From Uloborus plumipes (taxonomy: Eukaryota; Arthropoda; Arachnida; Araneae; Uloboridae), in assembly GCA_038373865.1 (NCBI GenBank), contig JAXGGA010002292.1:62001-126000 (forward strand): DNA of 64,000 bases, read 5' to 3'. Below the pieces are notes generated by a model, which ran no database searches, had not been told where the DNA came from, and worked only from the letters and a program-made list of their open reading frames with translations. How positions within the stretch are numbered: the stretch's first letter is position 1; each line of letters begins with the position of its first letter. Position numbers and translations under genes: made by a program. Below are positions 1 to 64,000 of this stretch, piece after piece.

Positions 1-538
1 GCGAACGACAGAAATTTATAACTACAAAAATATTGTAGCTTGGTTTATACTGCATCTTATAAAAAAAGTTCCAGTTGAATATCGTAAAAATTGAAAAAGA
101 TATCAGCGATCTAGTGAGCTGTAATTCATTCATTCGCAGACAATACATAAATGGCAAGGGGTTGTCCACAAATAGTGTGGTGACAATCGAGCATTTTTTT
201 CAATGTTGAATTGTATACAGTTTGAAAATTTATATTCTGCATAGAAGTCACATTTCGCCTTTTCGGCCAAAAAGACCTTTTACGTTGGTGGCCAAAAGTT
301 ATCCGGACACCCCTGAAACGTTGGTTTTGAACGATGACGAAATAACCTTTAATTTAAAAATAGCTCTTTGTGGACAGACCCTCACTGTTTATGTATTGTC
401 TGCGAATGAATGAAATTCAGCTCACTAGATCGCTGATATCTTTTTCAATTTTCATGATATTCAACTGGAACTTTTTTTATAAGATGCAGTATAAATCAGG
501 GTACAATATTTTTGTAGTTATAAATTTCTGTCGTTCGC
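1..538. repeat. Inverted repeat at window edge, arms of about 151 bp
   Basis: Bases 1-151 are the near-perfect reverse complement of 388-538, with only scattered mismatches. Weaker similarity continues into the loop to about 185 and 355. The right arm lies inside the miniature element at 283-1051, so the left arm is best read as a second, truncated copy of the same family in opposite orientation. It probably continues beyond the left edge of the window. No coding potential is seen. Confidence 0.85.
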
Positions 539-1051
539 ACATGCGCAGTGAAAAATTATTTCCTTTTAACGTTCATATCTCATCGTATTTTTAATATTTT
601 TATTTACCGTTTTAGTATGTTCTATCTGTTGTATTTTGTCATCTTTCCTGAAGTTTTGATAAGGCTTGATCAAAAACTCTGCGTGTTCTGAGGGAAAACC
701 CTTCAAATAAAATTGCCGTTTTTTAAAAAATGTTTCATATCTTCGGAAGTAAGAGTGGTACGTTCATAAAAATGTGTACAGTAATTATGCATGGTATGCT
801 AATTAATTACTGAAACTTATAGCTTATTTCGAGCTATTTTCGAAGAGTTATGGTCAAAATGCGGTTTTTCTTTCAACCCCCTTTCTTGTCATCCCCTAAA
901 TGCAAGGGTAATTTAATTTCAACTGGGAAATGTTCGCTGAAGCCTATATTTTGTATGACTAAAGTTAAAGAACAATTGATCACTTATTTCTCGAGCTATA
1001 TGTAAAAATGAGAATTTTTGAAAGTGTCCGGATACTTTTGGCCACATAGTG
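283..1051. mobile_element. Non-autonomous Tc1/mariner-like element (769 bp)
   Basis: The ends are inverted repeats. The left end contains GGCCAAAAGTTATCCGGACA after a TA at 281-282. The right end contains the complement, TGTCCGGATACTTTTGGCC, before a TA at 1052-1053. The TA flanks, TIR style and length without a transposase frame indicate a miniature element mobilised in trans by a Tc1/mariner transposase. The interior is AT-rich and non-coding. Confidence 0.75.
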
Positions 1052-1137
1052 TAGTTAAAAAAGAATAAATTCTGATTAGTTGATTAACTTTAAAAAAGAT
1101 TCGTCATTTATACTTGAATTAATAGAATAATACCTGC

Positions 1138-1449
1138 TCATTTGTCACACAACTTAGAATTATGATGCAAAAAAAACAATGTCTCAGCATTTTTAGGCAG
1201 AATCCTGCTTCTTTTCTTCTCGTACACATTACCAGCTTCGGAAAATGTTCTTTCACTGTATACACTGCTACCTGGAGCAGATAAGTAGCGTTTGGCTAAT
1301 TCTGATAATCCTGGAAAAATTGTTATTATCCACCAATTCAGTGGGCAATTTTTCCTATTTAAGAGTGGCTTGTTCATGTACAGTTCTAGCTCTTTTTCTT
1401 TAGGCAACGAAAGTTCTATTACTTGTGATTCATTGCTTGTGATTTCCAA
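1138..1449 (-). pseudogene. hAT transposase C-terminal (dimerisation) fragment
   Basis: About 103 residues in one open frame resemble the C-terminal dimerisation domain of hAT transposases. A Trp pair is followed by a proline, then ELAKRYLSAPGSSVYSERTF, then a leucine- and Asn-containing tail (LFFLHHN). In the family this block mediates oligomerisation and sits at the end of a protein of 500-700 residues. The RNase H-like catalytic core and BED finger are absent from the surrounding sequence, so this is a remnant. It stays open across the domain, so decay is mostly by truncation. No terminal repeats were found that would delimit a parent element. Confidence 0.75.
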
Positions 1450-3395
1450 AACTCAACCTTGGAATGAATAGTTTCTTTGAACTTGTGACATTATTAAATA
1501 ATACTCTTAAAATAAATACCAAATGAAAGAAAAGTAAAAAAGAATGCATGATACTATTTTTTCGAATTCACCAAAAACTGAAGCATTTTGCACTAAGAAT
1601 ATTAAGATATTTATAATATATAACACAACGTAAATAGTAGTAGATTGGGTAGTTCTATGGTATAATACATGATCATATCAATTGTTTTATTATAAAACAT
1701 CAATTGAACTGCAGACTGAGCTTTTCATGTTCCAAGTAGAGCTTCCTACTACTAATTTGCAATACAAAAATAGTAATTTCGACTTTTCTTGTACTATACA
1801 ACAATGTAATCCGTTAGTTAGCTTATTTGTGATTGCTTGATGTGAGCGATTTCTAGGAAGAAAAACAATGTAAGTACGAATTTATGTTTTAAAAATACAC
1901 ACTGGATTCCTTTTGAGCCCATGAAGGTTCTTTTGTATCATTAACTACATTGTTCTAAATGTTATGTTTTTATAGATTTCTAAAGCATAATTTTCAATCA
2001 TGGATCCTTTCACCCTTTTCTCTAGCAGAAGAAAACTTAAAACGTGTATTTTTTTCTTTTTGGAAAAATGTAAATCGGTTAAGAAACATAGATTAAGTTA
2101 AGAGGAAAAAATTTGCATTATATTACACATTTAAATCATGTTGATATTTTCGGAGTATACTTTTCTGCCATTGTGTAGGTCATTATTTTTGTTCATTTTG
2201 TTAAATGTTCATAAATTATATTATTTGGTCTTGTTTAAATTACAGTTTTTAAACTGTGGTTGAAGTTTCATTTAAAAGTTATAAGGATCAAAACAGTGCT
2301 TATATGTGTATTATGCTCGATCAATATTAACAATAAATGTTAAAACTAAAGCCTCTGAAGGGTATTTTTGTGCCTTCCCCCCGTTAATCCTCTGCTTTCG
2401 ATCGTTACGTTTTTTTTTACATTAGTAGCTAAATTTAACTTTAAAAAATGCTGTTAATGATTGCAAAGCTCAATGCATTAAAATACATGTACTATATATT
2501 TACTCTGTCAGTGAAATCCTATTTTTAAAAAATAATAAAAATAAAGCAGAAAACAGTATATAGTTGAGTCAAATACTTAAATAACAAGATAAGTTGGTGA
2601 AATATGTATCCAACCTTTTACACTTATTCTTACCGTTTTCAAGAAGGAAACCTCTTAATCAATGAACAGAAAAAATTGGACACCAAAACTTTTTCTCGAA
2701 TTAACAAAATTATTTTTTCGCCTTTATTTTATCGCAATACAAACATTTCAATAAAATTATAAATGTAAGGTAGCTGATGGATTTAGTTTGGTTTGCAGAA
2801 ATAAATTCTATAAATACTAAATGTAAGCAACATTTTTTAAAAATATTTATTTTTTAATTTAAACAAATTAATAAAAAGCATTTTTTCAATGACCTAGCAA
2901 TGATTGTTTTTTTATTACGAAGCATTTTCTTCTCTTGAAAAACGTTATTTTACTCATAAAATATTAACGGATATTATTTAATTTTACAAGCAAACAGGTT
3001 TTAAGAATTCGATATTTCATAAAAATTTAAATTTAGGCTATTTTATTAGGAGAATTATGATGACGTACGTAACTCCTGCGTACGTAAGGGAACCTTAGGT
3101 TCCCTTAAAACTACGCAGGGAGGTGGTGGGGGGGGGGGTATCAAGCTACGCAAAATTCAGCTCCTTGATTTAAATAATAATAATAAATCCTCCTGCGAAA
3201 TGCAAAAATCATGTTCCAGCATATTTTGTAGCATATTTCCTAAAATATTTTTTTTTTGACTCATATGTTTAATTTCTTCTTTTTCGTTTTCTGTAGTACT
3301 TGCGATTGAAAAAGAAATTGTCGTAAAAAGAAATATTGTCTATTTTTAACTTAAAACAGGTGTGTCTTTCAAAGTTTTAACAATTTCGTTAAGAC
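1450..3395. other. AT-rich interval, no gene recognised
   Basis: No open frame with recognisable similarity is seen. It holds poly-A/T stretches and, at 3121-3139, a G-rich run next to the short inverted sequence TAAGGGAACCTTAGGTTCCC. Such G-runs recur at repeat ends across the window. Confidence 0.6.
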
Positions 3396-5130
3396 CAGGG
3401 GTGGCCAACCTTTTTGAGAAGAGTGCCACTATCTGGGGGAAAAAAATGTAGACGTGCCATTTTAAATTTTTTCCACAAGCTGAAATAATTTTCAAAGTTA
3501 AAAAAATTACTTATTGGCTGCTGATTATGTGATTTTCACTTAAATACGAGTAGTAGTACTTTTTTATCACGTAAATTTGAGAAGTGGAAATTAAAACAAG
3601 TTAAAAATATAAGTGTTTTAAAAACTATCAATTAACTTTAACGTTATTTTGATTTTTATGTATTCATTATAAAAAATCTTTGTCCACAAACATATTTTTG
3701 AACCAAACTTACAATACCAGACATTTAAAGTATATAAATTTGAAAAAAAAAATGTCCGTACAAATTTGCAAAATCAATATAATTTAGATGATTTGCAGTT
3801 GAAGTAAGCTCCTATACTTGATTTCCAACGTTGCAAAATACAAGTCGGCAATTTTGATTTGGGATTTCGGTGGATAGCAAGTGTCTTCCAGAGAAATAGA
3901 TAAAGAATTTGAAAAGATCGGTAATTTTTTATCATCTGAAAACTCAAGCCTCGCACTGAATGAATGCTTCAAAATAAATTAAAAACTTTTTCATCACTCC
4001 TGGGGGCATTATTAACTTCGGACAGCTACTTCCAATATTAAAGTGATATGTATTAAAGTTATATGTGTACAAAAGTTAAAACAAACTGAAGTTTTATTGA
4101 AAAAAGCATGTATATGATTTATAGTGGTTTAACATAGTTTTCCCCACAATCTTAAATTTAAATTGTTTATAGGCGCTGGATAATAAAGGGTGAAATAGCT
4201 AAATTCAATTGATAATCTTCATTCTTATGTAAAAAAACCTCTCATTCCCCTTATACGCAGCAATCACAAAAACGGAGAAATCCCGTTTTCGTCTCTCCAA
4301 CTCGTTGATTCACAGAATATTTCCGTTTTTAAAGGAAAAAATACATTTTGAAGCGAAATCGGAACTGTTAAAATCAGTAGAAAACTTCCTGAAAATTGAG
4401 GGTTTTTTATACAGTGTACGTATTTTGAAACATTCTCACAAATTATAAAACTGCATGAGTATTTTTCCTTTGGATAGCTATCGCACATTGCAATGAAGGG
4501 GTAACTTGTCATCCTTTTCCTTTTCGCCAAGGAAAAAATCATGAAACATTGTGTAATCAGCTCTTTTCAAATCTGATTCCTTGGCTTCTGATGGGTAATA
4601 TAATGATACTTATAAAGTTTACTTCCCGAATGATTTTCAAGCAGTGTACAAAAACTTAAAGTACTTCGTTTTCTGCAACCAATACCGAATTTTATCCACT
4701 CTGTTTTTTTAATTCTAGACACGGAGATAACTTCTTTGAACATTTCATCATCTGTAGTTGAAACTATTTAGCTTGAATCCAAAATTTCGTCTGCAACATC
4801 GAAAATTTCATTCGTGCTACGTACAAATATGCTTTTCAAAGCATTGAATGTAATGTCACAGCTCTTTTTTTTTTTTAGCTTCGGACTTACCGTTATTTAT
4901 ATTATTTTACCGCTTTCCAATATTGTAGTTTGGAAATTTGTATGCCAGTCACGTGACACATGTCATCCAATCGCGATATTTATCAAAGTAAGGGCTTTAG
5001 TTTTGGCTATATTTCTAAGAACGACATTATTTCCAAAATTTTTAGATTTTTTCAGTAAGTCTTCGCGTGCCACTCCTAATGCTCTGCCGTGCCACACTGT
5101 GACACGCGTGCCGCGGATTGGCCACCACTG
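3396..5130. mobile_element. hAT-type element with 8-bp target duplication
   Basis: The termini are CAGGGGTGGCCAA (left) and TTGGCCACCACTG (right), inverted repeats with one mismatch. The 8-bp direct repeat gttaagac flanks them at 3388-3395 and 5131-5138. An 8-bp duplication with CAG...CTG ends is the hAT signature. At 1735 bp it is shorter than an autonomous hAT. The minus strand keeps short frames (3784-3972, 4264-4542), but no catalytic block or BED finger is recognisable. They could be decayed transposase; I infer a non-autonomous element. Confidence 0.85.
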
Positions 5131-5138
5131 GTTAAGAC

Positions 5139-6951
5139 TGTCGAATCAACTATTAAAATGTTAGAGACTGGAAAGTGCAAATGAAATGCTTTAAATAGTT
5201 TTAACTGTTCTAGATTCTTTGAAAATCATTAAATGCCTTTTTGAAATTCTTTAAAAAGTGCTTCAATTATATTTCTTATCAAATAAATAAACTACGAATT
5301 AACTGAATGGCCAGAATATAGTACTCTCTCATTAAATATTTTTTAAATCTCTACACTATTTCTTTTAAAGGATTTTATGCGTTTTATACTTTTGGTCATT
5401 TTATATTATGAAGTGCTGTGTCTGTCGGTGAGTTGGGGAACTGATCAAAAACTACTATGTTACTATACTGAAAACTGATGTAACGAAGTGGTGATGGGAT
5501 GCCAGACGTCCAGCAGGGTTGCCAGACGTCCCGGATTTCAAGGGACAGTCCCATTTTTCGAAAAATTGTCCCGCGTCCCGGAGAACCTTGATATGGGACG
5601 GCTAAGGTCCCGTATTCTAAGCAAGGGGCAACATTTTGCAAAACGAAACATTATTTCAGAAAAAATAAAGCAAAACAAAAAGTATGAAATAGAGTGATAA
5701 ACAAATTGATTTAATCATTATGTTTTTCTGTTCTGAAGTGTAATGTTAGTGCTCTATTCAGTTAGAGCAAGAATCATTGTGACTGTCAATTCAACATAGA
5801 TGTCATTCATTGTAAAATTGGGTAGCTTCTTGCAAATGATTTTATTGTACCTTATTATATACGCCCTTCTCACATTTTTTATGATAAAAGAAATATAAGT
5901 GTTCAGCTACTATTAGTCACTGGATATTTATCTTTTGAACTTTTCTTTGATTTTCTTTTATACTAAAAAAAGGTAACTAAATGTTATTCTATTTAGCAAA
6001 CAAATAAGCATTTTGAATATATGGAGATACATAGTTTTTACAATTAACGGCAGCAATATCAATTGCAATGAGCTTTATGGCAAATTAAAGACATACCAAA
6101 CTTAGAAAGAGTTATTACACTAGTAAAATCAAGTAGTAAATTGATTTTAAAAGAGAGAGAGAGAGAGAGAGAAAGAGAATTTTCAGACATTATATTAGAA
6201 TAATTATCATATTTTGAAAAAATTGTAGTTTTTCTCCCCTAAAGATACTGAAAGTTGATTTTCTATTTGTTTTAAGCTAACTTCTAAAATTTAGTTCAAG
6301 TAGTTGATTTTAATTCCATGTCAACTTGATTGTTATCAATTTTTGTTAATGACTCATTAAAATTATTTTTCACATATTCAAATTTCCCCACTGGTACGTC
6401 TAGCTTTTTGAAAAAGTATAAACCTTAGTCATCAATAGAAACGACTATTATATCTTTCACGTCAAGACAGGCTCGTCATTTGGGGAATCAGGATGGGGGT
6501 TTCATTCCGCATCCCCCCTCCGGTTTTAGGAAATCTATGTATTTTCATATAAATGGTTCGTGGCTTTTGCTGTTTTTTTACAAAATTTACATTGAATACA
6601 TACTCTTTGCCCCTCTGGCGAAATTAAAAATGGCAGGCCTACGTGAGGAAAAATGGGGTTAATGACAGGGAAATACGAACTTACCGAATAGTTAATGTTA
6701 AACCTTTTCCCTTTAATGTCCACGAAGAAAAATTACTATGCAATGGTAAAAAATGTAGTTTTTTTTTATATGATCATTGTGTTTTTTTTTTTTTCTTCAT
6801 GTATATTTATGACAAAGGTTTGATCTTAAAGTCAAGGTTGTAAAAATTCAACTTTTAGACTTGATTTCTCAATTCCCCTTCGGCTGTCTCGTATTTACAG
6901 TTCTTAAATCTGCTCTATTTCCCCCCCTAGAAACCCTGGTTCTAAGTGTCA
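5139..6951. other. Repeat-rich interval without genes
   Basis: Bases 5411-5495 recur at 35338-35423, about 85 bp with a few mismatches. The motif GCCAGACGTCC occurs twice, at about 5501 and 5521, the second time within a GC-rich segment ending near 5620 that looks like a transposon terminus. A GA microsatellite lies at about 6152-6180. A segment at about 6470-6540 (GCTCGTCATTTGGGG) resembles one at 19298-19320. No coding sequence is supported. Confidence 0.55.
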
Positions 6952-7463
6952 ATCTTTTCTCCTCCATTGTTCTTCCTCTCTGACGATTTATGTCAATCGT
7001 TTGTTAAACTACAAAAAATATATTTTTTTAATGATCTTAATTTGCAAAAAGAATGCAGAATATTTCTAAGTTTTTTGTTTGCCTATTTTTCCAACACGTT
7101 TTTGAAATCTCAATTGCCCCATACAAGGCCTCAAAATGCAGAATTTTAACTTTTTTTCAAAAATTTCCCCGGGGGAGAAACCTCCGGACCCCCTAGACCT
7201 AGGAATATTCTACCCCACTTAAAAGAGTTCATTACATTTCTTTCATGATTCCTCTACCCAAATAAAAGTGAGTCTAAAAGCAAGAAAAAAAAAAAAAAAA
7301 AAAAACTGCGCAAGAAAAAAAAAAAGCACAAGAAAAAACGTGGCGTGGGGGGGGGGGGGATCAAAAAGAAAAAAGACTCGCAATACACAAAAAATGCATG
7401 TATGTTTGGGCAATAGGAAAACCGGGCAATCGCCGAAATTTTTTCCTGGATACACGGTCTTGG
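6952..7463. mobile_element. hAT-family fragment (right part), sister of 35431-35934
   Basis: This stretch aligns collinearly with 35431-35934. Shared landmarks are GTTCTTCCTCTCTG, CCCCATACAAGGCCTCAAAA, a GGGGGAGAAAC block, a poly-A tract, a poly-G tract and a terminal CTGGATAC-CGG-TCTTG-like sequence. The sister copy ends in the right inverted repeat of a hAT element with a near-perfect 8-bp target duplication. Here the left terminus was not found, so the copy appears truncated. The poly-A/poly-G part yields spurious lysine- or phenylalanine-rich frames. Confidence 0.6.
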
Positions 7464-9405
7464 CTGTACGGTGCACCAAACAGATACACATACACGTCAA
7501 ACTTTTAACTCCCTTCCTTGTTGCGTCAGGCGTTGATAAACTTTTCAAAGGAATAGGCTCTAAAAACACATAATAATACCACTCTTCTCAAAATATTATC
7601 TGCTTTCTGCTATTTTATTATTCTGTGTGTGTGTGGGGGGGGGGCACACACAGAGAAATATGTCATTTTTTAGCACATAATCCAATAAAAAAATCCTGGG
7701 TGGGGGGGCTCTAGGGCCCCCGGAAAGAAGTACTGGAAAGGGGCCCCTTTCCAGTACCTAGCCGACAACCCCAAGAAGAGCCAGTCCGGGCCTGGAAACA
7801 GAGTAGAGGTACGAACTGAAATTGGCTTAGGCTTAAGTACCTTCACGTGGGAAATTGTATAAATGTTGTTTGGGTTAAGCTTCGTATCAGATTTGCTCGC
7901 TCAGGGAAATGGAGTACTTAAAAATGGAAACATTATAGTTTAACTCAACGTTTTCGAGCGACGATTTTAGGATGCTTCGGGGTCTTTCCCTGTGCTCTTC
8001 TGAGCGGGTGTCTGGCCCAGAGTGGTTGCGTTTTTCACATTTTTTGCTGCTTAAAGTAGTGATTTTTTAAAAAACCATTTTGGGGCAATAAGAAACTTAA
8101 ACCTGTCATAAGTATGTCATGCAATATATCGATGGAAAGCTCTATTTCTTGCCTTCACAATGGTTTCTGAATATTTTTCTACTATGATTCGAAAAGAAAT
8201 TGCCCGTAAAAACTTTTTTTTTTTTCTCGTTTTTAACAGCTCTGTATTTCGTGCCATTTTTGAAGTAGAAATCAAAAACTTGGCAGGATCGCTTATCTTG
8301 TCATCGGCGTCTTTCACACCCATTTTTGTTGACATTTTAAATGGCGAGGTAAAAAACTTTGAATTCATAATTGATTTGAAGCTAAATTGCCTTTAAAATC
8401 TCTCTTTTTCCTAGTACAAGTGCGGTGCGCAGTGAAACACTCCGGGCATGCTGCTCAGAAGAGCACAGGGACTAAAGAGCCTCAAACTTCTTCTACGTTT
8501 GCTGGCTCTTGAACTATGAACTTCATATCAGATCTGTTCTCTCAGTGAAATTAAGTAGGAAAGCGCATTGGAATTTAATAACACTGAAGGGTAAAAGGGC
8601 CCGTCTTACTGTCCTAATTTATCAAAACTTTGCTAAAAATATTGAAGAATAAAAATCACGCACTAGCTGACCCGTGAGCAGCATTTGCACTTGACAGATG
8701 AATGCAAAAACACATTTTTTACAAGAAATTTTTTGAATAACGGCTAAAATGTGAATTGTTCGTTTATTTTTCGCTGATAGAAGGGCAAAACCTTTAAAAT
8801 GCCTTATTGTTGAAGCTTGATGAAATATTACTAAAATTATGCCGTCCACACAAAACGTGAATAAATAAATGAAAAAAAAAGACCTTTGAGAAAAAGTGCA
8901 TATGATGATGGAAATTTGTAACTAAATTCTACTGAAGAGAAAAACCTATAAAAAGGATGGATGTCTCACCCGGATTCGAGCTTACGCTGTTCTCATTATG
9001 TATACAATGCTCTGTTCAATCGCATCATTGCGGACTATTTTTCGAGCGATATTCATTGAAGTAATGTGCAATAAACAGGGAAAAAAAACGTTTTTTAGAC
9101 CTAAAACTCAATTTTTAGAATGACTGCCTATTTTTCGCAATAGCTGCGTGCTAAAAAGCACGAAGTTGCAGTCTATGGATGGAATACACGAGTTGGTAGT
9201 GTATTGCATCAAAACATCGATGTTTGAAAAATGTTGATCTTAACACATCGATGATTCTAAAACATCGACGTTTCTGAAACATCGGCATCTGTGTCGTACC
9301 AGTAGTCGACTCCAATCTCGCCGAAGGAAATGCAGCCTCAATAAGCCGTACATGTCGTTCCTCTGCCGCTGCAGAAAAAACTGCCACCTTGCCACGACTG
9401 TTAAG
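7464..9405. other. Repeat debris with palindromes; no gene
   Basis: It contains a (GT)n/poly-G segment at 7622-7645, a perfect 28-bp palindrome at 7730-7757, and an inverted pair (CCTGTGCTCTTCTGAGC near 7992, complement near 8450). Two direct-repeat-like segments start at about 7885 and 8515. Several CATCGATG-type octamers lie at 9200-9300. The open frame at 8117-8368 (minus) is lysine-rich and not recognised. Confidence 0.5.
7730..7757. repeat. Perfect 28-bp palindrome
   Basis: GTACTGGAAAGGGG is followed directly by its exact reverse complement. It lies in GC-rich debris beside GGGCCCC-type tracts, probably the junction of two inverted transposon ends. Confidence 0.8.
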
Positions 9406-10092
9406 TAGTGCTGCGACATCGATGTTTTTGTTAAAACATCAATGCTTTTGCCATCGATGGCTTCATTTCGATGTTTTTCAATGTTTCGAGTTCAATGCTT
9501 TCTTCGATGTCGATATTTCAGTAAAAAAAGTGCTTAAAAATGAGCGATAGTTATATTTATTAAAACATTCGTGTATATCGTTAACAGAAAGTTGCAGAAT
9601 TAATCTCATTTTAAAGAGTTTTCCATGATTATTATCAATGTTTTGCGCTCGATATTTTTTAAACATCGCTGAATTTTTCTCACTTTCTTTTCTTTTTTAT
9701 ACCGGATGTTTTATATTCAGCATAAAAATATGCCATAAAAAAGATTCATCGTTAATCAATAGTTGCGGTATCTATCTTATTAAAAAAAATTCTTTAACTA
9801 TCACCAGCCATTTACGGTCAATGATTTTTAAACATCGTAGTTTCTTGTTCAATGGTTTTTTTTTTAAATGTCGGTGCTTCATATTTCAAAAGAAAGAAAA
9901 TAATAAAAAAAGTTACATCGTTAATCAGTCATTGCCATATCTATCTTCATTGTAAAATTTTTCTATAATTAGCATCGACGTCTTGCGGTCGACATGTTTA
10001 CGAGAGACAAAGGAAAAGCACGACATATCCGATTAAGAGATATAACGAGGCTCGGTGTAACGAAAGATTATTGTACATTGAGATTTGTACGT

Positions 10093-10296
10093 TGTTGAAA
10101 TTTAACTGCAACCGTAAAGAATGGGCAATGCTTATAAAGGCGCATGCGCCTCTGCCGAGTGGCTATTCTGTTTTGATTTTGGTTTTGTATCTGTTCTGTG
10201 CTGTGTAAGTCCATGTCTTGTGTCGTCAATAAAGTGTGTTCAAGGAAAACGTCTGATGTTTGGCTCAACATGCGAATAATGATTTAAGAATTAACA
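10093..10296 (+). repeat. 5' LTR of BEL/Pao element
   Basis: It starts TGTTGAAATT and ends GAATTAACA, and is identical to the 3' LTR by eye. It contains a TATAAA box at 10134-10139 and an AATAAA polyadenylation signal at 10228-10233, giving a plausible U3-R-U5 layout in a short LTR. Confidence 0.95.
10134..10139 (+). promoter_or_regulatory. TATA box in 5' LTR
   Basis: TATAAA lies 41 bp into the LTR, and the same box is in the 3' LTR. It precedes the AATAAA signal at 10228-10233, so transcription would start between them. Assignment is by position only. Confidence 0.6.
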
Positions 10297-10300
10297 TTTT

Positions 10301-10318
10301 TGGTGCCGAAACCCGGGA
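10301..10318 (+). promoter_or_regulatory. Primer binding site, tRNA-Phe type
   Basis: TGGTGCCGAAACCCGGGA begins 4 nt after the 5' LTR. It is complementary to the 3' end of a eukaryotic tRNA-Phe (acceptor and T-arm plus CCA). It would prime minus-strand DNA synthesis. Confidence 0.8.
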
Positions 10319-10356
10319 AGGCCTTCAGATTAAAATTTTTGAAATTTTACTTCGAA

Positions 10357-13300
10357 ATGGATGTTGAAGTTCTGAAGAAAATTCGAACGCCTATAAGAAA
10401 GGCAACAACAGAAGCAAGTAAAGCCATTGATAAAGAAATGGCGAATGGCGACAGAATGTCCGTTGATATCATTGAAGAAAAGTATGCTACGCTTCTAGAT
10501 AAGGAACAACAACTGAAAAAATTAGACGAAGAAATAATGAAGTTGGTCGATACAGATGACCTTGAGAAGGAAATTGAACGGCAATTGGAATACCAGGATT
10601 TAATCATAACCTGCAAAGTTCGGGTGAGTAAAATTCTCCAAAAACGAGATTTTGCAATGCGAAATTCAGCGAGGGAAGCTGTTGAAAATGAGCAATGCAG
10701 CCTTAGAATTCCTCAGTTGCAAATTCCCCAATTCGATGGAGATATTTTAAAATTTAATGATTTCTTTTCCCAATTCGAAACCGCTATTCACAATAACGTA
10801 AAATTGAGTGATGTAGAAAAGTTTAACTATTTAAAGTCCTATTTAGTTAACGAGGCCGAAATAGCAGTTAGAGGTTTAACTTTAAACTCTGAAAATTACA
10901 AACTAGCAATTAACATATTGAAAGAACAATTTGGTAGAACTGATATAATCATTGACACACACATGTCTAAATTGCTTAATTTAAATCCTGTTCGTAAATC
11001 TTTTGATATTGTAAATTTGCGAAAGTTGTATGCCGAATGTGAAATCAATATTCGGGGGTTACAGAATAATGGAGTAAATCCTGATTCGTACAGTGCATTG
11101 CTTTACCCAATATTGCTAAAATCAATTCCTCGGGATTTATCGTTAGAATTTACACGAAAATCATATGGGAAAGCAAGAAATGTAATTTCAGACTTGTTGA
11201 ACTTTTTGAAGATTGAAATTGAGTGTCGTGAACGGAATGCACATTTAATGAATTCTTATGACTCGGACTTACGCAAAGAAACTAAAAGTAACTCTATCGA
11301 AAGGTTTAATCAGAAACCGGGACCATCTAATAAAAACAAAATAGATTCTTCATTTGGTAAAAATAAAATTCCCACAACCTCTGCGTTTGTTGTCAATGTT
11401 AACAAATGCGCGTTTTGTACCACAGAAAACCAAAATAATCATAGTTCAGAATGCTGTCCGTTATCTATTGAAGATAAGAAATTATCATTAAGAAAAAATG
11501 GTCTTTGTTATCTTTGCTTATCTCGCGGTCACATATTTCGGACTTGTAAAGCAAGGCAGGCTTGTAGCAAATGTAAAAAACGCCACTCAGAATTAATATG
11601 TGAAGCGGATAAAGCAGTTTTGCCCTCCCCGGAAACTGGCGCAAATCTCAGTTCGGTAGGCAAAAATTCTGAAAGTCCTGCAAAAATAATTTCATGCGCG
11701 AATGTAAACACTGCTGGTTGTGATGAGGTACTATTGGAAACTTGCAATGCAGTTTTAGAGCATGATTCGTGTAAAAAGGAAATAAATTTATTGCTGGATA
11801 ACGCGTCACAGAGGTGCTTTTTGAAAAAGGATTTAGCTAATGAATTAAAATTGCCCGTTATAAGACAGGAAGATTTGTTGGTGTACACGTTTGGTTCGCG
11901 AGAACCGTTACACAAGAAATACGATGTTGTGCAATTTACTCTTAGCAATACGCGTGATCCCGAAAAGAAAATTAGGATAGAAGCTTTGTTGAGTGAGTTT
12001 ATTTCAGGTACCCCATTTAAAACACCGTCAAATAAGTTAAAAAACGCACTTAATGCTAAAGGCATTCAATTGTCAAACATAAATGAATCAAATGAAACTG
12101 AAATTTCCCTATTGATAGGCGCGCAATACTTTTGGCAAATTCATACAGGAAAAAAGGAAAAGTTAACGAAAACTTTATTTGCAATCGATACCATTTTTGG
12201 ATCAGTAATTCAAAATCGAATATCTCCGATAAACCAAAGCTACAAACAAAACGCCTCAGTTTTTAAAGTTGAATGTTGCTCAAATTTGAATGAAAATTTG
12301 ACTCAATTTTGGAACTTAGAATCCATGGGAATTCATGAATCGGAAAGGGGTATATCTGATTGCGATAAAGATTTCATTTTAGAATTTGAGAAAAATTTGA
12401 AGTATAAGAATGGGATGTATGAAACTAAATTATTTTGGGGCGAAAAGCCAATTGATTTGTGCAATAATTGGGAGATAGCGAAAAGAAGATTTGATAAGTT
12501 AAACGTTAAAATAAAAGAGAACAACTGGCTATATAATGAGTATACAAATGTTGTTGAGGAGCAGATGAAAACAAATATTGTGGAAGAATGTTGCTCAGAA
12601 TTTGAATTAAATTCTTATTACATGCCACATTCCGCGGTAGTGCGAAAAGATAAAGAAACGACGAAAGTCCGTTTGGTCTTTGACGGCTCGAGTTCAGGTG
12701 GTGCAAATCTGAAATCTTTGAATGACTGTTTGTATTCTGGACCAGCTTTGAATCCTCGGATTTTAGATATAATTTTGAGATTTCGCGAATATGAACATGC
12801 GTTTTGCAGTGATATTCAGGGTGCATTCTTAACTATTGGAATAGCTGAGGAGGATAGAGATTATTTAAGATTTTTTTGGTTTCCAAAAGAAGGGGACGAT
12901 AAAAATTATAGAATATTGCGTATGGCTCGCGTGTCCTTCGGAATTACGAATAGTTCATTCATTTTGGCTGCTACAATTAAGTACCACATTCGAAAATATA
13001 AAGAAGTAGCCAGGGAAACTTACGAGCTGCTAAATTCCTCCCTATACGTAGACGACCTATTTGCAGGCTCATCAGAGTCCGCTGCTAAGGCATTCGAACT
13101 CTCGAAAAGTGCGGTAGAAATTCTCAAAGATGCAAATATGAACTTACGTAAATTTAAGACTAATTCTGCTAAATTAAGAAAATTGTGGAATGAAAATGGT
13201 ATAGAAGAAATCGATAATTTAAGCGAGCGTCCTTTAAAAGTTCTGGGCATAATGTGGAATTTAGACAAGGATACATTCAAACTAGATATTCAACCATTAC

Positions 13301-15633
13301 TTGACATAATGAAAAATTTAAAGAACTCAAAGCGAAGTGTTCTGCAAACAGCTGCGAAAATTTTTGACCCTGTAGGTTTTGTATCCCCTTTCGTTTTAAT
13401 TATAAAATGTTTGTTACAAGAAATTTGGGAATGTGGCCTCGGATGGGATGAGGAGCTGCCTAGTGATTTAAAGAAAAAGTGGGAAGCTTGGTGCTCTCAA
13501 GTTTATCTACTTCAAGATTTCACCCTCGACAGAAAATTCTTTCCGTATCCTATAGAAGAAGCAAAAGACTTGCAAATTCATATCTTTTGTGACGCAAGCC
13601 CTAAAGCGTTTGGTGCCGTTTCATATTTTCGTTATATGACTGAGAACGGAAAGATATTTACAAGATTCATAACAGCTAAAAGTCGAGTTGCTCCTCTCAA
13701 GAAGTTGACCCTCCCGCGACTAGAACTTTTGGGTGCAGTGTTAGGATCGAGAATTTTGAAATATTTGAAAACTAGTTTCAATTTCCCAGTGACAAAAAGT
13801 TATCTTTGGACGGATTCTTCAATTACCCTGTATTGGATAAAAGGGAAAGCTACTAAGTACAAGCAATTCGTTTCGAATAGGATAATTGAAATCCAATCTA
13901 ACTCAGATCCTGGAGATTGGCGTCACTGTAACAGCAAAGATAATGTCGCGGATTTCGTTTCACGCGGAGTATCGGTCGAAAAACTCATCAACGATGAAAC
14001 TTGGATTCATGGCCCTGAGTGGCTTCGCATGCCGGAAAATCATTGGCCAACAAATTTGAATTGCGATTTTTCTCCCACCGAAAGTTGTGATGACTGCTAC
14101 AGTAGGGAACGAGTAGCTACATTTTCATGTGAAGTTAAAGCAAACCCAGATGCGATAATTGACTTGGCAAATTACAGCAGCTTAGGAAAGCTATTGCGTG
14201 TTACCGGTTGGGTACTTCGTTTTGTACACAACGTTCGAAAGGGTTCGGAAAAGCGAAGCGATGAATTAACAGCGGAAGAATTAGATGGTGCCGAAAAATG
14301 TTGGATTAGAATCGTACAGAGAGAAGTTTTCGCTGAAGAAGTCGCGTGTTTGAAACAAGACAAACCCTTATTTAAAACTTCATCAATTTCAGAATTTAGT
14401 CCGTTCCTCGATGCAGATCAGCAATTACGGGTTGGCGGACGACTGCAGAAATCTAAGTTTACCTATTTGCAAAAGCATCCTGTAATTTTGCCAGCCAAGC
14501 ATCATTTTGTTAAGTTATTAGTTAGAGCTGCGCATAATAAGGTGTTTCACGGTGGAATTAGTGAAACTCTCTTGGAAATTCGAGAGCGATACTGGCTCAT
14601 CAAAGGGAGGCAGACTGTGAAGAACATCTTGAAAAAATGTGTGCTGTGCAAAAGATTCAATTCGCCATCGGGTGCACAAGTTACTGCTCCATTGCCAGCT
14701 GTTCGCGTAGAACAGTCTGATGTGTTCTCCGTTGTAGGAATCGACTTCGGAGGACCCCTCTACGTAAAGAATAGTGATGTTAAGCACTACATAGTTTTGT
14801 TCACGTGTGGTGTGACTCGGGCTCTTCATTTGGAACTCGTGAGCAGCTTAACTACCGAAACTTTTCTTATGGCACTTCGGCGTTTCATTAGCCGCCGAGG
14901 ATTGTGCTCAACAATTTTGACCGACAATGCCAAGACTTTTAAGCGAAGTGATATTGAACTCAAGAATCTGTGGAGTGTGATTAGCCATCCCTTAGTTAAA
15001 GCTTTCTACGCACATCATCAAATCCGCTGGCAGTTTATCATCGAGCGAGCTGCTTGGTGGGGCGGTTTCTACGAAAGACTTATTCGGTCAGTAAAACTTG
15101 CTGTAAGAAAGACTGTAGGTAAGACAACCTTATCTCGTGAAGAACTGGAGACTCTGTTGATTGAAATTGAAGGAGTTATTAATTCTCGCCCTCTTACTTA
15201 TGTTTTTTCTAATATAAATGAACCTGAACCACTAACTCCTTCTCACATGATTTTAGGCCGTAGAGTAAATAGTTTACCACCTGCCAGGCTTGATTTTGAT
15301 TCTAACTTATCGAACAGGAAAATTTTGATTAAAAAATTTAACTACCGGGAAAGATTACTAAATATGTTTTGGAACAAATGGGCCAAAGAGTATGTATTTT
15401 TGTTAAAATCTGCTCATTGTGTAAAAAACACTAAAAAAATTCACGAATTTAATGTTAACGATATTGTTTTAGTTCATGATGAAAAGTTGCCCAGGCATTT
15501 TTGGAAATTGGGGAAAATTCTTGAGGTATTCCCTGGCAGGGATGGTAAAATACGTTCTTGTAAAGTAAAAATTCAAAATTCAATAATAAAGCGACCAGTT
15601 CAGTTATTATATAATTTGGAACTTTATGAATGA
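10357..15633 (+). CDS. BEL/Pao Gag-Pol polyprotein
   Basis: One frame runs from the primer site to 15633. The first ATG in it is at 10357, giving about 1758 residues; the frame is open upstream to 10300. From the ATG, in order: a coiled-coil-like Gag start; a DUF1759-type Gag block (IPQFDGD); Cys/His knuckles near genome 11400-11600 (CYLCLSRGHIFRTC, then CSKCKKRH); an aspartic protease with LLDNASQ (Asp at 11797, Asn-Ala replacing the usual Ser/Thr-Gly); RT with DIQGAF and YVDD (about 13045); RNase H with FCDAS; an H2C2 integrase finger (CVLCKRF); an integrase core with Asp (GIDFGG), Asp (LTDNAKTF) and Glu (GGFYERL); and a C-terminal DUF5641-like SH3 block. No stop or frameshift interrupts it. 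It is probably autonomous. The product would form cytoplasmic particles that reverse-transcribe and integrate the element. Confidence 0.96.
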   Translation: MDVEVLKKIRTPIRKATTEASKAIDKEMANGDRMSVDIIEEKYATLLDKEQQLKKLDEEIMKLVDTDDLEKEIERQLEYQDLIITCKVRVSKILQKRDFAMRNSAREAVENEQCSLRIPQLQIPQFDGDILKFNDFFSQFETAIHNNVKLSDVEKFNYLKSYLVNEAEIAVRGLTLNSENYKLAINILKEQFGRTDIIIDTHMSKLLNLNPVRKSFDIVNLRKLYAECEINIRGLQNNGVNPDSYSALLYPILLKSIPRDLSLEFTRKSYGKARNVISDLLNFLKIEIECRERNAHLMNSYDSDLRKETKSNSIERFNQKPGPSNKNKIDSSFGKNKIPTTSAFVVNVNKCAFCTTENQNNHSSECCPLSIEDKKLSLRKNGLCYLCLSRGHIFRTCKARQACSKCKKRHSELICEADKAVLPSPETGANLSSVGKNSESPAKIISCANVNTAGCDEVLLETCNAVLEHDSCKKEINLLLDNASQRCFLKKDLANELKLPVIRQEDLLVYTFGSREPLHKKYDVVQFTLSNTRDPEKKIRIEALLSEFISGTPFKTPSNKLKNALNAKGIQLSNINESNETEISLLIGAQYFWQIHTGKKEKLTKTLFAIDTIFGSVIQNRISPINQSYKQNASVFKVECCSNLNENLTQFWNLESMGIHESERGISDCDKDFILEFEKNLKYKNGMYETKLFWGEKPIDLCNNWEIAKRRFDKLNVKIKENNWLYNEYTNVVEEQMKTNIVEECCSEFELNSYYMPHSAVVRKDKETTKVRLVFDGSSSGGANLKSLNDCLYSGPALNPRILDIILRFREYEHAFCSDIQGAFLTIGIAEEDRDYLRFFWFPKEGDDKNYRILRMARVSFGITNSSFILAATIKYHIRKYKEVARETYELLNSSLYVDDLFAGSSESAAKAFELSKSAVEILKDANMNLRKFKTNSAKLRKLWNENGIEEIDNLSERPLKVLGIMWNLDKDTFKLDIQPLLDIMKNLKNSKRSVLQTAAKIFDPVGFVSPFVLIIKCLLQEIWECGLGWDEELPSDLKKKWEAWCSQVYLLQDFTLDRKFFPYPIEEAKDLQIHIFCDASPKAFGAVSYFRYMTENGKIFTRFITAKSRVAPLKKLTLPRLELLGAVLGSRILKYLKTSFNFPVTKSYLWTDSSITLYWIKGKATKYKQFVSNRIIEIQSNSDPGDWRHCNSKDNVADFVSRGVSVEKLINDETWIHGPEWLRMPENHWPTNLNCDFSPTESCDDCYSRERVATFSCEVKANPDAIIDLANYSSLGKLLRVTGWVLRFVHNVRKGSEKRSDELTAEELDGAEKCWIRIVQREVFAEEVACLKQDKPLFKTSSISEFSPFLDADQQLRVGGRLQKSKFTYLQKHPVILPAKHHFVKLLVRAAHNKVFHGGISETLLEIRERYWLIKGRQTVKNILKKCVLCKRFNSPSGAQVTAPLPAVRVEQSDVFSVVGIDFGGPLYVKNSDVKHYIVLFTCGVTRALHLELVSSLTTETFLMALRRFISRRGLCSTILTDNAKTFKRSDIELKNLWSVISHPLVKAFYAHHQIRWQFIIERAAWWGGFYERLIRSVKLAVRKTVGKTTLSREELETLLIEIEGVINSRPLTYVFSNINEPEPLTPSHMILGRRVNSLPPARLDFDSNLSNRKILIKKFNYRERLLNMFWNKWAKEYVFLLKSAHCVKNTKKIHEFNVNDIVLVHDEKLPRHFWKLGKILEVFPGRDGKIRSCKVKIQNSIIKRPVQLLYNLELYE

Positions 15634-15744
15634 TTTATTTGTTATGATACGAATTTATTACTATTGAATGTTTTGAATTTTATTTCGATTGTTATTTCTG
15701 ATTTGTACTTATTTCAAAGTTAGTAATGAACCCCTAGGTCATTC

Positions 15745-15755
15745 GGGGGGGAATT
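15745..15755 (+). promoter_or_regulatory. Polypurine tract
   Basis: GGGGGGGAATT lies immediately before the 3' LTR, the expected place for the plus-strand primer of an LTR retrotransposon. Confidence 0.75.
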
Positions 15756-15959
15756 TGTTGAAATTTAACTGCAACCGTAAAGAATGGGCAATGCTTATAA
15801 AGGCGCATGCGCCTCTGCCGAGTGGCTATTCTGTTTTGATTTTGGTTTTGTATCTGTTCTGTGCTGTGTAAGTCCATGTCTTGTGTCGTCAATAAAGTGT
15901 GTTCAAGGAAAACGTCTGATGTTTGGCTCAACATGCGAATAATGATTTAAGAATTAACA
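15756..15959 (+). repeat. 3' LTR of BEL/Pao element
   Basis: Identical in length (204 bp) and sequence to the 5' LTR. It is followed by the second tacgt target copy. Confidence 0.95.
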
Positions 15960-16051
15960 TACGTAATGCATGTAAAAAAAATCCGATGCATCAATACCGT
16001 CGATGTCATCATTTTTAACATCGATGCTTTGCCATCGATGTCGCAGCCCTA

Positions 16052-16569
16052 ACTTGAGGCGATTACACAACCTTTCGCCGACCGACCTCCAATCCCCCCC
16101 CCCCCCACACACCATCTTAGAACTGCTCCCCTTGCCAGCTACCCCGAGTGTATTTTTCTCGGAATGTAGTGTCCCAGGTGCGGCGACCCCCATTTAGGGA
16201 CACTGTTATAGTAATATTCTGATTTGGTTCGCCTCCAATTCCCGTGCCGGGGCGGGATCGCTTTCAGGGGCGTTAATGAGTCGCGATCGATCGCCCGAGG
16301 CCGAAGTTCGATGGATCTTAAATTCTTCGAAAGGGGCCGCCGGAGGAATGAGCGAGAGTTTAAGAACAACTAAACATTGAGTAATTTAGTCATAGTTTAA
16401 AAAAACTAACAAATACGTTTTTAGAGAGTTTTTTACTTTACAAATATAAAAGTAATATGTTTAATACTATCATCAATACTAAAGGTTAAATTATATTTTC
16501 ATGATATTCCAACTGGTTCCCCTCTGATTTTCAAAACTATTGACTCTCCGCTTAGTTTACATGCACTTA
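16052..16569. other. Non-coding interval with poly-C tract
   Basis: It holds a C-run at 16096-16108 and GC-rich segments around 16170-16340 of the kind seen at transposon ends here. No frame is supported. Confidence 0.5.
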
Positions 16570-17788
16570 CACTGAAGTGACAAAAGTCATGGGATACCTC
16601 TTAATATCGTGTCGGCCCTCCTTTTGCCCGACGAAGTGCAACAACTCGACGTGGCATGGACTCAACAAGTCGTTGGAAGTCTTCTGCAGGAATATTGAGC
16701 CATGCTGTCTCGATAGACGTCCATAATTGTGAAAGCGTTGATGGGGCAGGATTTTGGGCACGAACAGACCTCTCGATGGTGTCCCATAAATGCTCAATGG
16801 GATTCATGTCGGGCGATCTAGGTGGCCAAATCATTCGTTGGAATTGTCCAGAATTTTCTTCAAACCAATTGCGAACAGTTGTGGCCCGGTGACATGGCGC
16901 ATTGTCATCCATAAAAATCCCATCGTTGTTTGGGTACATGAAGTCCATGAATGGCTGCAAGTGATCTCCAAGTAGCTGCACATAAGCATTTCCAGTCAAT
17001 GTTCGGTCCAGTCGCACTAGAGGACCAAGTCCATGCCATGAAAAAACAGCCCACACCATTACGGAGCCACCACCAGCTTGAACAGTGCCTTGCTGACAGT
17101 TTGGGTCCATGGCTTCGTGGGGTCTGCGCCACACTCGAACCCTACCATCGGCTCTTACCAGCTGAAATCGTGACTCATCGGACCAGGCCACGGTTTTCCA
17201 TTCATCTAGGGACCAACCGATATGCTCACGTGCCCACGAGAACTCGCTGCAAGCGATGTCGTTCTGTCAGTAAAGGCACTCGAGTCGGTCTTCTGCTGGA
17301 ATAGCCCAAGAAATCCAAATTTCTCAGCACAGTTCTAGCAGACACGTCCATTGTACGTCCCACATTGATTTCTACGGTGATTTGACGCAGTGTTGCTTGT
17401 CTGTTAGAATTTACGACTCTTTGCAGACGTCGCCGGTCTCGATCTTTAAGTGCAGGCGGTCGACCACTGCGCTGTCCATGGTGGGATGTTATACCTGAAA
17501 TTTCATACTCTCGGCACACTCTTGACACAGTGGATCTGGGAATGTTGAATTCTCTAACGATTTCCGAAATGGCATGACCCATGCGTCTAGCTCCAACTAA
17601 CATTCCGCGTTCAAAGTCTGTTAATTCACGTCGTGCGGTCATCATCACGTTAAAACCTCTTCACATGAATAACTTGAACAGAAATGAAAGCTCTGTAAAA
17701 GCACTGCGCATTTATACCTGTTCTATGCGATGCTACTGCCATCTGAAAATTTGCATATTGCTATCCCATGACTTTTGTCACTTCAGTG
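16570..17788 (-). mobile_element. Tc1-like transposon, complete ends
   Basis: The 1219-bp element has 27-bp inverted ends, CACTGAAGTGACAAAAGTCA... at 16570 and the complement ending at 17788. TA flanks it on both sides (16568-16569 and 17789-17790). Size, TIRs and TA target are those of Tc1/mariner. The single transposase gene runs on the minus strand and is broken by a frameshift, so this copy would depend on transposase from elsewhere. Confidence 0.93.
16601..17648 (-). pseudogene. Tc1-like DD34E transposase, frameshifted
   Basis: The N-terminal part (17648 to about 17240, starting MMMTARRELTDFERGM) carries paired helix-turn-helix DNA-binding regions (ISEIVREFNIPRSTVSRV). The catalytic part continues in another frame (17191 to 16601) with AWSDESRF, FMDDNAPCH and SPDMNPIEHLWD, which supply the Asp-Asp-Glu triad. 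The reading frame changes once, near 17237-17243, consistent with one extra base in the conserved linker between the two halves. All catalytic residues remain and no other lesion is obvious, so inactivation looks recent. It ends GGPTRY, a usual Tc1 C-terminus. Confidence 0.93.
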
Positions 17789-17790
17789 TA

Positions 17791-20700
17791 TAATACATCA
17801 ACATGTACTATATTTTAGTCTTTAGTATCAATAATAGTATTAAATATATTACTTTTATGTTTGCAAAGAACGTGAATTTTATCTTTAATTCAGAGCACGG
17901 GCGTCGTTGGCCGGGGGGGGGGGGACGAGGGGGACATGTCCCCCCCAATATTTTGAAATCATCAGAAGACCCCCTCAATATTAAAATAATAATTTTGAAA
18001 AAACGAAATCGGGACTTTCATTTCTAAATCAAAATTAAATTAGAACTCCAATCTAACCTAAAATAACAAGAACTTCCGTATCTACTTGAAAGACAGTCTC
18101 AGTTATTTTCCCATGCAGCTGTCTCGGGCTTTTGGTGCGTTTAGTTATTGGAGCAATCATTTTTCTTCTACAAATCCATTACTTCGTCACAAGACAAGGC
18201 CATATAGTAACCAATTCCTCAACAATAGAGAATTTCCCTTTTCCTACCCCACCCCCTCCCTCCCCGCTCGGACAGGGACAGGACAAGTAATGAATAAATC
18301 TTAGAGGGGGTTTCTTGTGTTTTCCTTGGTTAGGTCACTTGATCCTTGAAGGGCTTTTAAAATTGAGGTCGAATCTGTTTTCTCTCAAAGATGTGATCTA
18401 GTCCATGCTGGGGGGAAGCAGTCGGTTGAGTCCAGCAGCAAACGTTCCCCCCTAAGAATTACACCTCTTCTGATAACGACACCCATCCCTCTTTTTGAGG
18501 AGGAAAGATGACTGTCCAGCTGCATCACAATGGACACTAAAAAATCTCTCTCTGACCACCCGTAGTGTACCCCCAGAGAGGAAGGGGCTTTAAATACTAG
18601 GCAGAATGTAGGGGGGCATTAATGTGTCCACCTGTTTTGCCAAATGATGTGACAAGAAATTTTTTCGGAGAACAGCCTAGAGAAGGATCTTTCTTCGTAA
18701 AAAGCAACTCCTTTCATAAAGCATAGTACTATCTTTCGGTACAGTGCGGCATATCCTATGCAGTAAAGAGTATCATATTTGGAGGAAATAAATCAAAAGC
18801 CTGTAAGTTTTACTCATTTTCTTGTTTTTGTTATAGCATAAAAAAGATATAACAAAATGTCTTGAAGACCTTTACCGGTAAGAGTGAGCACACGGAGCGA
18901 TTTTTAAGACATCAGTGTCACAAATTGCTTATGCATTGAAGGAAATACTACTGTATGTCCTCAAGAGCGAATCTGGGAATTTTTCAAGGGAAGGGCAATT
19001 GGTTTTTGTAACTTACTTTTTATTATGTATAATGGTTCGCAAATATTAATCACAAAAGTTTCGGACTTGAATTCTAAATATTTCCGGGGGACAGCCCCAA
19101 ATCCCCCCCCCCTTTAAAACTTATCCAAAAGGTTTTTTGAGTTTCAATATCGAGAAGCTATCGGTGGAGAGGTCCTCAAAGGAGGGGGTGATCGCCTCCA
19201 TCGCCTCTCCTTCGTATCCGTCCCTGTATGCCCCTTAATCCTACTACGCTAACATTAAGTGGACTCTATAGAGTTATATATTATACTTAAACTCAGGCCC
19301 GTCATTTAGGGGGGGGTGGGGGGGTTAATTGCCCCCCTGACTTTGAGAAATCAATGTATTTACATATAAGTGGGCGTGGTTTTTGTTGTTTTCTGGTGAA
19401 ATTGTATTGTATTTTTATCCTTTGCCCCCCCCCCCCCTTGGAAAAACTTGAAATAACGTCCCTGCTTAAACTGATTTTTAGCTGAAATGCTTTTTCGTAT
19501 TTATTTACAATGTACAATACAATATACTAGGTGACCCGTGCGGAATTCCGCAAAAAAAAAAAAAAAAACTCTAAACTTAAAATTTAGTACGACAATTTTT
19601 ATTGGCTTCATTTGCACAACATCGCCATCTACTGCCGTCGTTCTGACAACTTTTCAAAGAGATCAAAGACACGTTCACTTTTACAACTACTACAAAAGTG
19701 ATACCCTATATTAAAATCAAATACCCAAGGCTACCACTAAACTAAATACTAACGTTATCGCAAAACTACCATAGTATTTTGAAACAATAAAAGTTACAAT
19801 TAAGGTTTACCGAGCTAAGCCTTGGCTTGAAATGTCGCATTTAAAATTGATTTGAACAACAATGGTAACGATTTACCAGTTGAGCAAAAAATTAAACTTT
19901 TTCAAACTTCAATCGCTTATAAGTCGCTTAAACGTGGATTTTCGAGATTCTTGTTACGCGGCGCTGGCGGACAAACGTTCTAAAGAACGCATTTTTTTTA
20001 ATCTTTCGAATGAAATCAAAATGGAGACGATACGACAATTATTTCGCTAGATAGAGTCAATTTTGTGCCCAAAAATTGAAGTTCGAATAAAAAACGAACC
20101 GACACTTTTTAGAGGGTGTCATAGAGAGGTCTTTTTAGAGGGTGTTTTAGAGGGGGATTTTCGTCAATAGCCCGCGGGATTAAGCTTCAAAATCATAAAT
20201 TTTCATGCAATTCGATAAAGAAATGAGCGAGTTTCGACCGGGTATAGGATTCGGCTTAGTGAAATAATATATGGAGATTTGATTGGAATATTTTCGATGA
20301 GCGTATACAAATCAATATTAAGATGCTTATTTTTGATTGAAGTAATTTAAATTTTTGAACAAGTTAAATAATACACAGCAAGAGAAAATTACCTTTAATT
20401 TCGTGTTAGCTTACTATTTTCTTATTTTTGTAGTTACTAATTGACACACATTTTTATGAAATTTGAGTTGTAAAGAAAACGTTCAATAATAGTAATGTTG
20501 ATAAGCGAAATATTTTTTTCCAAATTAGAATAATATTTTCAAATAACTAAGAAATAGTTTACGTGGAAAATATTCTATTTTATCTTTCAAGTGATGAACT
20601 AATAAGGCTTGTTTGATTGAGTATTATTTTGATAACTAAATTCTTTTTTAAAAGTTTATCGCTGCATTTCCATGAAAATCTTTAAAAAGAACTGAATTAT

Positions 20701-22455
20701 CATTAAAAAAAGCAAGTTATTTATCTTATATACAAATTATTTTAAATTGAAATTTTCAAACCTAATTGTTAGATAAGAAATATAATTTCAAAATGGAACT
20801 TTCAAAATTAGGTGAAAGCATCGTTCATAGCATAGGCACAAATGAAGCAAAACAAATGCTTGCATGGAGGAGAGGGCAAGAAGTAATAATAAAAATAAAT
20901 GAAATTAAAAGAAAAAAAAATATTAGAAAAATTTCTCACTCATTGTTAAAGATCAAAATGCCAGATAAATAATTATATCCTAGTAATTTTTTTCCTAGTA
21001 AATTACACTATTAAGAAGTCAGAACTTTTTAGAGTCTTCCCTCTAAAAACTTATATTTAATCGTTTTTAATTATTTGTTTTTATCAAAAGTAAAAATTAT
21101 GACGCAATAAAAGCAGGATGAAAAACATTAATTTTTCTTCAAATTAAGTTTTTGCATTGTTATTGATCAAATGCATGAATTTTGAATACTGTAACGTGAG
21201 CTTAAAATGTGATATCGTGGGAGTATAACCATATATTTTTTTTATTCTTTTGTCGCATTTCAGCTTGAATAAACGCATCTCTCATTAAAAAAGGAGGCGT
21301 ATAGGTTTCCCTCTCTGTCTTGTCAACAACATTTAATTCGTTTTAAAGGGCTTAAACTTTTGTTTTCGAAGGAGAGTTCTCGAAAATTCCTGCCCTAACA
21401 TCATTGAAAGTCAACTGACATCACGTTTTTCGAATATTTGCCTGTCCTCTTGGAACCAAAGATGATCCTTCAATTTTGAAAAAGTTCCAGGGTGGGCCCT
21501 AAATCTCCCCTTCTCTAACATCAACGCAGATCGTCTAAAACTGCGTTTTTACAGTTACAATTTCCAAAAAAGTTTCGGGGGAAAACCCCCGCAATTCCCT
21601 TTTCTTAAAATAATCAGATATGATCTATAATTGTGTTTTTAAAATTTTAATTTCCAAAAGTATCCAGAGAAGCGCCTCCGAACCTCTTCAACTACTATCC
21701 CATTGCCAAAAATTGTTCAGAATGCATTTTTAAGACTGTAATTTAAATAATTTTCCGAAAAGAGGGAGCTCGGATATCTAATCTGCGTATTATTAGCAAA
21801 GAGTAGATAGTAATTAAAAACCTTTAAAACGTTTTCCCTATTTTTGAAGAGAAAAAATACTTGAAAAGCTAAAACAACGGTATCAAAAGAAAGAAAAAAA
21901 ATGCGTCTGATAGAATGTGTTCGGAACTTCCATGTTATATAGCATTTGAATATTGACTAACGTTTTTTAGCAAATGCGGCTCAGCCTTACATTTATGATA
22001 TTAGATATAGTATATTACGATTTACGATTGTCGGTCAACGGGAAAAGAAAACTCAATGATTTAAAATGTTTTTCTGTCGCCATTTTCTATTTGTTAACAA
22101 TAAAAATTCTAGTAATTGTACAAAGCAGTAAGAAACCGCTCCTAATCCAGGGCTAAATTGATTTTAGTATGAGGTTTTAAAAGAATACTCAATTTTTCCT
22201 CTTTATTCTGCTTTTGCGACTGACAAATTTACTAGTAAGGAGTATCTTTCCTTTTCCGTGTTTACCTTGTCCTCTCGAAAAAAAATTAAATATATCTTAG
22301 TATAATTAAGAATAATTATTAAAATTTATGAAATAATTGGATGAAATTTAACAAAGAAAAATTCAGTAAATATTGTATACTTATCATTAACAGATATGAA
22401 TGTTACATTGCGGTTACAGTTAACTTTGCAGTTAAGGCTCACAGAGTTACTTATA
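17791..22455. other. Long repeat-derived interval, no gene recognised
   Basis: GC-runs at 17918-17945, 19103-19112, 19310-19324 and 19426-19438 mark old transposon ends. At 19527-19552 a short palindrome (GTGCGGAATTCCGCA) follows CTAGGTGACCC, resembling the start of a dispersed repeat. CTTTTTAGAGGGTGT is repeated at about 20105 and 20131. Small frames at 19862-20050 and 20766-20972 are charged and lysine-rich and match no family I know. The rest is AT-rich and non-coding. Confidence 0.5.
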
Positions 22456-22463
22456 GTTTAAAT

Positions 22464-24360
22464 CAGTGGTTCTCAACGGGGGCGATACCGCCCCCTGGTG
22501 GGCGGTGGGACGATGTTGAGGGGCGGTGAACTTCTTTTGGGCGGCAGGGGGGCGGTGGACATATTTTGGGCGGTAAGGGGGCGGTGGGTGTATTTTAAAA
22601 TTTGAGAGAATATGTTTTGGGCGGGGGCGATAGGAAACCCTTTTCCCATAAATCGGTACGGATAGCTTTAAAAAAAATGTCTATGCTTATCTCCCGAACC
22701 CTGATCTTTCTACTAACGTCCTCAAATATAGCCAAAATTTGTCAATAGCACTTAAATTTCAAAAAAGGCTTTGGAGATGGGTCTCCACTTTCATAGCGTA
22801 ACTATCTAAAATAGCCTTAAAAATGTGTCCATTTAAAAAATGCTCAAGGAAGAGTCCTAAATTCCTCACCCCTCCTTGCTCCCTTAACTTTTATAGTCAA
22901 AAAATAGTTTAAAGTTACGTTTTGAAAACTTCACTTTTAAAAAACTTCCGGGGTAAAGATCCAAAACCACCCACCTCTTTCACTATCATAACCACACTTA
23001 GCTTACAAATTTTGTTTTTATACATTTCTGCCGAAGAGCTACGGGGAACCACCATTTTAAAAGACAGCCAATTGATTTTTTCAAAAATGATTACGGGAAG
23101 GAATCTCTAACTACCCGCTACTCTTTCCCCAAGCATGACCAAAAAGAACCTAGAATTGCGTTTTTAGGAAGTCGGTTTCTACAAGTTTTTAGAAGAGACT
23201 TTCTTCTCACCAGAATTGATCGCCTTTTGTGTTGTAAGAGCATCGCCGTAACAACACTAAAGGTAGTTCACAGTTGCGTTTTTCAAAGTACAATGGGAAA
23301 AAAATTTCGGAGAAAACTCCCAAACTTTTACCATCCCATGAACCTCAACAAAACATTTTTAAATTGAGGTTTTTAAGACTTCAATTTCAGAGAACACCGG
23401 AAGGAGCTTTGACCCCCTAACATGACTAAAAAAACCTTAAAATAACTTTCAATTTTGAAAAAACTTCATGAAGTTTTTTCCCTTTGTTAATGTTACCAAA
23501 ACTTGCCTAACATTACGTCAAGTTTAAATGCTTCACTGTGGTGAAGTCGGAATCTAATTCTTAACCCCACGAAACTTAAGATTAAAGGCACTGCGTTTTT
23601 AAGACTATTTTCAAAACAAGCATCGTCTTTACTGTCATGTCTCCAAAGGCATACTATAATTGCGTTATTAAGAATTGTAACTTTTGGCATTTTATCCAAC
23701 CTTCCAATCCATAAAATACTCAAAAAGAATTTCTCTGAATTGAACTTATCTTCTAATTTGTAAATTTTACTTATTTCATTTTATCCCTCCAATTAAAACT
23801 TAATTTTTAATCTTTAAGTATGACATGTACGGGTGGTAATTTCAAGTTTTCGTCTCGCCTGGAAAAAATAGAAAGTCAGACTTTGTTATTGCCATAAATG
23901 AGGGATGCGTATTGCATAGTTGCAAGTAAATAAGAACAACACGGATTGGACTGTTTGGGGAACTATTTGAACGCAGTGCAGTATTCAAAGTATATTGGTT
24001 TTATTGGTTTTCAAAAGAAAAAAATTTGAAAACAACGCATTTTTATTTCAAACCTTTTTGTTGTTATTTAGGTTCAAAATGTTTCACTCAGTTAATGGAA
24101 CATTCTAGGTACTTGGTTGATTCTTTGACACACCTTTTTGGAGGAAAAACATTGACTGCTTTAAAAAAAAATCATGTACTTGAAAAGTTTTTTTACTCCA
24201 TAGCCATTTTTCAACTATCTAATAGGGCAAAATTATAGAGTTAAACTGGCCAATAAAACTGCTTTTCCTTCTTCCGTTTCACAACCTTTTGCAAAGGGGG
24301 CGTTGAAAATATTTTCAGTCTTAAAGGGGGCGGTAGCTGAAAAAAGGTTGAGAACCACTG
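22464..24360. mobile_element. Non-autonomous hAT element, 8-bp duplication
   Basis: It begins CAGTGGTTCTCAAC and ends GTTGAGAACCACTG, a perfect 14-bp inverted repeat. The 8-bp target copy gtttaaat flanks it at 22456-22463 and 24361-24368. Subterminal GGGGGCGGT/GGGCGGTGG motifs repeat many times near the left end. No transposase frame is present in 1897 bp. A truncated copy in the opposite orientation lies at about 40580-42151. Confidence 0.93.
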
Positions 24361-24368
24361 GTTTAAAT

Positions 24369-25021
24369 CAATGACATATGTCAATAATTGGCGAAATAAT
24401 AATTCATAAATATCAAAAAAAGGACTGACCAGGAATTACCCCACTGACCAAGAATTACCCCAGTAACCAGGGGCATTATTTGGAGCCTTCCTGCAAATTA
24501 TTCAAAACAATAATGGTAAATCCAAAACTATTTTTCAGTAACTGACATGGTACCTAATTCAACCAAAAAAGAGAAAAAAGAAAAATATTCAGAAGTTTAA
24601 GTTTGATCACGATCTTTGTATAAATGTATCAAAACTAAGGCCAATCTTGTTTTACGAAATTTAACAAGCCATTTTAAAAAGAATTTTTTTTTCTAACTAA
24701 GTACACAGTCAACTCATAATTAAGTAATGAATTGCAATGAAGATAGTTCAGAGTACCTCTGTGATTTTTTTTCATTTTGCTGAAGAATTATTAAGACATA
24801 AAAAGGACTGTGACCAGGAATTACCCCAGAAACTTGCTGACCAGGAATTGCCCCGGGTGACCCTATACAAATGGTTATTTACAAGAAGCTGATGATGTTT
24901 CAAAGGGAAGCGATTGAATCGTTTGCACAGAGAAGAGCTCGTGTGCTCGAAGGTTTCGAAGTTCAAGCTCTAAGGGCTAAGTGCTTCTCTAAAATTATAA
25001 CATACGTAACATGCTTGCTTT
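24369..25021. repeat. Interval with repeated GACCAGGAATTACCCCA motif
   Basis: The 17-mer occurs at 24427-24443, as variants at 24446-24462 and 24839-24854, and exactly at 24812-24828, all in the same orientation. The paired clusters about 370 bp apart suggest the two ends of a small repeat, but no inverted termini were found. No gene is present. Confidence 0.55.
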
Positions 25022-25107
25022 ACACATAATTTATACATTTTTCTAACAGAATCATCGTTTTTACTAAAAAACTTGAAACTTCAAGGTAATTCCGGTAGAC
25101 CTAAATA

Positions 25108-26538
25108 GACTGGCGGAAAAAAAATCCCAATACCGAGAAAAAATTACTGTAGAGTAATGAAATTTGGGTAATGCAATTGTTTAGTTAACATGTTTAATTG
25201 ATTAAATGTACAAGATCACTGGCGAATTTAAGCTCAAGAAAATGTTGTGCAAATGTGAAATTATGTTAATTTAATAGAGGGTGGTGTAGCCTCCAGAATT
25301 TTAAAGGCAAGCCTGCAAGCGTGCATGCATTGTATCATAGAGGTGCCGAATGTCACTTTGTGGTATGGAGTGCCATGCTTGTTGCACTTGTTGTGTCAAT
25401 ACTAGGATCGTCATTGCTGACTATCACTATGGATGATGCTTGAGGTGCCTTCCAATGATATCCCATATGTTATCAATTGGAGACAGACCTGGTGATTTTG
25501 CAGGTCATGGTATGTCAGCACTCTGTAGAACACATTGCGTTAGAGCAGCGATGTGAAGGCGAGCGTTATCCTGTTGGAAAACTCCCCCTTGAATGCTACT
25601 CATGAAGGGCTGTACTACTGGTTAAATTACCAGACTGACAACAAATTTTCAGTCAGTGAGTTTGGGATAACCACAAGAGTACCCCTGCTGTCGTAGGAAA
25701 TTGCTCCAGAGACCACGACTCCAGGTGTGGGTCCCGTGTGTCTAGGCCGTAGACCGCTTGAATGCAGGCGGTCCCCTGGCCTCCTTCTGACCAATATACA
25801 GCCACCACTGGCACTAAGGCAGAATCTGTCATCATCAAAAATTACAACAGATCTCCACTCCGACCCCCAGTGAGCTCTGTCTTAGCACCACTGCCGTCGG
25901 AAACGGCAATGGCTTGCAGTCAATGGAATACCGGCTACAGGCTTCCTGGCTCGGAGCTGTCCTTGAAGTAAACAGTTTCTTACCGTTCACGACGGCACTA
26001 ACTGCCGCTCGAATGTCAGCCGCAGTTGCAGTACGATGCGCCACAGCCGTACGCAAGATTCGGCGATCTTCCTTCTCAGTCGTGCCACGTGGCAGCTCGT
26101 CGGAACTCGATCTTCTTGAGGTAGTACCATCCCTTTGACCGTAGCTTCCAATAATCATGCATGGTGGAAACATTTCCTCCCAAGTCTTTCTGCAATATCG
26201 GCGAAGTGAAAATCCACCTTCTCGTAGCCAAATTGTAGGTTGACCTCGTTTAAACTCGGTGAGCTGTTGATAATGGCTTCTTCGTCTTCTTAAAGGTATT
26301 CCTGGCTAACATGAACGCAATTCGTCAAATTTCACGGAAAAATAATACTCACGAGCTTCACAACACGCTTTTAAAACAAGCCTTATTTGCATGTTCTGAG
26401 TGACGCCAGCTGCGCCACACTTTTGCGCGGAGCGCGAAATTTCGATCGATGTCATCTTTCAGTTGTATAAACACGCCTACCAAATTTCGTTTATCTAACA
26501 CAAGTCTTTCTTGGTGTTGGGATTTTTTTCCGCCAGTG
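25108..26538 (-). mobile_element. Decayed Tc1-like transposon
   Basis: The inverted ends are GACTGGCGGAAAAAAAATCC at the left and the complement, with small differences, at the right, where GGATTTTTTTCCGCCAGTG ends at 26538. TA lies outside at 25106-25107 and 26539-26540. It is 1431 bp. The minus strand encodes remnants of a Tc1-type transposase. Imperfect ends and many coding lesions mark it as much older than the element at 16570-17788. Confidence 0.85.
25330..26173 (-). pseudogene. Tc1-like transposase remnant
   Basis: Fragments in different frames on the minus strand follow Tc1 order. They are EDRRILRTAVAHRTATAADI (DNA-binding linker), IFDDDRFCLS (first catalytic Asp region), GVVVWGAISYDSRGTLVVI, VFQQDNARLH (second Asp) and SPGLSPIDNIWD. 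In the last block the usual Glu of the triad reads Asp. Multiple stops and frameshifts separate the blocks, so no functional protein is possible. Confidence 0.8.
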
Positions 26539-26650
26539 TATTTTTCGATTTCAAAATATTTCTTTTAGTAACAATGAATATAGTGACAACTTTTTATCAA
26601 CTTGAAATTTTGAATTTCCAAAAAAAAAAAAAAATCGTGATACACCCTAC

Positions 26651-27559
26651 TGGGCGTGTGTTGGAGTAAGGAAACTCAGAACTTCTTGGTCCAAACGAGC
26701 CATTAGACTTATTATTTGGAAAGATGAGGACATTAAGAAAATAAAGAAAATTTTCTTCCAACAGATGTTCAAATATACATTTCTTGACTAGAAAGAAATT
26801 CAAAAAGGAAGCCAAATACTAAAATTTCCTTACAGCTTTCAAATGCTAGATCTAATCAGCTACTTTTTTGAACCAGGAATTTTAAGATAAATATAACCAA
26901 AACAAAGGCTTTTAATTGATTCTTAAAAGCCTCTATTTTCATCCAATGGCAGTAGTTCTGTTGAGACAATGTAGGTCTGCTTCCTGAATTTCAGTGCAAA
27001 GTTTTTGGTGGTAAATCACTGCTTTTCTTTCATTGGAAAAGTTAGAAAATTGATTTATCTAGAACAACTATAACAGAAGAAGAAAATATAGTCTTAAATA
27101 AAAGAAAAGGAGTTTTGAATTATTTAGTTCCAAAATGCATGAGTTTCAAGGGCCCTTCAACAAAAAAAAAAAGCTTTAGTGAAGGAATTTTGGCGGAGCG
27201 TACAAACCCTGACACTTCTAGAATTTTTATTTTAGTAACGCAACAAGCATGGAGAAGGTAAAGATAAAATCTGGCACAGCGAGGGGAAAAACATCCCCCA
27301 GAGACCTTGCATTCAACAGTGGAAAAATGGACCAATCTCGCTATTTCAAAGCGCTGCACTGCAATGTTTGTACTATTAATACAATAATAAAAAAATTTCT
27401 GTAGGATGAGTAAAGATTCTAAAAATATGACTGACTAGCAAAAACGTGAGGTTTTTTATAACTATTTCTGGAAACCTAAATGTTAAATTTTAGCTCAAAT
27501 GCATTTTTTATTGATAGATTACTCCTTAAGTAGTCAATTTTTGCACTTTATTTTTGCAG
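26651..27559. other. AT-rich interval, nothing recognised
   Basis: No coding similarity, terminal repeat or RNA-like structure was seen. Confidence 0.5.
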
Positions 27560-27758
27560 AACACATAATTTAAACTTTTAAGAAAATCATCGTTTTTACT
27601 AAAAAACTTGAAACTTCAAGGTAATCCCGGCAGACCAAAGATATTTCAATTTCAAAATAATTTGTTTTTGGTAATTATGTGAATATAGTGACAACATTTT
27701 ATCAACTTGAAATTTTTAATTTCAAAAAAAAAAAAAAAAAATTCGTGATACGCCCTAA
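27560..27758. repeat. Uninterrupted copy of repeat at 25022-26650
   Basis: It shares ATCATCGTTTTTACTAAAAA, then ATATAGTGACAAC and a poly-A followed by CGTGATAC with the interrupted copy. It shows the pre-insertion arrangement around the TA used by the Tc1-like element. Confidence 0.8.
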
Positions 27759-27774
27759 TGCACAGCCGATCTTT

Positions 27775-28156
27775 TACAGCGTAATATCAATAACATTCAG
27801 AATGAATAAGTTTTTTTTTTGCAGTTTTATAAGTTATAAATTTATTTCATAGTTCATCAAAATATTGTGACAAAATAAATATATTAAGCATTTCAAAGTA
27901 GTTCAATCTACCCCAAAATGCATGTAATTATTTCATATTGTATGTTTTTATCTCAAATATTTTTGCAAATGTATAATATTTTAATTTTTATGATTGACAA
28001 CAAGTACGAGAAGGTTTTCTTTTTTTTGTTGTTATTTTTACACAGAATAGTTGAATAGCTTGAACTGGAATCAATCTCTGAACGGGGGGGAGGGGAGACT
28101 CGGGACCTCGCAAAATTTATTCGCCCAGTCTTAATTTTGTTCTTGCTACGCCACTG
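27775..28156 (-). mobile_element. hAT-like terminal fragment, inverted copy of 43122-43455
   Basis: It ends in CTTGCTACGCCACTG, which is CAGTGGCGTAGCAAG read on the minus strand, a hAT-style terminus. The sequence aligns in reverse with 43122-43455, including the GGGCGAA and poly-C segment and the TTATAAATTTATT block. No transposase or opposite terminus is seen, so both copies are partial or the opposite end is too diverged. Confidence 0.65.
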
Positions 28157-28661
28157 GAAATGAAGTATCCTTGATTCGATCTTTCGAACAAGAAAAAGTC
28201 GGACTGTTCACTCAAAAGTCAGAGTCGCGGGACAGGCTGTTTTAACGGTTCAAAGTTGAACGAAAAGCTGTTCCAATCGAAAAGTCAAATACAGGAATGA
28301 AGTGTACGTGTCGAGATCTGTCGAACAAAAAACGTTCAAATCTTTGTTCAAATCGGACGGTTCATTCTAAAGTTGTTGGGAGAGAGGGGGGGGGGGGCAT
28401 CTCAAAACCCTCCTTTCCAATTTCTTGATTCTATTTTATTTTTTTTAATCCCTTTTTGACTTTATTTTCTGAACCTGTCGATATTTTCATGATGCATTCA
28501 GCCGTTTTGAATGCCTTTTTCTCAGGGGCTTAAAGCATGAACACATTGCATCTCGGTACTTTGGTGCTGCCATCTGTTATGCAAAACTGAGACTAGAAAT
28601 GGAGGCGAGCTAGTTCGACCTCGGATGTCCGGCTCGTTCGTAACGAGCAGAAGGAAACGTG
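28157..28661. other. Unassigned interval with G-run
   Basis: A G-run lies at 28386-28398 and a moderately CpG-containing stretch at 28590-28660 flanks the next element. No gene is supported. Confidence 0.45.
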
Positions 28662-28669
28662 CTGCTCGG

Positions 28670-31524
28670 TAAGGCTCGACCGATGCATCGGCCAGGCCGA
28701 TGCATTCAACCATTCAACCATCGGCGCCGATGCATCGGCCAGGCCGATGCATCGGCGCCGATGGTTGAAATTTTTTCCATCGGCCATCGGCATCGGCCGC
28801 CGACGCTAACTTGGGAAAAACATCGGCCCATCGGCCTCGAAAACATCTAAATGCCGATGCCTGGCCGATGTTTGAACAAAAAAAAGTTTTCTTAAGAGGG
28901 AATTCTATCTTCTCTGTTTTTTACTTCACAATTAAAAGTACGTTCACCATGTGGCTTGAAATCGAGCGGCAACGGGACCAACACAGTTCTGGGAAAGAGC
29001 AGTGAGTTACCGCCCATAAGCAAGGGCTTTGTAATTTTCCGATCGGGCAGATTCCGAAATTTTCACAACTCAGCAGACACTTTCCGAGCGATCTCTTTGA
29101 TGAGAGTTTTTAGAATTACGGTAAAACCTCTAAATGGTGGAACTAATTTTTGCGCATTTCTTTTTTTTTTTTTTCTTTTTTTTTTATGTGTGTGTGTGTA
29201 TGTGAGTGAAAGCCTTTTTTTTTCTATTTGATTTTAAAAAGATGTTAGCCAGATGAATTTAGCAAACACATTAATTTTAAGAGAAGGAAGGATCTATGCT
29301 GTAAAATTTCGCGGAGGGGACCAACTCTGGTTTCTCTGTTATATAATAAGATCATTGTTTTCATTTTTCTTTTCTGAAATCGAATATTGTGTTACTCAAT
29401 TCTAAATTAGCAAGTCTTGAATTGAATACTGAAGCTGTTATGATGTTCCCTTTAAGTCATATTCGTTTAAGCAGGAGTGCCCATCCGGGAGGGTCATGGC
29501 CTATACTTGCCCGTATATTTTTTTAACAGTTGGGTGTGGGGGGGGGGGGGGCTTATTTGCGTTTCAGTTTTTATTTTGGTCTCCGAGCTATTTGGATTTG
29601 TACTCCGACTTTGCTCTTGGGGGCGGGGGAAACCTTGTGTTCAAAGCAAAAAAAAAAAACTTTTCCCATTGACTTATCCTGATATTTCTTGACCATGAAA
29701 CGTGAAACTAACAAGTATTTATGTGAATGCATAAACTTGCCCACATCCCCCCTCCCTCAAAGGCGATGACACACCCTCTTCAAATGCTACGGAATATCCC
29801 CCCCCCCCCAAAAAAAAAGATAAAATCCTGCCTAAAAATTTATGCCCCTAAAAACTTCAATGGTGCACTCTACGTTTTATCAAGTGACCATATCAAGTGT
29901 TTTCGCTACATTGGCAATCTCATTATCATTGTATTGACAACTAATAAAGTTTTATAAGTTAGAGCTTCTTGCATTTTATCATTTATGAAAATGTATTAAA
30001 GCTCTACTAATATTTTAAGTCTACTTTTAACACATTATTTTATTACTCATGCATTAAATGTATTATATTTCGTACTTTAAACTTTACTAATCATCAACGA
30101 ACAGCACGGCGTTGCTAAATGTTGCCAAAATTGTTGTCATATCACAAAACGTAAGTACTGAAAGAAGTCTAAACCGCACGTGTTAGCTCTTTGCTTTCTA
30201 TGGTATTATTTTGATTTTGGTGCTTAATATTACCAAAACAGCACCATGGAAACTTTAGATAGCAACAGTGAATCAGACGCTGGCGAACCTACAACTTCCT
30301 GGAAAAAAGAAAAGGATGCATTGAATGAAGATCCTATTTACATTTTCTATAGACCTGTCGGGGGAACTAAAAATGCAATGACTGCAAAAAAGTAATATCA
30401 AGAGGTAAGAATTGAAAGCGTTGAAAAAATTATTAAGATACTTAAAAATCTTTCGAATTTACTTCATTTCCTGCTTTTTCCCGTACATTTTTATTATTCT
30501 AAAAGTGCAAGTGTTTGCACTTTTCTTGAATCAAAACCGAAACTAGACAACTGTACTTTACACAGAGAAAGTTCGCGGGCCGGCTGGCGCCGTGTATCAT
30601 GTGATCCTCAGCTTAAAATCTTGTTATGACTTTGCTGTCGGATCATCTAACGCATCGAAAGAATTACTGCCAAGACTTCGAGTGCTCTGCTTACATAGTG
30701 AAATTTATTAATGAGCTCCCCTTTTTTCTTTTATCCTATAAATGGGGATTAAATTACCATACTTTTATAAAATTGAATGCATTGAAAATAATAAACAAAC
30801 AAATAAAATCAACTACTGTCTGTTTGCGTATTGTGCGCCTGGCAGCCACAAACGCTTCCATTTGAAAAAGGAGAGAAAGATTTAGGATGTGCAGTGTGCA
30901 CTTCCCGATGCTTTCAGCTTTTGTTCGCTTGCTACTTCCTCGTTGCATTCCCCCACCCCCTATTTCGGGAAAGTCAGAAGAGACTTGGCGCGTGCGCAGA
31001 TACTGCGGAGGTCGCACGAAAAAATTTTAGACAATACTAGTGCATAATTGATATTTCAAATTGTTTTTGTTTACTTTTGTGCAAAAAAAATGCTCAAATT
31101 TAGAAAATACATAGATGTGTAGTTTTTTTTTCAATTTTTCTTATATTTTTTAATTAATGTAATATATGAACATTTAAGTTTTTATTTATGTGAAACAAGT
31201 ATGTGCAGGAAAATCTAGTGAACATTAAATCGAGTGGTAATAAAATAGCAATTTAGGCTAAAATCTAAATGACTTTATCTTAATGATTATAATTATCCTG
31301 TATTCGCAGAAATAAAAGCAGAATGAAATGAATATATGACCCATCAAGTCTCTTATAAATATTTATTTTTCTAATCGTTTGATATTTTTTTTTTTGCCAT
31401 CGGCCATCGGCATCGGCCATCGGCCAATGGAAAAGGAAAATAATCGGCCATCGGCCAACTTTGAACAATCGGCCAACAACCGGCATCGGCCCATCGGCCA
31501 AAAAATGCCATCGGTCGAGCCTTA
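28670..31524. mobile_element. hAT-like element with CATCGGCC subterminal arrays
   Basis: The ends are TAAGGCTCGACCGATG and its complement (ATCGGTCGAGCCTTA). They are flanked by the perfect 8-bp direct repeat ctgctcgg at 28662-28669 and 31525-31532. Both subterminal zones (28670-28870 and 31395-31524) are dense with CATCGGCC/GGCCGATG octamers, a likely transposase-binding landscape. 8-bp duplications occur in hAT and P superfamilies; hAT is favoured by analogy only. The interior holds one short exon-like frame (30246-30395) and otherwise no intact transposase. G-runs at 29540-29552 and 29801-29810 suggest other insertions inside it. Confidence 0.85.
30246..30395 (+). pseudogene. Possible first exon of an element-encoded protein
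   Basis: An ATG in good context opens 49 acidic codons (METLDSNSESDAGEPTTSWK...) ending at TAA 30393-30395. Shortly after, AAGAG|GTAAGA at about 30401-30409 is a strong splice donor. Removing one A from the preceding A6 run would leave the frame open to that donor. This fits a decayed first exon of the surrounding element's transposase, but no downstream exon or BED finger was recognised. Confidence 0.35.
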
Positions 31525-31532
31525 CTGCTCGG

Positions 31533-33656
31533 AAAGGGAAGACTGATCACGTGATCTCGTCACGCTCGCGTAAGCATTGGCTCGCCGCAATTCTTATGAA
31601 AACGACACTTCCGCGATTACCTGGGCTCGCCGACACCCCCATTGAAGCATTTTAAACTCTGGTGAGTGTGTGGTCACGAAAAATCAATGTTCGAATTTCT
31701 CTTGCGGCCCCTAAAATGGGCTAGAAAACATGTTTTGCAAAGTTTTAGATGAATCGGATAATATGAACGCTTGCCTCAAAGAGGGCAAAGTTATGAAAAA
31801 GAGCGATTGTCAGCCAAAAATCGTATTTTTTCCTCCGTAAAACCAAAACGACTCATTCTAGAAACTTTATTTTGGTCTCATTTTGTAGGAAATTTTATTT
31901 TTGATCTCATTCATTTTTTCTAAAATGTCCAGAGCATTTATTTGGCATTTTTCACGCTAAAGCGAGGAGTATATCAAAAATAAGGAGTTTTCATGCAAAA
32001 ACCTAAAAGCATTATAATATTCAATGACATTTACTTGCTTATTACTGAGTGAAAACAAGGGAATGAAGAGGGAAAGCAAAAAGCTGAAATAACAATAAAA
32101 GCTCTAATACATTTTAATACTTGTGCTGTTAAATTATATAACACTAGCCGGGTCCCCGGCTCTGCCCGGGTTTCTGCCGCGTTATATGTGTTTCAATGAA
32201 ACTCATTCATAATTTCTTCAATATTAAAGTGCACATCTATATACATAAATGGCTACTTCTATAAACAATGGCTGTTTTTCTGTCTGGATAATTTAAAAAA
32301 CTGCATTACACACCCTAAATACAAATGCAAGCTACAAATAATGTTTAGGTAAATAGGAATTGTTATAAGCTTGGTATATTAAAATAAATATATATTTACA
32401 GTATCAATCGCACTGGAGTCGACCATTTTCAAATATTGCACGTTGAATTAAGTCCCATTATTACAGTATCTATCCTTGTGACTCCATTTGTAAAAACTCA
32501 ATTGGTAAAAACATCTGATGTGTTTATTTATTTATTTATTTTTTTTTATTTATAACACATATTTCGAGCTCGTGTACTTGGTCACTCGACCCGTTTACAT
32601 CTGATGTGATTAAGAATATTTTTTGACTATAAACACTTTCCATTTTCTATGTGTTGCCAAAATCAATTCCCTTTTTAACCGACGAAAACACGGAGGAGGT
32701 TCTCTAGTCGACCGGTATATATTTCTTTAATGTATAACCACGCATAACTTTTTACTGAATAGTCCGATTTGGATAATTTTTTTTTGTTTGAAAGGGTACA
32801 CCTTCCTGGTGGTCCCATGGTCCCATGATGCGGGGTTTGAGAACGGTAATTATGGAAAACAGTAAATTTCATGTAATTTCCCCATTAAAAAATGATTAAA
32901 TTTTTAAAACTTAATTTTCGAAGGCTTTCATCAGTCCAGTCCAGTATTTTGTGTATCAATTCAACTCCGGGGCAGATAGCTGGAACTGCTAATATCATTT
33001 CCGCGTTTTGTATTGAATATTCAAGGCTCATCTCAAGCCTTGTAATGTGGTCCCATGGTCCCGTGATGCGGGGTTTGAGAACGGAATCCTGAAGAAATTG
33101 AGGAAAATCTTCAGAATTCCGTTCATGCGCATACTCTTTGCTCATCATGAACGGAATTTCATGCGCACACTTTTTGCTACGGCGTTCGCCGATAGAGTGG
33201 GTTTACGGTAAAGACGCTGGGCTCTCATTGGCAAGAGCATCAGTTCGATCCTCGAGCGAGTCGGTGGATTTTCAAGCTGCAGAAAAAAAATGCAGCGTCT
33301 ACGTCATACGCTTATGCTGCATGAAAACCGCAGTTTTACTGATAGAAAATATTTAGTCCTGATTTCCCCATTTTTTTTAAAAATATATTTCCAGGCTCCT
33401 ATCAGGTCCCATCACCTTAACTTCTAAAGGTTAAATTTAGTGATGCACTAATAATGAATCAGCAGTAAATGCCACTTTGCAGATTAACCTGTTGGCCAGT
33501 TTTATCCGTATAATCGGCTGAAAACTTGTATTTTAAACATGCTTCAAAAATACCAGAAATTGACAGTTTTTTTAGTGGCAATCGTTTAAAATTTTGGACG
33601 CGTTAATAAAGTGAGATGAGGCGTCACGATGGCAACATGACACTCTTCCGGGTATA
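31533..33656. other. Interval with dispersed-repeat ends, no gene
   Basis: At about 32150 the sequence ACTAGCCGGGTCCCCGGCTC resembles the start of a widespread arthropod repeat. About 32680-32882 carries, on the minus strand, a segment ending GTCGACTAGAGAACCTCCTC. The motif GGTCCCATGGTCCC-TGATGCGGGG is present twice (32808-32846 and 33047-33084). Bases 32845-32882 match 38246-38292 in reverse. A tRNA-promoter-like stretch lies at 33190-33260. No protein-coding gene is supported. Confidence 0.5.
33190..33260 (+). other. Weak tRNA-like (SINE head?) sequence
   Basis: AGTTCGATCCTCG resembles a polymerase III B box. It follows an AAAGACGCTGGGCTCTCATT stretch where an A box would sit. I could not fold a proper cloverleaf, so this is at best a tRNA-derived SINE fragment. 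Confidence 0.25.
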
Positions 33657-33664
33657 CATTTGCA

Positions 33665-33834
33665 CAAGGCCGTATCCAGAGGGGGGGGGGGCACGGGCCC
33701 GGGCCGCCTCCGAAACCCGAAATGTTTTATAATGTAAAACAGAAAAAAATTTTCCCTTTTTTTTAATTTAAAATAGCAAAAAAAAAAAAATTTTTTTCTT
33801 TCAACTATTAAAACGAGTGAAAATTTGAAAAAGT

Positions 33835-33873
<39 letters not shown>

Positions 33874-35934
33874 AGTTCAAATTCTCATTAGCTGCAAAAC
33901 ATACTTGAAAACAAGACTCTTATTAGCACTTCCAGTTCTCAGTCAGTTTGATCGGCGCCCCCCCCCCCATCCCCCATAAAACTTATAAAGCTTACACCAC
34001 TCAGATTTTTACCCCTCCCCCCCCCGCCGGGCCCCTAGTTTCCGACTAGGCTGAGATTGCTTCTCACCGCCCTGATTCAATTAAGAGGGTACTTTGTTGG
34101 TCCCCATTTTTAGCATTTGTAACCCTCGAGGGATTTTAATAGCTAAACATGTCTTCAATCAACAAGACCACACAAAAACAGATACGTTCACAGACCCTCT
34201 GCTTTGTTGGACGCTCACCAATCTTAGACAAAAGTTACTTAAAAAAAATTCCATTTACAAATGCTTAAAAACTTTGAAAACTTTGTTAAATGTAGCTATA
34301 CACTGTTAAAACTACTGGTTGCAATTGGCACCTTTCCAGGGTGAAACGCTTGTAACATCAGCGGCACCCAGTAGGGTGCCGAGATTTCACCGTTGGCTCG
34401 GTTGAAAAAGCGGCGCCTCAATTTAACAAGCAGCGCGGGTGAAAGATGGAACCGTATAGGATAGCATAATGGCACTCACACTGTTCACTATTGCAGATCC
34501 CCCTTGTGCTGTATGCGTTTTTGTTTTTCAATTGTGTTCACTTTTATTTATTATTTTTATTCACGAAGTCTTGGTACATTTTCACCTTGAATTCAGATTT
34601 GAAAATGATCGCAACTTGTAATTAAAGGCAATTTCTCACAGTCCAGACTTTCCAACATATTTTAAAGAATTTATGACTTGGATTCAACTTTAAAATGCTT
34701 TGACATTTGATTCGGTACAGCATTATCTGTACTAAAAATGAAGAGGGAAGGTATTTTTTGGATCCCTTTCAAAAACAAAAACATTCAGTTGTATTTTCGA
34801 TCAATAAAAAATTGAATCGTTTCATTAAATTCTAAAATTTTAATCAAAAGTAACTTATTAATACGCATGTATAGTTCGACATTTGGTTATCTTTATGGAA
34901 TAAAAGATAGGGGTATTTGAAAAGCAGTTTTTGTTAAACGTCAAGTTTCTCGACAGATTAAAGATTGAAATACATTTTAACGATCTATTCATTTCAAAGA
35001 TAGAACAAAACAAAGTAAGCTCTAGCAATAACGAACTCAGTATTCGCTATCAATAACGCCAACGAACGATATTAGCGAAAGCACGAAATGCAAATACATA
35101 TACGCATAATAAAAACAAATAAGAAAGAAAGAGTCGGGTAGAAAGTGTTTTTTTTTTTTCTTTCCCTTCGCGTTCTGCTGCTTCTTGGCTGTATCTACGC
35201 AGCAAAAGAGCTACACAGAGATACATTTCCGTCAGAACACTTCGAAATAAGTTGGAAAATCTTAGAACTATGATTAAATGCATGTACAGAATGAAGAAAT
35301 AATCCATTTTCGTAATAAACTCAAGGTGAATGTAACTAAGTGCTGTGTCTGTTGGTGAGTTGGGGAACTAATCAAAAACTACTATGTAACTATAGTGAAA
35401 ACCGACGTAAGCAAGTGATAATGCGTTAATCTTTTCACCTCCCTTGTTCTTCCTCTCTGTCGCTTAATGTTAAAAAACATTTTTTTATGCTTTGATTAAT
35501 CTTAATTTGCAAAGGAATGCAGAAAATTGATGAGATTGTTGTTTGCCTACTTTTCCAACATGTTTTTGAAGTCCCAATTGCCCCATACAAGGCCTCAAAA
35601 TGCAGAATTTTAAATCTTTTTTTTCAAAAATTTGCTCGGGGGAGAAACCCCCGGACCCCTTAAAATTACGGACATTCTACCCCACTTAAAAAAAAAGTTC
35701 TCATTGTGTATCTCTCTTGATATCCCTACCTCCAATTAAGGTCAGTTCGAGAAATATAATAGGAATAAAGAAATGAAAAAAAAAAAAAAAAAAAACCACA
35801 CACACACTCGCACACATCAAACATCGTGGGGGGGGGGGGAGTCAGCTAGAAATAACACACACAAAAATGCATGTGTGTTTAGGCAATGTGCGAAACTGGA
35901 CCCCTCCCCAAATTTTTTTCTGGATACGGCCTTG
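33665..35934. mobile_element. hAT-type element, CAAGGCCGTATCCAG ends
   Basis: The ends CAAGGCCGTATCCAGA and TCTGGATACGGCCTTG are perfect inverted repeats. The flanks are catttgca (33657-33664) and catttaca (35935-35942), 7 of 8 identical, giving a hAT-type 8-bp duplication. The 2270-bp interior has G/C runs, a 38-base poly-A near 33835-33872 and no transposase. The last 500 bp are shared with 6952-7463. Internal C-runs at 33959-33968 and 34016-34025 suggest nested debris. Confidence 0.85.
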
Positions 35935-36104
35935 CATTTACACTGAACAGAATGAAATAAAAATAAAATTTTATAAAAAAAAGTAAAACCGACTTCAAAA
36001 ACGCAGCTGAAAATTGCTCTGAAAAGTAAAAAATAAATTTATTCTTTGAACACCAACGATACTACTTTTAAACATGAGTTTTGAAGTCGGTGTCGAAACA
36101 GTTA

Positions 36105-36237
36105 ATAAAATCATTCGTGCCCATTCTTCGGTTACATGTTTCATAATAAAAACAACCATAAATGTTTCATAATCAATTTCAAGTGTTGTTTGAGAGGAAA
36201 AATCAATCAAACGGTCAATGGGTACGAATGATTTTAT
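36105..36237. mobile_element. 133-bp miniature inverted-repeat element
   Basis: It begins ATAAAATCATTCGTGCCC and ends GGGTACGAATGATTTTAT, an 18-bp inverted repeat with one mismatch, with TA on both sides (36103-36104 and 36238-36239). It is inserted precisely at the TA that borders the next element, so it is the younger of the two. Confidence 0.8.
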
Positions 36238-36239
36238 TA

Positions 36240-37926
36240 GGGTGAGTTCTGGTAAGTGCGTCCACGGGGTAAGTGCGTCCACTGGGAATTATATAAACAC
36301 TGTTCTGAAATGGCTTCTGCAACACATCGACTATGTTAGATAACTGTATAATGATAATTTCAATAGGTAGAATTCAGGCCTGGATTCAATAGACGAAACA
36401 CAATCAGAGACAACTTAAATGTCTTCAAAAAAACTCTTAAGTAAAGATTGAGAAGGTTTTGTTTCAGTTTCTCTTGTAGTCATACCAAGCAATTGAAGTC
36501 AAGAAATGCAAGTTGTTTCTTTTGAGTAATAGCTACTAATAACATACATGGGGTATTTTGATCAAATACTCTAACTAAAATTTGTTTATATGACGGTACG
36601 CACTTTCCCTTTCTTTAAAGTAAGGTGGGGGTAAGTGCGCACCATTATGATGGGGCAAGTGCGTACCACTATCATGAGGCATATGCGTACTAGTATTCGG
36701 AGCAAGTGCGTACCATTATAATGAGGCAAGTTTGTACCATTACGTGGAAAATCCGACTCTCGTAATTCATCTTTAATTTTGCTTATAACTCTTTTATAAG
36801 CCGATTATAAATCCGACGTCATTTCCATCAAGTATTTATATTTACATTGAATGCGGCGTAAGATTTCAATTTTATTCATTATCTCTGAAATATATTGGCT
36901 TTTAAGTATCAGTTAGTACATTTTTCGTTGAAAATAGCGATCATAAGCTATACTTAATTTAAACCAGAATCACAAATTAAGCAATGAAATTAAGTGAAAC
37001 ACTTAATGAGGAACCAACTGACTCAAAAAACGAAGGTGAAATAATGAATAAATTATATTTAAGAAAATTAAGAACACCTTGTAAAAAACTATTTCAATGT
37101 ATAAGAAAAAAAAAGTACAAGTATTATATCATGATCAATTTTTTTTTTTTTTTGCTCTTTATTTTGTGTTTTTTCTTACTGCTGCTGATTCTAATAAGAA
37201 AAATATTAAAACCGTATTTATTCAAAAAAAAAAAAAAAAAACGAATTGTTCACTCAGGTCACCTAACGATATACCATACAAATAGAATTAAAGAAAATCA
37301 CAGTGGTACACACTTACAACAACGCTATTGGACGCACATATCTCCTTTTACATTTAAGAAGGGGTAAGTGCGAACCCTGGCTTAAACGCAGACTGATTAA
37401 TGTATTAAACCAAAATAAACTATGTAGACTATAGGTGATTATTACTAAATAAAAACAACTTACATTTGCTCACTTGGTCTTATTAAAAGGACAAAGGAAG
37501 AATCACAGACACAACTCTCTCAAACTTCAAATCACAGTTGTTCGTAAGACACGTGGGATATCACTGATTGCGTTTCATCCATGCAAGCAAGTGCTGATCT
37601 CTAGTATTAGGAATTATCCCAAGGCAACTACCTAACATATTTAATATGTGCCAGAAGTTTTTTCCTGCTCATATTCACATAATTTAAGGTGGACGCACTT
37701 ACCCCGCTAGGTAGGGAAAGTGCGTACCTTAGAGTAGGTGTCATAAACTAGGTCACAAAACCTATGCTTATGGTTTATTTAACACATTATATGCTTGAAC
37801 ATCTTAGTAAAGGATCTGGAAAGAAAACTAAAAAAGAATTGTGAGTGTGTAAGATTTTTCAACGGAGCAGCATCCTTGAGAACATGAACTTTGAAAAAAA
37901 GGGTACGCACTTATCAGAACTCACCC
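36240..37926. mobile_element. TA-flanked element with GTAAGTGCG repeats (1687 bp)
   Basis: The inverted ends are GGGTGAGTTCTGGTAAGTGC and the complement GCACTTATCAGAACTCACCC, with TA outside. Motifs of the type GGTAAGTGCGTCC or GCAAGTGCGTACCA recur at 36250-36730 and, in part reversed, at 37690-37740. The long frame at 36984-37367 is driven by poly-T and poly-A and is not a gene. No transposase is present, so this is a non-autonomous Tc1/mariner-type element. Confidence 0.75.
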
Positions 37927-38046
37927 TAACTGTTTCGGCATCGACTCTAAAACTCATGTTTAAAAGTAGTTTCGATGGTGTTCAAAGAATAAATTTATTT
38001 TTACTTTTTAGAGCAATTTTCAGCTGCGTTTTTGAAGTCGGTTTTA

Positions 38047-39144
38047 TTTTTTTTAAATAAAATCTTATGTTTATTATGTACCCCGTTAGCGATTATTGGC
38101 ATAGAGGAATATAAAAATCCTAAGAAAGCAATAAATTTCATACTTACTCCAGAGAAGCCTTGGTTCAAACTTTTGATTATGATCACTATTAATATTGTTG
38201 TTGTAAGGCAACAAATTTTTTCAACAATGGACTGAAAATTTAATCATTTAATTGGGAAATGACATGAAATTTACTGTTTTCCATAATAACTTTTTAAAAC
38301 TAAGTTTTTTAGAAATAAATTTTAGCCTATCCTGATTCCTGTTAATGTAGCTATCTACGGTGAAAAAATGTTTAAAATCGGTTCAGTAGTTTTGAAGATT
38401 ACCCCGGACATACATCCATACAAAAGTAGTCATTTATGTATATAGATTATTTTACTACTCTTTATATACAAATTAAGTTGCAAAGGGCTTGGATATGATA
38501 GCTTTGGGAAAACTGCCTGCATTTAGTAGCCTCATTAACTTGTAATAAAAGCTACTGCTGCTCTTTGTCTTTCGTCAAAGAAGAACTGAAGCCTGGAATT
38601 AATTTTACACCTCCTTCAGCTGTGTCATTGACCGACCGCCATTAAACTATCTACTGTCTTTTTAGCTCTTGTATAAAATTGGTTATCACACGATTTGTAG
38701 GGGTCAGTATTTAAAAACTCTGAATCGGTTTTGAATTTCTTTTAAACGATTGAAGCTCAGGACAAAACGGAACACTCCACTTATATGTCCAGTAAAGTAT
38801 AAATTTCTTTCAGATTGAACTGTGCTTCAGTACAATGTCCCCCCCCCCCCCGTCTCCATTACAATAATCTTCATTATCTCCTACTTCAGCTTTTAATTTT
38901 GCAACCATGCTCAGGGCCTGATTACTCAAAAGGCTCAGGAAGCTTGAGCTCCCCCTAAAAATTTTCAGGGGGCCCAAAAATGACTGAAAACATATGATTT
39001 AAATTTAAAATTCTAGTTTCAGCTTTTAAATGCATATCTAAAGGTAATTATAAACATTAAAAAGGTTTCAACAAAAATTTTCTGCAAAGTTAAGTCATAA
39101 TGTTTTATGAAGTGAAGACATTTCATAAAATATTAATCCCACTA
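38047..39144. other. Repeat end and non-coding interval
   Basis: About 38246-38446 resembles a common arthropod repeat 3' end (AAAATCGGTTCAGTAGTTTT, then CATACATCCATAC and TATATAGAT). A C-run lies at 38838-38851, and a CAGGGCCTGATTA-like transposon edge at 38913. No gene. Confidence 0.5.
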
Positions 39145-40035
39145 CAGTGAAACCTCCCTTAATGGACACCTCTCATTACGGACAGTTTATTTTTTCCCAT
39201 TATTTTTCCAGGGTTAAACCCCTCATCAAAGCGGACGCTCACTTGACCCCCCCCCCCCGGACACAGCTTATCTTGCAAAAAGTCTATTTCTTTGAGCATT
39301 ATAAAACCGACACCGATGGATAATTTCGGAGAAATCTGTCAGAAAAAAAGATAAGAGATCCATTGAAGATACTTGATTCAGTTCACTTCCAGTACAGAGA
39401 TTGCTAAACACAACGGGGGTCAACCACAAAAGGAATTAGTAACACCTTCCCTCCACCGCAAAAATTTATTTATCCCACCACAAAAATGACAGGAAAAAGT
39501 GTGCTGAGGTGGAAAGCGAATGCTGAATCCATTGTTTGGCGTCTTGGGGATAGCTCGGATTTCGAGAAATACAGCTGTTGATAATGGAGTGCGACTCCAC
39601 TCGGTCAAACGTTTTGATCTTCTCCCTAGAGTAATCAAAGTGTCCGCCACGTGCCCTTCAGTGTTTACAACTGAGGTGGAGGACGTGATTTTGTCAAAGT
39701 CGCATTAAAAGCTATTCTGCCAGACTGCATTTCATCAGCTCCAGTGGACGGGGTCCATTGTTGAAAAGTGATGCGTACTTCATTCCAGCAACAGTGTTTC
39801 TTTTGGAGGGAAGAAGTTTGTGAATGGAAAGAATTGGGGCAAGAAACGGAGGATTAAGTTTCATTCTAGAGACTAGGTTTGACTGTTGCGCGGTGCGTCC
39901 ACTATTCGTACCCACGTAGAAAAAATGCCTCGCAAAGCTTTGACTTTGAAGGGGAAAAAAATCGAATTTCATAAAAGTAAAAAATGTAGCGTAAGAAAAT
40001 TAGCTGAGCACTTTTTTTGCGAAACAAACATATAT
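39145..40035 (+). mobile_element. 5' part of a pogo/Tigger-like transposon
   Basis: CAGTGAAACCTCCCTTAATG after a TA (39143-39144) resembles pogo/Tigger termini. A pogo-type transposase N-terminus follows at 39925. The element stops abruptly near 40035, where an unrelated repeat (GCAGGGCTCGGAGTTC) begins, and no right end was found. Confidence 0.6.
39925..40030 (+). pseudogene. pogo/CENP-B-type transposase N-terminal fragment
   Basis: From the ATG the frame reads MPRKALTLKGKKIEFHKSKK then CSVRKLAEHF. This is the first helix-turn-helix (psq/CENP-B N-terminal type) of pogo-family transposases, which binds the element ends. About 35 residues survive before sequence of another repeat; the second DNA-binding domain and DDE catalytic domain are missing. 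It is a truncated pseudogene. Confidence 0.65.
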
Positions 40036-40579
40036 GCAGGGCTCGGAGTTCAAATTTTAAAATTCCAGGACGCAATTTTTATAAAATTCCAGGACATTAT
40101 TCAGCCACGGCTTTTGGAGCATGTGGCACCCACAATACATAACCGTAAATGCTATAGCAATATAAAAGGCTTATTTCACTTATCTTTTTTTTTTCTGGAA
40201 ATAAGTATCTTGAATACACTAATTTTATACACTGGAGATCAATGAAAATTATGATCTCCGACTAGCAGATGAAGCCATTAGATGCCATTAAGGAAAAAAA
40301 GAAAATTAAATAAAATGCACAACCACTGCTTCTATCCCCCCCCCCCCCAAGAGAGTTCAATGTTTTCAAAAAAGTCATTATAAAAGGTAAATAGTAAATT
40401 ACATAAACAGAAAAAAAAATAAAAATAAATAAATAAAAAAAAATAAAAACAAAAACATATTTTGTGCATATGTCATCAATAATTTAGGATTATAGTTAGC
40501 ATGCTTTTTGCTAAACCAACTGAGCGTTTTCTAAATAATTATGATAGTTATGAATTAAAACTTACTAATGATGCATTCA
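40036..40579. other. Non-coding interval
   Basis: AT-rich, with a repeated AAATTCCAGGAC motif (about 40060 and 40083), a C-run at 40336-40348 and an A-rich tract at 40408-40455. No gene. Confidence 0.5.
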
Positions 40580-42151
40580 ACATTTTTCTTCCTCTAAAAA
40601 GCTATGCAATGAATCAACCAAGTGTCTAGAATGGTTCCATTAAATGAGGGATTCATTTCGAACGTGAATAAGAACAAAACGGTTTAAAATAAAAATGCGT
40701 TTTGATTTCAACCTTTTTATTTGAAAAAAAGATATTTTGAAAAATGTTCAAATAGGTCCCCAAGGAGTCCAATCCCAAACCGCGTTGTTCTTATTTACTT
40801 GCAATACGCATCCTTCATTTATTACATATAGCATTTACTGCGGAAGGGAAATAACAAAACCGGACCTTCTATTTTTCCCAAGCAAGTCAAAAACTTCAAA
40901 CTACCTCCCGTGCCTGTCACTCTTCAAGATTATTAATCAAGGTTTAATTGGAGGGGAAAAAATTAAATAAATTAAATTTACAAATTACAAGATAAGTTCA
41001 ATTCAGAGAAAAAAAAATGAGTAATTTATTGCCAAAAAATAGAAGTCTTAATAACGCAATTATAGTATGACTTTGGCGACATCAGAGTAAAGATGGCGTT
41101 TGTTTTGAAAACGGAGTCTTGAAAACGCATTTCCTTTAATCGTAGATTTCGTGGTGAGTTAGAGTCAGACTCCACCCAGGTGAAACATTTAAAATTGACG
41201 CAATTTTAGGCAAGTTTTGGTAACATACACAAGGAAGAAAAAGTTCCCTCATAATTTTTTATGTTTTTGAAATTATTTTTAGGCAAATTTTAGTCATGCT
41301 AGGGGGTCAGAGTTTCTTTCGTTGTTCTCTGAAATTTAAGTCTTAAAAACCTAAAATTAAATTTATTTTATTGTTTTCATTTGTGGTGGCTCTCTTATAG
41401 AAATTTTAGAAACCGACTTCCTAGATTCGTAATTTTAGGCTCTGTTTGGTTATGATTGGAAAATGAGTAGGTGAGTAGTTCGAGATTCCCTCCCGGAATT
41501 ATTTTTTTTTTTTAATCCTTAGGCTGTGTTTTAGATTGAAGGTTTCCATAGCTCTTCGACAGAAATATCGAAAAACGAAGTTTAAGGCTATGTGTGGCAG
41601 TATGTGTAACAGCAGTTAGAAAAAAGTGGGTGGTTTTGGATCTTTTCCCCGGAAATTTTTTAAGAGTTTTCAAAACGCAATTTCGAGCTTTTTTTTTTTT
41701 TGACTATTTAAGTTAGGAGAGAAGAGAAAGGTAAGTTATTTACGACTCTTCCTCGAACAATTTTCAAATGGACATTAATAAAACACAATTTTAGGCTATT
41801 TTAAATAGCTATGCTATGAAAATGGGGACCCACCTTCAAAAACTTTTATGGAATTTAAATGCTACTGTGGCGAATTTTGGGCTGTATTTGATGATGTTAG
41901 GAGAAGGATCCGGGTTCTGAAGATATCCCCAGAAACTAGATTTTATAGCTATTTTTCTGATTTATGAGAAAAGGGTTTCCTACAGCCCATGCAAAAACAT
42001 GTCCTCTTAAGCAAATTTCAAACTATACCCACCGCCCCTTACTGTCCAAAATATGTCCACCGCTCCCCTGCCGCCCAAAACATGCTCACCGCCCCTCAAC
42101 ATCTTCCCACCGCCCACCGGGGGGCGGTATCGCCCCCGTCGAGAACCACTG
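40580..42151 (-). mobile_element. Truncated inverted copy of the hAT element at 22464-24360
   Basis: The right edge reads GGGGGCGGTATCGCCCCCGT then CGAGAACCACTG, the reverse of the left end of the 22464 element. The body aligns in reverse as far as about 40580 (TGAATCAACCAAGTGTCTAG). The opposite terminus is missing, and no matching 8-bp duplicate of the flank atctaaag was found. Confidence 0.75.
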
Positions 42152-43121
42152 ATCTAAAGGAATAATGAAAACAATTTGTTGCTTAAGAAACTGCAAACGT
42201 ACGTGTGAAACATTAAGCAAAACATTTCGTTAATTATCTCTCAAAATTATCAATTTTTATTGAAATATATGAGATGTCCCATGTGAGACAACATTGCTGT
42301 TTTTTCCTGAAATGGTTCATTAAGATATACACAATATAATGTTGGAGGAGTACAACTCCCCATTTATTATTAACTCCCCATATTTAAAACAAAATAATGT
42401 GCAAAAATGTAAACTCTAAAACTCTTACGCATTTTGTATTTTAAAAAAAGAAAATTTCAGCTCATACTCAAAGCAAAATCCGTTGCACGAGTACAAATTC
42501 TTAAACAATTTGCTTTTTAAAAAAATACTAAAGTAATACAAGAATCGGCTTATTTTCTCATTAAAATACCATGATTTTTTTTTTTTTTTTTTTTGAAAAA
42601 ATCTCGAATAAAAACAGGTCATGCGCACTTTCAAAATTCCGAACAAAACGCGCTTGCATAAAAAACGATTATTCTATTTTTAACCCTCTATTGATATTTT
42701 ACTTTTTGTTTGTTTTAATCGAAGTCTGATTTTCTAGCCGATGCAAAATAAGCGTGTCCCTCAGTTCCACAGTCAAAGCAGTTACAATTACTTCCGATCC
42801 ATTTTGAGACTCCCATGGTCATTTCCTGCAGAGATACTACGTGATACTGAGTAACTGGTATGATGTTTTATCGCATTATAATTAAAAATTTTCATTTCTG
42901 CATCTAAAATTGCAGGTAAGATTTTTTAAAGTGATTTTATAAAAGTGTGTCATTTAAGTCATCAGATCGGTAACACACGCTAAAATGCGCAGTTTTTATT
43001 ATTTTAAAAGTCGTTTTATTTTTCAGTACATTCCTTGATTACAAGTGAAAAAACCATGTGTTTGATTTTGGTTTAGCACGATCGTCCCGGCAATAAAATT
43101 AAATATTCGTCTGTTTGTCAG
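42152..43121. other. AT-rich interval, nothing recognised
   Basis: It has a poly-T tract at 42574-42594 and no supported gene or repeat boundary. Confidence 0.5.
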
Positions 43122-43455
43122 CAGTGGCGTAGCAAGAACAAAATTAAGAGTGGGCGAAAAAATTTTGCGAGCCCCCCCCCCCCTTTTAAAATTAATTCTA
43201 GATTAACTTATTCCACTATCCTGAGTACAAAACCAAACTTCTCACTTTTGTTGTTAATCATAAAAATTTAAGTATTATACATTTTAAAATATATTTAAGA
43301 TGAAAACGTACAATGTGAAATAATTACTTTTGGGGGAGTTTGAAATGTTTGATTTCTTTAACTTTTTGGCACAATATTTTGATGAGCTATGGAATAAATT
43401 TATAAATTATAAAACTGCAAAGAAATCCTTTTTCATTCTAAATTTTATTCACATT
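43122..43455 (+). mobile_element. hAT-like terminal fragment (CAGTGGCGTAGCAAG)
   Basis: It starts with the hAT-style terminus CAGTGGCGTAGCAAG and is the reverse-orientation homologue of 27775-28156. A C-run lies at 43173-43184. No coding content. Confidence 0.65.
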
Positions 43456-43789
43456 AAACTGTGAAAGATCGACTGCGATTTAAATCTAATTTGCTATTTC
43501 ACCTATTGGTGCAACTATTTTTTTTTTCAGTTAATTTGTTTCAGGAGAAAAGGCATCGACTTTAAATCAAGAAATTTAACTAATAGTTCAAACATTTATT
43601 TTTACAAAATTACCATCAACAAATAAACGGGCCTGAATAAAAGGGTATCATTTTCAACAGTGTGTAAAATGGTGTGTTTAGATGACTCGGTTTAGAAATT
43701 TTGGGACAATAGGCCCATCACATTTGCAGTGGCCCCTTTACTTGTACAATTTGAAAAAGTAACCGTTGAGTTTCAACTAGTGGTTCGAT

Positions 43790-43905
43790 ATCAAAATCGA
43801 TATTTTTACCATCAATGTAGGAGGGGCGATGTTTTTTTCTAACATCAATGTTTTACGTTCGATGTTTTTTCGATGTCGATGTTTTATGCTTGAACCAAAA
43901 ATATT
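43790..43905. repeat. CATCGATG-type motif cluster
   Basis: Degenerate ATCGATG/ACATCAATG motifs are spaced as in the element around 9406-16051. It is likely the terminal region of a related copy. Ends are not defined. Confidence 0.5.
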
Positions 43906-44041
43906 CATTAAAAATGTGAACGTGTTTACAAGTTACAACTATGACGCAGGCTTTATTATTAATTAGTTATTGCAAAATCTATCACATCGGAAAGCTTTAT
44001 TTACTGTTAGTTATCCATCTTAACTGATTTACTTACTTTTA

Positions 44042-44191
44042 GGATGTGTACATCAAGTAAACTTACGAGTAAATCAACTGCAAGAGGATTTGGATCACAT
44101 TACTAAGTGGGCAGACAAGTGGGGTATGGCAGTGAATGTTGGGAAATGTCAAGTTCTACACTTAGGTCATGGAAACAAAGGCACACTGTAA
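44042..44191 (+). pseudogene. LINE reverse transcriptase fragment
   Basis: About 48 residues read NQLQEDLDHITKWADKWGMA followed by VNVGKCQVLHLGHGN. This matches the region just after the RT active site in CR1/L2-type LINEs (LQxDLDxxxxWAxxWxMxFNxxKCxVxxxG). The catalytic motif itself is upstream of the fragment and absent. The frame ends at TAA (44189-44191). Confidence 0.75.
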
Positions 44192-46286
44192 AAAAAAAAA
44201 AACTGTAAATTTTGAAGAAATTATCCATATTTTTTACAGAAAAAAACTGTTTGTGATGAAATTAGATAAAATACAGGATTTCTCTGTTCTTTTAATCTTC
44301 GCAGCCGGTTATAAACGCATTAACTGTTAACGGTCTCTTCACCGCGAAGCTCGATTGCTCGATTTTAACCACGTGACCCATCTGAGGGGTTGAATTCGAA
44401 CGATAGTAATGGCGGATGTTTTGGTTGAAGAAGGAGCCACTGTCCCGTAGAGTTGCCGGTAAGTGTTAATATTATTAACATCAAATTAATTGTTATTTAA
44501 GTTTTAGTTGATAATTTTCCGATTATTTTATATGAAATGTAAACATTCCATGTTCTGCTGATTTAAAAAAACATTTAATATCAAGTATAATAATACAATA
44601 CACATGACTTATCATTGCTATAACTGGTTATTGATGAAGGTGAATGTCAAATAATACTTTTTAAAAATTAATTTAAACATCGTCTCTGTAAAAAAAAAAT
44701 CTAAAGTGCTCTCATGATATTTAATTTTTAAAAATCCCTTCACATATCTATTTGCTTAAAAGTTTCAGAACTAGCCTCATAATTTGTTGATTTGAAGGAT
44801 CAGTGAAACAAAGCATGTTATAGGTATCGTATCGTCTTAATTTTCTTTATCTATGTTTTAATTAAATTTTACTTCTGTGTCATTTTCAAAATTGTATGTC
44901 ATCAGGACCCCTTTTACTGTGATACAGTCAGGGGCGGCTCCTCACTATGGGCCGGGTGGGCCGGGCCCACCCAGAAAAATTGGAAGGAAAATAAATACAT
45001 AATTAAAACATATCGTTTTGTATTTCTGTTCAAAAAACTAAATAAAATAAAAAAAAAACTTAGTGCACAAAACATATTTTAGACCTACAGCCCCCCCCCC
45101 CTGCACATCGCTAACACAGCACAAGAAAGATTTCAAATTCCATCAATTTTAGCGCTTCGCACGGCTTTTAGAACGAGCTTGAGGGCCAGCCGGCAGTAGG
45201 CCCGCGGCCATCTCCGCTTTTAGCCAATCGCAATGGCTGGATTAAGAAGAGCGATTAGCGATGACACCCCATTGTAACATTCGACCTGTGGGCCCATCTT
45301 CCCTGGCCCAAGATTTCCCTTTGTCCCTAAATAAGCGGTGGAGAGGGAAGTCTCCTCACTGTGTATAGAGGCAGAGAATGTCTGGCTTAGGGAGAAAAAT
45401 TCTCCTCTTTTCATTCCGCTCTCCTCGTATTTTTTTGATTGATTTTTATAACACGTCCTCTTTTTGTTTTGGTCTTTCTTTTTTACTTTCAATACCTATT
45501 ACTAACAGGCATAGAGATTGCTAATTTCATTACCGCCCCCTCACCTATTTGACAATGCATGCATATTTTATTGGTTAATTTGCGTTTGGGAACAGAGATT
45601 CTTATTCTCAAAATTTTTGTGTGAAGACTTTATTTTTGACTTGCAGACCGTTTGCCATTTTCTTGGTATTAGTTTGAATTCAATCTCATAGTGTTGTAAG
45701 TATTGTATGAACTCTAGAAACTTTGTCATCCTTCCGGGTGTGACATAAATGCTTGGAGAATTACTAAGTATTCTTAAGATCTAAATGCTACATTTATTTA
45801 GCCGAATCAATGATTACATTTATATCCAGGACCAAAGTCGTCCAAAGAGAGGCCAACACCTTCCCCCTAAAATATCGATGAAGTAGTCCTCCCCACCCCT
45901 CTTTTTGATGACCACCCATGCAACTAATATTATCACATTCAAAGGGATTTTAATGCCCGAAAAAACACTTAGATGTTGAATAAAAACTTTTGCTACTGCG
46001 CAACTTTTCTTAAGTCTTATGGCACGCAACATTAACCTTCTACTACAAATTCACTTAAAGCAGTAACCAGAAAAAACAAAACGTTGAAATTGAACGTTCA
46101 TAAAAATATTGAGTGGATCAACGTCTACTGCAGCTTTAAAATGTATAAATGAATAATACGCTTATTCTTCAAATTATTATTATTTTACAAATTACTTCAT
46201 AATTCATTGAGGAAACATGTGGACATAAAATTTCGCAACATTTTAAAATTATATTTTGCAATATATTTTTCTGAAGTTTTATAATA
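44192..46286. other. Mixed interval; one weak exon-like start
   Basis: At 44410 an ATG opens a 13-codon frame (MADVLVEEGATVP) ending in TAG, followed by CCG|GTAAGT, a donor-like site at about 44459. This is too little to call a gene. Near 44932 CAGGGGCGGCTCC resembles a hAT terminus, and a C-run lies at 45092-45101. The rest is unassigned. Confidence 0.45.
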
Positions 46287-47564
46287 CACTGCTCGACATT
46301 GAAAATGCAACACCAAGAAGGAGTGGTCAGAAATTGATGAAATTTGGTAAGAAGACAGAGACAGCATGGAACAAAAAGTGATATTTATTTCAAAATAAAT
46401 AAGCAAAATTTAGAGCGAGGACGGCGTCGGCTCAGTAAGAAGTAGGACCACCGCGGACAGCGATGCACGAAGAAACACGTCTAGGCATGGAGTCAATAAG
46501 CCTGCGGATGGTGTCCTGAGGGATGGCACTCCATTCCCTTTCAACCATTTGCCACAGTTCGTCCTCTGAACGAGGCAGTGACAGGTTCTGCAAACGGCGT
46601 CCAATCACGTCCCACACATGTTCGATTGGTGACAAGTCAGGAGAGTATGGTGGCCAGGAAAGCATCTGTACACCTCGTAGAGCATGTTGGCTGATTCGAG
46701 CACTGTGAGGCCGGGCGTTATCCTGTTGAAAAATTGCATTTGGCAGACCCTGAAGGTAGGGGATTGCCACCGGCCGCAGTACATTATCTACATATCGTTA
46801 GGCCGTCATAGTGCCCCGAATACGAACTAGAGGTGATACGGAATTGTATGCAATAGCGCCCCAAACCATTATGCCACGTTGTCGCGCTGTGGGGAGTTCC
46901 ACAGTTACTGCCGGGTTCGATCTTTCTCCACGTCGACGCCACACACGTATGCGATGACTATCGCTGGACAAACAGAAGCGGGATTCATCTGAGAACACTA
47001 CGGTTTGCCATTCTGCCATCGCTCTGGTCCGGCACCATTCCAAACGTTGGAGTCTGTGCTGTGAGGTCAATGGCAGTCTTCTTAGTGGGTGCCGTGATTG
47101 CAGGCCACGTGCAACCAGTTGACGGGAAATGGTTCTGGTCGACACAGGAACATCCAGGGTACCTTGCACGTGCTGCAGAATCGACGTACAAGTGACTTGT
47201 GGGTCCGCCACAGCTTGTCGGTGAATCCGTCGATCCAAGCGGTCTGACGTCACTCTGGCTGCACCTGCACCCCTCAATGTCCCAAGTAACACTGAAACGC
47301 AACCTTTACGTTTCATTACGTTACAATTGGTTGACAGATCGTTACTGTTTTCCAGGCAACGTGATAACACGCTATTTTGAAGATTCGTCACAAAAGCCAA
47401 ATTTTGAAACGCAACATTTCGTGGCAAATTAATTATACTTGAAACGTTGACAAACATGCTGAAAGATAACGCAACATCACGTTGCTTATCGTTGTTTGCT
47501 ACATCCACTGCTCAACTAGTCGCTTTTGGCAGGAATCTTTGCATTCTTCATTGTCGAGTCACTG
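46287..47564 (-). mobile_element. Tc1-like transposon, right end degenerate
   Basis: The left end CACTGCTCGACATTGAAAAT follows a TA (46285-46286). A diverged inverse (TGCATTCTTCATTGTCGAGT then CACTG) occurs at 47540-47564, without a clear TA. The transposase pseudogene lies between on the minus strand. The region 47290-47540 is not recognisable as transposase and may be rearranged. Confidence 0.7.
46432..47290 (-). pseudogene. Tc1-like transposase with one in-frame stop
   Basis: The minus strand reads RVTSDRLDRRIHRQAV, a linker with STRTISRQLVARGLQSRHP, then VVFSDESRFCL (first Asp), RQRGIMVWGAIAYNS, IFQQDNARPH (second Asp) and YSPDLSPIEHVWD (Glu). The DD34E triad is complete. A single TAA at about 46795-46797 splits the frame into 47508-46798 and 46770-46432, which are otherwise continuous. 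The frame stays open upstream to 47508, but that stretch does not look like the usual N-terminal helix-turn-helix, so the N-terminus may be lost. Confidence 0.88.
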
Positions 47565-48645
47565 CTGTTGTGTTGTGCGTGATCGGTTTTCATTTTGTAA
47601 TTTTGCTCAATCAGTCAATTAGATTCAAATAAAGGTATGTATTCTGCATTACTTTTTTTTGTGAAGTTTTTTCTTTCTGGTTAGTATTCGTTGTCTTTAG
47701 TTCTAAAAACATGCTTTTCTTATTTTAGTACTTTGGAAATTTCTTAAGAGTCCGTAACCCTAAAATAGTGTTATCGTCGTTGATTTAAATCAACGTCGAT
47801 AAAGATCACCAGGCCCAAATTTCCCAATAGGCAAAGTAGGCAGCTGCCTAGGGCGGCAAATTTTTAGGGGCGGCAAATTTTACTTCAATCTTTTTTTTTT
47901 TTAATTTTTTTCCCCGATACAGCGACGATGATTCCAAATTATCGGACTTGACCAAAATCGCCGAAACCACAGAGAATCCAATGTGGCGGACTTCCGGTAC
48001 TCAGCTTAATTTTTAGCTTACGGCAGCGACGAAGTATATCAAACACTCTAAAGAACTTCCCTGAACTCAGAGAAGCCAGAAAGGTTCCTCTGGAGCTCAT
48101 CAGGAACCTCAGGGAAAAGATTTAACATCTGGTTACAAAGCGAACGAGCTGCGCTAGAGGGGCTGAGTGACCATTATCCCCTTTTGTGTTCTATTATGCC
48201 CGTTACCACGTTATCTCTCTACGAACAGACCGAGTTCTACCAGTAGGGGTACTCATCAGGAAAAATTAGTTGAATTGGAAAAGTAATTTACGATTACTGC
48301 TTCTTGTTCAGAATAAAGTATTTTCTTAAAACCTACCTCGTTGGGAAATGCTTAAGTACTGCTTTTTCCCTTTATTTTCCGAAAAAACAAAATAAAATGA
48401 AACTGTGGGAAGTTGGGTGGGAATTTTAACCCGAAATTCCCCTTCGGGGACTGGGACTGGACTACTGATTGTAGTTCGAATAGGATTTTTAGTAACGTTA
48501 TTTCTGTGGTTTTCGGAGTTCGCGCGTGTTTGTTCTATTCTAGTGTTTAACTTAAATTGTTGCTCTTTTCTGTTTTGTTTTACTCTAATAATCTCTGTGG
48601 AATTTATTGAAAATGAGTGATGGACGAAAAAGGCTGAGTGGTGCG
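47565..48645. other. Left flank of the PolB element; no gene
   Basis: At about 47820 CCCAAATTTCCCAATAGGCA, followed by a repeated GGGGCGGCAAATTTT, looks like a hAT-type terminus. The minus-strand frame 48326-48730 crosses the element boundary and has no recognisable content. There is no similarity to the LINE sequence that flanks the other side of the PolB element. Confidence 0.45.
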
Positions 48646-48878
48646 AGTAGTAGATAAAGGAGAGTTCTGCAACAAGAGGAAGTGTGAAGTGTTCACACTT
48701 CCTCCCGCCACCTCCCGCCGCCTCCTCCACTTCCTCCCCCCACCTCCCGCCGCCTCCCTCCGCCGCCTCCCCAGGGCCGCCGCGAGGATTTTAGTTTTTG
48801 GATGGCAACATCCAAGTTTTGATTTCTTGAAATGGCAACAGGTTTGGTTGTCATGACAACCAATGTTTTGGTTTCTTT
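48646..48878 (+). repeat. Left terminal inverted repeat of PolB element
   Basis: The outermost 22 bp (AGTAGTAGATAAAGG...) match the other terminus at 16 of 22 positions. The middle is a CCTCC/CCGCC-rich low-complexity stretch that differs between ends. The inner part (48763-48878) is 116 bp with one visible mismatch to the right repeat. It includes GGATGGCAACATCC and the palindrome TTGGTTGTCATGACAACCAA. A 12-bp stem hairpin (AGGAAGTGTGAA/TTCACACTTCCT) lies at 48677-48703 only at this end. Confidence 0.9.
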
Positions 48879-50480
48879 GAATTATTTTCGTGAAAGGTTA
48901 CAAGGGTTTTTCCTGCAAATTTCTGAATATTTCCCGCGAATTTTAGGACTTTGAATTATTTTCGCGATTTTCGAACTTAGAAATTTTTTTCCTGAAAAAA
49001 TATTTTTTTTTTTAAGTTGATGGTCCCACCAGCCAGCCCGGGTGTAGTCAAACAAAAAACACCCCCATCAACTTTTTTTTTTTTCTTTTGCCAAAATCTG
49101 CTGAAGCAATTTGCTAATGCAGTTGCCTGCTAATGCAGTTAATTTAGTTAATTAGCCAAAAGTTCAAATCTTTTTTTTTTCTTTACCACGTTCACAAAAG
49201 TTAAATGACAAAAAGGACCCTTGAAGTGTAAAATTATAAGTCGTGTATCGCGACTTCAGTTCAACAGTCCTTACAATTTAAAAATAAACTCACCAAAAGA
49301 CGACTTCTTTTTTCTTCTTTCTGCAAATAAATGGTACTTTGATGCGATTTTAGTGTCGCATGATTGTAATATGTGAAGTTACCAAACATTCACATTCAAT
49401 TCATGGCACATAGGTTTTAAATACAATTTTAGTGCAGGTGATCATAATATATGAGGTTATCAAACACTCACATTCAATTCACAGCACATAGGTATACAAT
49501 TCACAGCACATAGAAAAAAGACATTTTGGACTTTTGGCAGATCATAGATAATGAGTTCAAAAATATATCACTCAATCATTTAATCATATCCTGACACCTG
49601 GAGATTTCATTCAGGGCGTCATAACCGAGGGTTTTGTTGATTTCCAGGTATCAGTCACCTTCCTCGACTCAACCATTGAAATCATCAATCACTAACATTC
49701 ATGCAAATTCATTCATTCTATTTCATTCACACACATTCACACACACACATTCTCACTCACTTTCATTCAACACAATTAAAAATCAACAACAATTTAAAAA
49801 ATCAATAACAATTAAAAAATCAATAGCAATTAAAATACAACAAGTTAAAATTTTCACACATTAACTATAAAGAGGCCATCACCATCTGAAAAGGAAAACT
49901 GATTATACATAAACATACACTCAGGTACCTTAAAAAATAAATAAATAAATAAATAAAAAAAAAATAAATCAAAAAAATCAAAAAAAAATAAAATTTTTGC
50001 AGTCAAGTAGGAAAAAAAATCAAAAGAAATAAAATCAAAAAAAAATTTTTTTTAGCAAAGTTATGGCCAGTTAAAAAAGAAAAAAAAGAGCTCAGACTTT
50101 GGTATGGTTATTATCTATTTTCTTTCCATTGCTTCATTCTCTATTTTATTTTATTTTTAATTTCAATTACTTTTACTTCATTTCCTCCTTTTTTTTCCCA
50201 AGATTCTTCATATTATTTTTTCAATTTTCTTCTGTTTTCAAAAAAATTTCATTTCTTCAGTTCTCAATTTTTTTTTTTCAAAAACTTCAATTTTTCAAAA
50301 TCTTCAGTTTTTAAAACATTATTCTTGAAATTTTCAGGAAATCTTCTATTTTCCAACTTTCTTGGAATTTCAATTTTTTTTGAAATATCATTAATATTTA
50401 TGAAAATATGTTGAATATATACAGATGAAATATGTACAATTGACGATGAATATTTACAATTTCCGTACGACCTCCACCAT
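48879..50480. other. Left subterminal non-coding region of PolB element
   Basis: It is AT-rich. Two and a half copies of a roughly 76-bp tandem repeat lie at about 49340-49515 (shared core ACATTCAATTCA-GCACATAG). An A-rich tract spans 49930-50060. No recognisable frame. Frames at 50099-50314 are poly-T artefacts. Confidence 0.6.
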
Positions 50481-53400
50481 TCACCGGGTGATGCTATGAT
50501 GACCATATGCTAATGTATTGACCAGATCAGGAAGGATGTATCTCTTGTCATCAAATGGAGATAATGCAGTTTTATTCATCTGCAGAGTGTACAGTTGGTG
50601 GGCATCACTACCAATTTTTATCATTCTCTCTCGGGTTGCTCTAACGTCTTCGAGACATTTTTTATAATCGTTGTGAGTGATTTTTTTCTGAACCACCCGT
50701 CGAGAGACGCCCTTTGCAGTTTTCTTCTCCATATTCGATAACTTGATAGAATACATCTTCGACCTTAACCCGACGAATTCCTGTATAATCTTCCCATTCG
50801 CCTCATCTTTAAAGCACCCAATCCTCTTCTTATTCACATTACTATGAAGTGGATGATCCTTCGGATACTCAGATGTATCATATAGATGGAGATAGGGTTT
50901 CATGTCTTCATAGACGTCTTCTGTCTCAATCTCATACATTAATGAGTCTGTGTCTGTGAAGAGAAGTTCAGCTCTTATGCCATACAGGTTTAAAATGTGG
51001 TTATAGTGGAAGTCGTACATAAGAATTTTACTTATCTCCAAGATGACGAACCCCACGTAAATAGGCCGGTTGAGCATTATGGATGTTTTCACCCGCTCAA
51101 CACCGGCAAGCTCCTCAGAGAAAATTTTAAACGAGCGGAAACTAGGTGCCGCTGCAACTTTCAGTGCACGTCGCTCTGTTTGGACTAGTTGGATGTCCAC
51201 ACGATTCCTCAGGTTCTCCATCGTTTTGCCGTACACCGAGTTGTTCATCAACTTAAAAAAGTCCTTTTCAAAGGAGTTTGTTGCAGCTTTTCGCTTCTCA
51301 GTGTTGAACTCGATGTACGGCTTCAACCAGGCCTTCTGCTTGAACGATAGAATTCTATGCACTTTTTTAATTTTCAATCCTAAGGATAGATACAGTTGCA
51401 GATTTCTATGATATGTGATATATTTCTCTTTATCACATAAATTTGGCACCAGCTTCTCACATGGCGTAAATTTTTGTTTGTGAAGCCGCTCTAAGATTTC
51501 CAACGCTGACGGAGATAGCATATCCTCCGAAATCTTCATTTTTTCAGCGGCCAACGGATATAGATTGTGTACTTCATGTAAAGAGTCAGGGTAATGCAAA
51601 TCCACTTCTAGGATGTAGCCAACATCGCTGTCTTTTGGAATGGAGGATATCCATGCTTCAGTCACCTGGTTGACATCAAGCCATTTAAAATCTGAATAAG
51701 GAAGCTTAGAAGCCATAGCAGCCCCATATAAATTATTGCAGTCAAGATACATGAGGTATTTGGATGGTTTGGATGGGTCGTATTCCTCCATGTATTTATT
51801 ATTGGCTTCAGCATGTCTTTTCGATATGACGGAAATTCCGCCACGAATACCCTGCTCGATAAAAAGATGCATGTCTATATCCGTCAACAGCTCTAAGGAT
51901 TGGTTCGTCATCTTGAGGGATGCCTGCCATGCTAGACCTGGTGCTGTATAAGTATGTGCAGGATCAATTTTATAGTATTGTTGGCATATTTTTCGAAATT
52001 TTTGATATATGTCAGCCAGCTGCTTCACATCAGATGCGACGTACAAGTCGTGATACTCTCCCAAGGTCTTGATATCAAATTTTTCCCATACATTTACTGC
52101 ATGATCATATTCCTCTTGAGAGATATCTTCATCCGTCAGCTTACTTCGAAATGCTGATTTAGGCGGGAGTGTATCTTCGTGAAATTTCTCCATAGAATCC
52201 ATGTATTCGTATGGATATACTCCTTTACGGAGCAGCAGCTGTACTTTATCTGCAGGCATATTATGGGAAAGGAGATGGAAGTCATTCACATTCATATTTT
52301 CTACCAATTTCTCCAATGATGTTGGCATGAATTGGAGGCTATCCAAAAACACCAGATGAACTTTTTCACCTCGTTTTTCATCTCTAGGTGCAATAGAAAA
52401 CGAGATGTACTTTTCCATATTGGTGGGAATTAGTTGATACTCATATTCTTTGAATGCACCCAGTGTTTTAACAATATGATGTGCATCATAATTTTTTAAA
52501 TTGTGGAAGATTATAGGAATCATCTTCCGCATTCTATATTTGAGGTTGCATTGTCTATGTGCCGCCCCTCTGTACATCCCACTGATATGGTCATGGTCCC
52601 GGACACGATCCCTGTTTAAAACTTTCTGGCATATGTGACAGGTGACAGCCGCTTGGAAGCTCGCTTCTTCCTGTGGAGAAAGATGCATTGGCTGGACATC
52701 GTTCAACTTTTCGGCAAGCTCTTCTCTTTCTTCCAATATTTTTTCCACAAAGTGTGCAGCTGCATCTACACCTCTGTATATGCTAATAGGCTTCAACTGC
52801 TTGCCGTCTGGACCGACAATAAGGTAGGCATACCCACAAGCCTCATGTCGACTTATTTTCTCCGTAAAAGAGTCATCAATTTGTGGCTGGACTGAATGTA
52901 TGGGAACGATGATAGATTCAAAGTCCGCATAGATTACGTATGGGATTGGATGTTGATAATGCTCATGTTGAAATGAGAGAATGTTTTCACCCTTCTGGGG
53001 TAGTCGAATTCTTTGAATTGGTACATTTTTACAATATTGATGATGCTCTTCAAGGAGATGTTTTTTGCAAAAGCGATGAAGGCAGCGATAACAGTAGAAG
53101 CATTCTCCATCATGCTTTGTGAGACTGTTGAGTAGTCGATCCATATTTTTAATGAGGCAGTAATGCTGCTTCTCCTCATTTGCAATCAAAAGTAGATTGA
53201 TAGCCTCCATATCTTCACGTTCCGATATATGTAATGGGAACACCACATCATCATCTTCACAGCCAAAAACATTTATTCGAAGATTATTCATCTTCTCAAT
53301 TGCTGGAATTTTGGCTAGGGTGACTGGGAAATCAATTCCATCCATTTTGATTTCATTTTCATGTGCCACATAATGTGACACACGATGCGGTTGATCCTCC

Positions 53401-56347
53401 CTTGGAATATTCATTTTATATGCCAACAAGCACCAGGTCAAGCATTTGTTATCCTCGTTTTGAATGTTTAATATGGCTTTCTTGGCCTGTATTTTCTTCG
53501 ATAGTTTTATGTAGCTGCGTCCAGCCAATGGCGCATATTTCGCGCATTGCACCTCTACATGAATTACATGATCGAGGGTCCACCCCGATCCAAGCTTCAG
53601 GAACTCTTCAAACGTGTGTTCCACTTTGGTGATTGCATCCTCCAGATGGTTAGGAATGGTGTGCTCCACCAACTCAATTTGTGATGCACATCCAAAGTGA
53701 TGTGTGATCACTTGTCGCTCTCCATTTTCAAGTAAGCGCGAGAGTTGTGATTTCATAACAATCCGCCACTTAATTGCTTGCTTCTCCCTCATTTCATCAT
53801 TAAGAAGATTTTTAATTTGAGGTCGCAATTCCTCAAATGTCATCTTCACATCTTCGGCATTTTCGCGCGAAGGTTTCAACTTCTCCAGTGCAAAAACACC
53901 TAAGGCAGTTTGCCTTGTTTTCCTAAAATTTTTTTTTTTGGATGGGGCGGAACCCTGATCGACAGCCTTGCGTTTTGAGGGTCCTGCTGTGTGCATCACA
54001 CGCACATGCTGCAGCAAATTTGACTTTTGGTTAAACATTTGCTCACAATGGGTACACTTGTAAATGGGCTCACCATGAGCTGCACGTTCGTGCCTCCTCA
54101 AATTGTCCAATCGTGTGAACACCATATCGCAGTCATTGCATTTCATAGCAGATTGAGCAGTTGCAGGTGCATGTGTCAACATGTGCCTATTCAAATTACA
54201 TTTTTGATCAAATCCTTTTCCGCAGTGGAAGCATGGAAACGGCTTTACCTTCAAATGTATTTTAGTGTGACGTGACAAGGCATCTTTTCTGGAGAATGTC
54301 TTGTGACAAATCTCACATACCTATCAAAGAGACAAAAAAAATCTCTTTTAGAATGAGACCTACTTAAAAGTCAAAATACTTCATCCTTAACATTAAAACT
54401 ATTTTCATACTATTCTGTCTAATGAGCCGATTCGACTTAATTTCAAACATAGTGAATAATGAGTCAATTCGACTAAACATATTTCAAACTAATTCAAGAT
54501 AATCCTATTTCAATCAACCGCTTATTTCAAACACTCTGAATAACAACCTGATTCTACTTAAAACTATTTCTCCAATCCCACACATAAACACAAATATATA
54601 CTCACTTGATCTATTAAAATCAATCAAATTTTCTATCCCCTCCAAAAAATCACATTTCAAAAAATATTCACTGCAAAATTTGCACTCATTGTACATATAT
54701 TATTCCTCGTTTAAAATTACAAATTGATCAGTTAAAATGACGCAGAAACCATGTTTTCAAAGCATTCGAGAAAAGGGTAGCATTTTACGCATCATTAAAC
54801 ACCCCTCTCCTGTCGTTGGAGTGAACACAATAGGAGAAATTTTCCGCTCCTCTGAACAAATTCGCAACTAGTATGAGTCAGATATACAAACAAGTGATTC
54901 CGGATAAAGAAAAGGCGAAAGAGCAAAGTTTTTCTTACCCAATTGAAAAGAATAGAATTGAAAAAACAAAATGAAATTTATTTTCCCTCAATTTTTTTTT
55001 TCTTTCCTCAAAATTAAAATATCAACTTTGCAATGAGTTAACTTTGCAGTAAAAATAAATTGAAATTTTCATAAATTAAAACAATCAAATTTTTCCCATC
55101 TGAAAACACATTATACAATTCATCCAAAATAATTTCCCACGGCTAAAAACACATCATACAACTCATTCCCCAACCTGAAAACACATTATACAGTTTTTTC
55201 CCCAATCCAAAATAAAAAAAAAAAAAAAAACTCTCTCTCTTATGAATTGCAGATAAATTCAAAGTAAAAATAATTAATACAGCGAGTAAGTTGATCACAT
55301 CAAATGCAAAGTATAACAAAATAATACAAAGTGTAGCGTGTTAAATACAATCAACACAAAATGTAAAGTGTAACATGATAAACACAAAGTGCAATTAACG
55401 CGATTAATGCAATGAGTAACTAATACAAAGTATGCATGAAAAAATAATTATTGTGAGACTCACAAAGTGCAATTAATGCAAAGTATACATGAAAAAATAT
55501 AAACAGATTACAATATGTAAGCGCGGTTGGTATAAAATACAATTAACGCGATTAATGCAAAGTGTAATTCACACAAAGTATGCATGAAAAAAAAAAAAAA
55601 ATAATTGTCATAAGACTTAAACTGAATTCAATTGAAAAGAGAGAGAGAATTTTCAAAAGAGAGAAGCATATGATATAATTTTCACAAGTTAAGTTTAGCG
55701 AACATGATTTATTTATTTTTTTGAATAAAAATTATTATATCATATACTTTAAACAGAATAATGCACTTACATGAGCAGTTTTCGTCGCCGTGGATCTCAA
55801 TGTGGAAGGCACAACCATCACATCATCACGGGTGGCGGAAGTGGGTTCATTCGTTGAAGTGGAGGGCTATTAAAAGAAAAATAACAACAATGAATATTTA
55901 TCACAGAATAATTACAGTTGAGAAAAAATATTGAAATAATACTTACAATTGCAGCAAATCCGGGTGGTACTGATGACATAGCGAGTGCGGGAGCACGCGT
56001 CTGAGTCGATGGCTATTAAAAGAAAAAAAAATAACAACAATGAATATTTATCACAGAATATATATATATATATTACAGTTGAGAAAAATATTGAAACAAA
56101 ACTTACAATTGGCGCAAATCCGGGTGGTGTCGATGGCATAACAACTGCGGGACGGAGTGCATCATCGGGTATTTCGGCCATAAGTCGGTCCCATTCATCA
56201 GAATTAATGCCAAAATCGAAAATCTGAGAAAAGAATTCATTTTAAGTCATCTGTAAAACGTTATAAATTAAATGCAAAATCAAATGATTAAATAAGAATT
56301 GAAATTGTACTTACGTTTCCACTGGTGAAATTAGATGAAGAAGCCAT
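50481..56347 (-). CDS. Protein-primed type B DNA polymerase with C2H2 fingers, five exons
   Basis: Predicted exons on the minus strand are 56347-56315, 56223-56107, 56012-55947, 55866-55771 and 54320-50481. All have GT donors and AG acceptors, all introns are phase 0, and the product is 1383 residues. Exons 1-4 encode a Ser/Thr/Pro-rich leader with two PPGFA motifs. Exon 5 opens with four C2H2 fingers (first CEICHKTFSRKDALSRHTKIH). Then come a Cys/His block (CYRCLHRF), Exo I (YADFES), an endonuclease VII-like zinc/HNH motif (CHICQ...RDHDH), Exo II (FHNLKNYD), Exo III (YHDLYVASDVKQLADI), Pol A (YLDCNNLYG, about residue 962), Pol B (KLMNNSVYG) and Pol C (FTDTDS, about 1225), plus KMYSIK. All catalytic residues are present, so it is likely active in replicating the element. 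The leader exons are inferred from splice signals only. Confidence 0.9.
54321..55770 (-). other. Large intron 4 of the polymerase gene
   Basis: It is 1450 bp, AT-rich, with a donor after GCTCAT at 55771 and acceptor TTTGATAG at 54321. It contains imperfect repeats near 55380-55590 (CAATTAACGCGATTAATGCA twice, AAAGTATGCATGAAAAA or near-copies three times). No alternative coding exon is recognised. Confidence 0.65.
55863..56135 (-). repeat. Tandem duplication of an exon-intron unit
   Basis: Exon 2 end plus intron 2 (56013-56135) and exon 3 end plus intron 3 (55867-55975) are near-copies. Both introns carry AACAACAATGAATATTTATC and ACAGTTGAGAAAAA, and both exons end with an SxPPGFAxI coding sequence before CTTACAATTG (the donor, read in reverse). 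Intron 2 has an extra (TA)n. Confidence 0.85.
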
Positions 56348-56929
56348 ATCGAACGTAAGCAAAAATGCTAAACTAAAACGATTAAACAGCGAGGATTCTC
56401 AAAGAGAAAAAGTACGTCTACTCTGGATAAAATCTGAGAGAGAAGTGATTTGAAAATTAAGCTAAGCTTGATAAAGTGAACAACGTGACGTTACTTTTAA
56501 GTGACCAATTGAAATGCTTGAAAACTTGAACTAATCTAAAAACAGTGATGTCACTCTAATTCAAGACTTTCATTGGATTGTGATGATATCACCGATACTA
56601 CAAGTGCTGCACATGCGCGAACTGATAAGACAAAGGTCGCTTGTGGTCAGGGGATGATGATTAACCGTCACATGATCGACGCAGGGAGGACGTTCGATGA
56701 TATCACCGATACTTCCAATGCGTCTTATTAGGCCCTCTGCACATGCGCGAACTGATAAGACAAAGGTCGCTTGTGGTCAGGGGATGATGATTAAGCGTCA
56801 CGTGATAGATACGTAGTATGATTCCCCGACCTCAGCGCCACTAATTGATAAGACAACGATTGCCTTTTTGTAAGATAAAAGTCATTCTTGCTCTGGTACT
56901 TGTTGCAAGCAGTTGTTCGAAACTTTTCA
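56348..56929. promoter_or_regulatory. Divergent promoter region between PolB and AlkB
   Basis: The two genes start 583 bp apart and head away from each other, so they probably share this region. Between 56582 and 56811 a unit of about 100-116 bp is present twice: GATGATATCACCGATAC, then GCACATGCGCGAACTGATAA, then GTCGCTTGTGGTCAGGGGAT. The second copy has about 16 extra bp. AAGATAAAAG at 56871 could act as a TATA-like element for the AlkB gene. Confidence 0.6.
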
Positions 56930-58168
56930 ATGGATTACAATCTAACAACCTTCGGATTGAATGTTCATGTTAAAGAGCATTTTTACGACGCAAATGAATC
57001 TGATAGAATTCTTAAAGAACTATCAAAAACCCCGTTTCAGGACATTAATGTGGTTGTATATGGACGAAATTATATCCCAAAAAGAAAATCATATTCTTTT
57101 GGTGATGAAGGACTTAACTACCAGTATTCCGGCACTACAAATATCGCGAATGCTTGGACCCCGACGATGCTGAAAATAAAAGGTGACGTTGAATGTGTGA
57201 CAGGGAAGACGTACAACTATGCCCTTTTAAATTATTACGTCGATGGAACTGCAGCTCTCGGCCAGCACAAAGACAATGAAAAAAGTATTGAGTCATCAAG
57301 TGGTGTTGCGTGTGTCAGTTTCGGTGCATCAAGAACCCTCTCCTTTGAAAGACCTGGTTTCCCAGCGCAGCAGCTTCAATGTCATCACGGAAGTTTATAC
57401 CTCATGCTACCTCCCACAAACGAATTGTTTACCCATGGAATAAAGCCAGACCGTAATATTCAAGGTTCAAGAATAAGCATCACCTTTCGAAATATTATCG
57501 AGAAAGAAGCGACTGCGAAACGACGAAGGATTGATGAGAGTACAATGGAGTCAGCCTCGCAGCCGAGTGGAACCCCCGTGAAGTCAACGCAGCCTCCCGC
57601 GTCCCCAGTGACAACTCACGCAGTGGAAGGTGAAACTTTAAACGGAGCCGTCGATCCTGGAAGAAAACACAAGAAATTGACTTTTTCATCGTGCGAAAGC
57701 GATCCCTCACCAATTGTACCACCAGAACCCTGTCCTGAATCGGAACTTTTGATGGATTTTGGCCCACTTGATTGGATGGATCATTTTTTCCAATCTCAAG
57801 TTGATCGTTTTGAAACAAAGACTATTACAGCAATGGACTTATACTTTGGCTGTGTGAATGTACTATTGGAGGGAAACGGCAGCCTTGTTATTCAGATGGA
57901 GGATACATCAAACCACACGCATATCAATTTCAGTCCGTGTGGATGGATCGACTTTTGTGATAAACTCATGAACTTTAATTGCATATATGCGGATAGCAGT
58001 TTTGTAGCCGAAAATGAGGTTTTAGTATTATGTTCCGATGGAGCCTGCAAACTTCAAAAATTGGAAAAAACATCGCATTTCCAGCTCTCGCCAGATGTTT
58101 TTATATTAAGTGAAGAATCATGTAATCAATTGAGAGAAAAAATCAAGAAGTTAAAGAAAAAATATTAG
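56930..58168 (+). CDS. AlkB-like 2-oxoglutarate/Fe(II) dioxygenase
   Basis: 412 residues from the ATG at 56930; the same frame is open for 14 codons upstream without an ATG. Residues 40-190 form an AlkB-type core: a nucleotide-recognition-lid-like YQYSG segment, then YYVDGTAALGQHKDNE with the HxD iron ligands (His113, Asp115), a second His (FTHG, His169), and Arg181/Arg187 in SRISITFR for 2-oxoglutarate. AlkB enzymes remove methyl or other alkyl groups from DNA or RNA bases. After a basic KRRR cluster and a Pro/Ser linker, residues 270-412 form a second, unrecognised domain (VNVLLEGNGSLVIQM...INFSPCGWIDFC) ending in a Lys-rich tail. All ligands are present, so it may be active. Its role in the element is inference: protecting, or erasing marks on, the element's nucleic acid. 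Confidence 0.9.
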   Translation: MDYNLTTFGLNVHVKEHFYDANESDRILKELSKTPFQDINVVVYGRNYIPKRKSYSFGDEGLNYQYSGTTNIANAWTPTMLKIKGDVECVTGKTYNYALLNYYVDGTAALGQHKDNEKSIESSSGVACVSFGASRTLSFERPGFPAQQLQCHHGSLYLMLPPTNELFTHGIKPDRNIQGSRISITFRNIIEKEATAKRRRIDESTMESASQPSGTPVKSTQPPASPVTTHAVEGETLNGAVDPGRKHKKLTFSSCESDPSPIVPPEPCPESELLMDFGPLDWMDHFFQSQVDRFETKTITAMDLYFGCVNVLLEGNGSLVIQMEDTSNHTHINFSPCGWIDFCDKLMNFNCIYADSSFVAENEVLVLCSDGACKLQKLEKTSHFQLSPDVFILSEESCNQLREKIKKLKKKY

Positions 58169-58197
58169 ATATTGTGTTTTCGCAAATATTGAGAAGT

Positions 58198-58533
58198 ATG
58201 CTAGAATCTCAACAGAAGGAAATGAACATTGCTCCCATGACCATGGAAGATTGTGTGCAAAAAATTAATCAATGCCTGCATACTGAAATTGTCAACTGTC
58301 TCAACAAGTATTTGAAGTGTGATGGGTGTAAAGTTTCGCACCCCTCACAACGACGTCATGAATGTATGACCACATCTCCAAAAGAAAAATATTACCTCAT
58401 GGACAGTTATTATCTAATGTGTATGAACTTTAAAAAATTAACATTTGAAATTAGTGAAATTGTGCACATACCAAAGGATATTTTCGACCAACTTAATTTG
58501 AAACACATACTACATGTCTGCAATACTCTGTAA
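58198..58533 (+). CDS. Small Cys/His protein with CDGCKVSHPSQ motif
   Basis: 111 residues from the ATG at 58198, 29 bp after the AlkB stop and in another frame; the frame is open upstream, with a GTG at 58174. It contains C-x2-C-x4-HPSQ-x3-HEC (CDGCKVSHPSQRRHEC), a probable zinc-binding cluster. I recall this motif from uncharacterised proteins of animal mobile elements, but cannot name a function. The close spacing suggests co-transcription with AlkB, with a polyadenylation-like AATAAA at about 58555. It could instead be a 3' part of the AlkB gene reached by splicing or frameshifting. Confidence 0.6.
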   Translation: MLESQQKEMNIAPMTMEDCVQKINQCLHTEIVNCLNKYLKCDGCKVSHPSQRRHECMTTSPKEKYYLMDSYYLMCMNFKKLTFEISEIVHIPKDIFDQLNLKHILHVCNTL

Positions 58534-58706
58534 GTATTTTATGATTGTTTTTTAAATAAATGCTTTTTTTCTGTGAAATATTCTTTCTGTAGCAAGTTAA
58601 GTTAAAATTATATTACTCACTTTTTCCCTTTAAAGTAATCAAATGTGTTTATAAGTTAAAAAACTAAATAATGACAAGTCAGTGATAAAGAAAAAATAAT
58701 TTTTTA
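58534..58706. other. Convergent intergenic region
   Basis: Short AT-rich spacer between convergent genes. AATAAA-like signals are present on the plus strand near 58555 and on the minus strand near 58700. Confidence 0.5.
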
Positions 58707-59360
58707 TTAATATATGTTATCCCATTTTACATTCAGTTTTCTCTTTCTTTTGTGATGATGATTTACATTTTTTGGTGAGAGTATAGGCTTTACATCTTCT
58801 TCTGTGACAATTTTCTTTTTATGTAAATTTTTATTTTTCACAAAATGTCTTGGTACATTCATTTCATGCAATGAAGTTAAAAATTCATTTGTCCACGGGA
58901 CATCAATATTTTTCTTATGACTGAAAATTAAATTTAACAAGTCTGCAATGTTTGAATGTTCAATCTTCTGATTTTTATAAATGACTTCTCCTTTTTCATT
59001 CCATTTGAGAATATCCGAATGTCTTTTCATAATGTCCAATAAGTTGTGGGCTTGATTCAAGTATTGTTTATTAATACTGTTGAATATAGTCGACTCGTAC
59101 TGCTGAGGATTTTCTTCTGCTTTCTCCATTTTTCCTTCTTCTTTAGACCGTTGCTGTTGCATCCACGGTGGGTTATTTTCGGCTAGGTTTAATTTCTTTT
59201 GCAGTAATTCAGTATACTTTGTCAATTTTTCATGTTCTTCAAGATTGCTGTGCAGAATTTTCATCATTTCCTTATCTAATTCGCTGAGTTGTTGAGGTGT
59301 AACTGTATGTTTCGAGACCAGATCTTCGGGAACAAGTGCATATTTCTTAGCGTGTTCCAT
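58707..59360 (-). CDS. Polinton-associated-type protein (ALVPEDL family-like)
   Basis: 217 residues from the ATG at 59360 (open upstream to 59384 without ATG). The N-terminus KKYALVPEDL then LDKEMMKILHSNLEEHEKL resembles proteins I recall from Polinton/Maverick-type elements (pattern [KR]-[FY]-x-LVPxE[LD]L, then an LDxEM...IL helix). A charged middle is followed by a conserved-looking C-terminal block, ILKWNEKGEVIYKNQKI...NIADLL...EFLTSLHEMNVPRHF. It ends in a basic NHHHKRKRKLNVKW tail suited to nucleic-acid binding. Function is unknown to me; a structural or DNA-associated role is a guess. It runs toward the AlkB unit. Confidence 0.6.
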   Translation of the reverse strand: MEHAKKYALVPEDLVSKHTVTPQQLSELDKEMMKILHSNLEEHEKLTKYTELLQKKLNLAENNPPWMQQQRSKEEGKMEKAEENPQQYESTIFNSINKQYLNQAHNLLDIMKRHSDILKWNEKGEVIYKNQKIEHSNIADLLNLIFSHKKNIDVPWTNEFLTSLHEMNVPRHFVKNKNLHKKKIVTEEDVKPILSPKNVNHHHKRKRKLNVKWDNIY

Positions 59361-59603
59361 TGCCGAAAATGCTCGATAATGCACTCACTGCTGCAGGAAT
59401 TAAGAAATTTAGAAAGCCACCTTTTGAACGACTATCTTTCGTTATTAGTTAATCATTACACTGGGTCGATAAGTAAAAAATTAATTTTCATTGACAAAGT
59501 TCGATTTCAGCTTGAAAAATAAATTAAGTTTGAAGAAATAATTAAATTCGAAAAAAATAAATTTCCGTCAACAGATGGCGACACGATCGAAATTAACTCT
59601 GTA

Positions 59604-59820
59604 AAAGAAACCAAAACATTGGTTGTCATGACAACCAAACCTGTTGCCATTTCAAGAAATAAAAACTTGGATGTTGCCATCCAAAAACTAAAATCCTCGC
59701 GGCGGCCCTGGGGAGGCGGGGGGAGGTGGCTGAGGGAGGCGGAGGTCGCAGGCGGATCAAGGGGGCGTGGCTGAACCCCTGAACCTCCGGCTGTCGGTGA
59801 ACTGTCCTTTTCTCCCTACT
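59604..59820 (-). repeat. Right terminal inverted repeat of PolB element
   Basis: It is the inverse of the left repeat. The inner 116 bp (59604-59719) are almost identical. The outer segment diverges in the CCTCC-rich part but ends in the related AGTAGGGAGAAAAGGACAGT (minus strand). Confidence 0.9.
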
Positions 59821-61857
59821 ATCAGCAAGGTTATTGCCAAAAGAAGTAGAGTGAGCCTTAACCCAAAAGATTTTCGTTTCAATAATATTGTTAATATTTA
59901 ATAAATTTTTTTGAATTGAGTGGATGATATCAATTGTTGTATGGTAATTTAGAAGTGCAAAAATGGAAGAAAGACTGTCAGAAAAAATATAGAAGCGTTC
60001 AATAGTAAAAGAAGTTGTGCGAATGAAGCGATTTATCCAATTGGTGGCTAGGTAAATAGCTATTAATTCAGCTTGGAAAATGGTATTATTATGATTAAGT
60101 ATAACAGAGTTAGAGTAGAATATATCATTATTATGAATTACAGTGAATGCGCAAGCTGTTCCATTAATTGTTTTTGAGCCATCTGTGAAGATATTGAAGT
60201 CATTGTTGGAGATTTTGTCGTTCATAAGGGTGCAGAAACGAAGATAAGTCAATAGAGTATGGTAGATAATGGTGTGTTTTTTTCACAAAGCTATTAGCGG
60301 CGAAGTTTAAATTATGTAATGAAAGTGGTTTATTTTGAGAAATGGTGGAAAATTTTTTTTGAGATGCTATCAAGGTAAATGTGAAGAGGTGGTAGATCAG
60401 AAAGTATTTGAAGAGCATCTGTTGAAACGGTCCTGTAGCACTTAGTAATAGAGAGAAGAAATGGTCTTTGAATAGTGTCTAATTTTCTGTAGGAACGTTT
60501 TGTAAGTGAAGGAAACCAAATTCCAGCTGCATAATCGATTAACTTGATAAAAATTGTCTGATATAGATGTTTCAAGAGTTTTGCAGAAATAGAGCGCTTG
60601 AAATTTGAAATTCTGGTAAATTTTTGTAACAGGATATGTGTTTTTGTTTGTAAGTATTCAATATGAAGATTAAAATTTAAGATTGGGTCGAACATAACAC
60701 CAAGATATTTGACACCGTTAGAAGGATAAGGAATTGGTTTATTTAAAAAATTTTATGGTAGGATTTCTTCCTTTGATTCTTTTTGATCTATTGTATAATA
60801 TTTGGCTGGATGTTAGTTGTTTACCGAAGCAAATGGCAGAAGATTTTTTTATAGATACTGTTAAATGGAAAGTTTCAACCCAGGATTCAACAAGTCGTAC
60901 TGCCGTAGCTGCATTCATTTCAAGGTCTTTTCTTGAACTTCCAGCTACAACCAATGCAATATCGTCAGCATATGCTTGAATGTGGCAATTATTAGGTAGT
61001 TCAGATTTGAGAAGAGTATTTATAATAATGTTTCATAAAGTAGGGCTTAGAACAGAGCCTTGTGGGCATCCAGTTTCAAGTTCAAAAAAGAGAGATTTGT
61101 CATCCAAATTTACTGAGAAAGTTCTATTTAGAATGGATTGGAAAATTAAAGAAGTATAAGTTGGATTCAGTTGGAATTTTATAAGTTCATGATGTAAATT
61201 ATTGTAATTTATGGAATTAAAGGCTCCAGTGATATCAAATAGAATTAAAAGAGTATAATTTCCCGAAGAACGAAAGTTGTTGATATTGTCTAAAACAGAA
61301 GAGAGAGAGAGAGGAAATAGTAGATTTGCCTTCGATAAATTCAAATTGGAGATTTGAGAAATCAGGATGATTGTGTATAATAGGTGAAATGCGTTTGAGA
61401 ATAATTTTTTCAAGGATTTTTCCAAAGCAATTGATAAGAGAGATAGGTCTGTAGTTATTTGGATCATTGAGATTTTTATTTTGTTTAGGAGTAAAACAAT
61501 ATTTGAATTGTTAAATATTGGAGGAAAGAAGTCAAGAGAAAGGCATTTCTCAAAAATGAAAAGCAATGTTTTTGGGAAATGAGTATAGATAAGTCTCAAA
61601 ATGTTGAAGTCAATTCCATCTGGACCTGGAGCCTTTTTGGTAGAGAATGAAAAGATTATATCTCTAAGTTCTTTGTCAAAAATAAAAAGATCCAAGTTTT
61701 CTATTGAGCTGGTTGAAGACGGGAAAGAAAGAGAAGGAGATGCAGAAGTTATTGCATTGAAAATTGTTTTTACAATGTTGGTGATATTATCAGTAGAAGA
61801 GAGAAAATTATTAGAAGTGGAAAAGCTAAAACGATTATGAAGAGGTTTGAAGTGTGG
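59821..61857 (-). pseudogene. LINE ORF2 (reverse transcriptase to RNase H), truncated
   Basis: The minus strand encodes an R1/Jockey-like ORF2: KKAPGPDGIDFNIL, FDITGAFNSI, GCPQGSVLSPTL, the active site QAYADDIALVVAG (about 60960-60990), the thumb region, and RNase H with FTDGSK, QAELIAIY, FSDSLSS and NNLAD (Asp-Glu-Asp-Asp). Lesions seen are a TGA just after SPTL (about 61037), a frameshift near 60745, and at least one more near 60300-60350. The 5' end begins at about 61857 without endonuclease. The 3' end is cut after NNLAD at 59821, exactly where the PolB element starts. It is not functional. Confidence 0.9.
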
Positions 61858-62151
61858 TGTGTTTGGAGCGAGCTCTTGGGCGGAGTAGTGACGCCCAGTT
61901 GCTCAAACCGAAGTTCGGCGGGTAGGGATTTTTCTCCCTCCTTCCCTCATCACACTTACCAAATTTCGGAACAAACCCAAGCCAAGGTGTGTCAACCGTG
62001 CCGATGGCTGCGTGGTACCGGGCCAAGCGGTATCTCTTACGGGAGGCTTCAGGGCTAGCTGGCGAACCCTGTCGTATGCAGCCTTACCCCTGTGTAGGGG
62101 GGCTACGCAGGGGCTCGACCCCACTTTTCCCCCCAGTTCTCCGGTCCGCTA

Positions 62152-62875
62152 ATGGATACTGAAAATAAAAACCCTCCTCCCCCTCGAGGGGAGCGTCAGA
62201 ATGTCTCGTTAAATAATCCGAAGTTCTTTTTAATTAAACGTAATGATCCAACTTTAAATCTTTCTAAAGTGTCTCCTTTTATCATCAATAAAGCGCTTGT
62301 GCATCAGATAGGTGAATTTGAATCCGTAAAAAAATTACGCAGTGGCGATCTTCTTCTTGAAATTAAAAATCAAAATCAAGTCAAATCTTTAATGGCCATG
62401 AAACAAATAGGTTCGTATTGAAGCACCATTTCTGAACATTTTTAAAAGTTCCAGCACACAAACAGAGGCACAAACCCAAATTAATTCTGTTCAAACTAAC
62501 AAACCCAAAACTACACAAAAGCAATCCAATAGTGCAAAAACTTCTCCGAAAAAACTAAATGAAAATAAAGAAACACAAATGGTAAATATAAATCCTGCTG
62601 AATCACTTTTTTCAATTGTACCAAAGACACAAAATTCGAAAAAATGCACTGAAAAAAAGAAAATTATACAAGCGCGTGCTAAAATTGGAGCTACCTCTAA
62701 ACAGAGGCCTCCTAAATATTTTGGTTTTAAAAAAGAGGACTTCTTGCTTCCTAACAAGCAAGTAAAACTCACCAAATCACTTCATCACTCCATTCATGAC
62801 GAAGTAGAGGACGTCGAATTTAAAGAAATTCCGTCATCCGAAGATGAAGGATGGACGGACGTTCAAGCCAAATGA
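62152..62875 (+). pseudogene. LINE ORF1 (gag-like), damaged
   Basis: It starts MDTENKNPPPPRGERQN. The first block (LNLSKVSPFIINKALVHQIG, then LRSGDLLLEIK) resembles the RNA-binding domain start of Jockey-type ORF1 proteins. At 62421 the frame stops after QIGSY and the sequence continues in another frame (EAPFLNIFKSSSTQTEAQTQ...). The CCHC zinc knuckles expected in the middle are absent, consistent with an internal deletion plus frameshift. The acidic tail (DEVEDVEFKEIPSSEDEGW) ends at 62875. Confidence 0.75.
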
Positions 62876-62919
62876 GGCGTCCTTCTTTCTTTTGGCCGTT
62901 TTTCCTCCTTTTTCTCTCC

Positions 62920-63256
62920 ATGGCCCTGAACATTCTTTCTTGGAATTGTCAGAGTTACTTGCATAATGTCACGGACGTCAAAGATCTTGTTGAAACACAC
63001 CAACCGGCCATTTTTTGTCTGCAAGAAACATTCTTGTCGCCTGTTGATAGACCGAGGTTGAAAGGTTTTAATATACACCGCAAGGACTGCTTGTCAGGAG
63101 ACCGTCGTTGTGGAGGAGTGGCGATGCTAATCTCCACTGATTACGCATCTAGCCAGCTCAACATCGACACGTCCCTTCAAGCAGTAGCTGCGCGTGTTCA
63201 CCTTCACTCGCTCATCACAGTTTGCTCTGTGTATATTCCACCTTCTTACGATTTGA
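62920..63256 (+). pseudogene. LINE endonuclease domain, 5' fragment
   Basis: From ATG 62920 the frame reads MALNILSWNCQSYLHN, then IFCLQETFLS and GGVAMLIS. These supply the catalytic Asn and Glu of an apurinic endonuclease-type domain, which nicks target DNA for target-primed reverse transcription. Similarity ends after IPPSYDLSWL (about 63256) where a different sequence begins. The ORF2 start overlaps or closely follows ORF1. Confidence 0.85.
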
Positions 63257-63283
63257 GTTGGTTGGTTGGTTTGTTTGAATTTT

Positions 63284-63318
63284 TTGGCGCAAGAGCCTTA
63301 TAGGCTATACTGCGCCAA
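63284..63318 (-). promoter_or_regulatory. 3'-terminal stem-loop of a LINE
   Basis: TTGGCGCA and TGCGCCAA form an 8-bp outer stem, and AGCC/GGCT an inner one. The hairpin is a few bases from the 3' end, a place where LINE reverse transcriptases recognise their own RNA. The recognition role is inferred from family knowledge. Confidence 0.7.
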
Positions 63319-63549
63319 ACGATATTTTTATTTAAAATAGAGATTTGCTAAAACCACAAGTAGTAAAATACGATGGACATAAAACTTCTAAAATTTTTAA
63401 AAAAAAATTATAAAAGAGACACATTTGCAAATTTTAAAATTTTGAACAAGTCAGAAGTTAAAAATGTCTAAAAAATTTCACTTAAAACCAGTTACAGAAT
63501 AAACGAAACAAAGACGACACATAAAAGCAGGGCTGTAAAACAAGCAACA

Positions 63550-63999
63550 CTAAATCATACACAAAAAGCCAATTTCCCTCAGAAACGGGAACAAATTAGG
63601 ATGAGGTACGTCCCCCAATAAATCCGTCAAAGCTGGATAAAAACAATTAAAAAACTTTAAACGAGATTGGTTAAAATTTGGGCAGTTACACAAAATATGC
63701 AACACTGTCTGAGTAACGTTGCACGTATCGCACACCGGAGCTGGTTCGCGGAAAAGAAGATACTTATGCGTGAATCTCGTATGGCCGATTCGAAGACGGG
63801 AAATAACAACTTGTTCCCTTCTCGTAATTCTTATAGAATTGAAGCCTTTTATAGATGGCTGAATGAAGTGTAATTTATTGTGTATTTCTCCATCCCAATG
63901 TATTTGCCAATCATTGTTAAGGCAGTCCGTAATGTATTTTTTTATGTCTTCGAATGGTACGAAGTCTTCAACATAGGAACTTGCAGCCTTGGCAGCTGT
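63550..63999 (-). CDS. LINE ORF2 C-terminus (partial)
   Basis: 150 codons are open from the window edge to the stop at 63550. The start of the fragment (TAAKAASSYVEDFVPF) is what follows an RNase H domain. The rest includes RLRIGHTRFTHKYLLFREPA, then a C-terminal Cys/His finger, CDTCNVTQTVLHILCNC, typical of R1/Jockey/I-type ORF2 proteins. No lesion is seen in the visible part, so the parent element may be fairly intact beyond the edge. Confidence 0.85.
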   Translation of the reverse strand, partial: TAAKAASSYVEDFVPFEDIKKYITDCLNNDWQIHWDGEIHNKLHFIQPSIKGFNSIRITRREQVVISRLRIGHTRFTHKYLLFREPAPVCDTCNVTQTVLHILCNCPNFNQSRLKFFNCFYPALTDLLGDVPHPNLFPFLREIGFLCMI

Positions 64000-64000
64000 G

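Follow-up and report, generated by a model that had tools for sequence, protein, structure and literature searches.

The element at positions 48646-59820 of the window (the whole 64,000-nucleotide stretch of Uloborus plumipes DNA that was analysed) is 11.2 kb long, has terminal inverted repeats, and carries the following features:

48646..48890, plus strand: left terminal inverted repeat, beginning AGTAG, its inner 154 bp pairing with the right arm
48679-48684 and 48686-48691 (GAAGTG) and 48696-48701 (inverted CACTTC), strand not applicable: terminal hexamer array
50481..54320, minus strand: PolB main exon with four N-terminal C2H2 zinc fingers, starting after a 3′ splice-like site
55770..56347, minus strand: probable small upstream PolB coding exons (MASSSNFTSGN.., IFDFGINSDEW..), placed by eye
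56930..58165, plus strand: AlkB, an ALKBH2-like 2OG-Fe(II) dioxygenase, followed by a region with weak likeness to PC4
58126..58533, plus strand: Cys/His C-terminus of AlkB, in this copy out of frame with the rest; a single protein in relatives
58707..59360, minus strand: p225, a conserved protein with no assigned fold, lying between replication and virion genes
59350..59427, minus strand: p115 remnant, the last 26 residues, 92% identical, from tblastn with sister-copy proteins
59446, strand not applicable: junction, with C3239-like sequence to the left and a C6046-like right arm to the right
59588..59820, minus strand: right terminal inverted repeat, its outer part of another type with two GGTTCA hexamers and no inverted copy

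The first-pass annotation described long inverted repeats with AG...CT ends. The termini are AGTAG...CTACT and the arms pair internally (48737-48890 against 59588-59745, about 94% identity), but the outermost 91 nt on the left and 75 nt on the right are of unlike types. Two other copies in the genome, C6046 and C3239, begin at the same left end as the window element. We found no 6-bp target site duplication around it, and its left and right flanks differ; a reverse-transcriptase/RNase H frame is, by eye, broken by the right flank.

Coding content of the element

The PolB main exon is a single open frame of 1279 residues, 69-70% identical to Uloborus proteins and 50% identical to the PolB of a Parasteatoda house spider adintovirus (P0040), and PF03175 scores 74 bits on it in a six-frame genome search. 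DNA_pol_B_2 is absent from the Pfam hmmscan listing for the protein, which contains zinc-finger families, Endonuclease VII below threshold and matches at chance level. The uninterrupted frame and this kinship agree with the earlier view of an intact-looking PolB; protein priming would be expected from family membership. The 3′ splice-like site before the frame, seen by eye, suggests that the first exons lie upstream, and a Stegodyphus gene model (P0023) joins a similar IDFGI.. piece to the first zinc finger.

The second enzyme is, as first read, an AlkB-type dioxygenase. PF13532 matches it at 1.8e-21 (Pfam hmmscan), its nearest solved structure is human ALKBH2 (1.3e-26; core matched over residues 21-190), and it contains GQHKDNE, THGIKP and RISITFR, which we take to be the HxD...H iron site and the RxxxxxR-type 2OG motif; judged by sequence it is thus a predicted ALKBH2-type enzyme. 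Its catalytic core resembles that of the ALKBH2 DNA repair dioxygenases; it differs from them in its extra C-terminal parts, PC4-like (weakly) and Cys/His, and in being encoded by a mobile element. A separate Cys/His protein had been proposed beside it, but this open reading frame corresponds to the AlkB C-terminus in P0002, C3239, C3906 and C8773, and 58126-58533 is that same terminus, out of frame in this copy. The PC4-like region behind AlkB gave no significant profile match (hhalign probability 0.14%) and none in the PDB. In the AlkB-free copy C1812 an open frame has a PC4 match over the cut-off (2.5e-9), and the adjoining frame shares the Cys/His tail (1e-8); the two frames were read separately and are probably one gene. 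The predicted fold of P0002 has a mean pLDDT of 47, with residues 185-455 below 50.

AlkB is present in 6 of the 11 PolB copies read (the window, C6046, C3239, C3906, C8773 and C10017), to which this count applies; three lack it (C9930, C1812, C930) and two (C2149, C24054) end at a contig edge before the AlkB position. The gene is therefore not peculiar to the window copy, five others having it, and the proposal that AlkB is an accessory of the element lineage is supported.

The fourth protein, p225, has 20 listed relatives, several of them from Araneus, and a dN/dS of 0.12 against C8773. Its predicted model has a mean pLDDT of 69.6; among viral structures this model gave 49 matches at E up to 10 and none at 0.001, and a search of a phage collection with p225 returned nothing informative.

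Sister copies and the deleted interior

A full copy in the same genome (C3239:54422-70931) encodes PolB, AlkB, p225, p115, an ATPase (Pox_A32, over cut-off), a protease (Peptidase_C5, 21.2 bits, just under its cut-off of 21.3), three putative virion proteins and an integrase (rve, PF00665, with a chromodomain, PF00385), and is flanked by the target duplication ACTGAG. Three further copies, C3906, C10017 and C8773, likewise have integrase and predicted virion genes beside p225, AlkB and PolB, and their integrases are near-identical to that of C3239 (dS 0.005-0.019 among the four). The names hexon, penton and core, which we assign presumptively from gene order and length, match no profile over cut-off in the sister copies, and the 462-residue protein of C3239 is putatively hexon-like, by position only. 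A PHROGs search named only a transposase-like integrase and weak matches, and viral contigs scanned with PolB and the putative hexon gave nothing informative.

When the sister proteins were searched against the window by tblastn, no integrase, ATPase, protease or putative virion protein was found, which bears out the earlier report of an element with no recognisable integrase, ATPase or capsid; the rve integrase with C-terminal chromodomain of C3239 was likewise not found there. The only addition to the known genes was the p115 stump. Close to it, two local alignments, one C3239-like and one C6046-like, meet at base 59446. The ends are kept, the interior is gone, a p115 stump lies at the breakpoint and full relatives are present: given the stump and the integrase and virion genes of the sister copies, the window copy is a deletion derivative. 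We conclude that it is very probably an integrated and internally deleted chimera, derived from an adintovirus-type (Polinton/Maverick) element with AlkB and lacking the genes that its sisters have for integrase, packaging, protease and predicted capsid. Two copies of the element would have been joined by illegitimate crossover to make it.

Since no target duplication flanks the window copy, its integration as one unit stays a proposal. It is quite possible, a little short of an even chance, that the chimera arose after insertion, by ectopic recombination of two integrated copies, in which case the flanks would come from different sites, the duplication would have been lost, and the element would never have been a free, cut-down genome. 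The unlike flanks lacking a 6-bp duplication, the interrupted frame at the right flank and the unlike outer ends all favour this. However, C6046 also has two unlike ends and yet is flanked by CACGTG, which shows that an element with mixed ends can insert as a unit, and target duplications are missing from C10017 and C8773 although both ends of each agree. The mismatched ends and flanks would also suit an assembly chimera of two real elements, which high copy number and high identity permit through mis-joins; we regard this as improbable, as the left end is the start of two other copies, the AGTAG motif stands at both ends, and the inner junction resolves to a single base.

Our preferred reading, an internally deleted chimera, places the window copy beside adintoviruses and Polintons (Mavericks), with which it shares PolB and inverted repeats starting AG; the sister copies add the rve integrase with chromodomain, the ATPase and a protease of the adenovirus type, and some of them have 6-bp target duplications. 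The adintovirus definition in PMC11071296 includes an integrase, typically with a chromodomain, a hexon recognisable by BLASTp against reference hexons, and a distinctive PolB with an N-terminal OTU-like domain. For an OTU-like domain the window PolB, 50% identical to one named adintovirus PolB, gave no Pfam match up to E 1. The window copy differs from these elements in lacking integrase, ATPase, protease and virion genes, in the C2H2 fingers of its PolB, and in the fusion of an ALKBH2-like enzyme to a Cys/His tail; of the Polinton/Maverick features, terminal inverted repeats and a PolB of the family expected to be protein-primed were found in it, while a 6-bp duplication, ATPase, protease and capsid genes were not.

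Virion-free elements and the exchange of modules

The first-pass annotation suggested a reduced or distinct line of PolB elements that does without virion genes and keeps AlkB as an accessory. For the window copy this is largely refuted by the p115 stump, together with the switch to another element's arm at 59446, and we now consider it very improbable; outside AlkB, moreover, the window is 83-100% identical per 250-bp bin to the complete C3239 (mostly 94-99%). The lineage reading does draw on the neighbourhoods of PolB genes. Of the PolB places listed, 15 reach 1259 residues or more; an integrase and a capsid-type gene are listed within 20 kb of 7 of these, and are not listed at the other eight (the window included, and C2149, which sits at a contig end). 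That all other copies would carry integrase and capsid genes thus holds for C3239, C3906, C10017 and C8773, but not for every PolB copy. The neighbourhood count covered 36 of 39 PolB matches, three short pieces being left out, and p225 matches from contigs with PolB. All such counts are lower bounds: they use 113 scored of 3119 integrase candidates, 36 of 2086 for PolB, 92 of 151 for capsid-type genes, at least 139 p225 matches from 150 scored of 165, and 40 of 295 and 40 of 234 end repeats. A first count, of PF03175 within 16 kb of integrase loci (5 of 60, for the 60 of 113 integrase matches at 86% or more and the best 67 of 139 p225 matches), was too low, and was set aside as the PolB protein search found more PolB.

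C6046 also speaks for a virion-free lineage, in that it has PolB, AlkB and a target duplication, and no virion genes were detected in it. Target duplications flank C3906, C6046, C9930, C1812 and C930 as well as C3239, and three of these copies have no detected integrase (C6046, CACGTG; C9930, TGTATT; C930, GTTGTT). Virion-free PolB elements do exist: C930 is 9382 bp long, PolB is its sole recognised gene, and its two ends agree without a mismatch over 399 bp. The window copy is of a different kind, and no AlkB was seen in the stretch of C930 searched.

Integrase/virion elements of 9.7-11.6 kb, with no room for PolB, also occur in the genome. Five of 17 repeat-bounded elements have integrase, a capsid-type gene and p225, no listed PolB, and a gene-free gap of at most 3.6 kb; the end type of C930, itself PolB-only and flanked by a target duplication, also bounds C5612 (96%) and C1147 (100% over 315 bp), both of the integrase/virion kind. 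This raises the possibility of a split system, made up of two kinds of element, each about 10 kb long, one PolB-only and the other integrase/virion-only; they would have terminal repeats in common and supply each other's missing functions, with the window copy as a damaged replication part. The two parts would insert separately with the same ends; through exchangeable fingers that read matching hexamers, each polymerase would select the DNA that it copies; the replication part would carry AlkB as a repair module open to exchange, and the integrase/capsid part would have no polymerase. We think this doubtful in its general form, and the detailed scheme unlikely to the same degree. Both parts stand together in C3239, C3906, C10017, C8773 and C1812 (read) and in C221, C9780 and C5355 (by listed genes), while 7 of the 17 repeat-bounded elements showed none of the four genes and the PolB search scored 36 of its 2086 candidates. 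Split forms could simply be products of deletion, since the integrases of the PolB-less C80 and C4846 are 99% identical to the C3239 integrase.

The likeness between copies is uneven. The window has an AlkB of the C6046 type (residues 1-385 are 100% identical) and a p225 of the C3239 type; against C3239 the AlkB divergence is saturated and p225 is 99% identical. By these comparisons and the near-identical integrases, PolB, AlkB and the integrase/virion block have been swapped, module by module, between copies that are otherwise alike. Adenoviruses and other viruses with protein-primed linear DNA give rise to defective genomes, deleted or folded back. The copies here resemble these in keeping their ends while losing the interior, and in the fold-back C9930 (arms 99.88% identical over 4123 bp), and differ from them in being integrated, some with target duplications.

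Zinc fingers, terminal hexamers and a proposed replication scheme

With a general zinc-finger recognition code, PolB fingers 1-2 tend to have a predicted match to the hexamers repeated at the element ends (permutation P 0.002, 9 related copies). GAAGTG of the window and GCGGAG of C8773 scored 6/6 and C930 5/6, all read after the code was fixed; C10017 (2.5/6) is a clear misfit and C1812 reached 4/6 only. The test left out C9930, a near-duplicate of C8773, and C24054, which is without finger sequence, and used only the left-end hexamer for C6046 and the window, whose right ends carry other hexamers. Those of C1812, C930 and the window right end were read by eye; the window left array was read 33 nt from the end, the offset of script-found arrays in other copies, the script's own output there being the overlapping AAGTGT.

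In iteron-Rep recognition, known from small DNA viruses and plasmids, a replication protein reads short repeats near the origin. The proposed system is alike in its short repeats near the origin and in having a replication protein as predicted reader, and differs in that the reader would be a zinc-finger pair on a protein-primed DNA polymerase. We propose that PolB, judged by its family, would copy the linear genome by protein priming from its ends, and that fingers 1-2 would read the end hexamers and so pick out the element's own DNA. The AlkB protein, perhaps held on single strands by its weakly PC4-like single-strand-binding region, might clear alkyl damage from the long single strands exposed by such replication; for movement and packaging, integrase and capsid would be supplied by full copies. 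The window copy itself is likely dead, as its right-end hexamer differs from the predicted PolB target and its AlkB tail is out of frame.

Within one mobile virus family, replication modules, a repair enzyme and an integrase/virion block have changed hands between copies that otherwise stayed alike, and full copies share their genome with defective ones, whether deleted, fold-back or PolB-only. The fusion of AlkB to a Cys/His tail would link alkylation repair to strand-displacement replication; and the finger-hexamer match, if it holds, would suggest, in a form open to testing, how a polymerase that uses protein priming could know its own ends.

The window copy and its fuller sisters

The Polinton/adintovirus-type element studied here lies in an assembly of 1.42 Gb and 25,906 contigs; it and its flanking frames are placed in the window as follows.

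48646-59820: whole element
46798-47511 (-): frame resembling, by eye, a Tc1/mariner-type transposase
48600-48645: left flank, with translation MSDGRKRLSGA (presumably resembling the beginning of a hAT/ZMYM-type gene), interrupted by the element
59823-61032 (-): LINE-like reverse-transcriptase/RNase H frame (by eye), interrupted after GNNLAD by the element's right end

The inverted repeats reported in the first-pass annotation are present (inner repeat 154 bp, ~94% identity), and the base equivalent to 48646 is also the start of the sister copies on contigs C6046 and C3239. Comparison of its flanks revealed no 6-bp duplication around the window element; among the nine copies with both ends read, this duplication is observed in six (C3239, C3906, C6046, C9930, C1812, C930) and is lacking in three (the window, C10017, C8773).

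PolB and AlkB are both there, as first annotated. PolB occupies one open frame, 1279 codons long, whose N-terminal part bears four C2H2 fingers. DNA_pol_B_2 scored 74 bits at this place in a six-frame search of the genome and is missing among the Pfam scan matches of the protein; the assignment rests mainly on its relatives, which include proteins from the spider Uloborus diversus (69-70%) and an annotated adintovirus PolB (50%). The AlkB domain matches PF13532 (1.8e-21) and human ALKBH2 (1.3e-26), its nearest named protein being from U. diversus (55%). The Cys/His frame at 58126-58533, previously listed as a separate protein, is instead the tail of the AlkB protein, with which it forms one protein in the database entry P0002 and in C3239, C3906 and C8773. 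The conserved protein p225 has at least 20 relatives in the protein database, the nearest named from another spider, Araneus ventricosus. A Stegodyphus dumicola model, P0023 ("zinc finger protein 107-like"), joins a p225 start to PolB zinc fingers; here a related element carries a host-gene annotation. The papers found for Polintons together with AlkB do not, judging by their titles and the openings of their abstracts, deal with such elements; nor does AlkB occur in the main text of PMC11071296. The texts covered do not include the account of adintoviruses by Starrett et al. (2021).

Nine more PolB matches in this genome were examined together with their surroundings. Four copies (C3239, C3906, C10017, C8773) all hold an integrase (rve with chromodomain), an ATPase (Pox_A32), an adenovirus-type protease scoring just below the cut-off, and three more putative virion proteins, followed by p115, p225, AlkB (spread over two frames in C10017) and PolB. 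Hexon, penton and core are names that we gave from gene order and length, no profile match over the cut-off naming any of these among the sister-copy virion proteins. In the window, the last 26 residues of p115 are kept, and at the junction, 59446, resemblance to C3239 gives way to resemblance to C6046's right arm. Because of the full sister copies, this p115 stump and the switch at 59446, we read the window copy, on sequence grounds, as a deletion derivative of a fuller element, and the earlier proposal of a virion-free PolB lineage is abandoned for it.

Mosaic history and selection

The integrases of the four full copies are almost identical (dS 0.005-0.019); for AlkB, window and C3239 are saturated at synonymous sites. 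Window PolB is 97% identical to that of C3239, 69% to C8773, and 59% to C3906 and C10017. Upstream of PolB, the non-coding sequence (54396-56895) of the window, C3239, C3906 and C10017 shows 86-100% identity in those 250-bp bins that align; for the p225 stretch (58896-59395) the same comparison gives 98-99%. The dN/dS test suggested in the first-pass annotation gave, for window PolB, 0.06 against C3239 (943 codons) and 0.15 against C6046 (954 codons), and for p225 0.12 against C8773. Among the window, C6046 and C3239, dS in the zinc-finger part of PolB (0.42-0.68) is far above that of the part directly behind it (0.11-0.16), which points to exchange in the zinc-finger part; C8773 and C9930 have no such excess.

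Terminal hexamers and PolB zinc fingers

Most copies have, 33 nt from their ends, a hexamer that recurs once in direct and once in inverted orientation.

Terminal hexamers of the copies
GCGGCT: C3239, C3906, C10017, left end of C6046
GCGGAG: C8773, C9930, C2149, right end of C6046; C1812 (inverted repeat of the hexamer missing)
GAAGTG: window left end, spacing 1 bp instead of 2 bp (automated reading AAGTGT, overlapping)
GTGCAG: C930
GTGGCT-like array: C24054

The window right end has GGTTCA twice, without an inverted copy. C24054 also holds a 3.6-kb low-complexity tract with all six frames open (L026:1-3669). From fingers 2-1 of each PolB and a zinc-finger recognition code, the predicted hexamer agrees with that of its own element at 6/6 positions in the window and C8773, 5.25/6 in C2149 (one base open), 5/6 in C3239, C6046, C3906 and C930, and 4/6 in C1812; C10017 is a misfit (2.5/6). 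The permutation P is 0.018 for eight copies and 0.002 once C930, scored afterwards by the same unaltered code, is included; related copies not being independent, these values overstate the support.

Defective forms and a proposed mechanism

Integrase and capsid-type genes in sister copies, foreseen as a possibility at first pass, were found for only some: of the 15 PolB places listed at 1259 residues or more, seven have both listed within 20 kb, the other eight do not, and of these C2149 sits at a contig end. A listed PolB lies no more than 16 kb from at least 11 of the 66 capsid-type places (at >=78%). Of 17 repeat-bounded elements, five contain integrase, a capsid-type gene and p225, and none of their gene-free gaps exceeds 3.6 kb, less than PolB (3.8 kb) would need. 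C930 has PolB alone, C8813 and C9254 PolB with p225, C13020 a capsid-type gene with p225, and C5362 two p225; in seven, none of these four genes was seen.

The C930 element (9382 bp) has ends identical over 399 bp. Integrase, capsid-type gene and p225 are all absent from the matches listed for it, and in the 4.0 kb upstream of PolB only zinc fingers matched the other element proteins, the 1.2 kb downstream lying outside the search. C6046 holds PolB, AlkB and an additional zinc-finger gene, with no virion genes detected; this gene (L009:2746-4179) encodes 478 residues, with 41% identity between its end and the N-terminal part of PolB, and its product is possibly a polymerase-free decoy or regulator.

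C9930:13878-26900 (L015/L016): fold-back element, composed of a pair of inverted PolB arms and flanked by a 6-bp duplication

Its arms are 99.88% identical over 4123 bp, and no integrase or capsid-type gene was detected. A similar inverted PolB pair is seen in C7213. Inverted p225 pairs, with 2.5-6.4 kb between them, occur in C2761, C2777, C5362, C18898 and C6501 and are likely further fold-back elements.

In C1812, an AlkB-free full copy, a frame with a counterpart of the Cys/His tail (1e-8) lies next to one that encodes a PC4 single-strand-binding domain (2.5e-9). This makes a PC4-like middle of the AlkB protein plausible; direct profile comparison of PC4 with that protein was not significant.

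We propose that these elements would replicate from their ends by protein priming, that the PolB zinc fingers would recognise those ends, and that the AlkB protein would repair alkyl lesions on the displaced single strands. Full copies would provide integrase and capsid, and the window copy would stem from an illegitimate crossover.
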